From: an uncultured archaeon
Lineage (GTDB): Archaea > Thermoplasmatota > Thermoplasmata > Thermoplasmatales > Thermoplasmataceae
Assembly (NCBI GenBank): GCA_000965745.1
Contig: CP009479.1
Span: 1,994,457 to 2,058,456 of the forward strand
Direction of reading: 5' to 3'
DNA length: 64,000 bases
Numbering within the stretch: the stretch's first letter is position 1; each line of letters begins with the position of its first letter. The position numbers and the translations under genes were made by a program. Of this stretch, positions 1-64,000 are shown piece after piece. Below the pieces are notes generated by a model, which was not told the DNA's origin, made no database searches, and saw only the letters and a list, made by a program, of their open reading frames with translations.

Positions 1-1752
1 ATAGAGCAGGTAATGCTTATCGATTTTCCTGGGTTTCAGCACCCTGAATCCATTTGTGCAGACCGCGCCATCGTATTCCTTCGTTACAATTGCAGAAGCA
101 TGTTTTTCGGTCCCAGTAGAGACTCCGGCCACCGCAGTTATCACCTCCCCTTTCCTGATTTCATAAGTTGCTCTGCCTGGAAGGTCACTTACCCTCATTC
201 TCTGCGAGCCCACGATCTCGCTTGTTTCTGCATTTACGTTAGTTATTTCAACATATTGCGTGTATTCGTCCGGGTATCTCATGACTGGAGATTTTCCGGA
301 CTTAATTTCCACCAATTCTCCCAGGGTCGGTGCTCCGCGTGATATGAGGGCGTCTACCAGTTTCTTATAATCAGGCTTATAGAATTCTGCATCAAGCCTG
401 TTCCCTATTTCACTGAACTTCCTCGTAAAAGCAATGTTCCCTCTCTCGGGATCCATTCCTGCCTCAAACTGAGTGAATTGCCTCACCACTTCGCTCATGT
501 CTTCATCAGGGACAATTTCGCCTGCTCTATTCTGCCTGAAAAGTGGTGTTGCGTTCTTGTCTCCCCTGTACCCGATATTCTCCACTATGGAGAAAAATAT
601 TCTGTAATCTTCATTTTCCAATCGCTTAAGCTCATCCTTCCCGGTCTTCTTCATAAGGAGCACTGAAGTCTTCACACCGGTGCCATGCGGTATGAACGTC
701 TTCGAAGGCAACGACACAACACCCACTATCTGAAAATTCTCCATCAGGTACCTTCTGACATAACCCATAGTCTTGTTCTCCAGTATTCCATCCGGCAGGA
801 CAATTGCGACCTTTCCACCATCTTTCGCCAGTTCCATGGACCTCTCTATGAAAAGTATCTCGGGAACCTGCGCCTTCTGAAGTACCCCGGATATGGTGAA
901 GCCATCGTTTACCCGTTCCCATACTCTCCCAAATTGGAATCTTTCAAGGTAGGAGCGTTCGCTTATCCTTCCGCGGCTCCCGAAAGGGGGATTTGTGAGG
1001 ACAAAATCAAACCCGTTTCTAAACTCCTCAGGGAGGCAGTTGCCAGAATTCCCAAAATCCCATAACCCGTCAGCATTGATAATCCTGGAGTTGTTATCGC
1101 CCTCCAGAATCATTCTGATACGCGCAAGCCTCATCATGGAAGGGCTTGTTTCGATGCCGACATAGTTGGAGGAGAGGGGTGCTGTTTTCATCACTTCTTT
1201 ATTTTTCACGTATCTCAGACTGCGAACAAGAAATCCTCCGGCTCCGCAGGCAGGGTCAATAATCCTGCTTTCGCGTGACGGTTTTACCATATTCACCACC
1301 AGGTCGACTACAGGGTCAGGTGTCAGGAACTGCCCCCTGTCTCCCCTGAGGCTTGAGAATACAAATTTCTGGAAAGCAGTTCCCTTGTCATCCCGGTCAG
1401 TTCCTTTCAGCGTAACTTTTTGCAGGCTTTCCATAGTGTAAGCTAAAGTGGGTTCCTTCAGGCCAATGGATTCTCTTTCTTTGAAAATGCCGGGATAGTT
1501 TCTTTTCACCCGTTCAAAAATAGCATCAATTTCGTTTTTGAACTCCCCGTCTGGAATTCTGCCTCTTTCCCTATGCCAGATATTTGTCGATTGGAGTATC
1601 TCCTGTCCATCCTCCATTTCCAGCTCTAATTTTAGAAAGAGGGCTTTGACGAACTCATCGAGAGCTTCAAAGGGTGAGAGCCCCTCGTTAGCGTATATAT
1701 GGTTGTGAATTTTACCGAACAACTGTAATAGTGTGTCACTCTTGTTGGGCAC
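1..1752 (-). CDS. hsdM: N6-adenine DNA methyltransferase, HsdM-like with C-terminal target-recognition region (partial)
   Basis: This gene encodes a restriction-modification methyltransferase that would methylate adenine at a specific DNA site. It starts at a GTG at 1752, just after an in-frame stop, and runs off the left edge, so 584 codons are visible. An HsdM-type N-terminal helical region is followed by the SAM-binding motif DPACGAGGF near residue 166 and the catalytic NPPF at residue 254. After about residue 390 the sequence changes to a region resembling an HsdS target-recognition domain (GAPTLGELVEIKSGK, then NGFRVLKP near the edge). A methylase with a specificity region on one chain fits a type I-like or type IIG enzyme. 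Any endonuclease would lie outside the window. The family call is sure; the subtype is not. Confidence 0.9.
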   Translation of the reverse strand, partial: MPNKSDTLLQLFGKIHNHIYANEGLSPFEALDEFVKALFLKLELEMEDGQEILQSTNIWHRERGRIPDGEFKNEIDAIFERVKRNYPGIFKERESIGLKEPTLAYTMESLQKVTLKGTDRDDKGTAFQKFVFSSLRGDRGQFLTPDPVVDLVVNMVKPSRESRIIDPACGAGGFLVRSLRYVKNKEVMKTAPLSSNYVGIETSPSMMRLARIRMILEGDNNSRIINADGLWDFGNSGNCLPEEFRNGFDFVLTNPPFGSRGRISERSYLERFQFGRVWERVNDGFTISGVLQKAQVPEILFIERSMELAKDGGKVAIVLPDGILENKTMGYVRRYLMENFQIVGVVSLPSKTFIPHGTGVKTSVLLMKKTGKDELKRLENEDYRIFFSIVENIGYRGDKNATPLFRQNRAGEIVPDEDMSEVVRQFTQFEAGMDPERGNIAFTRKFSEIGNRLDAEFYKPDYKKLVDALISRGAPTLGELVEIKSGKSPVMRYPDEYTQYVEITNVNAETSEIVGSQRMRVSDLPGRATYEIRKGEVITAVAGVSTGTEKHASAIVTKEYDGAVCTNGFRVLKPRKIDKHYLLY

Positions 1753-2194
1753 TTTACACTATTGTGTTAAAAAGCTAATAAATGTTTTTCACCGGCTTCT
1801 ATTGGGCCCCACGATTATAATTTCGTGCCCGCTACAGGAACGGAGCCTTCCCTTCCTTTTCAGAATCTGGAATGAGACTGAAAAAGATTCCGTCGTACGG
1901 CGTAAAAGAGACTCCGGCAATCTCATTAAATTGCCGAATGAAATAAGGTAATGTTATAATACGAATAGTTTATGGAAGACTGTTGTTGTTTCCCATGAGC
2001 CTTATTTTTGGTATCCCATGTGCAGAAGAGCGCTCTACCGTTGATTTCTGCCCATGAGAACGACTTGGATATGAAGCAATTTGCACAACTGCTTCCTCCC
2101 CGGAACGTGATCTGAAACAATATGAATATCCGCCATAGTTACTAATCAAGTTGTAATTACTCTTTAATCAAATAAAATAATATACTTAGTTTAG
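1753..2194. other. Intergenic region without a convincing gene
   Basis: About 440 bases lie between the methyltransferase start and the promoter of the first AbrB-like gene. Short open frames exist on both strands (up to 72 codons), but none has a recognisable protein sequence and none is followed by a coupled gene. The right end is AT-rich and leads into the TATA box at 2195-2204. I see no RNA gene or clear repeat here. Confidence 0.5.
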
Positions 2195-2204
2195 TTTATA
2201 TATG
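2195..2204 (+). promoter_or_regulatory. TATA box for leaderless AbrB-like gene
   Basis: The sequence TTTATATATG is centred about 25 bases upstream of the ATG at 2225. In archaea transcription starts about 25 bases after the TATA centre, so the mRNA would begin at the start codon. This supports the 55-residue gene that follows. Confidence 0.65.
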
Positions 2205-2224
2205 TTATTAAATATATCTTATCA

Positions 2225-2392
2225 ATGGAAAACGCCAGCACACTTCTAGAAACCACAAGGGTATCCAGATCCAGATCATTTCGGATATCGCTTCCAAAAA
2301 GGGTAGCAGACAGAATGGATGTAGGGCCGGATGATATAATCGGGTTCTACAGCAACGAAAGTGGCGAGATTGTCATAAGAAAACTCATCTGA
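2225..2392 (+). CDS. AbrB/SpoVT-type small DNA-binding protein
   Basis: This is a 55-residue swapped-hairpin AbrB-like protein, probably a dimeric transcription regulator or the antitoxin half of a lost pair. The core (RVSRSRSFRISLPKRVADR, then DDIIGFYSNESGEIVIRKL) matches the AbrB pattern of a beta strand, the LPKRV turn and a final beta hairpin. It is very similar to the products at 2700-2867 and 3104-3271. The start is set by a TATA box 25 bases upstream, so the gene is leaderless. No toxin gene lies next to it. The fold is sure; the targets are unknown. Confidence 0.85.
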   Translation: MENASTLLETTRVSRSRSFRISLPKRVADRMDVGPDDIIGFYSNESGEIVIRKLI

Positions 2393-2480
2393 CTGGATAG
2401 TTTCCACAACTAGTCTACTTGATGCATTTGGTTATAATGATACATGAAGACTGCTGATGTAATTAGTCAGTTAAGTTGAT

Positions 2481-2490
2481 TTTATATAAT
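2481..2490 (+). promoter_or_regulatory. TATA box deciding the start at 2512
   Basis: TTTATATAAT is centred about 27 bases upstream of the ATG at 2512. An ORF can be extended upstream to 2476, but that start would lie upstream of the TATA box, so the leaderless start at 2512 is preferred. Confidence 0.65.
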
Positions 2491-2511
2491 AACTCGCCTT
2501 ATGCCGTAAGA

Positions 2512-2682
2512 ATGGAAGATCGAGAGGAAGAATTAATTGCCGTTGTGCAAGCAAGCAAATTTCAGTCTTCGGTTAAAGTCACAATACCAAAGAAGGTGGT
2601 AAGGGAACTGGAGCTTGAACACGGCTCTTTTGTGGGGTTCTACAGGCAAAAAAACTTCATAGTAATCAGAAGGATGAAATAA
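2512..2682 (+). CDS. Divergent AbrB/SpoVT-type small protein
   Basis: This is a 56-residue AbrB-like protein starting MEDREEEL, with the core FQSSVKVTIPKKVVRELEL and the tail GSFVGFYRQKNFIVIRRMK. It has the same fold pattern as its three neighbours but is clearly diverged: it lacks the RVSRSRS segment and carries an acidic N-terminus. The ATG at 2512 is chosen because a TATA box lies 27 bases upstream. It faces the next AbrB-like gene convergently, with only 17 bases between the stops. It is probably a regulator; its target is unknown. Confidence 0.8.
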   Translation: MEDREEELIAVVQASKFQSSVKVTIPKKVVRELELEHGSFVGFYRQKNFIVIRRMK

Positions 2683-2699
2683 TGGCCTCGTATAGGGTT

Positions 2700-2867
2700 T
2701 CAGGACAGCCTCCTTATTATGATGTCTCCGTCTGCGTCCAGGTAGAAACCTATGATGCTTTCCGGGTCCACCTTAAGTTTTGAAGCAACTCTTCTTGGAA
2801 TGGAGATTCTCAGGGACGATGATTTCGAAACTCTTACGGTATCAAGAAGTACCTCACTCTTGCTCAT
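2700..2867 (-). CDS. AbrB/SpoVT-type small DNA-binding protein
   Basis: This is a 55-residue AbrB-like protein starting MSKSEVLL. It shares the pattern RVSKSSSLRISIPRRVASK and IIGFYLDADGDIIIRRL with the products at 2225 and 3104, and so is a paralogue of them. The frame can be extended to a TTG at 2900, but that sits almost on the likely TATA box (rc of about 2905-2912), so the ATG at 2867 with a short leader is preferred. It is convergent with the gene at 2512-2682. No partner toxin is visible. Confidence 0.82.
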   Translation of the reverse strand: MSKSEVLLDTVRVSKSSSLRISIPRRVASKLKVDPESIIGFYLDADGDIIIRRLS

Positions 2868-3103
2868 TGTTTTTTTATAGCGAGATGCGTTAAAAGTCAA
2901 CTCTATAAATATTCAGGCTAAATGCTTTACCAATGGTTTACAGAATGCACAGTAAATGCCGTCGCAGGGCAGCTGGCCTGCCGAATTGAGAGAATGGATG
3001 CCTGTTATCCGCACTGGCAGAAACGCGATACCTTGCCATGGGTTGTTTTACTCTTTCACTGAATGAAGAATTGGTTATCGGCTGGCTATGGGAAATAAAG
3101 GCT

Positions 3104-3271
3104 TTAACTCAGTTTTCTAATTATTATTTCACCCTTTTCATCAGAATAGAAACCAACAATGTCGTCTGGCTCAATCCCAAGTTTCTGGGCGATTCTCCTG
3201 GGCAATGACATCCTGAGGGAACGGGACCTTGAAACCCTGGTAGTTTCTACAAGCGTGTTGCTGTTGTCCAT
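3104..3271 (-). CDS. AbrB/SpoVT-type small DNA-binding protein
   Basis: This is a 55-residue AbrB-like protein starting MDNSNTLVETTRVSRS, with the LPRRIAQKL core and a final IVGFYSDEKGEIIIRKL hairpin. It is the closest relative of the product at 2225. An ATG at 3271 lies 25 bases downstream of the minus-strand TATA box at 3293-3300, so the longer frame to 3337 is not used. The promoter lies inside the tail of the decayed tnpB reading frame (3276-3842), so the regulator now uses DNA at the end of an old mobile element. Confidence 0.85.
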   Translation of the reverse strand: MDNSNTLVETTRVSRSRSLRMSLPRRIAQKLGIEPDDIVGFYSDEKGEIIIRKLS

Positions 3272-3275
3272 AGGT

Positions 3276-3842
3276 CTAGATATAGGCATTCTGTATAAAA
3301 TATATATTAGGCATACAGTGCAACAGTATATGTCCACAGGCGTAACTTCGGGAGTGCCCCCCTACTTTCTCCAGCGCCCGGTTGAGAATGTTGATTGCGG
3401 CATTGAGGTCCCTGTCGATCTTATAGCCGCAGGAGCTGCAGTGAAACATCCTTTCAGCCAGTTTCAGCGTTTCCTTTTTCCATCCCCAATTTCAGCATTC
3501 TCTTGATGTGTTCCTTGGATCCACAGGTACCGCTTCCCTGCCGGCACTCTCAGCCTTGTAGGTGGTGTATTGTACAATCGTGCTCCAAGCTGCGCCTGTT
3601 ATGCTCTTAGCGAGATGGTGATTCTTCATCATCCCGGTAGCATTCAGTTTTTCAAAGGCAATCAGATCATTATTCTGCACCAGCATGTTGGAAAGCTTGT
3701 GTGCAAATTCATCCCTCTGATTCTTCTCCTTCCAATGCTGCTTTGAGAGGTTGATCTTCGCCTTATTTCGATTGTTTGATCCCTTCTCCTTGCGTGACAG
3801 GTCTCTCTGTGCCTTCCTGGTCCCCTTCTCTCCCGTCTTCAT
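3276..3842 (-). pseudogene. tnpB: Decayed IS200/IS605-family TnpB (OrfB) remnant
   Basis: This is the C-terminal part of a TnpB RNA-guided nuclease/transposon protein. The segment AQRDLSRKEKGSNNRNKAK, then NDLIAFEKLNATGMMKNHHLAKSI and VDPRNTSREC, matches the TnpB RuvC-like core. The zinc-ribbon motif that should read CSNCG is C-stop-N-W-G: an in-frame TGA at 3492-3494 followed by Cys to Trp. Beyond the stop the same frame continues with FHCSSCGYKIDRDLNAAIN, the second half of the ribbon, and ends at 3276. The N-terminal half is missing. No tnpA lies nearby. The gene is inactive by both truncation and nonsense mutation. Confidence 0.9.
3293..3300 (-). promoter_or_regulatory. TATA box for AbrB-like gene at 3271
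   Basis: Read on the minus strand, TTTTATAC is centred 25 bases before the ATG at 3271. This places transcription at the start codon and fixes the short 55-residue form. Confidence 0.6.
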
Positions 3843-4017
3843 GAGAGTTAAAACGGACCATGTTTGTGCATCTTGGATATAATTCCAACAGTCTATCGTT
3901 TTATAACACTTACTTTATTAATGAAATTTCAAATATAAACTGTAACAAATATGAAAAGTTTACTAGATGCAGTTGTGCATTTTTATTATATGCATGTAAC
4001 ACATTTAAGCTATAAAG

Positions 4018-4395
4018 ATGGAAGCCGAAAATAGCACTCACACGTCAGAAGACCCATTTATGAGACTTCTCTGCATAATAAACAGGAAATGGACAATTCT
4101 GACCATAGTCGCAATCGGAAACCATGAGGGAGTAAGGTTTAACGATCTGAAGAGAGAGCTCGACGGGGTCAGCCCTAAAACACTGTCTGAAACGATCAGA
4201 GAGCTGGATAACATCGGTGTGGTTACAACAGTGAGGTCTCCAGGCCCCCCATTGAGGATCCAGTATTTTCTGACGAACGACGGCCATGAACTTCACAGGT
4301 CGGTTCTTCCGGCTCTGAGGTGGGTCTTTGACAAGTCCCCAGCATGCAGCTCAACGGCAGTGTTGGAAGCTCTGGAGAGAAATATTAAAAAATGA
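4018..4395 (+). CDS. HxlR-family winged-helix transcription regulator
   Basis: This 125-residue protein is an HxlR/MarR-like DNA-binding regulator. The diagnostic N-terminal segment MRLLCIINRKWTILTIVAI (about residues 15-33) has the single Cys typical of HxlR sensors. Next come FNDLKRELDGVSPKTLSETIREL, which is the recognition helix region, and the wing with RIQYFLTNDGHEL. An AT-rich TATA-like stretch at about 3980-3991 lies near 30 bases before the ATG, so the mRNA is nearly leaderless. The neighbouring gene is convergent, so the regulated gene is not obvious; self-regulation or redox or aldehyde sensing would be typical of the family. Confidence 0.88.
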   Translation: MEAENSTHTSEDPFMRLLCIINRKWTILTIVAIGNHEGVRFNDLKRELDGVSPKTLSETIRELDNIGVVTTVRSPGPPLRIQYFLTNDGHELHRSVLPALRWVFDKSPACSSTAVLEALERNIKK

Positions 4396-4440
4396 TGCCT
4401 TCAGTAAAAATAAAGGAAGAAGATACTTTCCCGGTAAGAC

Positions 4441-4644
4441 TCAGAACCAGGTGTTCCGGTCCATGTTTTTTATCTCATCCCGGAGCTTCTCCTTGAAATC
4501 CTCAAAGCTTTTGCTCCTGTAAGCAACGTCACGTATCATGACAACGTCACGTTGCAGCTGCTCTTTTTTACCGTTCTCAAAACCCTTTACGTACGCCAGA
4601 TCAAGATTGGGCCCGAATATTGTCGATTGATATTGTTCCGCCAT
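4441..4644 (-). CDS. Small hypothetical protein
   Basis: This is a 67-residue charged protein that I do not recognise. The frame is open further upstream to 4857, but that part overlaps the proline iminopeptidase gene antisense and looks non-coding. The likely start is the ATG at 4644 (MAEQYQSTIFGPNLDLAYV). The middle (KGFENGKKEQLQRDVVMIRD) and the end (FEDFKEKLRDEIKNMDRN) predict helices. There are no membrane segments and no cysteines. It lies between an HxlR regulator gene and the iminopeptidase gene. It may be a lineage-specific small protein. Confidence 0.55.
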   Translation of the reverse strand: MAEQYQSTIFGPNLDLAYVKGFENGKKEQLQRDVVMIRDVAYRSKSFEDFKEKLRDEIKNMDRNTWF

Positions 4645-4738
4645 AATATAACATAGCAGAGCTGGTAAGTAACTATTATCGCTAAGAAAAAAAATGAGGA
4701 AATGAGTGAAGTTAGCCGTATAAGCGGGTTTCTCAACA

Positions 4739-5629
4739 CTAGTCGTTTTTGCGTATGAATTCAGAAAGAACTTCCAGGTATTTGTCCCTCTCTTCCCAGA
4801 ACTGCATATGCGCACTGTTCTCGAACACTTCCATCTGAGATCCGCCGATCCTGTCATGTATAGACTTTGCTATTTCAGGCGTAACTTCATCGTGCCTGCC
4901 GCATGTTATGAGTGCCGGAATTTTTATGGTGTGCAGGTCATCTTTAAAGTCAACATCCTTTATGGTCCCGATAATAGTGAATTCACTCGGCCCGTTCATC
5001 TTGAGATAGGTTCCCCGTTTTTCCATAACTTCCATTGTATCAGCTACTTCCCTGGGCCACTCATCCCATCTCAGGAGGTGCTTCTTCATGAAGTACATGG
5101 CTGCTTCCTGGTATTCGGGGCTTGAATAATCGCCATCGGCCTCATGTTTCTCTATGGCTTCCCTTTCCTTGTCCGGAAGCTGGGAAATGAGCCTGTGCAT
5201 CTCCTTGACCGTTTCAGATACGCTGGCGAGGCCGCTGCTCGTGGTGACACTTTTCAGGTGATCCTGGTGTTTCAGTGTATAGGCGAGCGCCAGCATGCCT
5301 CCCCATGAACTTCCAAAAAGATGGACTTTATCATCTCCAAAGAGAGCCTTCCTGACACCATCTACCTCTTCTACTGCATATTCCAGGCTGTAGTCGCTTT
5401 CGTTCTTCGGGTCATCGGATTTTCCACAGCCGAACTGATCATAAAACACTATGTCAAAGTCCTGCCCGGCAAGATCCGATAGCGGAAGCAGGTAGTCGTG
5501 CGTTCCCCCGGGACCCCCATGGAGAGTGAGGAGTTTGTACCGGTTTCCTTTTCCAAAGCGCACATAATACAGGTTCAACCCGTTTACATTTACAAAGCCA
5601 TCTTCTTTTTTATCGCTGTTTTCAGACAA
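4739..5629 (-). CDS. pip: Proline iminopeptidase (tricorn-factor F1-like)
   Basis: This 296-residue alpha/beta-hydrolase releases N-terminal proline and other residues from short peptides. The oxyanion motif HGGPGG is at residues 37-42. The nucleophile is Ser108 in GSSWGG, and the triad is completed by Asp247 (CGRHDE) and His274 (NSAHMQF). The length matches Thermoplasma tricorn-interacting factor F1, which finishes degradation of peptides made by the proteasome and tricorn protease. That parallel is family knowledge; tricorn itself is not in the window. There is no signal peptide, so the enzyme is cytoplasmic. The gene stands alone. Confidence 0.93.
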   Translation of the reverse strand: MSENSDKKEDGFVNVNGLNLYYVRFGKGNRYKLLTLHGGPGGTHDYLLPLSDLAGQDFDIVFYDQFGCGKSDDPKNESDYSLEYAVEEVDGVRKALFGDDKVHLFGSSWGGMLALAYTLKHQDHLKSVTTSSGLASVSETVKEMHRLISQLPDKEREAIEKHEADGDYSSPEYQEAAMYFMKKHLLRWDEWPREVADTMEVMEKRGTYLKMNGPSEFTIIGTIKDVDFKDDLHTIKIPALITCGRHDEVTPEIAKSIHDRIGGSQMEVFENSAHMQFWEERDKYLEVLSEFIRKND

Positions 5630-5690
5630 ATTTAGCCCTCCTTGTAATAAAAATAATAGTTGGATGTTTATTAAAAATATCTAAAAAAAA

Positions 5691-8345
5691 TTATGTGGTG
5701 GTGTTGTATGCCATAAGGTTATACAGCAACTCCAGGGCACCACCGATCATCACGTTCTGCTGGTACTTCACTATGTAATCCCCGTTCATCTTGGAACTCA
5801 TGATCCAATGCGCATAGTTCTGCCCAGCATAAACGATGTTTGTGTTGTTCACGCTCATACCGTTCACTACATGGAACCACTTCTTAGCGAGATCACCGTT
5901 CGTTGCGTTGTTTGTTGCATTGTTCATTGCACTGATCATTCTGTTCATCTGTGCTGCTTCAGTGAGGTTGTATACAGAGTGTGTCTGATTACCTATGACG
6001 TACGGTGTGTAGCCTGTCCCACCCATGTAGAACGATTCGTTGATCGGTATTGACATGGGCACCAGGTAATCCGACGGATACGGGTAATCCGGGAACCATC
6101 CGGGTCCTCCCTCAACTGGCATTGGGTTCTGCCCCTGAACCTCGTATGCAAATATGTCAGCTATGGGCAGAGACACTATTGGGAAACTTGCACCAGGCAT
6201 GATCTGTGCCAGATCATTGGCCCAGGTAACTGCTGCGGCTTTGTATGCGGGATATCCCTGGATTACAAAGATCGGCACTACCAGCTTATGGCCGTTGTAC
6301 TGGACGGAATTTCCTGAATATGTTACCTGCATGTCGCCAGCCACATCGTGTTGCGTTTTTGATGATGTTCCATTCAGGAAGTAGCCGATGTACCTCTTGG
6401 CCTGCTGAAGCTGGAAAGGCTCATGGCCGTTCGAGTTGACCACCGGCGTTCCGGATGCCATCAGGTCCTGGGCTGTCTGGTTATACAGCATTCCTGGCGG
6501 AAGCATTCCCACATACGGCGAGAAGAACGTTGTATTGTAGATTTCATTCCCAATCTGCTGAGAGTAGAACAGGCTGTAGTTGAATGCATAGGCAAACGCT
6601 TTCCTCACATTGGGGTTGACAAAGAAGTTTGTCGGCATATTCGCCTGTGAGTATATTGTATGCAGGTTCGAGGTGTTTACCTGTTCAGTGAAGACGTAGA
6701 AGTATAGTGACAGTGTTGGGAAACCGTGTTTCTGGAGCTGCCCCTGCTGTACCATCTGCTCTGTCTGGTTCCAGTACGTGGTCGGAAGGTTGGCGCTCTG
6801 TGCCTGGCCGGACTTCAGCAGAAGGTACGCCTCTTGCCCGCTTGAGGAGTACAGTATGTTGATTTTGTCAATTGTTGGTTTCGGATACCACGGCCCTGGT
6901 GAAACAAAGTCCGGGTTAGCAGCGAGCGTGAGCTGCGACCCTGGAACGATATATGACACCTTGTATGGCCCGTCCGCCATAACATGGTTCTGCACGTACG
7001 AGTTGTAGTTGTTCACATTTCCATACTGCTTGTAGTCCTGGAAGCCCTGTGGTGTCCACGTTATGCCTGCCCCGTGCTGGATATACCAGTTCATGTCCTC
7101 TATCCATGTACCAGATGAGTCAAAGATCTGGTAGACGAGAGGCGCCGGCATCGGCTGCTGGAAATGGAAAGTTACCGAATTGGCGGAGTTGTTCACGGTG
7201 ATGTTTGTGGTGATGTTGTAGAACGTGTTGGACGCATATATGTTTCCAGGCAGGAGGTATTGCGCTATGACCCACCCTCCAGTGCCGGGGGAGCCTGCAT
7301 CGAAGAGCAGTGCCCTCGTAAATGAGTACAGGACGTCAGTGGCATTCATCTGGTCTCCATTAGCAAACTTAAGGTTGGTGTTGATGTGGAAAGTGTAGTT
7401 CTCGCCCGGGGTGGTGTTATACTGATACTGTGTGTGCCATGGCGTTGTTACAGTCTTGTTCACGTAGTTGCTGTTCACTCCACCGTTGGTAAGGTTGGGC
7501 AGCGAAGTGGCAACAAGGGGCACAAAGCTGTTGGTCGATGAACCGTTGTATGTATCCAGCGTCATGAGCGTGTTGTCAAGTATTTCCGATGATGCAAAGT
7601 AATAAGCGATTGCAGGGTCCATTGTTTCGTATCCGCCAGAGGCGTTAGGCTCTGAATTGGTGAAGCTTGTTGTCGTGGTTGTCTGGGCGGTCACCGAAGA
7701 AACCACGGGGAAATCGATGTAGTAGTTTGTAGTGACCTGTGTGGAACTGTCGTACTCACCGTTGTTAAGCGGAACGGTCCCTGTGCCTTTCAGGTAGCTG
7801 GTGATTGTTACATTTGTGACGTCCGTGTTGAAGTTGACAACGCTGGCATTGAGGAGTGTCACAGGGGAGCTGTTCCCGTAGAAGAGTGATGCCGTATGGG
7901 TATCATTGAGCTGTGCAGTGGTCTTTGTGTTGAACGTCAGGTTTGTCTGCGCGTTCAGGTCAAGTTCTGTTGAGGCGTTAACGAGAACGGTCTCCCCCTT
8001 GGTTATTGTCTGGGCTCCTGATTCATTCTGGTATTTCATCGTCCCGTTATTTACTGTAATGTTTGAAGCGGAGCCGAGGAACAGCCTTGTGGATGTTGTA
8101 TAGTTAGCGGTAGTGTTTGCGGAGTATGTAACGTTAACGCTGTCGAGCTGCAGAATAGCCCCGGATATTCCGGTGATTGCCGTTCCCGTGGAAGCTACGT
8201 AGGTATCATTCTTCGTGAAGTTCTGCGTAACTGTGTTCGAAACCTCTGCTGTTATTGTCTGTGTTGTATTCACACCCGCCGAAGTAGTGCTTACCTCCAT
8301 TACGTACATTCCACTCTGAAGGTTGGCATAGGTTACAGACTGCAC
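5691..8345 (-). CDS. Family-5 extracellular solute-binding protein, main part (separated by frameshift from its N-terminus)
   Basis: This 884-codon frame holds the body of an oligopeptide-type (SBP_bac_5) binding protein that would capture peptides outside the cell for an ABC importer. Recognisable segments are LKFANGDQMNATDVLYSF, YKVSYIVPGSQLTLAANPDF and VRKAFAYAFNYSLFY. The first ~270 residues are Asn/Thr-rich beta-type sequence full of N-glycosylation sequons. The listed start, a GTG, is internal: the frame reads open further upstream (AYQIPVQSV) and overlaps the C-terminus of the upstream ORF at 8333-9040. The two therefore look like one gene of about 1,110 codons broken by a one- or two-base indel. 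No permease genes lie beside it. Confidence 0.85.
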   Translation of the reverse strand: MQSVTYANLQSGMYVMEVSTTSAGVNTTQTITAEVSNTVTQNFTKNDTYVASTGTAITGISGAILQLDSVNVTYSANTTANYTTSTRLFLGSASNITVNNGTMKYQNESGAQTITKGETVLVNASTELDLNAQTNLTFNTKTTAQLNDTHTASLFYGNSSPVTLLNASVVNFNTDVTNVTITSYLKGTGTVPLNNGEYDSSTQVTTNYYIDFPVVSSVTAQTTTTTSFTNSEPNASGGYETMDPAIAYYFASSEILDNTLMTLDTYNGSSTNSFVPLVATSLPNLTNGGVNSNYVNKTVTTPWHTQYQYNTTPGENYTFHINTNLKFANGDQMNATDVLYSFTRALLFDAGSPGTGGWVIAQYLLPGNIYASNTFYNITTNITVNNSANSVTFHFQQPMPAPLVYQIFDSSGTWIEDMNWYIQHGAGITWTPQGFQDYKQYGNVNNYNSYVQNHVMADGPYKVSYIVPGSQLTLAANPDFVSPGPWYPKPTIDKINILYSSSGQEAYLLLKSGQAQSANLPTTYWNQTEQMVQQGQLQKHGFPTLSLYFYVFTEQVNTSNLHTIYSQANMPTNFFVNPNVRKAFAYAFNYSLFYSQQIGNEIYNTTFFSPYVGMLPPGMLYNQTAQDLMASGTPVVNSNGHEPFQLQQAKRYIGYFLNGTSSKTQHDVAGDMQVTYSGNSVQYNGHKLVVPIFVIQGYPAYKAAAVTWANDLAQIMPGASFPIVSLPIADIFAYEVQGQNPMPVEGGPGWFPDYPYPSDYLVPMSIPINESFYMGGTGYTPYVIGNQTHSVYNLTEAAQMNRMISAMNNATNNATNGDLAKKWFHVVNGMSVNNTNIVYAGQNYAHWIMSSKMNGDYIVKYQQNVMIGGALELLYNLMAYNTTT

Positions 8346-9040
8346 TGGTATCTGGTAGGCCTGGGTATTATGTTGTACAGATAAGGTATCTGCTGTTGTG
8401 ATACCAGCCCTGTCTGATTCATCATTGTGAGGGTCTGAGACACTATCTGGTTTCCCCCTGCTCCGGGGTTAGGCAGAAAATCAAGCTGCATATACGACCC
8501 GGGCTTGAAAATCTTTGAGATGTTGTTTACCAGCTGTGGGGATGAAGATAGTGGGTTCACCGAGAGTGTCCTGTAGGCATACTGCACCGACGGGTACTCC
8601 GGGTTGACCTTTACAGGCTCAATGAAATAACCTGTGCTGGAAGCATAGTTGATGTCAGCAAGAATATAGTACTCTCCTGGGTTCGTGTAGGTGTGATTAA
8701 CCTCTACTGTGGAACTTCCACTGTAGTTCAATAGCTCGCTTGTTCCGTCACCAAAGTACACGGTCATGTTCTTGAAACTGCCTGTTGCAGTTATGTTGGT
8801 TGTGTACGTGCTGTTCTGACTGATTGCCCCTACCTGGCTGGACAGTGTGGCTGAAGGGCCACTGGGAGCCTGAGGCGCAGTGTAGTGAGTGGCGAGTAAG
8901 CCTCCAAGCACCCCTATCACTGCTATGAGGACAACAATCACAGCGATCCATTTCCCGGACGATTTTCCGCCTGATGGAGGTTTCTGCATTCCTATAGCAG
9001 GCTCTCCGGGAGTCTTCTCGTTGTTTTCATTACTGCTCAA
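8333..9040 (-). CDS. Family-5 solute-binding protein, N-terminal part with membrane anchor and PKD-like domain
   Basis: This 235-residue product begins with a Pro/Gly-rich cytoplasmic stretch, then one hydrophobic helix (WIAVIVVLIAVIGVLGGLL, about residues 31-49), then a PKD-like domain (VYFGDGTSE and HTYTNPGEYYILADI). It is the anchor end of the solute-binding protein continued in the next frame at 5691-8345. The start is a TTG at 9038-9040, preceded at a 9-base spacing by a strong AGGAGG ribosome site (9050-9055), unusual among the leaderless genes here. The frame ends in an out-of-place tail (RPTRYQCSL), consistent with a frameshift between about 8346 and 8420. Confidence 0.82.
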   Translation of the reverse strand: MSSNENNEKTPGEPAIGMQKPPSGGKSSGKWIAVIVVLIAVIGVLGGLLATHYTAPQAPSGPSATLSSQVGAISQNSTYTTNITATGSFKNMTVYFGDGTSELLNYSGSSTVEVNHTYTNPGEYYILADINYASSTGYFIEPVKVNPEYPSVQYAYRTLSVNPLSSSPQLVNNISKIFKPGSYMQLDFLPNPGAGGNQIVSQTLTMMNQTGLVSQQQIPYLYNIIPRPTRYQCSL

Positions 9041-9049
9041 GATAATTTT

Positions 9050-9055
9050 CCTCCT
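9050..9055 (-). promoter_or_regulatory. Strong Shine-Dalgarno site for TTG start at 9040
   Basis: On the minus strand AGGAGG lies nine bases before the TTG at 9038-9040. It decides the start of the anchor domain of the solute-binding protein, where no ATG is available in frame nearby. Confidence 0.7.
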
Positions 9056-9137
9056 GATTTATTGATTGATAGTGACTAGCAAGATAAACGTCTAATTTAA
9101 AGCTTTCTGAAATCTGCTGTACTCCGGAATATTTTAA

Positions 9138-9329
9138 TTATGGTAATTCACGGGATGAGGCCCTGCTTTCCCATGGAATTAACTGAAAATCGAGTGTTTT
9201 CCCACATATCTGGCAAGAGGCACCATTGTCAATGTTTAATAAGTGTAGATGGGATGAAAAAGTAATTCGGGCGTATTTTTTACAGCCTGTATACCTGGAT
9301 ATCCTGCAGACAATGCGAACAATGTTCAA
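9138..9329 (-). CDS. Possible small Cys-containing protein, translationally coupled
   Basis: This is a 63-residue frame with four cysteines (C8, C16, C39, C42) ending in a CQICGKTL knuckle like half of a zinc ribbon. Its TTG start overlaps the stop of the membrane-protein gene upstream as TTGA, the same arrangement as the ATGA overlaps elsewhere in this genome. That overlap and the CxxCG motif support a real gene. The weak start codon and short length count against it. If real, it is a small metal-binding partner of the membrane protein. Confidence 0.4.
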   Translation of the reverse strand: MNIVRIVCRISRYTGCKKYARITFSSHLHLLNIDNGASCQICGKTLDFQLIPWESRASSRELP

Positions 9330-9709
9330 TTGTTGTGGCTGCTTTCATTCTGCTTTCTCTGAACCCCATTCTTGCTGTGCCAGGATATGCTCATTATTCC
9401 TCCAAGCAGGCCGCCAATCGCCCCGATATATAGTCCGCCCGAGGTCCCTGCAAAACTGGTTACTGATAGTACCATCGTTATGGCACCCAGTATCCTGTGC
9501 CTGTCAGGGAAGATAAGCAATACTGCCCCTGTTGCGATGATTCCAGCTCCGGAGAGTGTTCCTATGAGGATGGCAATCAGGTCTAACACGGACTGGTCCC
9601 CGACATCAAAAAAACCCCTGATCGCTATTATGCCTATTGCGAGTATGAGCGCTCCGGACCCCATCGCAAGAATCCCTGAGTCATAAGGGCGTTTGTTTAG
9701 AACCTTCAT
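9326..9709 (-). CDS. Four-helix membrane protein of unknown function
   Basis: This 127-residue protein consists mainly of four hydrophobic segments: about residues 13-31 (ILAMGSGALILAIGIIAIR), 42-66, 71-86 and 90-106. The last two are Gly-rich. The C-terminus is hydrophilic (SKNGVQRKQNESSHNN). The arrangement resembles small integral membrane proteins that are common and uncharacterised in Thermoplasmatales. It lies between the archaellin and solute-binding-protein genes, all on the minus strand, and may share translation with the small Cys protein that overlaps its stop. I do not recognise a specific function. Confidence 0.72.
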   Translation of the reverse strand: MKVLNKRPYDSGILAMGSGALILAIGIIAIRGFFDVGDQSVLDLIAILIGTLSGAGIIATGAVLLIFPDRHRILGAITMVLSVTSFAGTSGGLYIGAIGGLLGGIMSISWHSKNGVQRKQNESSHNN

Positions 9710-9807
9710 TCAGGCTGTAAGTGCCATTCAATATTTAAGCATGAGAGGTGAGAATGCAAAAAAATAAAAAAATGGTGGTGAGGTGTCTATTTCAGCGTTA
9801 TGTGTCG

Positions 9808-10533
9808 TCACTGCAGCTGGACGACGTGAGTTACGAAATCAACGGGCGCTGTGAAGTCTATTATGGCCTGTGCCCCGTTCTGTGGTGTGACCTGCCCCGT
9901 TACCTGGGCGTTCTGCGTTATGTTCGTTCCGAACGTGTTCGTAACATTAACCACGATTGCAGCCTGGTCCCCTGCAGACATTACAGGATAGCTTGCAACC
10001 ATCGAGTGTTGCGGGTCAAATGTCACCAGCACACCGAAACTTGTCGGGTTCCCTTTAGCGGTACTAAGGTTGTTCCACGCAGATATTCCGAATATGTTAG
10101 TTGACCCTCCATGCGATATGTCTGCAAAGACGGACGAGTTGTATACGAGCACTGCCGTTACCCCTCCGACTGTCAGAGTAAGACTGACATTTCCAAGGTC
10201 AATGGCACTATTGCCGGCATTCGGGGATACGAATATGGCGAGCAGGGAAACTCCACCGGCCTCAGTTGGGTGAGCACTGTCATATCCAAGTATCTGTGTT
10301 TCGATTATACCACTTGATACCTGCCTTATTGTTGTGGTGCCTGTGGATGATGCCTTTTGCTGCAGTATTCCCGCTGTATGGATCAGCACGGAGGCAGCAA
10401 CAGCAGCTACAAGGACCATGGCGATGAAGATGATCAGGACACCTATTCCTGTTTCAGCCTTTACATCTGCCTTGAGGCTAAGTTGTTTCTTGATGAATCG
10501 GGTGGATATAACCAGATATTTGCTTAGTATCAT
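9808..10533 (-). CDS. Archaellin (archaeal flagellin)
   Basis: This 241-residue protein is a structural subunit of the archaellum or a related filament. After a basic leader (FIKKQLSLKADVKAETG) comes the archaellin signature GIGVLIIFIAMVLVAAVAASVLI, split here as a class III signal and filament-core helix at about residues 29-51. The outer domain is Ser/Thr/Gly-rich with several N-glycosylation sequons. The leader is longer than usual and no nearer start codon is in frame; a GAGG-type ribosome site lies just upstream. None of the other archaellum genes (flaHIJ and so on) is in the window, so this is a detached archaellin gene. Confidence 0.9.
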   Translation of the reverse strand: MILSKYLVISTRFIKKQLSLKADVKAETGIGVLIIFIAMVLVAAVAASVLIHTAGILQQKASSTGTTTIRQVSSGIIETQILGYDSAHPTEAGGVSLLAIFVSPNAGNSAIDLGNVSLTLTVGGVTAVLVYNSSVFADISHGGSTNIFGISAWNNLSTAKGNPTSFGVLVTFDPQHSMVASYPVMSAGDQAAIVVNVTNTFGTNITQNAQVTGQVTPQNGAQAIIDFTAPVDFVTHVVQLQ

Positions 10534-10715
10534 ATCTAACCTCGCACCTAGTTTAGTATGCTGTTATGTATATGGTCTGGCAAGTATATAAGGAGCTTAA
10601 TGCTAGGAATGCGAAATTTTCGCAGTCTTCAGACACTTCCGCATAAATTCCTACATAGGATTATACCACTTTTACTGCCTAAAAACAGGTAACTTCGCGT
10701 GCAAAAAACGCTTTT

Positions 10716-11579
10716 ATGAGAAATACGGAATCTTCTCCCGGTAACATGTTAACAGGAGCAGATAAGAACTTCATAGTTCAGAGTGTGGAGAACGGTTACC
10801 GGGTAGTGGACCTCGCCAAGATGTTCAATGTTACCCCAAGGAGGATACAGCAGATCATCAAGGAGAGTTCAGAGGAAGGGCAGGACAGGAAGAAATCCAC
10901 CGAGATAACCTCTGATGTGGCCCATGAGATAGAGGAGCTCTGGAGCGCATACAAAATAGGTTCCAGGACAATCTACTATCTTCTAAAGAGCAAGGGGAGG
11001 AATGTTTCCTACTACCAGGTGTACAACTTCATGAAGGAGAAGAAGATGGTTAAGCAGAAGCAGAGCAGGGCCAACAAATCCATGTATGACGCACAGAACC
11101 GCCCTCTTAGCAACATACTGATGGATTACCACCAGACACGCCTTGACTACCCATATGCCATCGTGTGTGTAGACCAGGCCACAAAAAAGGTCCTTTCAAT
11201 CACGGAGTCGAGGAAGATAACCAAAGACGTTATGGAATCAACCATCAACAACCTGTCTTTCTTCCACGACAAGACTGACATCAAGATTGACAAACTCATT
11301 CTCAGAAGCGGCATACTGACAATACTCTATGGCGCAACTGACCTCAAGTACTCAATCAGGAAGAAAGGGATAGAGAACGTGGAATCAGACAAGAATGGGG
11401 GGAAGGTGCATCTTGCGCTGTCAAAGTTCTGGCAGAGTTATGACAAATTCAGATGGACATTTGACAACTCGTCGGATTTTGTATACTGGTACAACAACCG
11501 CCCGGTAATGAAGAGCGACAACAGGGTCACAACACCCAACCAAATAATGGAGCAGTATCTGGTCAACCAGCAGTCCTGA
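10716..11579 (+). CDS. DDE-type transposase-like protein with altered catalytic residues
   Basis: This 287-residue protein has the layout of an IS481/IS3-like integrase-fold transposase: an N-terminal helix-turn-helix (GYRVVDLAKMFNVTPRRIQQ, residues 28-46), an rve-like core and a C-terminal YWYNNRPV motif. The first catalytic Asp can be matched to D137 (LMDYHQ). The second Asp, expected before xG, is R197 (LRSG), and the Glu expected in NGxxE is H232 (NGGKVH). It is probably unable to cut DNA and may be a retired or domesticated DNA-binding protein. No terminal inverted repeats were seen. A TATA-like CTTTTATGAG at 10710-10719 makes the ATG at 10746 an alternative start. Confidence 0.75.
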   Translation: MRNTESSPGNMLTGADKNFIVQSVENGYRVVDLAKMFNVTPRRIQQIIKESSEEGQDRKKSTEITSDVAHEIEELWSAYKIGSRTIYYLLKSKGRNVSYYQVYNFMKEKKMVKQKQSRANKSMYDAQNRPLSNILMDYHQTRLDYPYAIVCVDQATKKVLSITESRKITKDVMESTINNLSFFHDKTDIKIDKLILRSGILTILYGATDLKYSIRKKGIENVESDKNGGKVHLALSKFWQSYDKFRWTFDNSSDFVYWYNNRPVMKSDNRVTTPNQIMEQYLVNQQS

Positions 11580-11756
11580 ATTCGGGTTCGGCTGGTTTCC
11601 CGGTATTCAACTATTTCTTTCCTGTTGGCGTTGACGGATACTTCACTCAACACCACCGTATTTCTCCAAATGATTTTTGCAGGCCAGGCGACAGCATTAA
11701 TGCCTGTAATACTCATGAATGCCGGAGAATCACCATTTTCTGACAGATTGCAGGGC

Positions 11757-12509
11757 CTATTGGAAAATTGCCGGGCGCCTGCCCTTGAATTCTTTGCCGG
11801 AACTTGTGTCAAATATGTCAAAATCCACCCCGAAGGTCTCGTTCAGGTATTCTCTGTTCATTGTAGAATCAGTTTCACCGGAATGGAGGACAGTTCCATT
11901 CCTCATCAGCACAACTTCGTCCGCAAGCGAATGGACAGCCCCCAGGTCGTGCATTACAACAACGATGGTCCTGCCACTTTCCTTCAGCCGCCCAATAACC
12001 TGGTTTACAAGGAGTTGCTTATCAACATCCAGGAAAGTGGTGGGCTCGTCCATCAGCATAATCTCCGCATTCTGGTAGATGGACCCGGCAAGCGTGACCA
12101 GCCTCCGCTCCCCTCCGCTCAGATTCGAAAACTTTCTGTCTATGAGGTGCTCTATCTCGAATTCCCTCAGGGCATCAACCATATCGGTTTCGCTGTCGTC
12201 TCTGCTGTACCCGGAAACCGAAAGAACCTCCCTGACAGTGAAGCCAAGAGGATCAAAAATCTCCTGCTGGACAAATGACACCTTCCTTGACAACTCTTTG
12301 AATTCATACTCATGGAGAGCCTTTCCGTCGACCGTTATATCTCCGTGGCTGGCCTTTACCCCACCATTCAGCAGCTTCAGAAGCGTAGACTTTCCTGATC
12401 CGTTTTTGCCGATTATTCCTGTGACTGCACCCTTCGTGATGACAAGATCAGGGCATTCCAGCTGAAATCCCCCTTTCCTGTATACAACATCACTTACCCT
12501 AATGCTCAT
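11757..12509 (-). CDS. Iron-siderophore/cobalamin-type ABC importer, ATP-binding protein
   Basis: This is the ATPase of a FecCD/BtuCD-class importer. Walker A is GKNGSGKST (residues 34-42 from this start), the signature is LSGGE (130-134) and Walker B is MLMDEPT, followed by an H-loop (VVMHDLG). The gene overlaps the permease gene by about 11 bases, so the two are co-translated. The frame also has an ATG two codons earlier (12515); MSIRVSDV fits the family better. Substrate cannot be read from the ATPase; the binding protein two genes upstream belongs to the iron/cobalamin group. Confidence 0.92.
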   Translation of the reverse strand: MSIRVSDVVYRKGGFQLECPDLVITKGAVTGIIGKNGSGKSTLLKLLNGGVKASHGDITVDGKALHEYEFKELSRKVSFVQQEIFDPLGFTVREVLSVSGYSRDDSETDMVDALREFEIEHLIDRKFSNLSGGERRLVTLAGSIYQNAEIMLMDEPTTFLDVDKQLLVNQVIGRLKESGRTIVVVMHDLGAVHSLADEVVLMRNGTVLHSGETDSTMNREYLNETFGVDFDIFDTSSGKEFKGRRPAIFQ

Positions 12510-13572
12510 AAACACCTCCGGAGAGCCTTCTCAGAAGGTACATGAAGACTGGCACCCCGATCATCCCGGTGACAACCCCTATTGGGACCACCTCACCGGT
12601 AATCACTACCCTTGATATGTCATCTGCCGCAAGAAGGAAGATTGCGCCCATTATTGCAGAAGAAGGTATTACAAACCTGTTTGACCCTCCGTAAAGAAGT
12701 CTCGATATGTGTGGCATTATGAGGCCTACAAATCCTATTATCCCGCTCACTGAGACCGCTGCAGAAACGCTGAGGGTAACAAGTACTATCATGACCCTTT
12801 TCACGTTTTCTACCGATACTCCAACAGATCTTGCGTGGAACTCCCCCAGCTGCAGGGCATCAAGTTCCCTGTGATATAGTGAAATTATCAGAGAAGTTGA
12901 GATCACAATCGCTGATACTGGAAGCAGCTCTGTCCAGGTTATGCCGCTCAGGGAACCGAGAAGCCAGAAAAATGCCGCGCCCTGCAGTTTTACATTGGTG
13001 AAGAGCATGAGGGCCACAAGAGACGAAACGAACAATGATATGGCAATCCCGGTCAGAAGAAGGTAAGTCGGGCTTACCTTCCCTCCTCTGAGGGCAAACA
13101 TGTAAACTATGCCTACCACTGCAATTGAAAAAATGAAAGCCATCAGCGGAACTGTGAAGATTCCGAACAATGTCAGGCCGAACATTATTGATGCGACAGC
13201 ACCAAGTGATGCGCCGCTCGAAAGGCCTATGATATATGGCTCCGTGATTGGATTTCTGAACAGGCTCTGTATAACTGCACCCCCTATTCCCAGAGATGCG
13301 CCAACCAATATTCCTCCAATTACCTCAGGCTCCCTCAGAAAGACAATGATTCCATAGTCCTTCCCGCTGACCGTGAATGAAAGAAAGTGCCCAAGAACGG
13401 GTATCTGTTTGAGGTATATCACGATGACATCCGCGGCCTGAATTCTGACCGGCCCGATAAATGTCGACAGGATTGCCATAAAAAAAAGGAGGATAGCTGA
13501 GGCTACGATCCCTGCTATCTTTATGTTCCTGAAGGAACGCGCATTCAACCTGTCGCTCTCATTTTTGAGCAA
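12499..13572 (-). CDS. FecCD-family ABC permease (iron/cobalamin importer)
   Basis: This 357-residue membrane protein is the dimeric channel of the importer. It has about ten membrane helices and the family signature around GGAVIQSLFRNPITEPYIIG (residues 107-126), followed by GASLGAVASI. A second conserved motif, GFVGLIMPHISRLLYGG, contains the coupling helix that touches the ATPase. It lies between the binding protein gene, seven bases upstream, and the ATPase gene, which overlaps its 3' end. The order binding protein, permease, ATPase forms one operon. Confidence 0.93.
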   Translation of the reverse strand: MLKNESDRLNARSFRNIKIAGIVASAILLFFMAILSTFIGPVRIQAADVIVIYLKQIPVLGHFLSFTVSGKDYGIIVFLREPEVIGGILVGASLGIGGAVIQSLFRNPITEPYIIGLSSGASLGAVASIMFGLTLFGIFTVPLMAFIFSIAVVGIVYMFALRGGKVSPTYLLLTGIAISLFVSSLVALMLFTNVKLQGAAFFWLLGSLSGITWTELLPVSAIVISTSLIISLYHRELDALQLGEFHARSVGVSVENVKRVMIVLVTLSVSAAVSVSGIIGFVGLIMPHISRLLYGGSNRFVIPSSAIMGAIFLLAADDISRVVITGEVVPIGVVTGMIGVPVFMYLLRRLSGGVYEH

Positions 13573-13579
13573 AACACAG

Positions 13580-14557
13580 TCACCCCGTTATCAGCGGATC
13601 AGGATTATCCTGTATCCCCAACGGAAATGCCGGTAATTTAACGTTTATCCCGTAGGCTTCCTGGACCATCCAGGCAATGGCGTAGATAACCCTGAAATTA
13701 GGCTCGGTAAATATGCTCTCGTTGGGCAGGACAAAGACTTTTCCATTTTGCACTGCAGTGGAATTATTGAAGGGATACACGCTGAGAGCGGATTTATTGA
13801 CATACTGATCCAGGAATATCACCTGTGGGGAGTTGTTTGCCAGAACTTCCGGCGATATGGGGACAAAGCCACCCGTAAGATTCAGCGCGACATTCCTGAG
13901 GTGTGCATAGTCGAAGAAATCGTTGAAGAACGTGCCATTTCCGGTGGTGTAAATCCCCCCACTGCTGCTCAGGTAGTAGAAAGCAGAAAGTTCAGCGGAT
14001 GAGTTTATCTTTCCCGTTGCGTTGGATATCGCGCCCAGGGACTGGTTCATCCAGATGTTCAGCATTGAGGCATTCTTCTCTTTTCCCGTGATCTCCCCAA
14101 GAAGAGTGTTCTGCTGCTCAATGCCCGTAATCCCCGATCCTGCTCCGGCATTAAGAAATACATAATTTATTCCGGCGTCGAGGAGTTTCGTAATCTGTCC
14201 CTGGGAATAGCCTGAATCAAAAGATATAACCGCCTGCGGGCTGAGGTTGAAGATTTCCTCAAGGTTCATTGATGGATATGATCCAACTACCGGAAGGGTT
14301 GAGTTCTGGGGGTATGACCCATAACCGCTGTCACCCACAAGATAGCTGTAAGCCCCTATTGCATACAGATTCGCGGTTGCAGCAGGATCCAGTGAGACAA
14401 TTCTTGTAGTTTTGTATGAAAGATTGTCCCCGGATGAGACCGTAATTACCTGTCCCTTCTCCTGTTTATGCCCATGGATTTCATAGAAGCCAAAACCGCT
14501 AAGAAGCAGAACAGCCACCACTATCAAAGATATTATTGCTTTTATGTTGCTTTTCAT
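13580..14557 (-). CDS. ABC importer substrate-binding protein (BtuF/FepB-like)
   Basis: This 325-residue protein is the extracellular binding component. A single N-terminal hydrophobic helix (about residues 7-24) anchors or exports it. The fold is the two-lobe helical-backbone type: TRIVSLDPAATANLYAIGAYSYLVG is the classic first lobe, with NLEEIFNLSPQAVISF and the long linker helix after it. The ligand is probably an iron-siderophore, haem or cobalamin; the sequence does not decide which. It is the first gene of the operon, directly behind a palindromic operator at 14575-14601, which suggests metal-controlled expression. Confidence 0.88.
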   Translation of the reverse strand: MKSNIKAIISLIVVAVLLLSGFGFYEIHGHKQEKGQVITVSSGDNLSYKTTRIVSLDPAATANLYAIGAYSYLVGDSGYGSYPQNSTLPVVGSYPSMNLEEIFNLSPQAVISFDSGYSQGQITKLLDAGINYVFLNAGAGSGITGIEQQNTLLGEITGKEKNASMLNIWMNQSLGAISNATGKINSSAELSAFYYLSSSGGIYTTGNGTFFNDFFDYAHLRNVALNLTGGFVPISPEVLANNSPQVIFLDQYVNKSALSVYPFNNSTAVQNGKVFVLPNESIFTEPNFRVIYAIAWMVQEAYGINVKLPAFPLGIQDNPDPLITG

Positions 14558-14574
14558 TCGAACACCATAAGTCT

Positions 14575-14601
14575 ACTTCAGTTTAGTGAAGTTGACTTCA
14601 C
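14575..14601. promoter_or_regulatory. Overlapping inverted repeats, likely operator of the ABC importer operon
   Basis: Two inverted repeats overlap here. GTGAAGT-TG-ACTTCAC (14586-14601) has perfect 7-base arms. ACTTCA-gtttag-TGAAGT (14575-14580 with 14587-14592) has perfect 6-base arms. They sit 18-44 bases before the ATG at 14557, where transcription would start if GTTTTAATTG at about 14602-14611 is the TATA box. Size and position fit an archaeal DtxR/MntR-type metal repressor site. The regulator is an inference. Confidence 0.6.
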
Positions 14602-14712
14602 AATTAAAACTTTCGCACCTGGGTTTTTTCACAGTGGACCCTCAAAAACAGCACCTCCGGTTAAATCCGGTATTTAAGCAATGTCAGAGTCTCCTGAGCC
14701 ATTGACATCCCG

Positions 14713-16254
14713 TCAGGGAAACAGAGCGGGAATGTCCTTGGAAACGTTGGCAACTAGAAGTTTGGGACCGCTTCCCTCCGCTAGCCAGTCAAGTTCCCTG
14801 AGGTCTTTGTCAGCTATACGAGAAGGCACACCAAACGATTCTGAAATACTGGAGATATCATTTCTGAAAGTGAAATATGGGGCATTTTCCACTCCGGGAT
14901 AGAAGCTCCTTGAAAAACTCTTCAGAATAGTGTATCCTTCATTGTTGAGGACAAGTATCTTCACCGGCAGGTTATAGTGCGATATGGTCCAGAGCGTCTG
15001 TATTGTGTACATGAGCGCGCCATCTCCCACGATCTCCAGCACCTTGGGCGAATGAAGTGAGATTCCAGCGGCCGCGGGCAGGCCCCATCCGAGTTGGCCA
15101 CTCTTCGCTGTGAAATAGGATTTGTCCCTGTAGCCCATGGTTGACCTCACAAGCGGTGATGATGAAATGGCTTCGTCAACAATTACATGCCGTGAAAAAC
15201 TGTTCCTGGCCTTGGCAATAACGTATGAAGCCCCCATGCTCTTTTTCTCCCTGGCGGCAGCACTTCTGCCGGAAAGGTCAGATTCCCGCCTGTAGTTGCC
15301 AATTTTTCCAACACGGTTTTCAAGAGCCTCCATAAAAAGTCCCGGGTTGCTCGTGATATACTCGCCATGCCTGTAGCTCGGAGAAAGGGATACCGTTATG
15401 ATCTTCTTCCCCGGCAGCAGCCTTGAAGGTAGGTAAGGGTACATGGTGAGGTCACCCCCAAAGTTCAGAATCAGGTCATGTGAAAGAAGGGACATATTGA
15501 TCGACGAAGTGGCTGGCGCAAGGTCACCTGAAAATCTCTCATTGCTGCTCCTGAAAGGGGCTCTGCTTGCAAACGGCTCTGCAAAAACCTGGCATCCAAA
15601 CCTGTTCGCAAAATGTTCTGCCTTGTCAAGCATGCCGTATTCATCAAGCTCGCCCCCCATAATCACGGCAGGGCTCCTGCTTTCCGAAATGCATCTGAGA
15701 ACGTATTCGACGGCATCACTGTCAACCAGCGATGTGTTGGGTACCGAATAGCCGGCGCGGTTGTAATCAGCTTCAAGGTCCATTACGTCCATGGGGAACG
15801 ATAGGAAAACCGGCCCCATCGGAGGCTCAAGGCTGATGGAATATGCCCTTTTCATCGCTTTCTCTATGTCTTCAGCACTCTTCACTTCGTAACTGTACTT
15901 GGCAGCGTCCCCAACCAGAGACTGGAGATCATGCCAAAGCAAAGGTTCGTAGTAGGCATGCCTCGTGTCCTGCTGTCCTGCGGTTATTATCACAGGGGAA
16001 TGATTTTGCCTTGCAGTATGAATGAATGCCATGGAGTTGGCAACACCCGGCATGGCATGCAGGTTTACAAGCGCAGGCCTCCCGGAGAATTGCGCATAAC
16101 CATCTGCCATTCCCACTGCCAGTGAGTCATGAAGAGTCAGGATATAGTCGTCGACGCCTCGCAGCATGGGTATCTCAGTAGAGCCGGGATTTCCGAAGAC
16201 AGGCCCCAGCTTCAGCTCCCTGAGCGCTTCTCTGAATATTTCATATCCTTTCAT
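14713..16254 (-). CDS. Thiamin-diphosphate-dependent 2-oxoacid decarboxylase, benzoylformate decarboxylase-like
   Basis: This 513-residue enzyme has the three-domain ThDP fold. FGNPGSTEIP holds Ser25 and NLHAMPG holds His66; both match active-site residues of bacterial benzoylformate decarboxylase. The ThDP/Mg motif is GDGALMYTIQ through LNNEGY near the C-terminus. Where the family has the Glu that activates ThDP there is Asp43 (LHDSLAVG), and the second active-site His is not obvious. It should decarboxylate an aromatic or branched 2-oxoacid, or act as a carboligase. The start codon overlaps the stop of the 2-hydroxyacid dehydrogenase gene (TGATG), so the two are coupled and probably act on related substrates. 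Confidence 0.82.
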   Translation of the reverse strand: MKGYEIFREALRELKLGPVFGNPGSTEIPMLRGVDDYILTLHDSLAVGMADGYAQFSGRPALVNLHAMPGVANSMAFIHTARQNHSPVIITAGQQDTRHAYYEPLLWHDLQSLVGDAAKYSYEVKSAEDIEKAMKRAYSISLEPPMGPVFLSFPMDVMDLEADYNRAGYSVPNTSLVDSDAVEYVLRCISESRSPAVIMGGELDEYGMLDKAEHFANRFGCQVFAEPFASRAPFRSSNERFSGDLAPATSSINMSLLSHDLILNFGGDLTMYPYLPSRLLPGKKIITVSLSPSYRHGEYITSNPGLFMEALENRVGKIGNYRRESDLSGRSAAAREKKSMGASYVIAKARNSFSRHVIVDEAISSSPLVRSTMGYRDKSYFTAKSGQLGWGLPAAAGISLHSPKVLEIVGDGALMYTIQTLWTISHYNLPVKILVLNNEGYTILKSFSRSFYPGVENAPYFTFRNDISSISESFGVPSRIADKDLRELDWLAEGSGPKLLVANVSKDIPALFP

Positions 16255-17186
16255 CAGATCACTCTGAACTGGGGGTCAAGTCCCTGTATGAATTTCATTA
16301 CATTTGAGATTGTGTCCTTCATGAATCTCTGCTGGCTCTCAACTGTAACTCCGGCAATATGTGGTGAAAAGATCACGTTGTCAAGCCCGAAAAGTTCTGA
16401 TTTGAAATCAGGCGGCTCTTTTTCATACACGTCTATGCACGCCTTAATGCCTCTGGATTTGACGGCATCAATAAGGGCACCTTCGTCAACTACTCCTCCT
16501 CTTGATGTGTTTATGATTAAGGCACCATCTTTCATCTTGCTGAATTCATTCTTTCCGATCATTCCCCTCGTCTGTTCGGTGAGTGGAACATGGAGTGATA
16601 TTATATCAGACCGGGAAAAAAGAGAGTCTAGTTCCAGGAAGGTGAGGCCAAGGTCTTCTTCCATTTCCTCCTCGAGCCTGACAGTATCGTAGTAGACCGT
16701 GTTTGCTCCAAGGTGAAGCAGCTTTTCGGCCAGTTTTTTTCCTATTGCACCCATTCCAACTATCCCGAAAGTCCTGTTCATCAACTCCATGGAATTTGTG
16801 AGAACCGGCCAGTTCCCGCTCTTTATTTCGCTGTGGAAGTGCATTATATTCTTGAGCTGGGAAAGTGCCATTGCAATCACGTGCTCCGCAACACTGTCCT
16901 TGTTCGCGGTGGGTATGTTTGAAAGCATTACATTTCTCTTTCTCAGGGCCGGGATATCAACATTGTCATAGCCTGTGCTGGCGACCTGGACAAATTTCAG
17001 GTTGGGAATTCTGGAGACCAGGTTTTCATCTACTGTTGTAAAAGTGGTAACGATCAGCACTTCCGCCTCATTGGAGCCGAAATCGGTTGAGGTTACTATT
17101 TCACCTTCAGGCATTACCTGGCCAAGGGCGGATGATATCTCCTCGATCGGAAGGAATGGGGGTAGAATGGAAAGAACTTTCATCAT
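16254..17186 (-). CDS. D-isomer-specific 2-hydroxyacid dehydrogenase
   Basis: This NAD(P)-dependent enzyme interconverts a D-2-hydroxyacid and a 2-oxoacid. The Rossmann motif is GIVGMGAIGKK, and the catalytic features are the Arg in INTSRGG, the Glu in IDVYEKEPP and the His in FSPHIAGV. Length (about 310 residues) is that of short family members without an ACT domain, so a role in serine synthesis is not implied. The frame extends to a TTG at 17210, but that lies just before the minus-strand TATA box (about 17211-17219), so the ATG pair at 17183-17186 is used. It is first in the operon with the ThDP decarboxylase. Confidence 0.88.
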   Translation of the reverse strand: MMKVLSILPPFLPIEEISSALGQVMPEGEIVTSTDFGSNEAEVLIVTTFTTVDENLVSRIPNLKFVQVASTGYDNVDIPALRKRNVMLSNIPTANKDSVAEHVIAMALSQLKNIMHFHSEIKSGNWPVLTNSMELMNRTFGIVGMGAIGKKLAEKLLHLGANTVYYDTVRLEEEMEEDLGLTFLELDSLFSRSDIISLHVPLTEQTRGMIGKNEFSKMKDGALIINTSRGGVVDEGALIDAVKSRGIKACIDVYEKEPPDFKSELFGLDNVIFSPHIAGVTVESQQRFMKDTISNVMKFIQGLDPQFRVI

Positions 17187-17530
17187 ATCACAATAACATG
17201 AGCATAGCAATATTTATTGCTTACTGGCAATGATTCCACTATTATGAAAGAGGATGCTCCATTAACTTTCACCACAGGCATCAACTTTTGCTGTCAGCAC
17301 CAGGTTCTCTGGTGTTCCTGCTGTGCCGAACAGTATCAATTCCGGGAGAACATGTACCCTGGGAATATTTGCCTGATTCAAACAAGCATACAATACGGGC
17401 AAGATGCAACAACCAGATGGCAGGGGCTATCGTTGTGTTCATCGGAGAGAAGCGTTGCGTACCCGTAACACCCCATAGTGCAAATTTCTGCATGATTGGC
17501 AGGATATCAAGCCCAAAATTTATGGCAAAG
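17187..17530. other. Intergenic region without a convincing gene
   Basis: These bases separate the dehydrogenase promoter from the SRP RNA. Open frames of 70-93 codons occur on both strands, but their translations are Cys/Gln/Ser-rich with no recognisable motif, and none is preceded by a good promoter. The minus-strand TATA box for the dehydrogenase is at about 17211-17219. Nothing else can be supported. Confidence 0.5.
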
Positions 17531-17540
17531 CTTTTTTATT
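17531..17540 (+). promoter_or_regulatory. TATA box of the SRP RNA gene
   Basis: CTTTTTTATT is centred about 25 bases upstream of the first paired base of the SRP RNA at 17560, the correct spacing for an archaeal promoter. Confidence 0.55.
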
Positions 17541-17559
17541 CAGCTTCCAATTCTATGGA

Positions 17560-17862
17560 GCCGGACTAGGCTGGGGAGCTAGGCGCTTCCTGTTACCCGA
17601 AGCCTATATGCGGGAGTGACGGCCTGGAGAGGTCAACCAAACTTCTGCCAGGCCCCGTGAAATCGCTGAAGTTCTGTTCCTTCGGATCGGAGGACCATAT
17701 ATGCGAGCCCGAAGGAGCATGTGTGTATGACTTATCAGGAGAATCCGCCAGGACCGGAAGGGAGCAACGGTATCCTGGACTCTTGATGCTGAAGGGGTGC
17801 GGGACGGAGAGGAAGCGGGGGGACCCTGACAGGACATTTGGCCCGATCCAGGCGGGTCCGGC
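17560..17862 (+). ncRNA. ffs: Archaeal signal recognition particle RNA (7S RNA)
   Basis: This RNA is the scaffold of the signal recognition particle, which targets membrane and secreted proteins. The ends pair (GCCGGAC at 17560 with GTCCGGC at 17856). The 5' domain has the loop sequence TGTTACCCGAAGCC, and the conserved S-domain helix 8 core appears as CAGGACCGGAAGGGAGCAAC near 17750. The length of about 303 bases is right for archaeal SRP RNA. Its protein partner SRP19 is encoded at 62111-62365, far from here. Confidence 0.93.
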
Positions 17863-17900
17863 ACTCACCATTCAAGGCCAAAAACGGGATATGATTATGC

Positions 17901-19052
17901 TTGGCAGACTACAAGATTATACAGGATCCACTTAACGGCCCGATCAAGCTGTCGGGGCTCTATGAAGAACTCCTTGATACGCCTGAAATGCAGAGGCTCA
18001 GGTATGTAAAATCACTCGGCCTGTGCTATCTCGTTTTTCCGGGGGCCAACCATACCCGGTTCGAACATTCACTTGGAGTGATGAATCTTGCAAGGGATTT
18101 TGCACACACCCTTGAACTGGAAGATACCGACATTGCAGCCGTTTCAGGCCTGCTGCATGATGTTGGGCACCCTCCGATGAGCCATGGTGTCGAGCGTTTC
18201 TTCCAGGACAGCACCGGGATGGACCATCTCGAAGCGGGAGTCCGGATTGTCAGAGGAAAGCCCCCTTTTGAAAGCAGCAGAATCCCGGACATTCTCGACA
18301 GCCATGGAATAGACCCCGGCGAAGTAACTCAGATCATGAAGGGGAAATCATCCAGGTACCCTATACACTCGAAGATTGTCAGCGGCCCCATTGATGTTGA
18401 CGAAATGGATTACCTCAGGAGAGACTCGCTCTTCTGCGGAGTCAAACTGGGCCTCATTGACGAGAGGAGGATAATGAATATCGCAAAAACGGAGTCCTCT
18501 GATCTTGTTATAGAAGAGAAAGGGATCCCGGCTGTTGAATCAGTGCTGATCGCGAGAATCCTCATGTACAATTCTGTTTATTTCCACAAGACCTGCAGGA
18601 TAGCGCAAATCATGATGGAAAAAGCCCTTGAATTGGCTTCTTCACCGCCTGAGAATCCGTTCAACATGGGAGATCATGACCTTCTGGCCGCAATTTCAAA
18701 GGATGAAGCATCAAGAAAATTAGTCGGGGAAATCATGCAGCGGAAGCTATTCAAGCCTCTAGCCAGGGTACCATACTCGAAGGAAAAGGAAAGTGGCATC
18801 ACAAGAAAACTGGGGTCAAACTATAACACCTCAGACTTCATAGTCGATGTGATACCGCCATTGTCATTCTCAGGAATAGACCGGGTTAAATCTGACCTTC
18901 GGGTAGTGACAGGAAAGAAAACATATTCCCTTGAGGGTGTATCGCCGCTTGTGCGCGCACTTTATGAAACCCTGGAAATAAGGACGATAAATGTTTCATC
19001 GAGAGAGGGCATCAGGGACGAAGTGCTCAATGATCTGGTAGAATTCACATAG
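17901..19052 (+). CDS. HD-domain phosphohydrolase (SAMHD1/COG1078-like)
   Basis: This 383-residue metal-dependent phosphohydrolase has the order typical of dNTP triphosphohydrolase-like proteins: MQRLRYVKSLGLCYLVFPGANHTRFEHSLGV, then the HD motif LLHDVGHPPMSHGVE (about residues 86-100), then ISGPIDVDEMDYLRRD in abbreviated form. The first His, the HD pair and the later Asp (VDEMDYL) are all present. The likely substrate is a nucleotide, but that is family inference. The start is a TTG at 17901; the ATG at 17897 is in another frame. The gene begins 39 bases after the SRP RNA and may be read from the same transcript. Confidence 0.88.
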   Translation: MADYKIIQDPLNGPIKLSGLYEELLDTPEMQRLRYVKSLGLCYLVFPGANHTRFEHSLGVMNLARDFAHTLELEDTDIAAVSGLLHDVGHPPMSHGVERFFQDSTGMDHLEAGVRIVRGKPPFESSRIPDILDSHGIDPGEVTQIMKGKSSRYPIHSKIVSGPIDVDEMDYLRRDSLFCGVKLGLIDERRIMNIAKTESSDLVIEEKGIPAVESVLIARILMYNSVYFHKTCRIAQIMMEKALELASSPPENPFNMGDHDLLAAISKDEASRKLVGEIMQRKLFKPLARVPYSKEKESGITRKLGSNYNTSDFIVDVIPPLSFSGIDRVKSDLRVVTGKKTYSLEGVSPLVRALYETLEIRTINVSSREGIRDEVLNDLVEFT

Positions 19053-19093
19053 CCGAATTCATTGCAGTTTGCTAAGGTTATCCCGGTCCTGGT

Positions 19094-19546
19094 TCACTGG
19101 AGTGCCTTCTCCATCCTGAAGGCGCCTTTTGAGCCCCTGAAATACTCATGATAGTATGTCACCATGTGCTCTATCTCAACATAGCCATGTTTCCTGTAGA
19201 ACCCTATGGACTCGAAATTCATGTCCCTGACTTCAAGTATCGAACGCTTCAGGCCCCGCTTCTTCATTTCTGCCTCAATATGATCGAGAAGCATGCCCCC
19301 TATGCCCCTGCCCTGATAGGCTGGATCCACTGCAATGCTTTCCACATCGCCCGTTGTCTCATCGATGGGAATTGCCGAAACGTAGCCTGCGATTTTGCCG
19401 CTATCTTCTGCGACATAGTTGAAAGACCTTCGCATCCGGAACATCCTCTTCAGCATAGCTCTCGAATAAGGGCCAACTGAAAATGCTCTTTTTTCTATCT
19501 CCACTATCTGATCAAGGTCTGAAGGGCTGACTTCTCTTATATCCAA
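19094..19546 (-). CDS. rimI: RimI-type GNAT N-terminal acetyltransferase
   Basis: This protein transfers acetyl from acetyl-CoA to protein N-termini. The sequence begins LDIREVSPSDLDQIVEIEKRAF in typical archaeal RimI fashion and has the acetyl-CoA loop YQGRGIGGMLL, followed by EVRDMNFESIGFYRKHGY. A long frame extends to a GTG at 19657, but a minus-strand TATA box (CATTATATCC, 19566-19575) lies 25 bases before the TTG at 19546. That leaderless start gives the normal 150-residue length. It is divergent from ribL. Confidence 0.85.
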   Translation of the reverse strand: MDIREVSPSDLDQIVEIEKRAFSVGPYSRAMLKRMFRMRRSFNYVAEDSGKIAGYVSAIPIDETTGDVESIAVDPAYQGRGIGGMLLDHIEAEMKKRGLKRSILEVRDMNFESIGFYRKHGYVEIEHMVTYYHEYFRGSKGAFRMEKALQ

Positions 19547-19705
19547 CTGTGGCAGTAATCCAAAGGGATATAATGAAACTTTATGGATCAGCGGAACAAT
19601 CCCCTGGCCGGGGCATTCTGCCCTGCTATCTTTCTGCGGGCCGAATATTCGGATCACTCTCCCTAACCTTTATAGAAGTCAGAACAATCACAGGGAAGTG
19701 GCACA

Positions 19706-20137
19706 ATGACCAGAGTTATGGCAACTGGAGTCTTTGACATTATTCATCTCGGTCACATTCATTACCTCAGGGAATCCGGAAAGCTCGGAGATGAGCTCGT
19801 TGTAGTCGTGGCCAGGGATTCTACAGCAAAGAGAAATTCAAAAGATCCCCTTTTCAACGAGGACATGAGGTTGCAGATCGTATCTGAGCTCAAGATTGTT
19901 GATAAGGCAATTCTCGGGCATGAGGGTGACATTTTTGCAACCGTGAGGGAAGTCGGCCCGGACATAATTACACTAGGTTATGATCAGCACTTCGACCCAA
20001 AAATCATCGAGGACCGGTGCCGTGAGATGGGCCTTGATACAAAGGTTGTGAGGGTCTCGAAATACAGCTCCGGACCGTTCGAAGGCTCCTCCCAGATAAG
20101 AAAAAAACTCCTGGAGAACATAGAAAGGGAAATCTGA
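19706..20137 (+). CDS. ribL: Archaeal FAD synthetase RibL
   Basis: This 143-residue nucleotidyltransferase joins AMP from ATP to FMN to make FAD. The adenylation motif HLGH lies at residues 14-17 in GVFDIIHLGHIHYL, and the second motif is SSQIRKKL near the end. Length and sequence match archaeal RibL rather than bacterial RibF. A TATA-like CTTTATAG at 19668-19675 would leave about ten bases of leader. In this window FAD would serve the CoADR-like enzyme and PyrK. Confidence 0.92.
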   Translation: MTRVMATGVFDIIHLGHIHYLRESGKLGDELVVVVARDSTAKRNSKDPLFNEDMRLQIVSELKIVDKAILGHEGDIFATVREVGPDIITLGYDQHFDPKIIEDRCREMGLDTKVVRVSKYSSGPFEGSSQIRKKLLENIEREI

Positions 20138-20212
20138 AAACTTCACGAAACCATTTCCAAACACATATATTTTTAATCTCCTGTATTTTCATACCACAAG
20201 GCTGGTGGCAAA

Positions 20213-20821
20213 TTGAAAATATCAGACAATGTTGAGTTGATCCCGGGGACAATGGCTCATTCGTACAGTATAGTGGAAAACGGGAAGATATTCCTGGTGG
20301 ATTCCGGAACAAAGGGATCGGGAAACAAGATTCTGAATTACTACAGGGCGATCGGAAAAGAACCGGATTATATCCTGATCACACACTATCACATGGACCA
20401 TATAGGCGGGCTGAACACGCTGATGGACAACTTTTACAGCGAAGTTTATGTCCCTTCGAGGGAGGTTGACATCATATCTGGAAAAAGTGGCTATCCTGAA
20501 GGGACTCCTGCTTTTCTGAGGCTGTTTACTAGAGTACCCGCCGCAAGACACCCTGAGCGCCTGAAAACTGCAGAATCCCTTGCAGCTTCCGGAGTTGAGG
20601 CAGTCAACACTGAGGGGCATACGCCGGGCAGCACATCATACTTCTTCCCCGAATTGGGTGCGCTATGTGTCGGTGACGCGCTTTACAACAGGAGAGGCAG
20701 TCTTGCAGTAAACACCATGTTTTCGCTGGACCTCAAAAAAGCTTCTGAAAGCAGGGAAAAGATACTTGGAATGAAGCCTGTCCTCATACTTCCGGGGCAC
20801 GGAGACCCAATCAGGATTTGA
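20213..20821 (+). CDS. Metallo-beta-lactamase-fold hydrolase
   Basis: This 202-residue hydrolase has an intact binuclear metal site: HYHMDH at residues 58-63, the His in EGHTPGS, the Asp in CVGDALY and the final His in LPGHGDP. Its compact size and the absence of extra domains fit glyoxalase-II-like or general thioesterase members; substrate cannot be read. The start is a TTG with GGTGG a few bases upstream. Its 3' end overlaps the convergent mptA by 11 bases. Confidence 0.88.
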   Translation: MKISDNVELIPGTMAHSYSIVENGKIFLVDSGTKGSGNKILNYYRAIGKEPDYILITHYHMDHIGGLNTLMDNFYSEVYVPSREVDIISGKSGYPEGTPAFLRLFTRVPAARHPERLKTAESLAASGVEAVNTEGHTPGSTSYFFPELGALCVGDALYNRRGSLAVNTMFSLDLKKASESREKILGMKPVLILPGHGDPIRI

Positions 20822-21701
20822 GGCTTTTTCTCAGCTCGCCAAAAGTTGAGTGGACCTTGGCAAAGGCGTTGTGCGGGTGTATGCTCTCATCACTTTCCGA
20901 GGTTATCTCAACTCCATAGTCTTCAGGAAAATCGGGATAACTGATCGCTATACTCTCCGCAACTTCGCGGACTATATCTTCCACAAATTTTGGATTCTTG
21001 TGTGCTTTATAAACGAGCTCGCCTTCGTCACGCCTCTTGAGGACCGAAACCAGCGGACCATTGACGGGTTTTTCAGCAATATCAATGAGGTCATCGATCT
21101 CGAGCTGGTGGGCCCTGTCGGTTTGTATCACAACCGTAACCGTGTTTCTCTGGTTGTGGGTTATGCTTGGTATCTTTGCAAGTATGTCTCCCTCAAGGGG
21201 AAACTCTTCACCTGTCATCGCCCTTGTGGTCTCCATGGCACACGGGCAGGCGTTTATCCCATGAACGATGATGCCAATGCTGGTTACGGAAGAATCCTTT
21301 GAGGCAACTGATCTGGAAATTATCCGGTACTTCACCATATGCTTCTTGCCATCTTCCGGCGACCTCTCAGAAAAATAATCCGCCTCGAGGTGCACTTCTG
21401 ATCTTGTGGAGTACGGGAACTTGGAAAGAACCTTTTCAGCTATATCTTCGGCCAGGAATTCAACCCCGGAAACTTTGGCGGGCTGGTCTGTTACATTTTC
21501 AATTGCCTCTATCGTCCTTGACAGGTCGGCCCCCTTTCTGCTTGCCGGCACATCCACAAAAACATCTATTGTGGAATACAGGTGGATCTCACGCTCCCCT
21601 CTCCTTATAATAATAGGATAAAGAACACCTTTGACTCCAACTTTCTGTATGGCCATTGGAATGTCAGGCTTTGTTCCCTGAACATCCGGATATTTGATCA
21701 C
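20811..21701 (-). CDS. mptA: GTP cyclohydrolase MptA (archaeal, FolE2-like)
   Basis: This 296-residue enzyme opens GTP to make 7,8-dihydroneopterin 2',3'-cyclic phosphate, the first step of tetrahydromethanopterin-type pterin synthesis and a source of tRNA-modification precursors in some archaea. The signatures are GVKGVLYPI, the metal and catalytic segment HGINACPCAMETTRAM (near residues 144-159) and ITHNQRNTV. It is the last gene of the order pcc1-pfdB-mptA; the prefoldin stop directly abuts its ATG. The shared operon looks like general growth control rather than a shared pathway. Confidence 0.93.
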   Translation of the reverse strand: MIKYPDVQGTKPDIPMAIQKVGVKGVLYPIIIRRGEREIHLYSTIDVFVDVPASRKGADLSRTIEAIENVTDQPAKVSGVEFLAEDIAEKVLSKFPYSTRSEVHLEADYFSERSPEDGKKHMVKYRIISRSVASKDSSVTSIGIIVHGINACPCAMETTRAMTGEEFPLEGDILAKIPSITHNQRNTVTVVIQTDRAHQLEIDDLIDIAEKPVNGPLVSVLKRRDEGELVYKAHKNPKFVEDIVREVAESIAISYPDFPEDYGVEITSESDESIHPHNAFAKVHSTFGELRKSLKS

Positions 21702-22067
21702 TTATTGTGCCCCTTTTCCCGACTCCTGGTATTTCTGCTTGATGGTGTTCTCTATTTCCTTGTATTTGTCTTCCAGGTTTTTCTGCTGTTTTTCCAGGGT
21801 CTTTACTCTAATCTCGCTGAGCTCCTTCTGTTCAGAAAGGTCGTCTATGATCTTCTTCTTGTTATCGACTTTGTAAAGGACAGATCCAACACTCTTGTAT
21901 ACAGGGGTATTTTCTTCCACACCTTCAAGTTCCTTCAGCGTTTTTTCTATCTCTTTGATTCTGGCATCCAGCTGGTATCTCTGTGAAGCAACCTGCTCGA
22001 TTTGAGACTCAAGCTGTTGCGCCTGCCTGATTTGATTCTGGATATAATTACTTAAATTCTGATCCAA
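21702..22067 (-). CDS. pfdB: Prefoldin subunit beta
   Basis: This 121-residue chaperone subunit forms the hexameric prefoldin jellyfish with the alpha subunit and hands unfolded proteins to the thermosome. Two long coiled-coil helices (about residues 4-45 and 75-115) flank the short beta region VEENTPVYKSVGSVLYKVDNK, the standard beta-subunit layout. It starts directly at the stop of pcc1 and ends directly at mptA, so the three genes are one transcript. The alpha subunit is not in the window. Confidence 0.95.
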   Translation of the reverse strand: MDQNLSNYIQNQIRQAQQLESQIEQVASQRYQLDARIKEIEKTLKELEGVEENTPVYKSVGSVLYKVDNKKKIIDDLSEQKELSEIRVKTLEKQQKNLEDKYKEIENTIKQKYQESGKGAQ

Positions 22068-22298
22068 TTATTCTACCTCCTCAAATATCTTGTCAACTAT
22101 GGTAAGCCACCTTGTGAGTGAGCCAATTGACGCTCTAAGCGATACAGTATCAGGGGCTTCTATATAAATGTAAAAATTATCAGCGTCCTCCTCTATTCTT
22201 GTAGAGGATCTGCCAACATCTTCTTTCAGGTCCGGGGTTATTGAATTGATATGCCCTTTGAATTCAGATTTTGGGAACTTTATCCTTACACTGAACAC
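22068..22298 (-). CDS. pcc1: KEOPS complex subunit Pcc1
   Basis: This 76-residue protein is the small dimerising subunit of KEOPS, which with Kae1 makes the t6A modification of tRNAs reading ANN codons. The fold pattern is a first strand (FSVRIKFP), a helix, then ADNFYIYIEAPDTVSLRASIGSLTRWL and a short acidic tail, all characteristic of Pcc1. It is the first gene of the pcc1-pfdB-mptA operon. Confidence 0.88.
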   Translation of the reverse strand: MFSVRIKFPKSEFKGHINSITPDLKEDVGRSSTRIEEDADNFYIYIEAPDTVSLRASIGSLTRWLTIVDKIFEEVE

Positions 22299-22421
22299 AA
22301 CCGTGCATTATCCGGAGGGTAATTAATCAAGCGGTGGGCGTGGCCGGTTGACACTTGATGTATCTGCATACACACCTGCAGCTACAGTTAAGTTAATATC
22401 GCGTGCTCAGGATATCTGCAT

Positions 22422-23057
22422 ATGTTTGAACCTGTTACTAAGAAAATATTCAGGTGGGGGACGGTCGATCCTGAAATATCCATCATGATTTACGGCCACC
22501 TGCTTGTCAAGAATGGCTCTTCAGTTCTGGTAGACCCTCCCGCTGTTCCCGGGCTGGAAAAGATGGCAACAGTGCTTGGAAAACCGGAAGCAGTAATCAT
22601 GACGAACTTCTCTCACACCAGGGGATGCGTGAAGGTTTCCAACACCCTCGGGGTGCCATTGTACATACCTGATGTCCGGGGTTCCAGCGAACTGAAGCCG
22701 GAGGAGGAGATAAGGATTCATGGGCTTGGGGCTGGAATAAAGTATGGTGAAAAAACGGAAATGCCGCTCGGACTGAAGGCGCATTACATTCGTGCTGAAA
22801 TGCCGGACGGAAAACTATCAGTTGAGGAGATGGCCCTTCTGCATGATGATTTCCTTGTTGTAGGGGATTCAGCATGGGGAATAGACGGGAAGCTGAACAT
22901 ATTCCCGACCGGTGTTAAGAAAGACGAGAAAGGAGAAATGGCTGAATCAACGCGGAAGGCTCTTGTTCCGGTAATCCGGAAGACAGGTGCCACCGGGCTT
23001 CTCTCCGGCCACATGGAGGATATAACAGAAGGCCTCCAGGGCATGGTTGGCAAGTGA
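22422..23057 (+). CDS. Metallo-beta-lactamase-like protein with degenerate metal motif
   Basis: This 211-residue protein follows the beta-lactamase fold (VLVDPPAVPGLEKM, then VIMTNFSHTRGC, then LVVGDSAWGI and LLSGHMEDIT). The metal motif HxHxDH is replaced by S64-H65-T66-R67-G68-C69, keeping only one His, while the later Asp and His positions remain. It is either a one-metal or non-metal enzyme, or a binding protein. Similar degenerate members occur in archaea; the function is unknown. It lies alone between pcc1 (divergent) and a tRNA gene. Confidence 0.72.
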   Translation: MFEPVTKKIFRWGTVDPEISIMIYGHLLVKNGSSVLVDPPAVPGLEKMATVLGKPEAVIMTNFSHTRGCVKVSNTLGVPLYIPDVRGSSELKPEEEIRIHGLGAGIKYGEKTEMPLGLKAHYIRAEMPDGKLSVEEMALLHDDFLVVGDSAWGIDGKLNIFPTGVKKDEKGEMAESTRKALVPVIRKTGATGLLSGHMEDITEGLQGMVGK

Positions 23058-23133
23058 GGTGATCTGTTCACACCTCTGTCGGAGACTTTTGTACCAAGCG
23101 AAACCTTAAAGTTTTGAACAGCGTTAAGGGGTC

Positions 23134-23208
23134 GGGCTCGTGGCCTAGTATGGATAAGGCACCGTCCTTCTAAGTCGGTGATCGGGGGTTCAAATCCCTC
23201 CGGGCCCG
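23134..23208 (+). tRNA. tRNA-Arg (anticodon TCT)
   Basis: The cloverleaf folds well: acceptor GGGCTCG pairs with CGGGCCC, the D arm is GCCT...AGGC, the anticodon loop is CTTCTAA with anticodon TCT, and the T arm is GGGGG-TTCAAAT-CCCTC. The anticodon stem has one T-T mismatch. There is no intron and CCA is not encoded. A box-A-like ACCTTAAAGT lies about 25 bases upstream, and a T-rich stretch (TCCTTTTATT) follows. Confidence 0.93.
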
Positions 23209-23221
23209 CTTCCTTTTATTC

Positions 23222-24109
23222 TCATGGATCGAATGATCCTTGGCCGTTCAGCTCAACGTTTGTGTAGAACAGTTTCTTTCTCTTTGGAATCCGCCCTTCC
23301 GGCCTGCCATTCATATTGCTGTATTCTTCAGTGAATGAGGGGGGTCCGAAAATATCGAGCAGCCCGTCATGTTTAAAATCAAGGCTCATAAGGTACTTTC
23401 CTCTTATTTTTCGAAGCAGACTGCCGATATCTTCAAAATCTTTCCGCCCGAAATTGTAGTCATACCAGCCCTTGCCCGGGTATGGCGGATCAAGATAGAA
23501 AAAAGCATTGCCAGAATCATACCTGGTCATAAGTTCCCTGAAATCCAAGTTCCTTATCTCCCATGACTTGGCTCTCCTCTGGACACTGAAGATAATTTCC
23601 ATGGTCTTTTCCAGGTATCTGAAGACCGATTTTTCCCTTGATGTGCCGTAAGTATTGCCCATACCCCCGAAACTTGTGCTGAGGTTGAAAAGTGTGCGCA
23701 TTGCCTTTTTGAAATCTGCATTTTCCGGCAGCACTGCAACTTCTTTATTGTCGCGATTCCCATGAGAACTGAGAACTTTATCGAGAACCAGGCCCCCATC
23801 CTTCCTGATGTAATCATTGAAGCTGGCAGAATCGATGCCGTCACTCTTTCTCTCAATTTCTTCCAGGAAACTTGAAAGGAAGTCTGTAACTCCTTCAGGG
23901 GTTCTCCGGACAACTTCAAAAAGGTTGACCAGGTCCGGGTTGAGGTCATTATAGATCGTGTGCTGCGAGTCCACATTGAGGGAAACAGCCCCCGATCCGC
24001 CAAACACATCAACAAAGATTTTACATCCTGATCTGGCATAAATTTCCGTTATCTGCGGGAGCAGGGCAGTCTTAGCGCCGGGATACTTTATGAGTTTTAG
24101 GTAGGGCAT
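23222..24109 (-). CDS. dam: Orphan D12-class N6-adenine DNA methyltransferase (Dam-like)
   Basis: This 295-residue enzyme methylates adenine in a short DNA site. It has the D12 order: KYPGAKTALLPQI (residues 8-20), the SAM motif FVDVFGGSGAVSLN (32-45), a variable recognition region with an insertion around 85-130, and the catalytic DPPY at 207-210. No restriction gene is nearby, so it may be a genome-marking enzyme or a leftover. It begins after a tRNA gene, a common landing site for mobile DNA, but no integrase is seen. Confidence 0.9.
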   Translation of the reverse strand: MPYLKLIKYPGAKTALLPQITEIYARSGCKIFVDVFGGSGAVSLNVDSQHTIYNDLNPDLVNLFEVVRRTPEGVTDFLSSFLEEIERKSDGIDSASFNDYIRKDGGLVLDKVLSSHGNRDNKEVAVLPENADFKKAMRTLFNLSTSFGGMGNTYGTSREKSVFRYLEKTMEIIFSVQRRAKSWEIRNLDFRELMTRYDSGNAFFYLDPPYPGKGWYDYNFGRKDFEDIGSLLRKIRGKYLMSLDFKHDGLLDIFGPPSFTEEYSNMNGRPEGRIPKRKKLFYTNVELNGQGSFDP

Positions 24110-24243
24110 TTACTCTGGTTCTGGCATTCAATTATGCGTATTATATTTAGCAGGTGAATCCATCGATTCTCATGGGGATCCAACCATTTTTAGAAACTTC
24201 TTAACGCTTATATACAGGACAGTAGCTAGCCAGAGGTTGAAGC

Positions 24244-26211
24244 ATGGCTGAGAAGGTTGGAATTGTTGGCGCGGGGACCATGGGTCACGGGATCGCGGAA
24301 TTATGCGCTATCTCAGGATACGATGTTGTATTGGCAGATGTTGGCCATGAAATTCTCGAGAAGGCAATGGAGAAAATTCGCTGGAGCATCGGGAAACTGG
24401 AGTCGTCACGAGCCCTGGTTGAAAACCCCGGCATCATTCTTTCAAGGATAAGAACAACAACAGAACTGCGGGAACTGGCTGGCTCGAAGTACATAATAGA
24501 AGCTGTCAAGGAAAAGATAGAGGTCAAACGGCAGGTATTGCGCAAACTCGATTCCCTGATGGGGCCCGAATGCATTTTCTTCTCCAACACTTCAACGATC
24601 CCGATCACCGAACTGGCATCAATGACTGGCAGAGAGGAAATTTTCGCAGGCCTTCATTTCTCAAATCCGCCAGTTAAGAACCCTCTTGTTGAGGTAATCA
24701 GGGGAAAGAAGACATCGGCCCGGACGGTGGGTGAAGCCAGGTCCTTTGCCATCTCCCTCGGAAAGGAAGTCATAGTGGTGGATAAGGATCTGCCAGGCTT
24801 CCTGGTGAACAGGCTTAACGACAGGCTTTTCACGGAAGCGTTGCTGATGCTGGGCGAAGGCGTCACATTCCGGGAAATTGACGCGCTCCTTAGGTTCCGC
24901 ATGAATTTTTCAATGGGAGTATTTGAGCTGATGGACTTCGTTGGAATAGACACAGTCCTTAACGCAAAGACTGAAATGATCGGCCATGGGTTTAACACAT
25001 CGCCCTCTGAAAAACTATCCGGACTGGTGGAAAAAGGTATGCTTGGAATGAAGACCGGGAAGGGGTTTTACAAGTACCAGAAACCGAGCGTGTATTCCAG
25101 GCCACTAATCCAGCCGTCTGGCAGGATGTTCAGGGTCAACCCGGTAAGGCTGTTCGCAACGGTCATCAATGAAACAGCATGGATGATCAGGAACAAAGCC
25201 GCTTCTCCGGATGATATTGAGAAGGCAATGCTTCTTGCCATGAACTGGCCGGAAGGCCCGCTTTCCATTGCAGATCGGCTTGGCATCGATAACATTGTGG
25301 GGGAACTTAACAGTCTTCACTCATCGACAGGCGAGTCACGGTACATTCCGGACTCACTGCTGCTTGAAAAACAGCGGCATGGCGATAACGGACTGCTTTC
25401 AGGAAAAGGTTTCAGGGAATGGCCCTTTGCAAGCGAAGACATCGGGCCGGTGAAATTCCAGAGGATCGACAGTTTCGCCCTTATAACTTTGAACAGGCCT
25501 GAAAAGCTAAACTCACTTTCAGAGGAGTTGTGGTCTGGGATTAGAATTGCTCTGGAGAAAGCATTGCAGGATCCAGACATCAGATCCGCCATAATAACGG
25601 GAGCAGGCAGGGCATTTTCCGCAGGGGACGATATTCAGATGATGAGGTCCTGGAAAGGGTCTGCCGATGCGAAAAGATGGTTGGACAAATATGCATCACC
25701 GCTCATCGATCTTCTTGCCTCATTTCCCAAGCCTCTGATATCAGCAGTAAACGGGGTGGCTTTCGGAGGTGGAGCTGAAATTAATCTCCTCTTTGATGTC
25801 GTAGTGGCAGCAGACAGTGCAGTATTCTCATTTTCAGAAAGCCTCATAGGCGCAATGCCGCCGATAGCATCTTCATTCGGGATCGCAGTCACTGGCAGAA
25901 GGCTCCTTCCGTATCTTCTCACAGGCGACTGGATGGCGCCGGAGAAGGCAAAGGAGCTTGGTCTGGTTGATGTTGTGACAGATGACGAAATGACATTAAT
26001 GGTGGCAATGGAATATGCAAACAGGCTGTCCAGGGCGGCCCCGCTTTCCATTCAATCAATAAAATCTGTGGCAAACCTCCACAGAACAGGCGTCCAGCCG
26101 GAAGCAAGATTTTCCCAGAACGAACTGATAATTCTTTCTTCATCTGAAGACTTTGCTGAGGGGCAGGAGGCATTCCTTTCAAAAAGGAAGCCGGTGTGGG
26201 CCGGGCGGTAA
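24244..26211 (+). CDS. Fused 3-hydroxyacyl-CoA dehydrogenase/enoyl-CoA hydratase
   Basis: This 655-residue bifunctional enzyme handles two consecutive steps of acyl-CoA beta-oxidation. Residues 1-300 form the NAD-binding and dimer domains of the dehydrogenase (GIVGAGTMGHGIAEL, residues 6-20; FSNPPVKNPLVEV; GFLVNRL), followed by a second half-domain (MNWPEGPLSIADRLG). From about residue 405 a crotonase domain follows (LNRPEKLNSLSEELW, GAGRAFSAGDDI, GVAFGGGAEI). The order, dehydrogenase first, is reversed from bacterial FadB and is typical of archaea. The GAGRAFSAGDDIQ and GGGAEINL oxyanion motifs look intact. It stands alone. Confidence 0.92.
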   Translation: MAEKVGIVGAGTMGHGIAELCAISGYDVVLADVGHEILEKAMEKIRWSIGKLESSRALVENPGIILSRIRTTTELRELAGSKYIIEAVKEKIEVKRQVLRKLDSLMGPECIFFSNTSTIPITELASMTGREEIFAGLHFSNPPVKNPLVEVIRGKKTSARTVGEARSFAISLGKEVIVVDKDLPGFLVNRLNDRLFTEALLMLGEGVTFREIDALLRFRMNFSMGVFELMDFVGIDTVLNAKTEMIGHGFNTSPSEKLSGLVEKGMLGMKTGKGFYKYQKPSVYSRPLIQPSGRMFRVNPVRLFATVINETAWMIRNKAASPDDIEKAMLLAMNWPEGPLSIADRLGIDNIVGELNSLHSSTGESRYIPDSLLLEKQRHGDNGLLSGKGFREWPFASEDIGPVKFQRIDSFALITLNRPEKLNSLSEELWSGIRIALEKALQDPDIRSAIITGAGRAFSAGDDIQMMRSWKGSADAKRWLDKYASPLIDLLASFPKPLISAVNGVAFGGGAEINLLFDVVVAADSAVFSFSESLIGAMPPIASSFGIAVTGRRLLPYLLTGDWMAPEKAKELGLVDVVTDDEMTLMVAMEYANRLSRAAPLSIQSIKSVANLHRTGVQPEARFSQNELIILSSSEDFAEGQEAFLSKRKPVWAGR

Positions 26212-26222
26212 AACTCTCTGGG

Positions 26223-26540
26223 CTACTCGGGCTCCTTTTCAGTTCCCTCTTTTTCTTCAGCTTTTTCGTGTTCCTTTTCTATCTCTTCTTCATTTATGAT
26301 GTAGTAGAAATCTGATTGCTTGCCGTCAAAAATAAGCCTTTCTATTATCTTCGCATCTTTCTTAAGGTCTCCAAGTACCCTGATAACAAGGTCCTTGTCA
26401 GGAATGTCTGTTTCATATGCGATCTCTGATGAGGTGAATGCCCTGTCTTTGTTTGTGTAGAGGAAGAACACTATCGATTCCATGGACTCCATGTACTTGT
26501 CGGTCCTCTGCTTGAAGAAACTGTCCTTTTTAATGGGCAT
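26223..26540 (-). CDS. Winged-helix-like small protein
   Basis: This 105-residue protein reads as a winged helix: MESIVFFLYTNKDRAFTSSEIAYET, then IPDKDLVIRVLGDLKKDAKI as recognition region, then SDFYYIINEEE as the wing, followed by a Glu/Lys-rich tail. It could be a transcription regulator or a general transcription-associated protein. It is convergent with the acyl-CoA enzyme gene, with a gap of 11 bases. No specific family name can be given. Confidence 0.68.
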   Translation of the reverse strand: MPIKKDSFFKQRTDKYMESMESIVFFLYTNKDRAFTSSEIAYETDIPDKDLVIRVLGDLKKDAKIIERLIFDGKQSDFYYIINEEEIEKEHEKAEEKEGTEKEPE

Positions 26541-26592
26541 CCGACATCAATTATTCTGAGCCTTAATAATTATTTCTCGGTATGGCACGGAA

Positions 26593-27120
26593 TCAGGCGA
26601 TTAAGTTAACTGAACCCATAGAGGAATCCGTCGAAACATCAATAAGTGAAATTCTGGAGATATAGGATTGACCGTTTGATTCTGTGAATATTATGGAGCT
26701 TGAAGAGGTCAGGAAACCACTGGCCCCGGAATACTGGACAGTGAGGTTCCCTGCAGTTCCATTGAATACTGTCATTGCACCACCTGGGGCCTGTTCGACC
26801 GAAAGCAGTGAGAATGAATAAACACCGGTGTTGCCCATCGTGACCTGCACCTTGACATCATCTATCGAAACATTGTTGCTGACATAAGTCACAGATAAGG
26901 TATAAGACCCATTGATAAGGGAATTCTTCTGGGATGAATTGTTCACCACCTTGATAGAAGCCGTGGGAGAAGGGTGAGGCAATCCGCCAAAATAGCTTCC
27001 CAGAACAGTATAAACTGACGCGGCAAGGGTAACAGTGATGGCTATAAGCAGCACAGTCCCGATAATGGGGCTCACCGCTTTATCATTCTTGTACACTGTT
27101 TCCTTCATCCGGATAACCAT
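26593..27120 (-). CDS. Archaeal type IV pilin-like protein
   Basis: This 175-residue protein starts with a short basic leader and the archaeal pilin signature KAVSPIIGTVLLIAITVTLAA, split here, which is the class III signal and filament helix. The rest is Ser/Gly/Val-rich beta sequence with N-glycosylation sequons. It would form adhesion pili after cleavage by prepilin peptidase. Assembly genes are absent from the window. The ATG at 27108 (MKETVYKND) is an alternative start. It is divergent from an MFS transporter gene. Confidence 0.85.
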   Translation of the reverse strand: MVIRMKETVYKNDKAVSPIIGTVLLIAITVTLAASVYTVLGSYFGGLPHPSPTASIKVVNNSSQKNSLINGSYTLSVTYVSNNVSIDDVKVQVTMGNTGVYSFSLLSVEQAPGGAMTVFNGTAGNLTVQYSGASGFLTSSSSIIFTESNGQSYISRISLIDVSTDSSMGSVNLIA

Positions 27121-27261
27121 ACAACAACCGTTGTATTATTATTTTTTCGCATGGACAGGAGTGAATGCGAAAAGGGAAATCCCACAGTGTGCCCCCATGA
27201 ATATGGTTGCAAATCAAGCGTTATATATTTCGTGGCAATTCAGAAAAATCGGTTTTCGTAT

Positions 27262-28497
27262 ATGCCATATGAATATGCAGTAAGAAATCTGGACAGGAGG
27301 GTGTGGTATCTCAGTCTCGCCAGATTCATAAGGGCAATGGGCAGGGTTTCGTCATTCATTTTCCTGCCTCTGATCTTTGTGGCTGTGTACAACGTATCGT
27401 TCCTGGTTACAGGGCTTATACTCGGTGTGGCAACTCTTATACAGGCTGTCTTCCAGTATTTTTCCGGGATGTGGACCGACAGGGTAGGGCGAAGGATATT
27501 TCTGATAGTCATGCCGGTTCCGGTCATAGCTCTCTATTTTCTGATGTACTTCATCGTATCAGATCATCTGCCATTCTACTATCTTGCGGCAGCATGGTAC
27601 GGAACAATGATGGCAAACGCAATTCAGTTCCCGGCAATACAGGCTGCAGTTGCCGACCTTACTTCGGTGAGCTACAGGCTCTCCGGCTTTACTGTCTTGA
27701 GGGTTATGGCAAATCTTGGAGCAGCGGTTGGGCCTATTCTCGGCGGATTTCTTTCCATATACGGATTCCAGCTAATATTCCTCCTGGCAGGGATATCCAC
27801 TGTTGCTGAAGTGTCCATACTGTACCTGTATGTCAGCGAAACCTATTTCCCCCTTGATCCTTCGCCGGGACCGCATATAAAAGAGACCAAATTCGCGTAC
27901 AGGGACCATTTTTTCCTTATTTTCACGATTGCAGGGATATTCTGGGGTTTCTTTTTGAGGCAGAATGGCCCCGCACTTACTCTTTATGTGTTCGACCTTC
28001 AGAACCTGCCTGTTCTGGATCTGGGGTTCATTTACGCCCTGAACGGCACTCTGGTTGTTGCCCTCCAATTTCCGATACTGAGGCTGATCTCAAGGATCAG
28101 CACTCCTGTAATGTGGAGATCCGCAGGCGTGATTTTCTATGCTGCCGCATTCATCCTGCTGGCAGTTTCGAACCAGTTTCTCCTGTTCCTGCTGGTGATG
28201 GCAATAATGACCATAGGTGAGGATTTTGTTGCACCTACTACACAAACCATAATCACAACACTAGCTGCAGTTAACCTGAGGGGGACCTACATTGGCGTTT
28301 ATAATCTCTATTCAAGCATAGGCAGGTTCTTCGGGGCTTTCATCGGCCTGGCCATGCTCTACTTCTTCAGAAACATAACCTCGAGCTTCTGGGTCTACGT
28401 CGCAATAGGGACGCTCGCCGTATCACTCTGGTATTTCTTGCTTAACAGGCCTTTTATCAAGAGAATGGACGGCTCAGAGGAGACGACTGCAACTTAG
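27262..28497 (+). CDS. MFS transporter
   Basis: This is a 12-helix major facilitator with an N-terminal start MPYEYAVRNLDRRVWYLSL. The loop-2/3 motif is MWTDRVGRRIFL (GxxxDRxGRR type). The second half repeats it weakly. The substrate is unknown; relatives are drug or sugar exporters. The frame is open to 27151, but a TATA box TTATATATTT at 27221-27230 puts the transcript start near 27250, so the ATG at 27262 with a leader of about ten bases is used. Confidence 0.85.
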   Translation: MPYEYAVRNLDRRVWYLSLARFIRAMGRVSSFIFLPLIFVAVYNVSFLVTGLILGVATLIQAVFQYFSGMWTDRVGRRIFLIVMPVPVIALYFLMYFIVSDHLPFYYLAAAWYGTMMANAIQFPAIQAAVADLTSVSYRLSGFTVLRVMANLGAAVGPILGGFLSIYGFQLIFLLAGISTVAEVSILYLYVSETYFPLDPSPGPHIKETKFAYRDHFFLIFTIAGIFWGFFLRQNGPALTLYVFDLQNLPVLDLGFIYALNGTLVVALQFPILRLISRISTPVMWRSAGVIFYAAAFILLAVSNQFLLFLLVMAIMTIGEDFVAPTTQTIITTLAAVNLRGTYIGVYNLYSSIGRFFGAFIGLAMLYFFRNITSSFWVYVAIGTLAVSLWYFLLNRPFIKRMDGSEETTAT

Positions 28498-28513
28498 CCA
28501 AGCAAAATTTTAA

Positions 28514-28567
28514 TATGTGTATTATCACATACAATCTCAAAACATAAGTGCATAATATGTACTTATG
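28514..28567. promoter_or_regulatory. Two inverted repeats upstream of MFS gene
   Basis: TATGTG-tattat-CACATA (28514-28531) and CATAAGT-11 bases-ACTTATG (28543-28549 with 28561-28567) are both perfect inverted repeats lying 60-115 bases before the transporter gene. They fit binding sites for dimeric repressors. The binding protein is unknown. Confidence 0.45.
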
Positions 28568-28629
28568 ATCATCAGCCCCAATTCCTGCTTGTTAAGGAAT
28601 ATCTGGCAAAATTTTATATATTTTAGAGC

Positions 28630-29913
28630 ATGGTATGGATATTGACGGATCTCGAAGGTAATGGTTCGAACAGAGTCGACAGCTTTATTACTGGCTTGTC
28701 TTCAGTTAACTTTGTCTTTGCATTCGCAATGAACCTTTTCAATTTCACCATACTTTACCTTCTGAGTGAATCGGGCATACCGGTGATATACGGTGGCCTG
28801 GGTATATCGGCCGGGCAGGCAATCCTGCTGTTTGCCGTTTTGCCCATGGGAAGGCTCATTGACAGAGGGAGGTCCTACATTCTCATGGCAACCGGGGCTG
28901 TTCTTTACGCAACTGTTCTTATACTCATATTCTTCACGTCATATGCAGGGATTGCAGTCCTGGGGGCGGTACTTGCAGCTCTGGTGGCCGCTGTTCTGGT
29001 GTTCCAGAACATGTTCAAGTCCTCGCTTTCATCCTTCGTTGCCAAGGCGGTCAAGGCAAACATAATGGGCCGGAGCTATTCCAGGATAATATGGATGGAG
29101 ACTGCCGGAGGCACGCTTTCCTTCTTCCTTGTTTACTTCGCTAGCAGCTACGTATCTATCCGACTGGTGTATCTGTTGATTGGTGTGATACTTCTTGCAG
29201 TTTCTGTATCGTCATTCACTTTCCTGACAAGGGAGAACAGAAAGGCCCTTAAACTGGATGAGAGCAGGGTCGTCAGGCCATCTTTCGCCGAAAGCATCAG
29301 GGCACTGATGAAAAGGGGGAGGTTCACCACTTCTCTCCTTTCTGTTAAGGTCCTGATGTCCGTAGGAGTGCTCGGTTTTTCTTACTTCTATCTCATAATA
29401 GGGAAGGGCCTTGGCGTCAGCGCTTACCTGTCTCTACTGATCCTCGGGGCAGCGAATGCCATAGGAATCGCATGGGGGGTTATTTCGGAAAGATTTGTGT
29501 CGAATCACCCGAACTGGGGGAAGTCGTATATTATCATAATGGCACTTCTCGATGTTGTCTCGTACATCCTTATTCTCGCGTCCCTCCACAATGGAAACGT
29601 GTACCTGTTTCTTGCAGCACCGATTATAGGGAGTCCTGGCCCATTCCTGATTCCAGGTGCACTCGCGTACGAGGTGAAGGTTGTGGGAAAAGAGAACAGG
29701 GGACTGTTCTCAGGGATACAGAGAACACTGACAGGCATTCCAGCTATCGCTCTTGGAGCCCCCCTGACCTATCTATTCACAGTAAACCCGTTTTATATGT
29801 GGAGCATCATAGTTGCCTCATCTCTCGCTACACTCGCATTCAGCCTGGCCATCCCCTCGAGGAAGTATCTTGAGGAGGAGTATGGGGTCCCGGAATCATC
29901 GGCTTCACAATGA
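28630..29913 (+). CDS. MFS transporter
   Basis: This 427-residue, roughly 12-helix major facilitator has the GRLIDRGRSYILM loop (PMGRLIDRGR), a shortened form of the family motif. It is only distantly related to the transporter just upstream, so the pair does not look like a recent duplication. The TATA box TTTTATATAT at 28612-28621 is close to the ATG at 28630, so the TTG at 28642 may be the true start. Substrate unknown. Two palindromes upstream suggest controlled expression. Confidence 0.83.
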   Translation: MVWILTDLEGNGSNRVDSFITGLSSVNFVFAFAMNLFNFTILYLLSESGIPVIYGGLGISAGQAILLFAVLPMGRLIDRGRSYILMATGAVLYATVLILIFFTSYAGIAVLGAVLAALVAAVLVFQNMFKSSLSSFVAKAVKANIMGRSYSRIIWMETAGGTLSFFLVYFASSYVSIRLVYLLIGVILLAVSVSSFTFLTRENRKALKLDESRVVRPSFAESIRALMKRGRFTTSLLSVKVLMSVGVLGFSYFYLIIGKGLGVSAYLSLLILGAANAIGIAWGVISERFVSNHPNWGKSYIIIMALLDVVSYILILASLHNGNVYLFLAAPIIGSPGPFLIPGALAYEVKVVGKENRGLFSGIQRTLTGIPAIALGAPLTYLFTVNPFYMWSIIVASSLATLAFSLAIPSRKYLEEEYGVPESSASQ

Positions 29914-29929
29914 CGTCTTGAACCTGCTG

Positions 29930-31282
29930 TCACTTGAAGAACCTTATCCTGACAACAGGCTCGTCCCTATCTTCCCTGAGTGCGTAGTAAACTACAATGC
30001 TGACAAGTATAAGTCCTACCCCCAGGCTCAGCGCAATTCTCGGGAACCCGAAAAAGAAAACCACTATAATGCCGATTCCAGCTACCGCCAGGTAAGGAAA
30101 AAGAGGCATTTCAAACACGTTTTTTATCTGTATCCCGGATTCTTTCAGAAATGCCCCATATTTCTCGGGATTGCGCCTGTGCCTTCTTATCTTCATCAAA
30201 GAGAAGCCCGTGAGAAGGTAGCTGAAGAGTATGCCGAAGTTGCTTATCGCCGCAATTATGTATATGTTTCCGGAGAATATGATGACGCTTCCAAGGAGTG
30301 CAGTAAGCAGAACTGCTGTAACAGGGGCCTTCCTTGTTTCCGTCCTTCTCCTGAAGAGTGCCGGGAGCAGGCCATCCTCAGAAAGCTGGTACACCAGCTG
30401 CGAGCCGGCTATGATCATTGCGAGTGTGGCTGAAACGGTTGCAGCCAGTGCTGCAAGATCCACAAGATAAAAGAGCCACAGTGGGCCATGGGAAGCAGTA
30501 AGGGCATAGCTAAGAGGATCTGCAACATATCCGAATACTCCAGAGGGGACCATTGAGAGAAGTGCCAGGGTCACCATGATGTATAGGACAAGGCTGATCA
30601 CTACTGCCGCAATAATGGCCTTCGCAGCTGTTCTCCCGCCTCCCTTTATATTGGGGGTCATTGTAGCAATAGACTGGAAACCGGCATAAGCAAACATCGC
30701 AATTACACTTGCTGAGAATATGCCCGGTACGCCTCCCGTTACGGGGGTCGAAATGTTTGCTGCAAGTTCCTTTCCAAAAAGCAGAGCGAATATGATGAAT
30801 ATCACAAGCACGCCAACCTTGAAGGCTACAATGAAGAGGTCCGCCCTGGCAGCTTCTGATATTCCTTCGAGATTCACACCTATGAGGGCAGCGATAAGCA
30901 TTATGGCGAATATATAGTGGTACATTGCGCCGGACAGGTTCAGCATGGATGCCAGGTAGGAACCGAACCCGAGGGATATTGCAGAAACGGAAGCGACGAA
31001 GCTAAGGTAGAGGGATATGCCGGTAATGAAGCCAAGCTCACTCCCAAAGGCGGTGTATACATATGAGTATGAAGCACCTGAAGCATTGGGAAGGGAACTG
31101 GAAAGCTCCCCCATCTCAAAAGCAAGTACTATGGCAACGAATCCTGTCAGCATGAAAGCAAAGAGAGCCCCTGTCCCTGCCAGGTTGATCATGGTTCCGC
31201 TCAATACGAATATTCCCGCACCTATAATGCCGCCAAGCCCAACAGCGAGTGCTCCCGCAAAACCCACCTGCTTCAAAGCCAA
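29930..31282 (-). CDS. APC-family amino-acid permease
   Basis: This 450-residue, 12-helix transporter imports amino acids with protons. The signature GLGGIIGAGIFVLSG (residues 16-30) is the substrate-binding first helix; EMGELSSSLPNASGASYSYVY, split here, is the third. Start is a TTG at 31282 (MALKQVGFAG), as in relatives that begin MALKR; no ATG is in frame nearby. It is convergent with the second MFS gene. The amino acid carried cannot be told. Confidence 0.9.
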   Translation of the reverse strand: MALKQVGFAGALAVGLGGIIGAGIFVLSGTMINLAGTGALFAFMLTGFVAIVLAFEMGELSSSLPNASGASYSYVYTAFGSELGFITGISLYLSFVASVSAISLGFGSYLASMLNLSGAMYHYIFAIMLIAALIGVNLEGISEAARADLFIVAFKVGVLVIFIIFALLFGKELAANISTPVTGGVPGIFSASVIAMFAYAGFQSIATMTPNIKGGGRTAAKAIIAAVVISLVLYIMVTLALLSMVPSGVFGYVADPLSYALTASHGPLWLFYLVDLAALAATVSATLAMIIAGSQLVYQLSEDGLLPALFRRRTETRKAPVTAVLLTALLGSVIIFSGNIYIIAAISNFGILFSYLLTGFSLMKIRRHRRNPEKYGAFLKESGIQIKNVFEMPLFPYLAVAGIGIIVVFFFGFPRIALSLGVGLILVSIVVYYALREDRDEPVVRIRFFK

Positions 31283-31434
31283 ACCCCGGAATATATCTGC
31301 TGTTGACTGATAAACGTATGCAGGAGTCTTCAGGGAGGGGCATTGATAGCTTTATCAACAATTATTCACGGCAACAGGCTATTGATTTCATGAAAATTGA
31401 TAATGTATTTTAACTGGTTTGCCGTATTTTTAAT

Positions 31435-31725
31435 ATGGGGCTTTATGTTCTATTAGTTAGAATGACGGAACAGGGAAAACGTCACATACAAGAGGCGTTG
31501 GAGAAGAGGGAGAAGGTCATGGAATTTATCAAGAAAGAGGGTGGAAACCCGCAAACGGTTCTAATGACATTCGGAAGGTATGATGTTATAGAAATACTGG
31601 AATTGCCCAGTGATGAAGTGGCAATGAAACTTTCCATAAAAGGTGCGGAAACCGGCGATGTCAGCATTGAGACCCTGAGGGCATTCACTGTCGATGAGAT
31701 GCAGTCACTGGTTTCATCACTCTGA
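31435..31725 (+). CDS. GYD-domain protein
   Basis: This 96-residue protein belongs to the GYD family of small ferredoxin-like-fold proteins named for a Gly-Tyr-Asp motif; here it is GRYDVIEILE. The segments LVRMTEQGKRHIQE and FTVDEMQSLVSSL match the ends of the family. Family function is unknown; members often lie near stress genes, and the Dps gene follows here. A TATA-like GTATTTTAACTGG at 31402-31413 fits the ATG at 31435. Confidence 0.82.
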   Translation: MGLYVLLVRMTEQGKRHIQEALEKREKVMEFIKKEGGNPQTVLMTFGRYDVIEILELPSDEVAMKLSIKGAETGDVSIETLRAFTVDEMQSLVSSL

Positions 31726-31837
31726 CCCATTTATCTAAAATACCCTATAATTACCCTTTTTTACTACTCTCCAGGCAAGGCTGGTCCGGCACTTCAATAG
31801 TTCGGTATAGTACTTATTAACGGGACTTTGTACAATC

Positions 31838-32377
31838 ATGAGATGTAATATGGCACAACGAGGGGAAACCAAGAATCCGGGATCAAAACAGGTCACGGTT
31901 ATGCAGATCGGCTTGGAAGAAGATATAAGAAGACATTCCACCGATTTGCTGAACAAGCTATTGAGTGATGAATTTACATTATATCTCAAGGCCAGAAAAT
32001 ACCACTGGAACGTGAGCGGTCCAATGTTCAATGATCTTCACAGTTTCTTTGAAATGCTCTATGAGGAACTTAACCTGATCGTTGACGAAGTTGCCGAGCG
32101 TGTGAAGCAACTTGGAGGCAACGCAGAGGGGACAATGAGCGAATACAAGGACAGAACAACCATAGAGGAGGATCCCGGAGTGTACAAATCTGACAGGGAC
32201 ATGATAGAAGGCATGCTCATCGGGTACGAGTCGATCATAAAAGGGATAAGGAACAACCTGGGCGAAACCGAGGAGCACAAGGACGAAGGAACTGCGCACT
32301 TCCTGGTGGATATAATGCTGAAGCACGAGAAAAAGGCATGGATGCTTCGGTCACTGCTTCAGGGCTGGAAACAGTAG
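31838..32377 (+). CDS. dps: Dps-like ferritin (DNA protection from starvation)
   Basis: This 179-residue ferritin-fold protein oxidises and stores iron with peroxide, protecting DNA. The ferroxidase segment ARKYHWNVSGPMFNDLHSFFE, split here, carries the typical His and Asp/Glu ligands, followed by DEVAERVKQLGG. The long, basic N-terminus (MAQRGETKNPGSKQ) could touch DNA. A TATA-like stretch at about 31808-31817 fits a leaderless start at 31838; the second ATG at 31850 is also possible. Confidence 0.9.
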   Translation: MRCNMAQRGETKNPGSKQVTVMQIGLEEDIRRHSTDLLNKLLSDEFTLYLKARKYHWNVSGPMFNDLHSFFEMLYEELNLIVDEVAERVKQLGGNAEGTMSEYKDRTTIEEDPGVYKSDRDMIEGMLIGYESIIKGIRNNLGETEEHKDEGTAHFLVDIMLKHEKKAWMLRSLLQGWKQ

Positions 32378-32409
32378 AAACCATGCTGTTGAAATATAAC
32401 TTCAACACC

Positions 32410-32416
32410 TTTTTTT
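32410..32416 (+). terminator. Poly-T terminator after dps
   Basis: A run of seven T residues lies 33 bases after the dps stop. Archaeal termination often needs only such T runs. No hairpin is seen. Confidence 0.4.
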
Positions 32417-32610
32417 AATTATGAAAGGGCTACAATCCATCTGAAGGGCCTTCTAGCCCTCCAGCAGAATACCAGAAAAAAGCTGAAAACTATCTGGGCC
32501 TGCAGACTAATGAAGTATACTGGGTTTATGTTCCCGGACGACAATGACTGATCGCAATTACATCTTCAGGGACAATAAAGAGAGAGCGCAGGAAGGTTAA
32601 GGCAAATCGC

Positions 32611-33957
32611 TCACGAATTCTCCTTTGCCATTTTCTTGACCAGCACATCGGCCGCCACGCCCAAGGGCTCCCATGCAGGGGCAAATGGCGGGGAGTACGA
32701 ATAGTCTATCCCGGTCATGTCCTCCACAGTAAGGCCTGCATAGAGCGCTGCTGCCGCTACATCGATCCTTTTTGCCACGCCCTCTTTCCCGAGCATGACA
32801 CAACCCAGCAGCCTGTGGGTCTTCCTGTCACCGACCAGCTTTATCCTCAGTTCCTCTGCACCGGGATAGTATGAAGCTCTGGAAGAGGCTGTTATTGTAG
32901 AGGAGACGGGATCAAAACCCGCCTCCATGGCTTCTTCCTCGTTGAGCCCGGTCCTGGCAACGTTAAGAGAAAAAACCTTGACAACTTCGGTCTTCGTTAT
33001 GCCCTTGTACTCAATGTTTCCACCCGCTGCATTGGTTCCAGCGATCCTGCCGCTCCTGTTAGACCCCGTTGCAAGTGGGAAATATATCTCCATGCCCCCG
33101 ACCCTCTCGTAAGTTGTGGCAACGTCGCCTGCCGCATATATGCCTTTGATGCTTGTCTGCATCGTTCTGTCCACCTTTATTGCTCCCCCTGAGTCCAGGG
33201 CAATTCCTGATCCAGAAGCAACCTCACTGTTCGGCACCACACCCACCGAGAGGAAAACCATATCTGCGCTGGCCCTGAAACTGCCGCTCTTGACGGAGAT
33301 ACCTTCTCCGGAAGATTCGTCAACAGCCTCAACTGGCGAATTCAGGTGAACCTCTACCCCTTTGGAGGTAAGCTCTTCTACGATCATCTCAGAGAAAGCA
33401 CCATCAAGTCCCCTAAGAACTTTCCCGGACCTCTGGAATATAGCAACATGAATGCCACGCGATGCAAAGGCTTCTGCCATTTCCAGGCCTACATAGCCTG
33501 CGCCCACGATGATAACCTCCTTCATTCCGTTGATATTGCCCATGAGCGTGTTCAGGTCGTCAAGGTTCCTCATGGTGTATACAAGCTTCTTTCCCTCAAA
33601 TATACCGGGGATTCTCGGCCTTGCCCCGGTAGCTATGACCAATCTGTCAAACTTGTCAGTACTCTCTTTTCCGTCCGACAGAACCACTATCTGCTTTCTT
33701 TCGGGCATGATCTTTGTTACCCGGCTTCTAACCCTCACATCTATCCTTCTTTCATCTCTGAATTTGGACATGGGGTAGTGGAGCAGCTCATCGAATTCCT
33801 CAACCTCGCCGCTAACGTAGAAGGGAATTCCACACGCAGAGTAAGATACAAAATTGCCCGCTTCATAAACTACAACCTCGCTGTCAGGCAATGCCTTCCT
33901 CGCCCTTGATGCAGCGCTCATGCCCGCGGCATCACCGCCAATAACCACAATACGCAT
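32611..33957 (-). CDS. CoA-disulfide reductase/NADH oxidase-like flavoprotein
   Basis: This 448-residue flavoenzyme reduces CoA disulfide or related polysulfide with NAD(P)H. The FAD motif is VVIGGDAAGMSAA (residues 4-16), with the single redox Cys42 in SYSACGIPFYVSGE. The NAD site is VGAGYVGLEMAEAF and the second FAD site is IYAAGDVATT. A C-terminal dimer domain with Tyr residues (YSYSPPFAPAWEPL) completes the family layout. Many archaea use it in place of glutathione reductase. It stands alone on the minus strand. Confidence 0.9.
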   Translation of the reverse strand: MRIVVIGGDAAGMSAASRARKALPDSEVVVYEAGNFVSYSACGIPFYVSGEVEEFDELLHYPMSKFRDERRIDVRVRSRVTKIMPERKQIVVLSDGKESTDKFDRLVIATGARPRIPGIFEGKKLVYTMRNLDDLNTLMGNINGMKEVIIVGAGYVGLEMAEAFASRGIHVAIFQRSGKVLRGLDGAFSEMIVEELTSKGVEVHLNSPVEAVDESSGEGISVKSGSFRASADMVFLSVGVVPNSEVASGSGIALDSGGAIKVDRTMQTSIKGIYAAGDVATTYERVGGMEIYFPLATGSNRSGRIAGTNAAGGNIEYKGITKTEVVKVFSLNVARTGLNEEEAMEAGFDPVSSTITASSRASYYPGAEELRIKLVGDRKTHRLLGCVMLGKEGVAKRIDVAAAALYAGLTVEDMTGIDYSYSPPFAPAWEPLGVAADVLVKKMAKENS

Positions 33958-34275
33958 GTTATCCCATTCACAATATCCGATGGGTGTATAAAACCAAAAT
34001 CATGCCGGAAAATCAATTCCAACAAGGTGTCTTCAACATGGACCCTCGGTAAATACATCAGTCAACTTGAGAGCGTGTTGTTAGGGTTCACCAATCGGGC
34101 TGAAATTATGGCAAAAACGAGAACACTTCTCTGCCTTATGCGGAATCAATAAAAATCCATGATTTCAACCGCTGGAAAATTCCCGGGTTTTTCCGTCCTA
34201 CCCGTAACGTAGCATGATACACATCCTTAAATGTAAGGGGTAGCAAATATTACTTAAGAGGAGCTTTACAAACTC
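33958..34275. other. Intergenic region with a possible transposase tail
   Basis: These 318 bases hold the promoters of the flanking genes. On the plus strand, about 34000-34152, a frame without a start reads IKPKSCRKINSNKV and then WTLGKYISQLESVL, GFTNRAEIMAKTRTLL and ends CLMRNQ-stop, which looks like the C-terminal end of a transposase. I cannot name its family. A TATA-like element near 34240-34255 probably serves the radical SAM gene. Confidence 0.35.
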
Positions 34276-35409
34276 ATGCTGAACCGTAACGCGGCGGATT
34301 TTGGGCAGAAGCCACTGCTAGTTTTCTGGGAAACAACCAAATCATGCGACCTTTCCTGCAGGCATTGCAGGGCATCAGCTATCAAGGAGCCATTGCCAGG
34401 AGAACTGAATTATGAAGAATCCCTCAATCTCCTTAAGTCCATAACTTCCTTCGAAAAACCATACCCGAGGTTAATCATAACCGGTGGGGACCCGCTGAAG
34501 AAGGAAGGGCTTCTAGACCTGCTGGCAGAGGCCAGGGAGATCGGCATATCTGCATCCATAACTCCAGCAGTCACTGAAAGGCTTAAAGAATCTGTTATAG
34601 ACAGCCTCACCGATGTGGGTGTAAGGTCTTACGCCTTGAGCCTGGATGGTTCAACACCTGAAAGCCATGATGGGTTAAGGGGAGTGGAAGGGACATTCCG
34701 CAGGACTCTTGAGGTAATGGACATGCTGATAGAGAAAGGCCTCTCGGTTCAGGTGAATACGGCAGTAATGAAATCCAATGTCAACGAGCTTCCGCGGATC
34801 CTAAATCTTCTTTCAAACAGGAAAATCTCTACCTGGGCACCTTTCTTTCTCATAAGGACCGGAAGGGGAAACGAACTCGAAGACCTTTCTCCTGAAGAGT
34901 ATGAAGACGTAAACAACTGGATGTATCTCGCATCAAAATACGGTGTAAGAGTCAGGACCGTTGAATCGCCCATATTCAGGAGAATAGTTCTCCAGAAGGA
35001 GCAGGGGATGAGATACCGGGGAGGAGACCTTTACAGGCAGCTGAAATCTGAAACCATGAGGCTCATGAGGGTTCCGGGAAAGAGAAGCAAGAGTTACTTT
35101 GTCGGTTCAAGAGACGGCTCTGGAGTGATTTTCGTCTCACACGACGGATATGTTTCACCTAGCGGTTTCCTGCCACTTCAGATGGAAAACGTGAAAGACA
35201 AGGACCTGGCCAGCATCTACAGGGACAACCCTGTGCTAAGGGCTATCAGAACTCCTTCCAGGTATAGCGGGAAGTGTGGTGTGTGTGAATTCAACATCAT
35301 TTGCGGCGGTTCAAGGGCAAGAGCATACTACCACACTGGCGATTTACTCTCTTCTGATCCGTCATGCGTCTACACGCCAAGAAAATACAAAGCAGTGGAA
35401 GCTTCATGA
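34276..35409 (+). CDS. Radical SAM/SPASM-domain protein (TIGR04053-like)
   Basis: This 377-residue protein binds a 4Fe-4S cluster through C24, C28 and C31 (CDLSCRHC) to cleave SAM, and has a Cys-rich C-terminal SPASM-type region (CGVCEFNIICGG with a later Cys in DPSCVY). The N-terminal wording (LLVFWETTKSCDLSCRHCRA) matches the group that includes haem-synthesis AhbD and the TIGR04053 family. The substrate is unknown; haem or a modified peptide is possible. No precursor-peptide gene was found beside it. Confidence 0.85.
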   Translation: MLNRNAADFGQKPLLVFWETTKSCDLSCRHCRASAIKEPLPGELNYEESLNLLKSITSFEKPYPRLIITGGDPLKKEGLLDLLAEAREIGISASITPAVTERLKESVIDSLTDVGVRSYALSLDGSTPESHDGLRGVEGTFRRTLEVMDMLIEKGLSVQVNTAVMKSNVNELPRILNLLSNRKISTWAPFFLIRTGRGNELEDLSPEEYEDVNNWMYLASKYGVRVRTVESPIFRRIVLQKEQGMRYRGGDLYRQLKSETMRLMRVPGKRSKSYFVGSRDGSGVIFVSHDGYVSPSGFLPLQMENVKDKDLASIYRDNPVLRAIRTPSRYSGKCGVCEFNIICGGSRARAYYHTGDLLSSDPSCVYTPRKYKAVEAS

Positions 35410-35416
35410 AGGTGCT

Positions 35417-36004
35417 TCAGAAATAGGTCGTGGAAATCTTCTCGAAGAGTTCTTCTATCCTGTCCTTTATGATCCTCAGGTCTTCAGCAATGTCAGGAAA
35501 AGCTCTCGAATAAGTGCTGAAAAGGAAATTCACTAGTTTAAGGGCCAGCTTTACTATTCTTTCAACAGCCTCTCTTATCATTCCACCCTTAAAATCCCTG
35601 TTTGCACCCAGTTCGAGCCTGCTATCATCAGCGTCCTTTCCAAGGATTTTCTCAAGAGGGTCTTCGAACCCTGCATAGATGACCTCGAAATCACTGGCGT
35701 CGGGAAACTCCCTGAAAACGTATTCGGAAAGACCAATTCCCTTCCCGACTACTATGTTAATTTCTCTGGAATCGACAGACGTGATCCTCCCGTCGGGAAA
35801 CTTCACATTGACTTTTGCATCCTCGAATATGGGCCTGTCGAACTCTTTTATCTTCTTCTCTACCCTATCCCTCAGGTCCACAAACTGCTTCAGCTCTATC
35901 TTCCCACTGATAGACCACACCTGATCTCTCAATGAAACAGCCTCCTTGTAGCTGTTTGTTACCCTGATGCGTTCTGAAATATAGTCTGCGCTGTTGAAGG
36001 ACAT
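35417..36004 (-). CDS. Conserved hypothetical protein
   Basis: This 195-residue protein is acidic and charged, with predicted helices at both ends and a beta-rich middle (VNVKFPDGRITSVDSREINIVVG). I find no catalytic motif, Cys or membrane helix. It is convergent with the radical SAM gene, seven bases apart. The codon use and clear secondary-structure pattern support a real gene, perhaps limited to this lineage. Confidence 0.7.
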   Translation of the reverse strand: MSFNSADYISERIRVTNSYKEAVSLRDQVWSISGKIELKQFVDLRDRVEKKIKEFDRPIFEDAKVNVKFPDGRITSVDSREINIVVGKGIGLSEYVFREFPDASDFEVIYAGFEDPLEKILGKDADDSRLELGANRDFKGGMIREAVERIVKLALKLVNFLFSTYSRAFPDIAEDLRIIKDRIEELFEKISTTYF

Positions 36005-36277
36005 ATAGTCCCGTAATCATGGAATCAGGATTATTTATCGTCACGATGATAGACACATCAGGATTTCGTTTCACAATATACACATTTATATGCATCCCGG
36101 GCAGTCCATGAGGCACCTGAAAGCCAACCAACTTACTCCCGAACCTGATTAACTTCATTTGCCAGCAATGAAGGGCATAGCTAAGACGCCTGCAAAAATA
36201 ATTAAGAACCTCCCGCCCGTTCCAATCCTGAAAAAATGGATTGTTATAATCTATGAGCGCAGGAGTTCACAAAATTC

Positions 36278-37495
36278 TCATAGAGTTATTTCTTCTTCAG
36301 GCTTTAGCATGGGCGCATCAACAGTTACCGACTTCGGGTATTTTATTCCAGCTCCCGTGTTGAGGGCAACAACGCGTTCATTCTTGTCTATCCACCCGTT
36401 GTCGACCAGCTTCCTGATCCCCGCTATTGTCGAGGCGCCCTCAGGGCTCACAAACAGCCCTTCATTGTGCCCCACCATTGCCTGTGCCTCAAGAATCTCT
36501 TCATCTGAGACTGAGAGCGCATATCCGCCGGTCTCATAGAGGGCATCCAGCACAAGGAAATCGCCCAGTGACTTGGGAACGTTCATGCCAAAGGCTACGG
36601 TGTAGGAATCCTCCCACAAATCACTCTCCCTTCTCTTATTTTTCCAGGCATCCACAATAGGTGCACACCCTTCAGCCTGGACCGAAACAAGGCGAGTGTT
36701 TGCGTCATCGATCCAGCCAACTTCCTTGAGCTCCTTCATGGCTTTGTGTATCCCTATTAAGCCAAGCCCTCCCCCGGTTGGGTACAGTATAACATCGGGA
36801 GGTTTCCAGTCGAGCTGCTCCATGATTTCATACCCCATGGTTTTCTTCCCTTCAAGCCTGTATGGTTCCTTGAGTGTTGACACTTCAAAGAGCCCGTACT
36901 TCTCACAGAGTTTTCCAACGATGACTCCTGCATCATTGATCCTGCCGTCAACTAGATATAGGTGTGCCCCGGCAGCAGTGCATTCTGATCGTGTGATCAT
37001 TGGGGCATTATTTGGCATGACAACATATGCGCCAAGGCCTGCTTTTGCGCTGTAAGTTGCCCAGGCAGCCCCTGCATTGCCGTTTGTAGGTATCGCTATG
37101 TTGGATATTCCAAGCTCCTTTGCCTTGGAAACTCCTGCAGCGGCTCCCCTGGCCTTGAAGGTGCCGGTCGGGTTGAGGCCTTCATTCTTGATCATCAGAT
37201 TGTTGAGGTGAAGTTTTTCTCCAAGGGAGTCCATCTCGAGAAGAGGAGTGTAACCTTCTCCAAGTGTTACAATGTTTTGAGGGTCAGCAACAGGAAGAAA
37301 CTCGCTGTATCTCCACATGTTACCATCCCTTCTCGAAATTTCCTGCTTGTCTGCGTTCTCTTTCAAACCTTCAACGTCGTACATTGCCAACAATGGCGAA
37401 CCGCATGTACATAGGTTGTTGACCTTCATTGCATCATATTTTTTCGAACACTTTGGACAATACAAGTGGTCAACATAACTGAATCTCTTGTCCAT
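36278..37495 (-). CDS. thrC: Threonine synthase
   Basis: This PLP enzyme makes threonine from O-phosphohomoserine. A small N-terminal zinc-ribbon-like segment (YCPKCSKKYD and CTCGSPLL) precedes the fold-type II core; the PLP lysine is in NPTGTFKARGAA and the phosphate-binding loop is TGGGLGLIG. It matches archaeal and Chloroflexi-type threonine synthase. The ATG at 37495 (MDKRF) is used because a TATA-like GTTAAATAGT lies about 28 bases upstream; the longer frame starts at 37510. Another PLP lyase of this fold is possible but less likely. Confidence 0.88.
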   Translation of the reverse strand: MDKRFSYVDHLYCPKCSKKYDAMKVNNLCTCGSPLLAMYDVEGLKENADKQEISRRDGNMWRYSEFLPVADPQNIVTLGEGYTPLLEMDSLGEKLHLNNLMIKNEGLNPTGTFKARGAAAGVSKAKELGISNIAIPTNGNAGAAWATYSAKAGLGAYVVMPNNAPMITRSECTAAGAHLYLVDGRINDAGVIVGKLCEKYGLFEVSTLKEPYRLEGKKTMGYEIMEQLDWKPPDVILYPTGGGLGLIGIHKAMKELKEVGWIDDANTRLVSVQAEGCAPIVDAWKNKRRESDLWEDSYTVAFGMNVPKSLGDFLVLDALYETGGYALSVSDEEILEAQAMVGHNEGLFVSPEGASTIAGIRKLVDNGWIDKNERVVALNTGAGIKYPKSVTVDAPMLKPEEEITL

Positions 37496-37726
37496 GCTAT
37501 TCCTACACAAAGATACTATTTAACAGTTGTTCAGCATTTAAATACGTGGCATTCCGGAATATTACCAGTAGTGAGCGACATTTTTCGACGCTGTTTTTGT
37601 TAAAATTGAACTAAGTTGGTATATGAATTTTAGCACTTTGCCTGAAAATTAAATTTCAAAAGTTTCCCCGTACGTTTAATAATATATTTATTGCTCTTTC
37701 ATTGGCATTTGTGTGAATAAACTGTA

Positions 37727-37737
37727 ATTTTTATATG
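37727..37737 (+). promoter_or_regulatory. TATA box deciding the GTG start at 37758
   Basis: TTTTTATATG is centred 26 bases before the GTG at 37758, so this leaderless start is preferred to the TTG at 37743. Confidence 0.6.
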
Positions 37738-37757
37738 ATATCTTGCAATTTTTGCCT

Positions 37758-38354
37758 GTGGCAACATACAGGAAGAACAGGGGGTCGGTGGAAAATACCG
37801 TCAGAAACTATCTGAGGTCCAATATGAATGCGTATTCTATGCTGAAAAGTGGTGCAGCAAATATAAGCAAGCTGAGCAGGGACATAAGGCGGGAACACGC
37901 AGACCTCAGCATATCGAGCATAAGATATTCGCTGAACAAGATAATGGCAGAACCTTCCGGAAACAAGTCTGACCTTTCGAAGGTGGACAGGCTGATTGCA
38001 CAAAGCAAGATTACGCTGCAGGATAAGATAACTGTCCTGACAGCAAATTCACCTGCCAGGGTCAACTACATATCTGCAACCTACCTGACAGACTCAGTTG
38101 TTTATATCGTGGACGAAACCAAGGAAGGCAGGCATCTAAACGAGCCAGAGATTGTCGCTGAGAGAGATGTAAGCCTTCTGCATATTTTCTCGTCAAGAGA
38201 CATTGAAAAGGTTCCGGGTTTCGTGATGAGGATAACAGAACGCCTCTTCTCTGCTGGAATAAACATTCTGCAGCTCATATCATGTGCCAATGAAACAATA
38301 ATCGTAGTGAGAAAAAGTGACGGGATAAAGGCCTATGAAGCGCTGGTTGGCTGA
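37758..38354 (+). CDS. ACT-like regulatory protein with N-terminal helical domain
   Basis: This 198-residue protein combines an N-terminal helix-turn-helix-like region (SVENTVRNYLRSNMNAYSML, then NISKLSRDIRREHADLSISSIRYSL) with a C-terminal ACT-type fold (VVYIVDETKEG, SLLHIFSSRDIEKVPGFVMRITERL, INILQLISCANETIIVV). ACT domains sense amino acids. It faces argH convergently, and its closest relative in the window is at 55182. Control of arginine or threonine genes is an inference from position. Confidence 0.65.
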   Translation: MATYRKNRGSVENTVRNYLRSNMNAYSMLKSGAANISKLSRDIRREHADLSISSIRYSLNKIMAEPSGNKSDLSKVDRLIAQSKITLQDKITVLTANSPARVNYISATYLTDSVVYIVDETKEGRHLNEPEIVAERDVSLLHIFSSRDIEKVPGFVMRITERLFSAGINILQLISCANETIIVVRKSDGIKAYEALVG

Positions 38355-38372
38355 ATTAGCAACTAACGGTGA

Positions 38373-39701
38373 TTATCGGTCGAGCAGCTTCCTGGCTTTC
38401 CCGATTAGATCCTCCCGTGCACGGATTATCTCTTTAATCCCCGATTCAACGGAATCTTCAACAGCCCTAATATCAGATTCGTCCACTGAAAGGATGGAAC
38501 CGGGCTTTATCTCATCAAGCTTTTCTCCTTCAAGGATTCTCTTCCCAACCTGCGAATAGGAGTCTTTCCATGATGCCCCGAGGCTGAACATTGCCTTTGC
38601 GTTTGCTGTTGCGTATGAAGAATTCTTGATTGATAACCCCGCTGCCCCGGAATTAACAGTAAGCCCTGAAAAGAAATCAGGAAGCGGATCGAGTATCATC
38701 TTTACTCTTTGGAATATATTGACCAGTATTTTCTTTGAAATCTGAAAATCCCTGTGGTAACCGGACGACTTGTTCGCAACCATCCCAAGCAGCGAGTTGA
38801 ATTTTCCAATGATCTCGCTTGTGTAGCCCTGGACCATCTCGAGGAAATCCGGGTTTCTCTTGTTTGCCATCAGTGAACTGCCGGTGACGAACCCTTCCGG
38901 AAGTGTGAACAGTGGCATCTCATCTCCTGAGAACATTATGAGATCCTGGGAAATTCTGGAAATATTGAGCAGCAGCTTGAGGAGAGGGAATACAAGATCT
39001 ACTTCGTCCATCCCGCGCCTGAGGGAAAGGTATTGCGGATTTTTTTTCACAGCCTTCAGTCCCAGAAGTTCTGAGACGCCATTGAAGTCGGCGTCACTCA
39101 GGCTTCCAAATCCAGATCCGTAGCCGAACGGGACATGATCAATGCTTCTGGAAACCTGTTCCAGGCTCTCTGCAGATTCCTTGAATATCGCAGCAAAATA
39201 ATCGAAGTACGATTTGACGGAAATCACCATCCCCTGCCTGTAGTGCGTATAGCCTGGCATCTCGCCACTTACTTCATCTCTCTTCTTCAGAAGCTCTTTG
39301 GATATCTGCAGGGACAGTGAGGCTAACCTAAGGAGCTCGAACCTTCCGTAAAGCAGGATGTCAGTATGGATCTGCTCATTTCTTGAGAGGAACATCCTGA
39401 GATTCTTTCCAGCTTCCCCGGCTTTCTGAAGAACATAGTTCTCAACGTTGCCGTGTACATCTTCAAGCTCTTTTTTCAACACAATTTTTGCATCGAGAAG
39501 TGAAAGCAGGGCAGATATGATTTTTGCACTATCCTCCTTTGGAAGAAGATTCTGCATGTGCATCTGCACCTGGTAAGCTAACAGGGCAAGTACTTCATAC
39601 TCCAGGAATACTCTGTCTATGACTACGTCTTCATCAACCATTAGGTTGTCAATATCAGAAGGGAGTTCCTTGGAAGCCCCCCCGCTCCAGATTTTAGTCA
39701 T
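38373..39701 (-). CDS. argH: Argininosuccinate lyase
   Basis: This 442-residue fumarase-superfamily enzyme splits argininosuccinate into arginine and fumarate. The superfamily loop is GSSLMANKRNPDFLEM (near residue 276), with the usual catalytic Ser. The N-terminus (MTKIWSGG) and the helical core GYTHYRQGMV are typical. Its start overlaps the stop of argG by four bases, so the last two steps of arginine synthesis are one operon. Confidence 0.94.
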   Translation of the reverse strand: MTKIWSGGASKELPSDIDNLMVDEDVVIDRVFLEYEVLALLAYQVQMHMQNLLPKEDSAKIISALLSLLDAKIVLKKELEDVHGNVENYVLQKAGEAGKNLRMFLSRNEQIHTDILLYGRFELLRLASLSLQISKELLKKRDEVSGEMPGYTHYRQGMVISVKSYFDYFAAIFKESAESLEQVSRSIDHVPFGYGSGFGSLSDADFNGVSELLGLKAVKKNPQYLSLRRGMDEVDLVFPLLKLLLNISRISQDLIMFSGDEMPLFTLPEGFVTGSSLMANKRNPDFLEMVQGYTSEIIGKFNSLLGMVANKSSGYHRDFQISKKILVNIFQRVKMILDPLPDFFSGLTVNSGAAGLSIKNSSYATANAKAMFSLGASWKDSYSQVGKRILEGEKLDEIKPGSILSVDESDIRAVEDSVESGIKEIIRAREDLIGKARKLLDR

Positions 39702-40924
39702 GTCTGATTCTTACTGCTCAGTATCCTTTCTAATTTCTTATTCCTTACTCTTGCTGTATTCACTGTCTGATTCCCGAATATGCTGATGAACCCTTTCGCC
39801 ATTGATTGGTCAAATGTATCCTGTTTTCCATACGTGGAAGTTTCAAAGTTGTAAAGGGAATTCTGGCTCTCAATCCCTGCCACAGAGCAAAGGCCCTTGT
39901 CGAGAATAAGCCTTACTTCTCCTGTAATTGGTTCATTAACACTTTCCTCAAAGGCATTTATATGCGTCATCACAGGGTCGAACCAGAGCCCATTGTAGAC
40001 CAGGTCTCCCCATTTGGCATCCATTGCTTTTTTGATGTCCATTTCTTCCTTGTTGAGTGTAATTCTCTCAAGGGCCTTATGTGCAGCCAGTAGAACAACC
40101 GCGGCAGGGCATTCATAAAATTCACGGCTCTTGATTCCTGTGACTCTGTCTTCCAGATAGTCTATTCCGCCGATTCCTCTCTGCCCGGAAATTGAGTTTA
40201 GCCTGGAAACTATGTGCCTGATGTCCAAATCTTCATTGTTCAATGTGACGGGAAGCCCTTGGGAGAACCCAATCTGAACTTCGGCCTTAACCTCCCTTAC
40301 GAGATGAGGAGGTACAACCCAGGAGTAAGCATCATCCGGGACCGGGAAAGCAGGATTCTCCAGGTCTGATCCTTCTACCGAACGCCCCCATAGGTTCTCG
40401 TCGGTGGAGTACTTCCCGCCCTGTTTTACAGGGATGTTGTTTGCAAGGGCAAACTCCACTTCCTGATCACGGTTGAGCCCCCAGTCCCTCACCGGGGCAA
40501 TTACTTCAATATCATCGTTTAAAGCTTTGATTGAAACTTCGAATCTTACCTGATCGTTACCTTTGCCAGTGCAGCCGTGAACTATCAGATCACAGTCATA
40601 TTCTTCCGCGAAACGCACTGCTTCAAGAGACATTAGCGGCCTTGCGATGCTTGTTGACAATGGATAAATACCCCCATAGAGCCCGTCTGATTTGATCTCT
40701 CTTGAAATGTATTCAGCTGCAAATTTTTTCTTTACGTCTTCAGTGATTACGTCAGTTGCACCTAAATCCCAAGCTTTTCCGGATATCGCCTTCAGGTCAT
40801 TCTCTTCCTGCCCAATGTCCAGTGTGAGGGTCAATACATCCATGCCGAGCTTTTCCTGCAGCATTTTAAGCATTACTGAAGTGTCAAGGCCTCCAGAGTA
40901 AAGAAGAAGGGCTCTCTTTGCCAT
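39698..40924 (-). CDS. argG: Argininosuccinate synthase
   Basis: This 408-residue enzyme joins citrulline and aspartate using ATP. The N-terminal P-loop-like motif is YSGGLDTSVML (residues 9-19). The other signatures are GNDQVRFE (CTGKGNDQVRFEV) and KYSTDENLWG. A TATA-like AATATTTAATATAAG lies about 25 bases before the ATG, so the operon is probably leaderless. Together with argH it shows a working arginine branch, though carbamoyl-phosphate and ornithine genes are outside the window. Confidence 0.95.
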   Translation of the reverse strand: MAKRALLLYSGGLDTSVMLKMLQEKLGMDVLTLTLDIGQEENDLKAISGKAWDLGATDVITEDVKKKFAAEYISREIKSDGLYGGIYPLSTSIARPLMSLEAVRFAEEYDCDLIVHGCTGKGNDQVRFEVSIKALNDDIEVIAPVRDWGLNRDQEVEFALANNIPVKQGGKYSTDENLWGRSVEGSDLENPAFPVPDDAYSWVVPPHLVREVKAEVQIGFSQGLPVTLNNEDLDIRHIVSRLNSISGQRGIGGIDYLEDRVTGIKSREFYECPAAVVLLAAHKALERITLNKEEMDIKKAMDAKWGDLVYNGLWFDPVMTHINAFEESVNEPITGEVRLILDKGLCSVAGIESQNSLYNFETSTYGKQDTFDQSMAKGFISIFGNQTVNTARVRNKKLERILSSKNQT

Positions 40925-41091
40925 AATGCTGGAGAGTTGCCTTATATTAAATATTTTTTAGTATTATTGTCAAAAATACTATCATATTGTCATTATAGAA
41001 ACTTATATTGTGAATATTTCAACATTAACTGATGAAATAATTGTGCTTATATCTCACCTGTTACCTTTCGAAGGAAACTCTAACGCCTTCC

Positions 41092-41409
41092 TCAATAAAA
41101 CGCACTTTGTTCTATCCATGGCAAACACTCTGGCACGCCTCCTGCAATGTCTGGGATATAATTTCCGGCATCTCATCCCGGATGGATTTTCAGGAATCCT
41201 TCTATTAGAGCTGCCACATTTTTGTTCTGTGGGCTTTATCGATAAAACATTTCATCATTCTTTTCGACATTGCCTTTCTATCAGAAGTATGAAGCTACTC
41301 CCCGAACCAAATTCATGCAGGCTGCGAGTTGATACGCCACAAGGTTCTCAGCCATTTTTGAAGCTTTTTCCATGCCGTCAATTGTAGAAATAACAAGCCC
41401 ATTCGTGCA
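41092..41409 (-). pseudogene. cutA: cutA (divalent-cation tolerance protein) pseudogene
   Basis: On the minus strand a broken CutA1 reads across frames. The first part, GLVISTIDGMEKASKMAEN followed by LVAYQLAACMNLVRGVASYF, is the start of CutA; two stops follow, then KGNVEKNDEMFY. In a shifted frame come VAALIEGFLKIHP and, shifted again, YIPDIAGGVPECLPWIEQSAFY, the family C-terminus. Stops and at least two frameshifts rule out function. It fills most of the gap between argG and marR and suggests recent gene loss. Confidence 0.78.
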
Positions 41410-41511
41410 AACATATTCTGATTAGATGTTTAGGTGAAATGACCTGTGGGATAGGGGGCAACTCCGGCACTTTATTCGATTGGGAATGTGCAATTTGAGG
41501 GTTTTAAAAAG

Positions 41512-41544
41512 GTTAGATTTACCTAATAGTTATATAGGTCTAAC
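41512..41544. promoter_or_regulatory. Nested inverted repeats over the marR promoter
   Basis: ACCTA (41521-41525) and TAGGT (41535-41539), and outside them GTTAGA (41512-41517) and TCTAAC (41539-41544), form nested inverted repeats. They surround the TATA box TTATATAGG at about 41530-41538, which is 27 bases before the ATG. A MarR dimer bound here would block its own promoter. Confidence 0.6.
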
Positions 41545-41561
41545 TAATATACCCCAATCAG

Positions 41562-42083
41562 ATGAATAAGGACTCGTATCACTCCATCGATAAAGACATT
41601 TCTGCTGAAAAATCACAGATTGTCAACGAGATATTTACTGCTTGGGAGAGCCTGGTATCGGAGATTATCTCCTATCACTCAAAATCCCTGAAATACGAGC
41701 GTCTCAAGCTACCGAGTTTTTTCATCATGAATTACCTTTACAGGAATGGGCCCCAGAATCTCTCGGTTCTCGCCAACCTGGCCGGGGTATCAAAACCCAC
41801 TATCACGAGCATAGTGGACAATCTCGAAAACCACGGCCTGGTAGCCAGAACAAAGGACACTGTTGACCGGCGGAAGCTGGCAGTTGACATAACCCCGTTG
41901 GCGGGAGAGAAGATGAAAAGGATCTTTTTCAGCAAAGACGACGTGAAAACAGAACTTGCCAAAGCTCTGAGCAGTGATCAGCTCAATGCATTCAGGGAAT
42001 CAATCTGCGTTCTTGGAACTATAGTACGCAGCGTCTCTGAAAAGAAACTGACCACAATGACAGAAGGTGAAGAAAATTACTGA
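41562..42083 (+). CDS. MarR-family transcription regulator
   Basis: This 173-residue winged-helix regulator has the MarR layout: NYLYRNGPQNLSVLANLAGVSK, split here, then the recognition helix PTITSIVDNLENHGLVAR and the wing DRRKLAVDITPLAG. It begins with an unusual charged tail. It lies directly before a 14-helix efflux pump gene whose start overlaps its end by 17 bases. It probably represses the pair until a toxic compound binds. Confidence 0.92.
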   Translation: MNKDSYHSIDKDISAEKSQIVNEIFTAWESLVSEIISYHSKSLKYERLKLPSFFIMNYLYRNGPQNLSVLANLAGVSKPTITSIVDNLENHGLVARTKDTVDRRKLAVDITPLAGEKMKRIFFSKDDVKTELAKALSSDQLNAFRESICVLGTIVRSVSEKKLTTMTEGEENY

Positions 42084-43590
42084 ATACGATGAGAATGGTT
42101 TCTCTACAAAGTACGACTCTAAATATGCCCGGACTGTAATGATTATCCTGGCAATGCTGGTGATTGTTGTGATGTATGTTGAGGGGATGCTTACGCCATC
42201 TCTTCCATCTATTGCCGGTGATTTTCACGTTACAATTTCCCAGGTAAGCCTGGTGCTTTCCACTTACCTTGTAGGAGGGGTCGCTTTTACCCCTATTGTG
42301 GGTAAACTTGGCGATATATACGGAAAGAAGAAGGTACTGACAGCAATCCTGTTCATATATCTGGCTGCGGTATTTGTAACTGGATTTTCCCCCAACTTCA
42401 CCTTCATGGTTGTATCCAGAACCATACAGGGAGTGGGCATGGCGATAATGCCATTGGGCATGAGCCTTGTCAGGGAAGAGTTTCCAAGGGATCTTGTGCC
42501 GAAAGCACAGGCCCTTATTAGCGCAATGTTCGGGGCAGGTTTTGCAATCAGCCTGCCGCTGGGCTCCTTAGTCTCAAATGACTTCGGGTGGAGGGTGACC
42601 TATCACACCGCAACACCTTTTGTTTTTATTCTGGCAATCGTAACTATATTCGTAATCAAGGAATCTAGATTTAAGAGACCGGAAACAAAGATAGACATCG
42701 TGGGGGCAACTTTACTCAGCACTGTCCTCGGGCTCTTTGTTTTTGCTCTTTCCGAAGGCCCTACATGGGGATGGACTTCAACCGGCATTTTGGCCCTGTT
42801 TATAATCGGGGCCATTCTGATGGTGCCCCTGGTAGCTTACGAAAGGGGGTACACAAGGAAGAAGGGAGAGGCGATTGTGAACTTCAAACTGCTATCGGAA
42901 AGAAATGTTCTGGTTGCCAATCTGGCCCTGAGTATATCCGGTATGGCGATGTTCCTTTCCATGCAGGCCCTGACATACAGGCTGGAGCTTCCGGTCCCTG
43001 CGGGGTTCGGCAAGTCCATAGTTGATACAGGGCTTTCTCTGGTTCCATTTGCCATAGGCGTCCTGGCGATGGGGCCTGTAACTGGGGCCCTTGTCTCCAG
43101 GACAGGGGTAAAACCCCTGGCAATACTTGGTGCTGTCCTTTCTGCGGTAGGATTTTTCATGCAGGCAACATTGCCCGGCTATACCGGCATCTTGATCTAT
43201 GAGTTCATCACGGGTGCAGGCCTTTCGCTGCTCAACGGATCAATGATAAATTTCGTTGTTCTTACTGTCCATCCGAAGGATATGGGGCTGGCCACTGCCA
43301 TGAACGGAACATTCAGGAGCATGGGGAGCGGCATAGGCGCACCTGTTGCGGGATCACTGATGTCAACATTCACAGCATCGTTTGTGATAGGTGTCGGCGG
43401 CGGGCTCACAATAACTAGACTTCTCCCGTCGCATCTGGCTTTCACCTATACTTTCTTAGCAGCATCGGTTGCGTTTATGGTCTCTGCAATCGTGATACTC
43501 TACGGTAAGGAGGTACTTGGAAGAGGACAGTCCAGGGTTAGGGCAAGCAGCAGGAGTGAGCTGAAAGCTGAGGATGCTCCGGCACAATGA
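42067..43590 (+). CDS. MFS multidrug efflux transporter (DHA2, EmrB/QacA type)
   Basis: This 507-residue transporter has about 14 membrane helices, an N-terminal TPSLPSIAGDFHVT motif common to this class, the loop motif GKLGDIYGKKKVL and SRTIQGVGMAIMPLGMSLV, split here, as motif C-like. It would export drugs, dyes or metabolites in exchange for protons. The GTG start lies inside marR, so translation is coupled. Co-expression with a MarR regulator supports inducible efflux. Confidence 0.92.
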   Translation: MKKITEYDENGFSTKYDSKYARTVMIILAMLVIVVMYVEGMLTPSLPSIAGDFHVTISQVSLVLSTYLVGGVAFTPIVGKLGDIYGKKKVLTAILFIYLAAVFVTGFSPNFTFMVVSRTIQGVGMAIMPLGMSLVREEFPRDLVPKAQALISAMFGAGFAISLPLGSLVSNDFGWRVTYHTATPFVFILAIVTIFVIKESRFKRPETKIDIVGATLLSTVLGLFVFALSEGPTWGWTSTGILALFIIGAILMVPLVAYERGYTRKKGEAIVNFKLLSERNVLVANLALSISGMAMFLSMQALTYRLELPVPAGFGKSIVDTGLSLVPFAIGVLAMGPVTGALVSRTGVKPLAILGAVLSAVGFFMQATLPGYTGILIYEFITGAGLSLLNGSMINFVVLTVHPKDMGLATAMNGTFRSMGSGIGAPVAGSLMSTFTASFVIGVGGGLTITRLLPSHLAFTYTFLAASVAFMVSAIVILYGKEVLGRGQSRVRASSRSELKAEDAPAQ

Positions 43591-43869
43591 GTCACCTCAT
43601 CTCATTTTTTTCCACTACTCGCAAAATCACAGTGGTTGGCAAGAGTCAACCAATTTTGCCATTCAGCTCATCTCCTTTAGAACTGCACGTCATGTGCAGC
43701 CCAAGCGAGTTGATATGAAGAGTCCGCGCATCTCGGACATCGTGAATGGGTGTGGCCGATTTGTTCTCCTCCTGCATTCCTGGAATGTTTCCTTCATGCT
43801 CTCACCCCGAGAAGCTGGAACCCTCATCAAACAATTTAGAATCAAAAGTTGAGGAAAAACTTAATAATA

Positions 43870-43943
43870 TGGGCTCGCCGGGATTCGAACCCGGGTAATC
43901 GGCTCCGAAGGCCAACAGGATATCCTAGCTACCTCACAAGCCC
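43870..43943 (-). tRNA. tRNA-Arg (anticodon TCG)
   Basis: Read on the minus strand, acceptor GGGCTTG pairs with CGAGCCC; the D arm is AGG...CCT; the anticodon stem TTGGC/GCCGA encloses loop CTTCGGA (anticodon TCG); the T arm is CCGGG-TTCGAAT-CCCGG. The discriminator base is A. There is no intron and no encoded CCA. Confidence 0.93.
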
Positions 43944-43990
43944 ACTGATGATATGTTAACGAACAATAAAAGCCGTACGCTCCAAGCAAG

Positions 43991-44224
43991 CTAAAGTGTT
44001 GTCTGGACCTCGTTGCCCTCCGGAAACATAATACTGGAAAGCCCTGTTGAGTCCAGGTAATCGAAGAAGTCGTAAACGGGCTTGTTTTTTCCTTTCCCGG
44101 TTATGTTGACCACTGACTTGAAGTTGAAGCACAGCCTGCACTTGGTTATAAACGCAGAATGAAATGTACAGTTTCCATCATTGTGGTAGATGCAGTTCTG
44201 CTCAACACTTCTGTCTCCTGTCAT
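43991..44224 (-). CDS. Small Cys-containing protein coupled to the STAND/TPR gene
   Basis: This 77-residue protein has five cysteines and three histidines in the first half (CIYHNDGNCTFH, then CRLCFNF), which may bind zinc, followed by KGKNKPVYDFFDYLDSTG. I do not recognise the family. Its ATG overlaps the stop of the large ATPase gene upstream as ATGA, so the two are translated together and probably act together. The gene ends 47 bases before a tRNA-Arg. Confidence 0.68.
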   Translation of the reverse strand: MTGDRSVEQNCIYHNDGNCTFHSAFITKCRLCFNFKSVVNITGKGKNKPVYDFFDYLDSTGLSSIMFPEGNEVQTTL

Positions 44225-46839
44225 GTTATCGACGTATTCTCCGCAAAGGAATTGAATGCATACTTAAAATTGTTGGGTATTATCTCGAGCATCTCCTTCA
44301 TCTCCGGTATTTCTCCGTACTTCCTCTTCAGCGAAAGGAAAACAATAGTCTCCTTATACAGCCTGACCAGATTTATTGTGCTCCTCTCATCCTTTGACAG
44401 GCTTTTGACATGCCCCATGAATTCATCTCTGCTTACCCTGCCAGCCATGCAGCTGATTTCCAGGGCCCTGATAAGATAGTCATATTTCCTTACGCCTGTA
44501 TCAGGTGGGGGGCAACTCTCGAGGTACTTTTCAAGTCCTGCTTCATCACCCTGGTAGAACAGGACCAGCCCCTTGTGTACGATGGACATCAGGACGCCAT
44601 ACCTTTCCCCCATGTCTGCTGCCCTTCTAATGCAGATGTCAGCAGCGTTGTTTGCGTTTTCAAAGTCTCCCCTGAAAACAAAAAATATTGCTGCCATGGA
44701 GTAGAAAATTGGAAGGAACTCTTCATCTTCGGGCAACTCCTCGAGAAACAGTGACGGCAGAATATCGCTCTTTTCCCCAGTAACGAGTTCATGGGAAAAC
44801 TCCTTCATTGCGTACGCTATCTTGTACAGTTCTCCATCCTTGTTTCTGTTAACCGCTTCAAGCGCCTTCTCAGAAGCTTCAAGCGAGCTCCTGACTTCGA
44901 GTTCATTAAGGTAAAGAATAGACAGGAATCTAAAAAATCTGTACTTCAGGTCATTACGGTCTGCAAGTTCAACAAGTTTTATTGCTGACGGAATGTAGCT
45001 TCTGACTTCATCCACTCTTCCGGTTATGTAGTAAGTTTCGGCGAGGTTGTAAGTCGAGTAGGCCCTGGTTACCAGGTCTCCCGTGAGGTATGAGTTCTCA
45101 ATAAGCTCATTGAATATTCCGATTGCTTCACTATACTCCCCTTCGTAGCTCTTCAGAATTCCTATGTTGTTGAGATTCTTGGCAGCGTTTCCCAGAAGCC
45201 CAAGGCTTCTATTGATCTCAAGCGATTCCTCGTAAAATCTCATCGCTTCCCCATGCCTGAAGGTTTCAAGGCACACATTTCCCAGAATATTCAGTGCCTC
45301 AGCTTCTTTGCCACTGTCTCCTGCAGTTTTCAGAATGTTTCTGGCCTTGTCCGTTATTTCATACGCCGAAGCGTACTCCCTCTTTTTGAGAAGCACCGAT
45401 CCCTTTGCGAGATAAAGAAGCCCTATTTCTGTATCACTAACTTTTTCTGAAGCGCCTATCTTTTCTATCAGCTCAAGAGCAGACGAGTACTCCCCTCTAT
45501 GTGTGTTAAGCCTTGCGAGGCTTATCTTTGGCACTATCTCACTGGGATGTTCCGATATTATCCCCTCATAACAGGCAGAAGCCCCCTCTGCCTCACCCAG
45601 CAACTCTAGAGCCTCACATCTTGTTAGCGACGCTGTGACTGAATACGTCATCTTTTCAGCTTTCTCCAGGAAGTCGGTAAGGAAGTCTATAAGTGACCTG
45701 AGTGAGGCAAATTTGGAGATTATGGAACTGCCCTGTTCTTCTATGATCCTCCCGATGTATTCTATCTCTCCTTTCTGCAGCAGTATGTACAGCTGCATCT
45801 GAAGCGGCAGTTCGACGAAAAGGTCGCTCTTGCTCATGGTATAGTATATCTGAAGCTTGCGGGTGTTGGACATCCTGCTCAATATGAAGTCCCTTATCCT
45901 GTAGTTTGAGATATCATATTTCAGACCTTTCTCCGAAACCACCCCGGACTTTTCAAGCTTGCTGAGTACCTTCAGCATATCCGTGTCGTCTACGCCAGCT
46001 AAACGGCCAAGCCTCGTGTATGTTGTTTCCTCCTCTATGAGAGCCAGGAGTTCTGCGACAAAAGCCTGTTTCTCAGTAAGCTCAGAAAGGATCCTTTCAT
46101 AGTGTATCTCAACTGCCTGAGGGATCGGAAAGAATCTGTAGACAACATCGTCAACCTCCTTTTCCCCGTTTATGATTCCGTGATCTTCGTAGTACTGCAG
46201 CGTGTATTTCAATGTGTTTATGTTTCCGTCCACTACCCTGAACAAATCGTTGACAAACCGGTCGGGGAGGTTGTATCCGTTTATTCCGAGAAAAAACCTG
46301 AAATCGTCGACTTTCATTTTTTCAAGATGTATGGTCTTGACCTGCTCTTCAGTCTCGAGGAGCTGGAGAAAACGCCTGCTAAGCCTGCTGCTTTCTACAA
46401 AATTTGTTGTGAAAGACCCGATAAGTTTGAAATTATACTTCTTCGTGAGACGGGAAAGATACAGGAAGAAATCCCTGGACTCATCTGAAACGCTTTCCAG
46501 CCCTTCTGCGATTATTACTGTACTTCCCGAATCATCTCCCTTCAGGAGTTCTATGTAACCGTTCATCAATTCCTCAATATTCCGGTTCCTGAACTCATCA
46601 AACGCGTCATTAAGGATTTCATTGAAAAGATGGTATCTTGAAAGCTCCGTCTTCAGGTAGCTTGAGCCCCTGAAAAATTTAATGCCCTCTGGCTGAAGTC
46701 TATCGCGCAAGTAGCCTATGGTCTCTGTCTTGCCAAAACCCTCAGGAGCTACAAGCACGTAGCTTGTACCCTCTTCTTTGGAAGGAATTTCCTCCTCAAG
46801 TTTTTTACAGGCATCTACATAGGATGTGCTTCCATCCAT
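44221..46839 (-). CDS. STAND-like ATPase with TPR repeats
   Basis: This 872-residue protein has an N-terminal ATPase domain: Walker A APEGFGKT (residues 31-38) and a Walker-B-like VIIAEGLE (108-115), where Ala replaces the usual Asp but Glu is kept. A winged-helix-like part follows (YTRLGRLAGVDDTDMLKVLSKL). From about residue 400 to 850 it is made of tetratricopeptide-type helices (NILGNVCLETFRHGEAMRF, NNIGILKSYEGEYSEAIG). The layout is that of MalT/STAND signal proteins, which stay inactive until a ligand binds the repeats. No DNA-binding or effector domain is recognisable at the C-terminus; a coupled small Cys protein follows. Confidence 0.8.
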   Translation of the reverse strand: MDGSTSYVDACKKLEEEIPSKEEGTSYVLVAPEGFGKTETIGYLRDRLQPEGIKFFRGSSYLKTELSRYHLFNEILNDAFDEFRNRNIEELMNGYIELLKGDDSGSTVIIAEGLESVSDESRDFFLYLSRLTKKYNFKLIGSFTTNFVESSRLSRRFLQLLETEEQVKTIHLEKMKVDDFRFFLGINGYNLPDRFVNDLFRVVDGNINTLKYTLQYYEDHGIINGEKEVDDVVYRFFPIPQAVEIHYERILSELTEKQAFVAELLALIEEETTYTRLGRLAGVDDTDMLKVLSKLEKSGVVSEKGLKYDISNYRIRDFILSRMSNTRKLQIYYTMSKSDLFVELPLQMQLYILLQKGEIEYIGRIIEEQGSSIISKFASLRSLIDFLTDFLEKAEKMTYSVTASLTRCEALELLGEAEGASACYEGIISEHPSEIVPKISLARLNTHRGEYSSALELIEKIGASEKVSDTEIGLLYLAKGSVLLKKREYASAYEITDKARNILKTAGDSGKEAEALNILGNVCLETFRHGEAMRFYEESLEINRSLGLLGNAAKNLNNIGILKSYEGEYSEAIGIFNELIENSYLTGDLVTRAYSTYNLAETYYITGRVDEVRSYIPSAIKLVELADRNDLKYRFFRFLSILYLNELEVRSSLEASEKALEAVNRNKDGELYKIAYAMKEFSHELVTGEKSDILPSLFLEELPEDEEFLPIFYSMAAIFFVFRGDFENANNAADICIRRAADMGERYGVLMSIVHKGLVLFYQGDEAGLEKYLESCPPPDTGVRKYDYLIRALEISCMAGRVSRDEFMGHVKSLSKDERSTINLVRLYKETIVFLSLKRKYGEIPEMKEMLEIIPNNFKYAFNSFAENTSIT

Positions 46840-46916
46840 CCTTGCACTAAGAATATTGTTTTATTAATATTTTTTTACCAATATGGTGATTTAAATTTCT
46901 TGATGGACGCTTTTCA

Positions 46917-47660
46917 TCAAATTTTAACACGCCTGCCCGAGTCGGTCAGTTTGGTTACTCCGAATTCACGCATCCTACCTATGGATTCTATATCAAAAAC
47001 CGGACCGTCCCTGCAGAGCTGGTAACCGTCCACTGAACATGAATCGCAAATCCCGATACCGCACTTCATTAGCCTCTCAAGGGAAAATTCTGCTTTCACA
47101 TTTCTGCCTTTCAGGTAGTCATGGACAGCTTTAAGCATTTTCTCAGGGCCGCACACATAAAGCATGCTGAACCTTTCAAGGTCCATCGACCTGAGTTGGT
47201 CTACCGGAGTACCTTTCACCCCTGCCGATCCATCATCTGTAACCCTGAAAATCCGTTCCCGTTCAAATTCATCATCGAAGAGGAGCTCCTTTTCATTTCT
47301 GGCAGAAACTACCGCCGAAGAATTCAGGCTGATTAGCGGCCGTAGGGAAGCCATGCCTGTCCCGCCCCCTACCAGGAGAACTTCCCCCTCTGCAGGCGTG
47401 AATGAATCGCCGTAGGGTCCGCGGAAGAACAGCCTGTCCCCGGGTTCCAGGTTCCTGAGTGCCTTAGAGGTTGGCCCATATTCTTTCACTGTTATGGCCT
47501 TTGTCCCTTCAGTGATGGATAGGGACATGGGTATTTCACCTACATCAGGAAGCCACACCATGACGAACTGTCCCGGTTTTACAATCTGATCCCATTCGAA
47601 GTATAGCGTGGAAACCAACGGGGTTTCTTCTCTCTTGCCCGTGACAGCAACACAGATCAT
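46917..47660 (-). CDS. pyrK: Dihydroorotate dehydrogenase electron-transfer subunit PyrK
   Basis: This 247-residue iron-sulfur flavoprotein passes electrons between NAD and PyrD. It has a ferredoxin-reductase fold: FAD site PMSLSI, NAD site LVGGGTGMASLRPL, and the C-terminal 2Fe-2S motif CGIGICDSCSVDGYQLC. Its start overlaps the stop of pyrD by four bases. Together they form the type 1B enzyme of pyrimidine synthesis. Confidence 0.93.
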   Translation of the reverse strand: MICVAVTGKREETPLVSTLYFEWDQIVKPGQFVMVWLPDVGEIPMSLSITEGTKAITVKEYGPTSKALRNLEPGDRLFFRGPYGDSFTPAEGEVLLVGGGTGMASLRPLISLNSSAVVSARNEKELLFDDEFERERIFRVTDDGSAGVKGTPVDQLRSMDLERFSMLYVCGPEKMLKAVHDYLKGRNVKAEFSLERLMKCGIGICDSCSVDGYQLCRDGPVFDIESIGRMREFGVTKLTDSGRRVKI

Positions 47661-48562
47661 CCCGATATCGCCACCCCTATGAGTTCATCGATCCTATCGA
47701 CCTTCTCTCTGGCCATGAAATCGTTTATTTGGCCATTAACCAAGTCGAAAACTCTCCTGCCATGCCTGAAAAGTGCTGTTCCGATTTGTAGCGCTGAGGC
47801 ACCGGCCATAATGTACTCAATTGCATCATAGCCGGTTTCAATTCCGCCTACGCCAACTATTTCCTTTCCGGTTTCCTTCTTCACCTCGTAGACATATCTT
47901 ATCCCCACGGGCTTTATCGCACTTCCCGAAAGGCCTCCATACCTGTTGCTCAGCACAGGCTTTCTGGCATTGATGTCTATGGACATACCCCTTACCGTGT
48001 TTATCAAAACATATGCGTCCGCTCTTTCTGCAGCCTTTGCAATCTCAAGCATGTTGCTGACATTGGGGCTCAATTTGGCAAACAGCGGTACACTGATCTT
48101 CTTCTTGATCTCTGTAACTATTTCTTCAACAAGTGACGCATCGCTGCCCACTTCGGTTCCGAAACCCTCCACGTGCGGGCATGAAAGGTTCAGTTCAACG
48201 CCGGAAACCGAGAATTTTTCCATCTTTTCTGCCAGGTTCACAAAATCTTCTACAGTAGATGCAAAAATGCTTCCAATTACTGGTTTTCCAGCAGTCAATG
48301 CGATTTCTATCTCTTCTCCGAAACTTTCAATTCCCGGATTGGCTAGCCCCACCGCATTAAGGAGGCCACTGTCAACTTCTGCTATGACAGGAGGCCTGTA
48401 TCCTGCCCTCTCATCAATACCTATAGACTTTGTAACAACGGCTGCTGCACCCTCTTCCATAATTCTCCTCATGGTGTAGCCGTTTTCATCAAGTATACCA
48501 GATGCAAGGATTAGGGGATTCTCAAGCTCAAGCCCTGCAATCTTCGCTGAAATGTCCGGCAT
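47657..48562 (-). CDS. pyrD: Dihydroorotate dehydrogenase catalytic subunit PyrD
   Basis: This 301-residue FMN TIM-barrel enzyme oxidises dihydroorotate to orotate, the fourth step of pyrimidine synthesis. Motifs are NAVGLANPGIESF, LNLSCPHVEGFG and the phosphate site GVGGIETGYDAIEYIMAGA with GTALFRHG. Type 1B members carry a catalytic Cys in this loop, seen here as NLSCPH. Its gene is first in the pyrD-pyrK pair. Confidence 0.94.
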   Translation of the reverse strand: MPDISAKIAGLELENPLILASGILDENGYTMRRIMEEGAAAVVTKSIGIDERAGYRPPVIAEVDSGLLNAVGLANPGIESFGEEIEIALTAGKPVIGSIFASTVEDFVNLAEKMEKFSVSGVELNLSCPHVEGFGTEVGSDASLVEEIVTEIKKKISVPLFAKLSPNVSNMLEIAKAAERADAYVLINTVRGMSIDINARKPVLSNRYGGLSGSAIKPVGIRYVYEVKKETGKEIVGVGGIETGYDAIEYIMAGASALQIGTALFRHGRRVFDLVNGQINDFMAREKVDRIDELIGVAISG

Positions 48563-48664
48563 GTATCACTAACCGGAAGTCGATCCCTACAGTTTATTTA
48601 AATTCAATTGTCCACAGGGCACCCCCAATGCAGATATGGCCTTATGGCAGGCCCGCCGGTAAGT

Positions 48665-49156
48665 TCAGTATTCTGTGGGCATGAAATCGGGAAAGCCTTC
48701 GAGAACAACATACCCTTTCTTCTCGAGTGCTCCCCTGTAAAGGTACACCTTTTCAAACGGCAGGTCAACCATCCTGTTGCTGAGGTAGTATTTTCCACCA
48801 TTTTCAGAAAAAATTCTGCAGCCGCTCATGTTTGCATAGTTCATCACAAGGTCTTCCGTTACGGTGAGGAAATCCCTGATCACGCGATCAGGCAGGTTGC
48901 TGCTGATTACCACTCTGGAGGCACCTGAAACTATGCTGTCAACAAGATCAGCAGTCCGTTCTGGGAAGCTCATTACAGTAATTTCGAAGAACTTAGAAAG
49001 CTCGTTGTAGAGTTTCAGGTTGTATGCACCTTTATTCAGGCCGTCCAAATCTATGACAAAGAGCTCTTCCTCATCCTCAAATTCAAGCAGGGTTTTAGCA
49101 TTGACGAACCCTGTAATCTCCTTGTTGTCCAGGACTACACACTTAACTGTTTCCAA
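48665..49156 (-). CDS. Conserved hypothetical protein, possibly HisA-like
   Basis: This 163-residue protein has an alternating strand/helix pattern (LFVIDLDGLNKG, NLKLYNELSKFFEITVM, SGASRVVISSN). The DLDG segment followed by a Gly-rich and a VVISS strand recalls archaeal proteins related to HisA half-barrels, but no phosphate-binding Gly motif is present. The C-terminal half differs (YYLSNRMVDLPFEKVYLYRG). It may be a scaffold or a distantly related enzyme. It lies beside pyrD without overlap. Confidence 0.6.
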   Translation of the reverse strand: METVKCVVLDNKEITGFVNAKTLLEFEDEEELFVIDLDGLNKGAYNLKLYNELSKFFEITVMSFPERTADLVDSIVSGASRVVISSNLPDRVIRDFLTVTEDLVMNYANMSGCRIFSENGGKYYLSNRMVDLPFEKVYLYRGALEKKGYVVLEGFPDFMPTEY

Positions 49157-49369
49157 CCCGGAATTATGGTACCTGTTCTAATAACATTATTCATCAAGTT
49201 TGCCTTCATGTCATCTATTGTCACTGAAAATAAAAATACAGAGCAGTTGATTTGAGCGTTGCAAACAGTCCTAGTTTGGCATGGCTCATACGAAAAATTG
49301 CTTTTTATTATGGTGTAATAACTATGATCCATGGGAAATATTATATTCTGTTAAGTTAATATATCGAAT

Positions 49370-50188
49370 GTGCTTGCAGACTCTCGAACTTACAGGCTCA
49401 AATTCACCAGGGTTCTGATCCCGATGGCAAGTGGCGGGAAATCAAGAAGAGTCCTGGATATTGCCTATGACATGGCGTCTGTGCATGATTGCGAAATCAC
49501 TGCCTTAACAATAAAGGATGAAGTCCATGATATGGCATGGAGCGAAAAGGTTGCACGTGTGACGGAAGCCTACAGGGAAGGCAAGGACAAAGGGATAAAA
49601 GTTGTCCCCAAGATAAGAACCAGGGGGTCTGTCAGGGAATGCATCACCGATGAGGTTAATGCCCATGCCTACAGCATGGTAATGCTTGCAGCAGGAAAAA
49701 GGTCACCTCTGTCAGCATCCATTTTCGGCGGAATCGGAGACCACGTCCTGAAGAACTCAAAAATACCGGTCATCGCCGCGAGCGTGTCAGATACCAGCTA
49801 TCCCTACAGAAGCATCTTTCTTCCAGTGTCCGAGAACGTGAACACCCGGACTGCGGTTTCATTCGCACTCAACCTGAAAATAGCAACTGGTGCGAAACTC
49901 TACCTTGCTGACCTTAGAGGATATGACACCAAGATAAGGCACGGGTTCAAGCTTCTTTTCGACCATTTTGAGGAGATGCTTGAAAGGTTTGGCAGGGATA
50001 TCGTTGTCATTAAGGGTGGATTTTCAGAAACTCTCAAGGAAGAGCTAAAATCACTCTCAGAGAGGCTTTCTCCTGATGCCACAGTGCTTGGGGTCCGATC
50101 TGACACATCGGGAAAAATCAGGATGAGTTCCAACGTTAAAGCCACGATAAAGGAGAACCCGGGTGACACAATTCTGATAAAAAAGTAG
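49370..50188 (+). CDS. Universal stress protein, tandem UspA-like domains
   Basis: This 272-residue protein has two UspA-like halves. The first (FTRVLIPMASGGKSRRVLDIAYDMA, split here, through FGGIGDHVLKNSKIPVIAA) keeps a loop like the ATP-binding Gly motif of the family. The second (YRSIFLPVSENVNTRTAVSFAL) has lost it. A GTG at 49370 is the start, with AAATATTATATTC about 28 bases upstream. The role is probably stress sensing; the partner is unknown. It is convergent with elp3. Confidence 0.82.
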   Translation: MLADSRTYRLKFTRVLIPMASGGKSRRVLDIAYDMASVHDCEITALTIKDEVHDMAWSEKVARVTEAYREGKDKGIKVVPKIRTRGSVRECITDEVNAHAYSMVMLAAGKRSPLSASIFGGIGDHVLKNSKIPVIAASVSDTSYPYRSIFLPVSENVNTRTAVSFALNLKIATGAKLYLADLRGYDTKIRHGFKLLFDHFEEMLERFGRDIVVIKGGFSETLKEELKSLSERLSPDATVLGVRSDTSGKIRMSSNVKATIKENPGDTILIKK

Positions 50189-50201
50189 AGGTGACTGCAT
50201 A

Positions 50202-51749
50202 TTACTGCAATCTCTTGCCCATGTATGGGCCTACTCTCTCATAGCCCATTCTTCTGAAATATTCCCTTACTCCTATCCCGCTTATTACAAGGATTCTTCC
50301 CAGGCCATATTCTTCCCTGGTGATTCTTTCAGCCTCCGCCATAAGAAGGCCTCCGAACCCTTTATGCTGCCACCTGCCTCCAGCCTTGTCCCCTACCGGG
50401 ACGACGCTGCCGAACACTTTTATCTCCCTGATCACGGAAGAATCTGCCATTTCTTTCCTGTGTGCGCTGTCAGAAGGGATTCTAAGCCTTACAAATCCCA
50501 CTATCCTGTTATCCTGCGTTTCATATGAAATGAATATCTCTTTCCCGCCACTCGCTTCATAATTTCTCCGTCTCAGGGCTGGTTCCTCCCCCATCTCAGG
50601 TACACGGCCAATTTCACGGGACCTCATTTCCATAGTGTTGATACCGAGTTCATTCAGCCTGTCATCAACCATGTTTCGTATGTCGCTCCTCTTGACCCCG
50701 GACTCGATAAACTTGACAGGAATGTCCCTCTGCATCCTCTGCACTCTGATCCAGGGAGGCATATTCTTCATGAAATAGGTAATGAGATCCACGGCGCTAT
50801 CAGTATCCAGCGGCATGTATTTCCCCTGCTTCCACATCCTGTATATCGCTGTGCCCTTGACAACCAGCGTTGGGTAAATCTTCAGCATGTCGGGCCTGTA
50901 GGCGGGATCCTTGATCATAAGGTCGAAGCTTTTCTTGTCATCTTCAATTGAGGCTCCAGGCATCCCCGGCATCAGATGATACACCATCTTCAGGCCCGCG
51001 TCCCTTGAGAGCTGCGTAGACTTGACAATCTCTGCTATGCCATGTCCCCGCCCATTCTTCCTCAATATCCTCTCTGATATATTCTGGACTCCAAGCTCAA
51101 CTTTTGTTGCGCCATATCTCAGGGAAAGGTCAATCTCCTTCTCAAAAAACCAGTCGGGTTTCGTCTCTACTGTCAGACCGATGCATCTGCGTCCAGCACC
51201 CTCGTTCTGAAGGATGGACTCGTCAAGCGTGTTTGATATGCTCATGTTCATGCCGTCCAGGCATCCCTTAACAAATGACTCCTGGTACTCCCTGGGCCTT
51301 GCAGTGAATGTTCCGCCCATTATTATCAAATCAACTTTGCTGGTATCATGGCCTATGGTATCAAGCTGCTTCAGCCTGTTGAACACCTGGTTGTAGCCAT
51401 CGTAGCCGTTGCTCCTCCCTCTCAGGGCGGCAGGCTCATATCCGGTGTAAGCTTGCGGGGAATTGTTTTCGAGCCCTCCCGGGCAGTATATGCACTTGCC
51501 GTGAGGGCACCTGTCCGGAGAGGTCATGGCGGCAACAACTGCAACTCCGGATATTGTCCTTGTGGGTTTAATTCTAAGAAGATCAAGATACTGTTCATCG
51601 AATTCAGCAGAGTTAAGGATTTCAACATCACCGGGGATATAATCAAGATTATACCGCTTCGCCAGCTGCATTTTTCTGGACTGAAGCTGCTCCTTTGTCT
51701 TTACGTTCCCGGTCCTGATTTCGTGGACTATCTCTTCATAAAAGTCCAT
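50202..51749 (-). CDS. elp3: tRNA uridine(34) carboxymethyl synthase Elp3
   Basis: This 515-residue enzyme builds the cm5 group on wobble uridine. The radical SAM cluster ligands are C81, C86 and C89 (CPHGKCIYCPGG), with the conserved GGTFTARPREYQESFVKG, split here, after it. The C-terminal GNAT acetyltransferase domain has EIKVFGSVVPVG and GFGGLLMAEAERI. Archaea use Elp3 alone, without the other Elongator subunits. It is a single gene here. Confidence 0.95.
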   Translation of the reverse strand: MDFYEEIVHEIRTGNVKTKEQLQSRKMQLAKRYNLDYIPGDVEILNSAEFDEQYLDLLRIKPTRTISGVAVVAAMTSPDRCPHGKCIYCPGGLENNSPQAYTGYEPAALRGRSNGYDGYNQVFNRLKQLDTIGHDTSKVDLIIMGGTFTARPREYQESFVKGCLDGMNMSISNTLDESILQNEGAGRRCIGLTVETKPDWFFEKEIDLSLRYGATKVELGVQNISERILRKNGRGHGIAEIVKSTQLSRDAGLKMVYHLMPGMPGASIEDDKKSFDLMIKDPAYRPDMLKIYPTLVVKGTAIYRMWKQGKYMPLDTDSAVDLITYFMKNMPPWIRVQRMQRDIPVKFIESGVKRSDIRNMVDDRLNELGINTMEMRSREIGRVPEMGEEPALRRRNYEASGGKEIFISYETQDNRIVGFVRLRIPSDSAHRKEMADSSVIREIKVFGSVVPVGDKAGGRWQHKGFGGLLMAEAERITREEYGLGRILVISGIGVREYFRRMGYERVGPYMGKRLQ

Positions 51750-51861
51750 CCAGGTTGGAATGCTTGAGATTATTAAACCCTTTTGAGAGGTCTGGATGAA
51801 ATATGCTGTTGATCATGGAGGTGTGTGGAAGATTTTAATCAGCAGCAGCTTATCATGGAAC

Positions 51862-52350
51862 ATGGGGCTGGATATATCTGAAATTGAAGTGAATAAGCCT
51901 GATGACACGAACGTTATAGTGGGATATTCCCATTTTATCAAGACTGTCGAAGACCTTACTGAAATTGTCAGGACCACTGCACCCGAAGCAAAGTTCTCTG
52001 TAACGTTTTCTGAGGCATCAGGCCCAAGGCTTGTCAGGTTTGAGGGAAATGACAGTGAACTAGTAGAATATGGGATTGAAAACATCAAAAGGATTGCATC
52101 TGGGCATACTTTCATGATTATTTTGAGGAATGCCTTCCCGATAAGCATACTCAACGCATTGAAACTGTGCCAGGAGGTCGGCACCATCTATGCTGCGACC
52201 GCGAACCCTTTGAAGGTGCTTGTTGCCAGGGGCGAGGATGGAAATGGTGTTATAGGCGTTATTGATGGTGGATCCCCACTTGGTGTTGAAAGCGAGGATG
52301 ACAAGAAGAAAAGAAGGCAGTTCCTGAGAGATATAGGTTACAAAGGATAG
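51862..52350 (+). CDS. Adenosine-specific kinase (COG1839 family)
   Basis: This 162-residue protein matches a small archaeal family whose member structure binds adenosine or AMP. Diagnostic segments are IEVNKPDDTNVIVGYSHFIKTVEDL, split here, FSEASGPRLVRFEGND and ICYAATANPLKVLVA-like (YAATANPLKVLVARGE) with GVIDGGSPLGVE. The frame is open to 51796, but a TATA-like TTTTAATC at 51833-51840 lies 25 bases before the ATG at 51862 (MGLDISEIEV). The stop overlaps the first base of a tRNA gene. Confidence 0.88.
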   Translation: MGLDISEIEVNKPDDTNVIVGYSHFIKTVEDLTEIVRTTAPEAKFSVTFSEASGPRLVRFEGNDSELVEYGIENIKRIASGHTFMIILRNAFPISILNALKLCQEVGTIYAATANPLKVLVARGEDGNGVIGVIDGGSPLGVESEDDKKKRRQFLRDIGYKG

Positions 52351-52421
52351 GACCCGTAGTGTAATGGATATCATTCAGGCCTCCGGAGCCTGCGATCCGG
52401 GTTCGAATCCCGGCGGGTTCA
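52350..52421 (+). tRNA. tRNA-Arg (anticodon CCG)
   Basis: Acceptor GGACCCG pairs with CGGGTTC (one G-T pair); the anticodon stem CAGGC/GCCTG holds loop CTCCGGA with anticodon CCG; the T arm is CCGGG-TTCGAAT-CCCGG. The discriminator is A. No intron, no CCA. It begins on the last base of the adenosine-kinase stop codon. Confidence 0.93.
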
Positions 52422-52502
52422 TATTATAGGCGCAAATCAACAAGTTAACCTGTTGAAACTGATAGAACTGTCTGGCAATCTTTATTTATCGATGTTCAAT
52501 CG

Positions 52503-53843
52503 ATGATCATGTCGGAAATCAAGACCGTGAATCCATTCACTGAAGAAGTTCTGGAAACTTACAAAAGCGAGTCTCTTGAAGATATCCAGAGGAAGGTATC
52601 TTCGATAAGGGATGCACAGGCTGAATGGAAAAAGGATATAGAAGAAAGACTCAATTATTTCAAGAAAACTCTCAAGCCAAATTTTGAAAGGAACCAGGAA
52701 GAGCTTGCAAAGCTTATGACCAGTGAGATGGGAAAGCCCATATCCCAGAGCAGGGCTGAAGTAAAGAAGTCCATATCGCTTATAGACTACCTAATCGGGA
52801 ATTCAAAGAATTTTCTTGAAAATGAGCAAATCGGGACTGAAGCAATGGACAGCCATGTGAGATTTGACCCGCTTGGTGTCATAATGTCAATTGAACCATG
52901 GAATTTTCCTTCGTGGCAGGTAGTGAGGGCAGTGATGCCCGCATTAATGTCAGGAAACGGCGTGATACTCAAGCATGCTTCGCAGGTCTCCGGAACCAGC
53001 CTGAAACTGAAGGAAATCTTTGACACCCCGTTGTTTGACTCAACGATAACAAGGGGGGAGACTGCAACATCAGCGATAAAGTATGTCGACGGCATAGCTT
53101 TCACGGGATCGACTGAAGTGGGACAGAAAATAGCAGCTGAGGCTGGAAAGGAACTCAAGAAGGTGGTCATGGAGCTCGGTGGATCGGACCCATTCATAGT
53201 GATGAAATCAGCAGACTTGGATTATGCTGCAAAAAATGCCACTTTCGGCAGGCTTCAGAATAACGGGCAGAGCTGTATTGCGTCGAAACGGTTCATTGTA
53301 CAGGAAGAAGTCTACAATGAATTTTATGAGAAGCTAAAGGATGAATTCAGCAAGGTCCGGATTGGAGATCCAATGGATTCTGGAACGTTCCTCGGGCCAT
53401 TGTCATCATCCTCGCAGAGAAGCACGGTGCTGAAGCAGGTGGATGACCTGTCAGGCACATCGGAAATAGAGTATCTTGGTGAAAAGTCCGGAAACATAGT
53501 TCCTCCAACGTTAATCCGAACGGATGTTAGTTATCAGGACGAGATATTCGGGCCGGTTGCAATTGTGAAAAAATTCAGGAAAGACTCAGAAGCCGTGAGG
53601 ATGGCGAATGAGACGCCGTACGGCCTGGGTTCTTCTGTATGGGCAGACCCGGATGATGCAAGGGGCATTATCCCAGATATTAACGCCGGAATGGTATTTG
53701 TGAACAAAGTTGTATCTTCAGATCCAAGACTGCCTTTCGGAGGAGTGAAGAAGAGTGGGTTGGGCAGGGAGCTTTCAAGGTACGGATTGCTGGAATTCAC
53801 AAACATAAAAACAGTATGGATTGATGGGAAGTCTGGAAACTAA
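52503..53843 (+). CDS. Aldehyde dehydrogenase (possible glyceraldehyde dehydrogenase)
   Basis: This 446-residue NAD(P)-dependent enzyme oxidises an aldehyde to an acid. The catalytic Cys is in NNGQSCIASKR and the general base Glu in MELGGSDPF; the fold motifs FTGSTEVGQ and EIFGPVAIV are present. Thermoplasma and Picrophilus use relatives as non-phosphorylating glyceraldehyde dehydrogenase in their modified Entner-Doudoroff pathway; succinate-semialdehyde is an alternative. A TATA-like CTTTATTTATC lies about 25 bases before the start; ATGs at 52503 and 52509 are both possible. Confidence 0.88.
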   Translation: MIMSEIKTVNPFTEEVLETYKSESLEDIQRKVSSIRDAQAEWKKDIEERLNYFKKTLKPNFERNQEELAKLMTSEMGKPISQSRAEVKKSISLIDYLIGNSKNFLENEQIGTEAMDSHVRFDPLGVIMSIEPWNFPSWQVVRAVMPALMSGNGVILKHASQVSGTSLKLKEIFDTPLFDSTITRGETATSAIKYVDGIAFTGSTEVGQKIAAEAGKELKKVVMELGGSDPFIVMKSADLDYAAKNATFGRLQNNGQSCIASKRFIVQEEVYNEFYEKLKDEFSKVRIGDPMDSGTFLGPLSSSSQRSTVLKQVDDLSGTSEIEYLGEKSGNIVPPTLIRTDVSYQDEIFGPVAIVKKFRKDSEAVRMANETPYGLGSSVWADPDDARGIIPDINAGMVFVNKVVSSDPRLPFGGVKKSGLGRELSRYGLLEFTNIKTVWIDGKSGN

Positions 53844-53934
53844 AGCATATTCGACCCCCTCATTCCTCCATATTCTGTGAATCCAAAACTACAAAAGTTC
53901 AAATTGCAATGTAGTTATCAGTGGTTGTGGCGAA

Positions 53935-54480
53935 ATGACTCAAAATCAAGAAGTTGCGGTTCTTGGAGGCGGCTGTTTCTGGTGCACAGAGGCAGTCTTT
54001 CAGGAGATTGAAGGTGTGGTTGACGTGGACTCCGGATATGCCGGTGGCCATACTGAGAACCCTTCCTATGAGGAGGTATGCACAGGAAATACAGGACATG
54101 CCGAAGTGGTTAAGGTGACTTTTGATCCAGCGGTGATATCATACAAGGACATTCTCGAGGTATTTTTTTCCATGCACGATCCAACCTCCCTCAACAGGCA
54201 GGGAAATGACATTGGCACTCAGTACAGGTCTGTCATCTTCTACATGGATGAAGAACAGAAAAGAACAGCCGGGGAAAAAATATCTGAGATGGAACAGGGC
54301 GGCGAATACAAAAAACCAATAGTCACGGCAGTGGAAAAATTCAGTGAGTTCTACCAGTCTGAAAATTATCATAAAAACTACTTCAAGAACAATAGCAATG
54401 CAGCATACTGCAGGCTGGTCATATCACCAAAAGTGGAGAAGTTCAAAAAGGCACATACGGCAATCATCAGAAGGCCATAG
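53935..54480 (+). CDS. msrA: Peptide methionine sulfoxide reductase MsrA
   Basis: This 181-residue enzyme repairs methionine-S-sulfoxide. The active-site motif GGCFWC carries the catalytic Cys14, and the family segments SGYAGGHTENPSYEEVC and GNDIGTQYRSVIF follow. The C-terminus keeps one further Cys (AAYCRL) that can resolve the disulfide. No MsrB is fused or adjacent. It fits with Dps and CoADR as oxidative-stress defence. Confidence 0.95.
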   Translation: MTQNQEVAVLGGGCFWCTEAVFQEIEGVVDVDSGYAGGHTENPSYEEVCTGNTGHAEVVKVTFDPAVISYKDILEVFFSMHDPTSLNRQGNDIGTQYRSVIFYMDEEQKRTAGEKISEMEQGGEYKKPIVTAVEKFSEFYQSENYHKNYFKNNSNAAYCRLVISPKVEKFKKAHTAIIRRP

Positions 54481-54569
54481 CTAAATCAGTGTTTGCTACA
54501 AAAATGCGAGTCCCCATTCTGCCGGCAATTGCAGGATTTAGCCTGCCCTGAAAAGTGAGATTTCGAGGA

Positions 54570-55010
54570 TCAGAATTTCCTGCACTCCAGCAGTTCTCCC
54601 ACAGCAAGTGCTGCAGGATAGAGTATGACCTCCTCTATCTCTATATGGTGCTTCAATTCCCCAATCAACTGTGAAATGTTCTTGTCTTCATGGCTGTATT
54701 CATCGTCAATCTCTGCTATCAGTTTATTCATCTGGGCGTGCTCATTCAACATGTTGTCATATTCCTGCCTGAACCCATCCCATGCCCTTTGAATGTTCAG
54801 CACATCCAGGAGCCTCTTGCTCCCCTCTCTGCGAGACAGATAGTCAATAAGGGGAATCACAGTCTCTTCTTCCCTGTCAAGATGATAACTGAAAATTGTC
54901 AGGACATTTTCAAACAATCTCCCGAATCTGTCTGATCTGCCGGTAAGTGCCTGCATCTCTTCGAGAAGGTAGGTGTGTTCTCTATCAAGAAAAGACCTTC
55001 CACTTTTCAT
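54570..55010 (-). CDS. Hemerythrin-like HHE-domain protein
   Basis: This 146-residue four-helix protein has the spaced His/Glu ligands of a di-iron site: DREHTYLLEEM, FSYHLDREEETVIP, NEHAQMNKLI and HHIEIEEVILYP. It may bind oxygen, nitric oxide or iron. Its neighbours msrA and an ACT-like regulator do not fix its role, but redox defence is likely. It is transcribed opposite to both. Confidence 0.85.
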   Translation of the reverse strand: MKSGRSFLDREHTYLLEEMQALTGRSDRFGRLFENVLTIFSYHLDREEETVIPLIDYLSRREGSKRLLDVLNIQRAWDGFRQEYDNMLNEHAQMNKLIAEIDDEYSHEDKNISQLIGELKHHIEIEEVILYPAALAVGELLECRKF

Positions 55011-55181
55011 GCTTACAATTATGATTTCGTGGATTTGTAGTTGATCCCGTATATTTACGGTAATAATCTGTCGAAATAGTCATCCTGAAAACTAAAGATA
55101 AGTGGGATAATTCATCATAATCATGCACATAAAAGCAAATAATTCACAAAAATTCATTAGTAACTCAGTTTATCCAACCTC

Positions 55182-55748
55182 ATGGTCAAAGTCACGGACT
55201 CTATAAATGTGATAGTGAGGGAGAATCTCATCTATTCCCTGATGATAAACAGCGGATTGGCCAACTACACGAGCCTGGCACGTAAGATCCAGAATCAGGT
55301 GGAATTTGTAACCGGAAAGAAGGTAAAAATCAACACGATAGTGAAGACGCTCACTTCGTACAGGTCAAAGGAAGTAGACTCCAACGCCATTGAAATACTC
55401 AAAAAATCCAACCTGTCCGTTGAATACAAGTATACCGAAGGTTACTTTGACAGCATGAAAGAAGTGGGTGACAATGCAATGCTCGTTGTCCGGGAGGCAG
55501 GAAGATATAAGTGCATCATGAAATCTGACGACACAAATGACCTTGCAATGATTCGCATTATTCTTCCAAGTGAATCCGCAGGGGAACCGGGAATTACACT
55601 TCTTCTTACAGAATACCTGAACATTTTTGGGATTGATGTCAAGAACATCTACAGGCTTGACACGGAGATCTGGCTTATCGTGAACGTTGATCAGGCAGGC
55701 CAGATCACCGACAGGATAAGCAAACTCCTGTATAGTTCAGAAATGTGA
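55182..55748 (+). CDS. ACT-like regulatory protein, paralogue of that at 37758
   Basis: This 188-residue protein has an N-terminal helical region (ENLIYSLMINSGLANYTSLARKI, then KINTIVKTLTSYR) like a helix-turn-helix, and a C-terminal ACT-type part (AMIRIILPSESAGEPGITLLLTEYL, then VKNIYRLDTEIWLIVN). The layout equals the protein at 37758-38354. Its stop overlaps the start of a TauE-type permease gene (GTGA), so it may sense the ligand carried by that permease. Confidence 0.65.
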   Translation: MVKVTDSINVIVRENLIYSLMINSGLANYTSLARKIQNQVEFVTGKKVKINTIVKTLTSYRSKEVDSNAIEILKKSNLSVEYKYTEGYFDSMKEVGDNAMLVVREAGRYKCIMKSDDTNDLAMIRIILPSESAGEPGITLLLTEYLNIFGIDVKNIYRLDTEIWLIVNVDQAGQITDRISKLLYSSEM

Positions 55749-56596
55749 ATTATAATCAGATTTATGAAAATATTATAAACAATTATGTGATTTCACATCG
55801 AAGTCCAATGATTATAACCATAGCCCAGCTTGTTCTATCGATGATTTCAGGTGTAGCAGTTGGTTTTACTCTGGGGCTTATCGGAGGCGGCGGATCAATT
55901 CTTGCAATACCCCTCCTCATTTATTTCGTTGGAATACACAACACTCACCTGGCGATAGGAACAACTGCCCTTGCTGTGGGTGTAAATGCATATATCAACT
56001 TTTTTTCGCACAGGAAGCGTGTAAAGATCAAAATGAATGTGGGGATAATATTCTCCCTCATTGGGGCAGCAGGGGTTCTATTGGGAACCACGATTGGGCT
56101 GTTAACAGAAAGCAGCCGCCTGCTTCTTCTTTTCTCTTTTCTCATGATAGGAGTAGGATTTTTCATGTATATGGGAAAAAAAGGTCATTCAATTCACAAG
56201 GAGCCTCAACCAGAAAAAAAATTGAAGAAAAACCTGGGGAAAATCAGCGGGTCCTCTTTGATGACAGGTTTTGCATCGGGGTTTTTCGGCATTGGGGGCG
56301 GTTTCCTGATCGTTCCTGCATTGATGTACTCCACGAAAATAAACATAAACGAAGCTATCGGTACATCCCTTCTCGTGGTGGGATCGTTCGGGATTCTTAC
56401 TGCAATAAGGTATGGTATCGCAGGGAACCTGTTGTATTCAGTATCCCTCTTCTACATTATTGGCGGGATTTTTGGCGGCATATTCGGTTCGAGAATTTCA
56501 ACCGGGATGGATACATCCAGGCTGAAGAAACTCTTTTCCATTATAATAATAATAGTGGGCATCTACGTTATGTTCAGGACATTGGGATTCCCATGA
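55745..56596 (+). CDS. TauE/SafE-family membrane permease
   Basis: This 283-residue protein has about eight membrane helices and the duplicated family motif GLIGGGGSILAIPLLIYFVG and FFGIGGGFLIVPAL. Family members export sulfite, sulfoacetate or related organic anions. It starts with GTG inside the stop of the ACT-like regulator; ATG at 55808 (MIITIAQL) is an alternative that would lose the overlap. Substrate unknown. Confidence 0.87.
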   Translation: MNYNQIYENIINNYVISHRSPMIITIAQLVLSMISGVAVGFTLGLIGGGGSILAIPLLIYFVGIHNTHLAIGTTALAVGVNAYINFFSHRKRVKIKMNVGIIFSLIGAAGVLLGTTIGLLTESSRLLLLFSFLMIGVGFFMYMGKKGHSIHKEPQPEKKLKKNLGKISGSSLMTGFASGFFGIGGGFLIVPALMYSTKININEAIGTSLLVVGSFGILTAIRYGIAGNLLYSVSLFYIIGGIFGGIFGSRISTGMDTSRLKKLFSIIIIIVGIYVMFRTLGFP

Positions 56597-56635
56597 GGCA
56601 AGGAGGGGGCGGAATGAGGAAAAGTGTCTTCCCCT

Positions 56636-57124
56636 CTACTCATCGTCTTCTATCATTTTCCCGTAGACGCTAACTACTTCCCTGTACCCGATTCCTTTGT
56701 AGAAGCCGAGAGCTATGAGGTTCAGCGAAGGAAATTCTGCAGTTATGAGTCTTATCTTCCTTTCCTTCAGTATCCTGTACAGTTCATCCATAAGCAACTT
56801 GCCCGTATTCTTTCTCCTGTATTCGGGCATCACGTAGAATTCAACGATTCTCGCCTCATACTTTGGCTTGTAGTACAGCCGTGTGTGTATGTCCACCTTG
56901 ACAAGGCCAACTACCTTGGATCCTGCTTCTGCAACCAGCACTATGTATCTGTCCCCGTCACTGAGCGCCTCATTCAAATGATCTCTGAAGTCGCTCTTGG
57001 ACTCTTCCGCTACATTGAATATGCTGTCAAACTCAGCATTAAGCCTTTTCAGTCTTATTACCTGATCAAGAGCGGCATCCAGGTCCTCTGCTTTCATCCT
57101 TCTTATTACAATGTTTTCAGTCAT
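56636..57124 (-). CDS. GNAT-family acetyltransferase
   Basis: This 162-residue protein has the GNAT core: NIVIRRMKAEDLD at the start, VGLVKVDIH, the acetyl-CoA loop MPEYRRKNTGKLLMDEL and FPSLNLIALGFYKGIGY. The acetyl-CoA loop is Q/RxxGxG/A-like with Asn-Thr in place of one Gly, so activity is plausible but not certain. The substrate is unknown. Its start overlaps the end of the malic-enzyme gene, so the pair is one operon. Confidence 0.82.
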   Translation of the reverse strand: MTENIVIRRMKAEDLDAALDQVIRLKRLNAEFDSIFNVAEESKSDFRDHLNEALSDGDRYIVLVAEAGSKVVGLVKVDIHTRLYYKPKYEARIVEFYVMPEYRRKNTGKLLMDELYRILKERKIRLITAEFPSLNLIALGFYKGIGYREVVSVYGKMIEDDE

Positions 57125-58466
57125 TCTTCCTTACCCCCGGTAATGGTTTTACTAGATTCCTGTCAAGCAAATCCATGTAAATGTTTCTGTTTTCCTGTAT
57201 AATCTCACTTGCTATATCAAAAAATTTCTGCTTAGTGCCGGTTTTTCTCGCCAGCTTCATTTCAACTGTTTTGGAAGCGACTGCTGACGCCACGCTGGGG
57301 TACAGCTCCCAATCTTCCATTGTGGGGACAATATTGTCTGGTGTCGGGTCCTCTATGAAGTTTGCAATCTCATTAGACGCTGCAACCATTACCTGAAAAT
57401 TAACCCCTTTTGCGCGGGCGTCCAGAACACCACGGAAAACTCCGGGAAAAACCAGGCTGTTGTTAATCTGGTTTGGATAATCGCTCCTGCCCGTGGCAAC
57501 AATTTTTGCACCGGACTCCTTTGCAGCATCAGGCCATATTTCCGGCACCGGGTTGGCAAGTGCGAAGACTATTCCATCCTTCTCCATGGCCTTGATCCAG
57601 TCACGCTTTATTGTATCTGGTCCCTGTTTGGCAGCCGATACAACAACATCGCTACCTTTAATCGCCTCCGGGATGCCTCCTTTAACCCTGTCACCGTTGG
57701 TCTTGAGGGCGAGCTGGTATTTTAGGGGGTTGTTGATCATCAGAACATCCATGTCTTCACGTTCGGGCTCAAGGATCCCCTTTGAGTCTACGAGTATTAT
57801 GTTCTTTGGGTTGAAGCCCGCCGCATCCAGCAGGAATGCCGCAGCTATATTTGCTGCTCCAGCACCTACAAACGTGACCCTGGCGTCCTCCATCCTCTTG
57901 CCGACCAGCCTTAGAGAATTGATGAGCCCGGCAAGAATGATTGAGGCAGTACCGAGTTGGTCGTCGTGCCATACGGGTATGTTGAGTGCTTTCTGCAGGG
58001 TCTCGAGGATAGTAAAACACTTAGGAGACTCTATGTCTTCCAGATTATAGCCGCCAAATGAAGGCTCAAGTGCTTTTGCTACCGAAATAAATTCCTCCTG
58101 GGACTTAACCCTGATCGGAATTGGGACAGCGTTTACTCCTCCGAAGAAGTTGAAGATCAGGGCCTTTCCCTCCATCACGGGCATAGCAGCTTCAGGGCCA
58201 ACATGCCCAAGCCCGAGAACACGGGTTCCATCCGTCAGTATGGCAACCGAATTCCACCTTCCAGTCAATTCAAAGGACAGATCTTTATCTGAGGCTATTT
58301 TAGTTGAAACAGCTGCTATTCCAGGGGTGTACCAGTATGAAAAATCATCCAGATGCCTTACGGGAACCTTGGGGACCACTCTCACCTTGCCTTTGTAATA
58401 TTCTGAATACTCGATCGCGAGCTTATTGTATCTCTCTGTTCTCTCAAGGTCCTCCATGAAGCTCAT
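57117..58466 (-). CDS. maeB: NAD(P)-dependent malic enzyme
   Basis: This 449-residue enzyme decarboxylates malate to pyruvate, giving NAD(P)H. Catalytic segments are YTPGIAAVS with the base Tyr, LTDGTRVLGLGHVGPEA, split here, the metal site HDDQLGTASIILAG and the NAD motif VTFVGAGAANIAAAF. It lacks the phosphotransacetylase tail found on many bacterial MaeB proteins, as expected for archaea. It is first in an operon with a GNAT gene. Confidence 0.93.
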   Translation of the reverse strand: MSFMEDLERTERYNKLAIEYSEYYKGKVRVVPKVPVRHLDDFSYWYTPGIAAVSTKIASDKDLSFELTGRWNSVAILTDGTRVLGLGHVGPEAAMPVMEGKALIFNFFGGVNAVPIPIRVKSQEEFISVAKALEPSFGGYNLEDIESPKCFTILETLQKALNIPVWHDDQLGTASIILAGLINSLRLVGKRMEDARVTFVGAGAANIAAAFLLDAAGFNPKNIILVDSKGILEPEREDMDVLMINNPLKYQLALKTNGDRVKGGIPEAIKGSDVVVSAAKQGPDTIKRDWIKAMEKDGIVFALANPVPEIWPDAAKESGAKIVATGRSDYPNQINNSLVFPGVFRGVLDARAKGVNFQVMVAASNEIANFIEDPTPDNIVPTMEDWELYPSVASAVASKTVEMKLARKTGTKQKFFDIASEIIQENRNIYMDLLDRNLVKPLPGVRKND

Positions 58467-58611
58467 AGAGATATCGTTTCAATTCTAATAATATTTCCCG
58501 GAACTGTCTTACGGCTACACCTTGAGAATAATTAAATGAAACTCTCACGGAATTCTAATCAAGAGACCAGTTTGCACCTCGGCATAATAAAAAAAGTTGA
58601 TATGCCGAAAA

Positions 58612-59580
58612 ATGATGGGCCGTCAGATGGAACTTGATAATGTGAAAATCAACTGGGCTCCCATTCTGGAGAGCCAGATCTCATCGCTGGAGGAAAAGTT
58701 CCCGGGAAGGGGAATAAGAGAAACCTTCAACAAGATAATCGAAGACCTGAACGAAAACAGGATCAAATCCAGGCTGATTATGTCCAATAAGGAGCCGGCC
58801 GGTTATGCTTATTATGTCATGCCCGAGAGCATGACAGACAGAATCCTTGGCAACGTTGGCTTTGTAGACGGTAAGTTTGCATCCGGGGAAAGGGCAGAAA
58901 ATCTTCTGGGATGGCTTCTCAACGAGTCTAAGTCTATGGGCCGGTTCGCGATGATAAATGACATCTTCAACGGCACGGAAGAATCTTCAAGAGTTCTTGA
59001 AAAGATGGGATTTGGAAGGATGGAAAGGTCAATGATGGAGATTCCGCTGAAGGAAGTCCCGGAATCGGACCCTGTTGTCCCCGAAAGATACAGGGTTGAA
59101 AGCCTCAACAACATGAATATCGAGGAATATCTTTCTGCACAGATCTCTGCCTACCAGGGGTCAGAAGATGAGCTGCTCTTCTCCACCAAAAAGGAAGAGC
59201 AGGTAGCTTTGGCAAGATCCATATTCGAAGGGAACTACGGAAGAGTTGTGACAGAAGTTTCAAGAATTGCACGCTACGATGGCAAGCTTATGGGTGCATG
59301 CATTGTGACATCCGGAAAATCGGGCACGGAAACGCCGGGGTATCCCCTCATAATAGATGTCTTTGTGGGGAAAGAACACAGGGGAAAAGGCATAGCCAGG
59401 GCAATGCTTCTTGAAACCCTCAGAAGAGCCAAGGTGGCAAACTTCAACACAATGTACCTGTGGGTGAACATGAAAAGCAAGGCTAGAGGCCTTTACGAGT
59501 CAATAGGTTTCATGGAGAGCAGTTTCCCGAGAGAAATTATTTACTACGCCGGACTGGAGGCACAATCAGATGGCAACTGA
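58612..59580 (+). CDS. Protein with two GNAT-like domains
   Basis: This protein of about 322 residues carries two acetyltransferase folds. The N-terminal half (RLIMSNKEPAGYAYYV, KMGFGRMERSMME) lacks the acetyl-CoA loop. The C-terminal half keeps it (VGKEHRGKGIARAMLLE) and ends NMKSKARGLYESIGF. This tandem layout resembles mycothiol-synthase-like GNATs, but the substrate here is unknown. The ATGs at 58612-58617 fit a TATA-like ATAATAAAA about 25 bases upstream. Its end overlaps the convergent kinase-like gene by 15 bases. Confidence 0.8.
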   Translation: MMGRQMELDNVKINWAPILESQISSLEEKFPGRGIRETFNKIIEDLNENRIKSRLIMSNKEPAGYAYYVMPESMTDRILGNVGFVDGKFASGERAENLLGWLLNESKSMGRFAMINDIFNGTEESSRVLEKMGFGRMERSMMEIPLKEVPESDPVVPERYRVESLNNMNIEEYLSAQISAYQGSEDELLFSTKKEEQVALARSIFEGNYGRVVTEVSRIARYDGKLMGACIVTSGKSGTETPGYPLIIDVFVGKEHRGKGIARAMLLETLRRAKVANFNTMYLWVNMKSKARGLYESIGFMESSFPREIIYYAGLEAQSDGN

Positions 59581-60510
59581 AAGTGCGGTCAGCGCCAGGG
59601 GAATGATGTAGTTGTCATCCAGCGGATACTGCGTTGCGCTTTCAACTATTGCCCCTACCAGTGCGTAAAGTATCCCCAGGTATCCTATGACAAAGAAGCC
59701 GAATACTGCAGAAAGTGCGAAAAGGGCCAGAAATCCACCCACTGATTTCCTTTTGTTGAAGAACAGTGGCCATGTTTTCACATTCACACCTACAATTGTG
59801 GCAGCCGAATCTCCAATTACGAGAACAAATAGCACGATGTAGAGAACGCTCAGTGAATTTATTATGGCGAATGCAAGCAATATTCCAGATGCAAACCAGA
59901 TTGAGCCTATCCCGAGAGGTGTATCCTCTCTTTCGAATGACCACAGGAAATCGCCAATAAGATTCTTCCTGTGAAGGTAGAAATAATTCCCTACAGCATA
60001 GAGGACAAGTACGCTTACTGTTATCACAATTCGTGAGTTCTCAACCCCCTCTATAAACAAAAGGGCAAGTATAAGGACTCCAACAACAGATTGGAGGTAG
60101 TCCCTGTAGATTTCCTTCTTTTTGATCTTCCCACGGCCTGAGTCGTTGTCATGGGTATAGGATTTAAGCCTCTTGTCAAACATCATCGTCAGTATTATCG
60201 CCGTGGAGATTGACACATCTATTGAAATCCATATGAGATCGGACTGGAATTCATATCCTGCAAAAAGGACAATGGCCACTTCTGCGACGAATGCGCTGAA
60301 GAAAGTCTGGGTGTACATGTATGCGGCTGAAATCAGGGACAGTATGTATACGGGAAAAACTATCAGGGAGTGGGCGAATAAAAAAATAACAAGGAGTACT
60401 GGAATTGAATATATATAAAGCCTTATAAATCTGGCCCTATCTTCAATAAGTGTTATTGAAACAGAAAGAACAGAAACTGCTATCCAGAGATATTGAAAAT
60501 AGTCCAGCAA
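59566..60510 (-). CDS. Polyprenol/diacylglycerol kinase-like membrane protein (SEC59/DGK1 type)
   Basis: This 314-residue protein has about nine membrane helices. The C-terminal third carries the CTP-transferase/dolichol-kinase pattern: VIGDSAATIVG, then NKRKSVGGFLALFALS, then GAIVESATQYPLDDNYIIPL. Members phosphorylate polyprenols or lipids with CTP; in archaea this could recycle dolichol for N-glycosylation of surface proteins. A charged loop (DKRLKSYTHDNDSGRGKIKKK) splits the helices. Confidence 0.82.
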   Translation of the reverse strand: MLDYFQYLWIAVSVLSVSITLIEDRARFIRLYIYSIPVLLVIFLFAHSLIVFPVYILSLISAAYMYTQTFFSAFVAEVAIVLFAGYEFQSDLIWISIDVSISTAIILTMMFDKRLKSYTHDNDSGRGKIKKKEIYRDYLQSVVGVLILALLFIEGVENSRIVITVSVLVLYAVGNYFYLHRKNLIGDFLWSFEREDTPLGIGSIWFASGILLAFAIINSLSVLYIVLFVLVIGDSAATIVGVNVKTWPLFFNKRKSVGGFLALFALSAVFGFFVIGYLGILYALVGAIVESATQYPLDDNYIIPLALTALSVAI

Positions 60511-60591
60511 TTTATCTCGAAATCCTTACGTTTCTTGATATAAAAATCTATGGTGTAGCCGCACCTTGCACACCGTCTGAGAAGAAAGCAA

Positions 60592-60945
60592 TCACCTGAT
60601 ATACTCCACTAATGCTATGAGCCCTGCTATCAGAACTATAATGCTGGATATTACATAGAGTCCCCCAACAAAATAGAATCCAAGTACTGCGGAAACAATC
60701 AGCAGCACTCCCCCGATAGCGGCATCCCTTCTGGCGGTGCCGGCTGAAATTATCGAGAACAGGCCGAATACAATTCCCAGGATTCCGGAAATGAATGAGC
60801 CTACGGGGATGTAGTGAAACAGATGGACAAGTGTTGACACACTGGCGAAGAGCAGGTACAGAATACCAAGTATTACCCCTATCACTCCACCAAGATATCC
60901 GATTCTGGAACCACTTGGCGACCTTCTTGAACCTTTGCTAGCCAT
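60592..60945 (-). CDS. Small four-helix membrane protein
   Basis: This 117-residue protein begins with a basic Ser/Arg-rich tail (MASKGSRRSPSGSR) followed by about four membrane helices (IGYLGGVIGVILGILYLLF, split at 16-34; ISGILGIVFGLFSIISA; GGVLLIVSAVLGFYFVGGL; VISSIIVLIAGLIALVEY). It resembles DUF4064-like and related small membrane proteins. Function unknown. It is single, on the minus strand. Confidence 0.72.
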   Translation of the reverse strand: MASKGSRRSPSGSRIGYLGGVIGVILGILYLLFASVSTLVHLFHYIPVGSFISGILGIVFGLFSIISAGTARRDAAIGGVLLIVSAVLGFYFVGGLYVISSIIVLIAGLIALVEYIR

Positions 60946-61086
60946 CTTTCAGGAATGATCAGATGGATATAAAACACATTTGGTACAGATATCCAGAATT
61001 ACATTAATTTCAACACTACAGATCAAATGGAAAATGGTGTAAGTATATCTACTGAGTGTCGATAGGGACAGGCAGGGTGCAAACAG

Positions 61087-61653
61087 GTGAAAATAGTTTC
61101 ATTTATAGGAGAAAGCCATAACAAAGTGAGTGATTACAGTATTCACAAGCTCCTTGAACTTATTAAGGGCATGAAGCCCGCCAGGGTAATTATAACCATG
61201 GACCCCAACGCAGTTCAAACATCCGGCGGGTACTCTGAAAAGCTTAATGATATTACCAAAGACTCCAATATCTCCGGCCTCATAACGTTTGCCAACGCGG
61301 ATGAAACAAAATATTACAGGAAGAGGGCCGAGTTCTTCGAAAAATACGCCACATCAGCTGAAACAGTGGTAAAGAAAAACATACTCGAGATGATTGAGAC
61401 TACAATACACTCTTACCTTGAAGGGTACTGGAAAGATTATGAAACGGTGAACTCAGAGGTTACGGATGAACTGTTCAGGGCAAAACACAAGCTTATTTCA
61501 TCAATGTTCTGGGAAGTGGAGCGGGAAACATGGAATGCTCTGCTTGAAGAAATGGCGGGCAACATCGAAAGCCTTTCCCCGGGGGCGGATGATGTCATAC
61601 TCGTTGACGTTGAGAAAAGATACTGGCTTCTTGAGAGAATGGAAAACAACTGA
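61087..61653 (+). CDS. Conserved hypothetical protein
   Basis: I do not recognise this 188-residue protein. It starts KIVSFIGESHNKVSDYSIHKLL, and the GESH motif with the following PARVIITMDPN strand faintly recalls TraB/ChaN-type folds. The rest is helical and acidic (MIETTIHSYLEGYW, FWEVERETWNALLEEM) and ends DDVILVDVEKRYWLLERM. GTG start; a TATA-like AAGTATATCT at about 61040 leaves a leader near 15 bases. It precedes the S8e and SRP19 genes on the same strand. Confidence 0.68.
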   Translation: MKIVSFIGESHNKVSDYSIHKLLELIKGMKPARVIITMDPNAVQTSGGYSEKLNDITKDSNISGLITFANADETKYYRKRAEFFEKYATSAETVVKKNILEMIETTIHSYLEGYWKDYETVNSEVTDELFRAKHKLISSMFWEVERETWNALLEEMAGNIESLSPGADDVILVDVEKRYWLLERMENN

Positions 61654-61736
61654 TCGTCACTCCATAAAGGTTTTTATGCAGAATCGCAATCAGAGGCAAA
61701 GTATATGTTCCAAGCAATGATGGAAGGTATAATAAA

Positions 61737-62114
61737 ATGACAATATTTCAGGGTAAAGGAAGAAAAAAGGAAACAGGCGGGAAACTGAAACAGTCCAGGG
61801 CAAAGAGAAGATATGAACTTGGCAGGGAGCCTACCATGACTAGAATTGGTGAGGATTCACGCAAGGTTCAGAGAGGCTATGGAGGCAACACAAAGGCAAT
61901 CCTCATGCTGGGATCAGAGGCAAACGTCTACGATCCGAAATCAAAGTCAACCAAAAAAGCAAAGATTGTTACTGTAAAGGAGAACCCAGCCAACCCGCAC
62001 TATGTCCAGAGAAACATACTCAACAGGGGAACTGTGATTCGGACTGAGGCTGGCGAGGCAAGGATAACATCAAGACCGGGCCAGGATGGCATAATTAACG
62101 CAGTTCTTCTATGA
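61737..62114 (+). CDS. rps8e: 30S ribosomal protein S8e
   Basis: This 125-residue ribosomal protein of archaea and eukaryotes begins with the typical FQGKGRKKETGGKLK and has the family segments KRRYELGREPTMTRIGE, IKIVTVKENPANPHYVQRNI-like (KIVTVKENPANPHYVQRN) and VIRTEAGEARITSRPGQDG. Its stop overlaps the SRP19 start as ATGA, so both are made together. Confidence 0.96.
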   Translation: MTIFQGKGRKKETGGKLKQSRAKRRYELGREPTMTRIGEDSRKVQRGYGGNTKAILMLGSEANVYDPKSKSTKKAKIVTVKENPANPHYVQRNILNRGTVIRTEAGEARITSRPGQDGIINAVLL

Positions 62115-62365
62115 CCTTTACTTTGTATACTCAATATTTCAACCCTAAAATATCCCGCTCCAAGGGCAGGAGAATTAAGAAATCTGCAGCCGAGAATTTT
62201 ACTGATCAGAAACTTCACGAAATCCTTAGATCCATCAACGCAAAATATGAAATCAGGGATGCCAGGTACCCACGGGTTCCGTGGGAAGAGGCAAAAATGT
62301 TTGTAGTCGAGTCAAAACTCAAAAAGTCCACAGTCATTAAGATGATTGAGAGAAAGCTGTCCTAA
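62111..62365 (+). CDS. srp19: Signal recognition particle protein SRP19
   Basis: This 84-residue protein binds helices 6 and 8 of SRP RNA and helps SRP54 attach. The core YFNPKISRSKGRRIKKSAAEN and DARYPRVPWEEAKMFVVES, each split from the rest, match the family. It is co-translated with S8e. Its RNA partner is encoded at 17560-17862. The 3' end overlaps the convergent priL by four bases. Confidence 0.93.
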   Translation: MTFTLYTQYFNPKISRSKGRRIKKSAAENFTDQKLHEILRSINAKYEIRDARYPRVPWEEAKMFVVESKLKKSTVIKMIERKLS

Positions 62366-63351
62366 TTCTTCTTTCTCTTCTTGACTTCATAATACCATAA
62401 TGGGTGTTTTAGCCATTCCTGGTTGCAAAGTGTGTCGTCACCTTTGTAGCAGATATGGTTCGCCTGCAGAGTCGCACACTTTGGCGGAGAGTACTCGACT
62501 CCGGAAATCTCCCCGGTTATATGCTTGACCTGATATTCAGTTGTTCTCGGGTCAAAATCAGGTGCGGTCTTGAACTGCTCAGCTATGTTTTCACCCTTCA
62601 TGCCAACTTTGTGGAGAAAGCTTGCCAGTGTCAGTCTTGCTATGTGCGGAAGGTTTACCCCATCGTGAAGCTCTTTCAGGTACTCCTTGATGCAGGGGGG
62701 GAAAAGCTTGAAATCTATCTCCCCGAGTTCCATGGTCTTCTTTGCATGGTTCTCCCTGTACAGCTTCTTCATTCTCTGTGCGAACTCAGACCACTCGCCC
62801 AGTATCTCACGTGCTGAAGAGACGTCAATCCTGTCCACAATTTCAAAGGTTCTCGCAACAAAATGCTCCCTTATGACCTTTGCAACAGTCTCCTGAACTG
62901 CGTAGACAAGACCGCCCCTTACGGCCTGGGATCTGAGCCTGTACCGGGACCCGCTAAGCCTTCTGGTGCTTCTCAGGAACTCTTCCACCGGAATGGAAAA
63001 CAGGCCATCAGTAACATCATAAGTTACACCTATCCCAACCTTTCCCGCATACTCTTCCACATCTTCCGGGTTCTCTTTTCTCAGAGAATTCTCAAGATAA
63101 TCCCTCTGCTGGTTGATCACTCTTGCAGTCAGGACACTTTCGTCTATGGCCGCAAGGATCCAGAGGGCCAGCCTGAATGCGTCATTGCCTATCCCGGGTG
63201 AGATTCCCCTTTCCTCAACGCTCCTTGCTATGAATTCCTCTGCCTCATTCCTGATCCGTGAGGCCGATGAGTCATTAGAGTTCAGAATGAACTCTATTTC
63301 TGAAGGCTTTGTAAACGATTTTTCATCCGGTATTATGAGGGAAGGTGTCAT
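62362..63351 (-). CDS. priL: DNA primase large subunit PriL
   Basis: This 329-residue subunit works with PriS to make replication primers and holds an iron-sulfur cluster. Four Cys of the C-terminal domain are visible: FPPCIKEY, PPKCATL, NHICYKG and DTLCNQE. The N-terminal helical region is as in other archaea. The start overlaps the stop of the M24 peptidase gene (TGATG), so the pair is coupled. PriS is outside the window. Confidence 0.92.
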   Translation of the reverse strand: MTPSLIIPDEKSFTKPSEIEFILNSNDSSASRIRNEAEEFIARSVEERGISPGIGNDAFRLALWILAAIDESVLTARVINQQRDYLENSLRKENPEDVEEYAGKVGIGVTYDVTDGLFSIPVEEFLRSTRRLSGSRYRLRSQAVRGGLVYAVQETVAKVIREHFVARTFEIVDRIDVSSAREILGEWSEFAQRMKKLYRENHAKKTMELGEIDFKLFPPCIKEYLKELHDGVNLPHIARLTLASFLHKVGMKGENIAEQFKTAPDFDPRTTEYQVKHITGEISGVEYSPPKCATLQANHICYKGDDTLCNQEWLKHPLWYYEVKKRKKN

Positions 63352-64000
63352 CAGGAAACTTCTATCAGATCATACGTGGGTGCACTTGTAATTTTCTCGA
63401 ATCCGTTCTTTTTAACAATCACGTCATCCTCTATGCGGACTCCTCCAAACTTTGGAATGTACACCCCGGGCTCCACCGTTACAACCATATTGGTTTTGAG
63501 GATGAAGTCCAGGTTTCTTCCAAGTGCGGGGTGATCATGGACATCCATTCCAAGGCCGTGGCCAAGGCTATGTATGAACCTCCCCTTGTACTTGGTGTCA
63601 TCAATGATTTTTGATGCTATTCCGTCCAAATCCTTTCCGTTTGCCCCGTCCTTTATCTCCTTCATGCTCTCTTCCTGGGCATTCCTGACAACTTCATACA
63701 TATCCTTCTGCTCCTGGCTCGCCCTGCCAAAGACCACGGTCCTGGTTATGTCAGAACAGTACCTTTTGTACAGTGCGCCGTAGTCCATCAGCACAAAGTC
63801 ACCCTTTTTCAGTTTAACATCATGGGGGCTGTAATGCGGCATGGAACTGTTTGCGCCAAAGGCTACTATTGTACTGAAAGAAGGCTCAGAAGCTCCCGCC
63901 TTCATCATCTCATAGGCCATTTCTGCTGCCACCTGGGCTTCGGTTATGCCTTCCCTGAACCTGTCCAAAATTGTGGGCAGGATCTCACTCCCAATCTTTG
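63351..64000 (-). CDS. pepQ: M24-family Xaa-Pro aminopeptidase/dipeptidase (partial)
   Basis: This metallopeptidase, cut by the right edge, cleaves before or after proline in small peptides. The metal ligands are visible in order: LMDYGALYKRYCSDITRT (two Asp), GHGLGMDVHDHP (His), VEPGVYIP and GVRIEDDV (two Glu). A Met at 63968 is only internal; the frame stays open to position 64000 (KIGSEILPTIL), so the N-terminus lies outside. It is first of a pair with priL. Confidence 0.9.
   Translation of the reverse strand, partial: KIGSEILPTILDRFREGITEAQVAAEMAYEMMKAGASEPSFSTIVAFGANSSMPHYSPHDVKLKKGDFVLMDYGALYKRYCSDITRTVVFGRASQEQKDMYEVVRNAQEESMKEIKDGANGKDLDGIASKIIDDTKYKGRFIHSLGHGLGMDVHDHPALGRNLDFILKTNMVVTVEPGVYIPKFGGVRIEDDVIVKKNGFEKITSAPTYDLIEVS

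Follow-up and report, generated by a model that had tools for sequence, protein, structure and literature searches.

ThDP-dependent enzymes are activated by a Glu whose conservation is among the highest in their superfamily. According to the available excerpts of a superfamily survey (PMC3534367), this Glu is present in 94% of the superfamily and replaced by Val in 3%, and the glyoxylate carboligases, which carry the Val, are the sole documented family-wide loss. No mention of Asp at the position occurs in the same excerpts. Our literature search found no paper on a natural Asp at the activating-Glu position, nor on the Thermoplasma enzyme of the kind described here. In pyruvate decarboxylases, a change of Glu to Asp leaves a few per cent of the activity. 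The described enzymes most similar to the one examined here are the benzoylformate decarboxylases (BFDCs) of Pseudomonas putida (1BFD) and M. smegmatis (4Q9D), together with the 4-hydroxybenzoylformate decarboxylases 7ORX and 6QSI. With regard to its proposed role, the closest system is peroxisomal alpha-oxidation, in which 2-hydroxyacyl-CoA lyase (HACL1), with ThDP, cuts 2-hydroxy lipids back by one carbon and yields an aldehyde, which then passes to an aldehyde dehydrogenase.

The window, a stretch of 64,000 nucleotides, comes from a single-contig genome of 2.23 Mb that has Ferroplasma acidarmanus and Thermoplasma among its relatives and belongs to the Thermoplasmatales. Two adjoining genes on its minus strand encode an NAD-dependent D-2-hydroxyacid dehydrogenase of 310 aa (16254..17186, (-)), recognised by Pfam 2-Hacid_dh and 2-Hacid_dh_C, and a predicted ThDP-dependent, BFDC-like 2-oxoacid decarboxylase of 513 aa (14713..16254, (-)). 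Pfam and PDB searches left no doubt about the family of either protein. The one-base overlap described in the original prediction was found at the junction TGATG (16254..16256, (-)), where the A is common to the dehydrogenase stop TGA and the ThDP-gene ATG, and a GGTGAT-like motif lies upstream. The dehydrogenase may start at its second Met, at 17183, where the alignment of most homologues begins. The pair stands alone in this genome, with an iron-type ABC transporter on one side and an HD-domain gene on the other. The transporter genes (11757-14557, (-)), directly downstream of the ThDP gene and on the same strand, comprise an ATPase, a FecCD-like permease and a PF01497 binding protein, and likely serve iron/cobalamin uptake.

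The three-domain architecture of the ThDP enzyme was evident from Pfam matches to TPP_enzyme_N, TPP_enzyme_M and TPP_enzyme_C. Its best matches among solved structures were BFDCs (E 1e-64 to 3e-69, about 28% identity), and the AlphaFold2 model (pLDDT 89.9) had its closest folds in BFDC and 4-hydroxybenzoylformate decarboxylase, with TM values of 0.85-0.90. Like BFDC, the enzyme has the GNPG-S/T-xE motif, an equivalent of His70 and the GDG...N motif for Mg and the ThDP diphosphate (G410 D411 G412 ... N438; 14941..15027, (-)), and its ThDP/Mg motifs are intact. It is an ordinary member of neither BFDC nor acetolactate synthase, as had been anticipated, and its NCBIfam scores lie far under every cut-off: 321 bits against 493 for the BFDC equivalog PRK07092 and 138 bits against 538 for the acetolactate synthase TIGR00118.

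Asp43 (codon GAC, 16126..16128, (-)) occupies the expected site of the activating Glu, standard position 51, and matches BFDC Glu47 column for column in both pairwise and multiple alignments; in the model, helix 43-57 begins at this residue. The enzyme therefore has neither the activating Glu nor the Val that marks the glyoxylate carboligases. Ser25 (16180..16182, (-)) and His66 (16057..16059, (-)), which the original prediction had listed as kept, correspond to BFDC Ser26 and His70; His66 is invariant, while position 25 alternates between Ser (20 sequences) and Thr (47) within the family. The BFDC set Ser26/His70/His281 is completed differently, with Tyr272 (15439..15441, (-)) in place of His281. 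This Tyr is invariant in the archaeal clade, agrees with the absence of a clear second active-site His in the original prediction, and is shared with the M. smegmatis homologue 4Q9D. Further differences from BFDC include an Asp96-x-Arg98-His99 motif (15958..15969, (-)), which is common to the nearest bacterial relatives, where BFDC has Thr-Arg-Ala-Met, and three aligned pocket changes, Ile443 for Ala460, Ile363 for Thr377 and Thr382 for Phe397. The BFDC variant A460I accepts pyruvate (PMC9063327), and the three pocket residues, as aligned, would fit aliphatic over aromatic substrates.

We observed Asp43 in all 68 archaeal homologues (34-66% identity to the window protein), which span several families of the Thermoplasmata and include one Thermoprotei archaeon; such conservation is well past chance expectation. 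In the merged alignment, position 43 is Glu in 61 of the 62 bacterial relatives and Asp in the remaining one. Every readable family homologue (49/49) carries the Asp, including unlinked paralogues of Ferroplasma and Thermoplasma, as do the more distant families f3, f4, f14 and f15 and the Thermoprotei archaeon. The unlinked paralogues (L041-L049) occur without the dehydrogenase, and some adjoin MFS transporters. A tree of 119 sequences, built without column 43 and with the placement of one long branch (L069) unsure, needs two independent state changes at this column, one on the branch that leads to the archaeal clade and the other in the bacterial sequence L083. The latter gene (L083:7971-9668) lies between tricarboxylate-transporter (TctA/TctC-like) genes. 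Glu-type bacterial relatives (Fimbriimonadales, Alicyclobacillus, the Bacillota sequence L078, Rubrobacter) share the Asp-Arg-His motif, Ile443 and up to 39% identity with the window enzyme, but have Glu at position 43, and the nearest of them have Ala226 and no Tyr272. The ThDP enzyme is a clade-wide Asp form of a known enzyme kind, and it comes with a testable pathway hypothesis. A natural clade that spans two or more archaeal orders with Asp at this position, and whose sister sequences bear Glu, allows one to test directly how much freedom the geometry of cofactor activation has.

Only six columns, Asp43 among them, tell the archaeal clade and the bacteria apart. All alignment columns were scanned for a replacement Glu in the ThDP-binding (PYR/PP) domains and none was found; apart from column 43, acidic residues specific to the clade occur only at columns 204, 226 and 244, which belong to the central domain. 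Because none of the other clade-separating columns places an acidic residue in either ThDP-binding domain, a Glu elsewhere in the ThDP pocket, which would speak against the original prediction, is absent within the limits of sequence alignment. Glu226 (window 15577-15579), a central-domain residue, never varies within the archaeal clade and is Ala in the nearest Glu43 bacteria; it possibly changed together with Asp43 and may have a long-range compensating role. Glu226, the Asp-Arg-His patch and His42 may be regarded as candidate compensators for Asp43, the patch being older than the change from Glu to Asp since it occurs with Glu in bacteria.

The partner enzyme has the features of a D-2-hydroxyacid dehydrogenase, with both 2-Hacid_dh domains, a GxGxxG at 144-149 and an intact catalytic triad (Arg229, Glu257, His276) that is kept in 40 of 40 sequences. 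Asp167 suggests NAD as the cofactor. The protein scored 237 bits against the 454-bit cut-off of the phosphoglycerate dehydrogenase equivalog TIGR01327, and its 310 aa form a single substrate/NAD unit without the C-terminal regulatory domains of that enzyme. Of the 77 family genomes, 41 (46 when fragments are included), in 16 genera, have the dehydrogenase and ThDP genes side by side, and in nearly all linked loci these overlap or abut, with the ThDP start -4 to 0 bases from the dehydrogenase stop. Families f3, f4, f14 and f15 also have the pair, as does a Thermoprotei archaeon. This conserved overlap and synteny upholds the functional coupling that had been proposed and supports the order from 2-hydroxyacid to 2-oxoacid to decarboxylation, probably in that direction.

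Clustering of the neighbouring genes gave aldehyde dehydrogenase (ALDH, 17 loci), SCP2 (12), group III Fe-ADH (11) and alkyl-DHAP synthase (AGPS, 9) as the most common, the last being true homologues of the synthase (PDB E 6e-53). A sphingosine-1-phosphate lyase homologue (PDB E 5e-157) and a PF04185 phosphoesterase also occurred among the neighbours, along with GlpD-like and DAGK/YegS-like genes. In 15 genomes from 7 genera, an SCP2 gene is no more than 3.4 kb away from the pair (crude binomial p 7e-21), and across genomes the two co-occur (Fisher p 6e-5); Fe-ADH lies within 4.6 kb in 14 genomes. These neighbour statistics take no account of phylogeny or of incomplete genomes and are of descriptive value. 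An ALDH-FeADH-SCP2 block stands again beside the pair in f14, which belongs to another order (L170). The Glu-type Bacillota operon (L078) has the related arrangement DH-ThDP-(weak SCP2 match)-Zn-ADH-ALDH, in which the small protein is suggestive of SCP2 (Pfam E 0.037, no hhalign match). Sphingosine-phosphate lyase genes were observed near the ThDP gene in g17, G029, f4 and Alicyclobacillus; in Alicyclobacillus sp. ALC3 (L072), the Glu-type relative is also near a Zn-ADH and an acyl-CoA dehydrogenase. A lyase route was rejected as the general role, with lyase matches in only 17 of the 77 genomes, about half of them distant.

We tentatively read the pair as a two-enzyme oxidative-decarboxylation unit of lipid catabolism, in function a CoA-independent alpha-oxidation, and consider this reading quite possible. 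As a set, an SCP2 carrier, ADH, ALDH, a D-2-hydroxyacid dehydrogenase and a 2-oxoacid decarboxylase point to the oxidative one-carbon shortening of a hydrophobic acid. The dehydrogenase would oxidise a hydrophobic, lipid-derived D-2-hydroxyacid with NAD+ to the 2-oxoacid, from which the ThDP enzyme would release CO2 and an aldehyde one carbon shorter, with no CoA involved; a separately encoded aldehyde dehydrogenase would then give the acid for beta-oxidation. Asp43 would take the usual role of the Glu and protonate the aminopyrimidine N1', probably more slowly or with altered geometry. The substrate class, the direction and the Asp43-N1' contact are all presumptive. Compared with HACL1, the pair would use a free 2-oxoacid supplied by the dehydrogenase and release CO2 rather than formyl-CoA; the archaeal enzyme is of the BFDC type, and the hydroxylase PHYH was not found.

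Genomic capacity for the later steps was observed in every genome tested, each with 5-8 acyl-CoA dehydrogenases, and AMD Thermoplasmatales have complete fatty-acid oxidation gene sets (PMC3750248). The 2-hydroxylase expected of alpha-oxidation, a phytanoyl hydroxylase of the PHYH type (PF05721), was absent from 9 of 9 genomes, and P450s were present in only 4 of the 9. Phytanic acid is weakened as the specific substrate because PHYH is absent. Orthologues of AGPS and of the Fe-ADH/SCP2 genes are absent from the window genome, near the pair or far from it, and this genome carries other SCP2 and ALDH genes. We hold the lipid reading as tentative, and specific substrates as less probable, because the window genome is without these SCP2, Fe-ADH and AGPS orthologues, a general 2-hydroxylase was not found, and enzymes of these kinds could also act on amino-acid-derived 2-oxoacids. 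A wider proposal, that the archaeal Asp-type ThDP lineage and its co-translated dehydrogenase constitute a CoA-independent alpha-oxidation by which acidophilic archaea feed on ether or 2-hydroxy lipids, the isoprenoid lipids of other archaea among them, is doubtful. If the lipid role is true, these are candidate genes by which heterotrophic archaea shorten lipid chains where beta-oxidation cannot start.

The amino-acid alternative is an Ehrlich-type route, in which the ThDP enzyme would decarboxylate 2-oxoacids such as 2-oxoisovalerate, 2-oxoisocaproate and pyruvate, the dehydrogenase would interconvert these with D-2-hydroxyacids, and ADH and ALDH would clear the aldehydes. The set of ADH, ALDH, 2-hydroxyacid dehydrogenase and decarboxylase fits it equally, Ile443 resembles the pyruvate-accepting A460I, and the organisms are heterotrophs. 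However, an SCP2 carrier and an alkyl-DHAP synthase recur near the pair and are unexpected for water-soluble acids, and we regard this route as unlikely while giving it real weight. A carboligase role, in which the change from Glu to Asp would make turnover by decarboxylation slower and shift the enzyme towards forming C-C bonds (acyloin or formyl transfer), appears improbable. Glyoxylate carboligase, likewise a whole family without the activating Glu and the only such loss documented in the survey excerpts (PMC3534367), has a Val where Asp retains the carboxylate, and is not the nearest relative of the window enzyme, that place being held by decarboxylases. Among the genes that recur beside the pair, we recognised none of the type of hydroxypyruvate isomerase or tartronate semialdehyde reductase, and the Asp-Arg-His patch, whose conservation and unlikeness to BFDC might favour ligation, is older than the Asp and seen with Glu in bacteria.

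Degradation of ether lipids from the glycerol end is quite improbable. Alkylglycerol would be converted by ADH and ALDH to 3-alkoxy-2-hydroxypropanoate, by the PGDH-like dehydrogenase to 3-alkoxypyruvate and by the ThDP enzyme to alkoxyacetaldehyde. This would require no hydroxylase and would suit the AGPS, GlpD-like and DAGK-like neighbours and a dehydrogenase most similar to phosphoglycerate dehydrogenase, which itself acts on a 3-substituted glycerate, but several genomes have the pair without AGPS, among them G057 and G061, which we take to be T. acidophilum and T. volcanium; the lack of AGPS in these two also counts against the main lipid reading. We know of no precedent for such a route. 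The mandelate-like or aromatic route, unlike the coupling, the direction and the Asp for Glu of the original prediction, is disfavoured by the pocket residues Ile443, Ile363 and Thr382 and by neighbours that are lipid-type and non-aromatic (SCP2, Fe-ADH, ALDH, AGPS).

Two further loci were observed. A cluster of alkyl-DHAP synthase, GlpD-like, DAGK-like, SCP2, Fe-ADH and ALDH genes is conserved in Thermoplasmatales (L134, L143, L139, L052), also in genomes without the pair, and is a candidate ether-lipid catabolism locus. In the window, about 8 kb from the pair, a 655-aa ORF (24244-26211, (+)) resembles a 3-hydroxyacyl-CoA dehydrogenase/enoyl-CoA hydratase fusion and was judged by eye to be a beta-oxidation gene.
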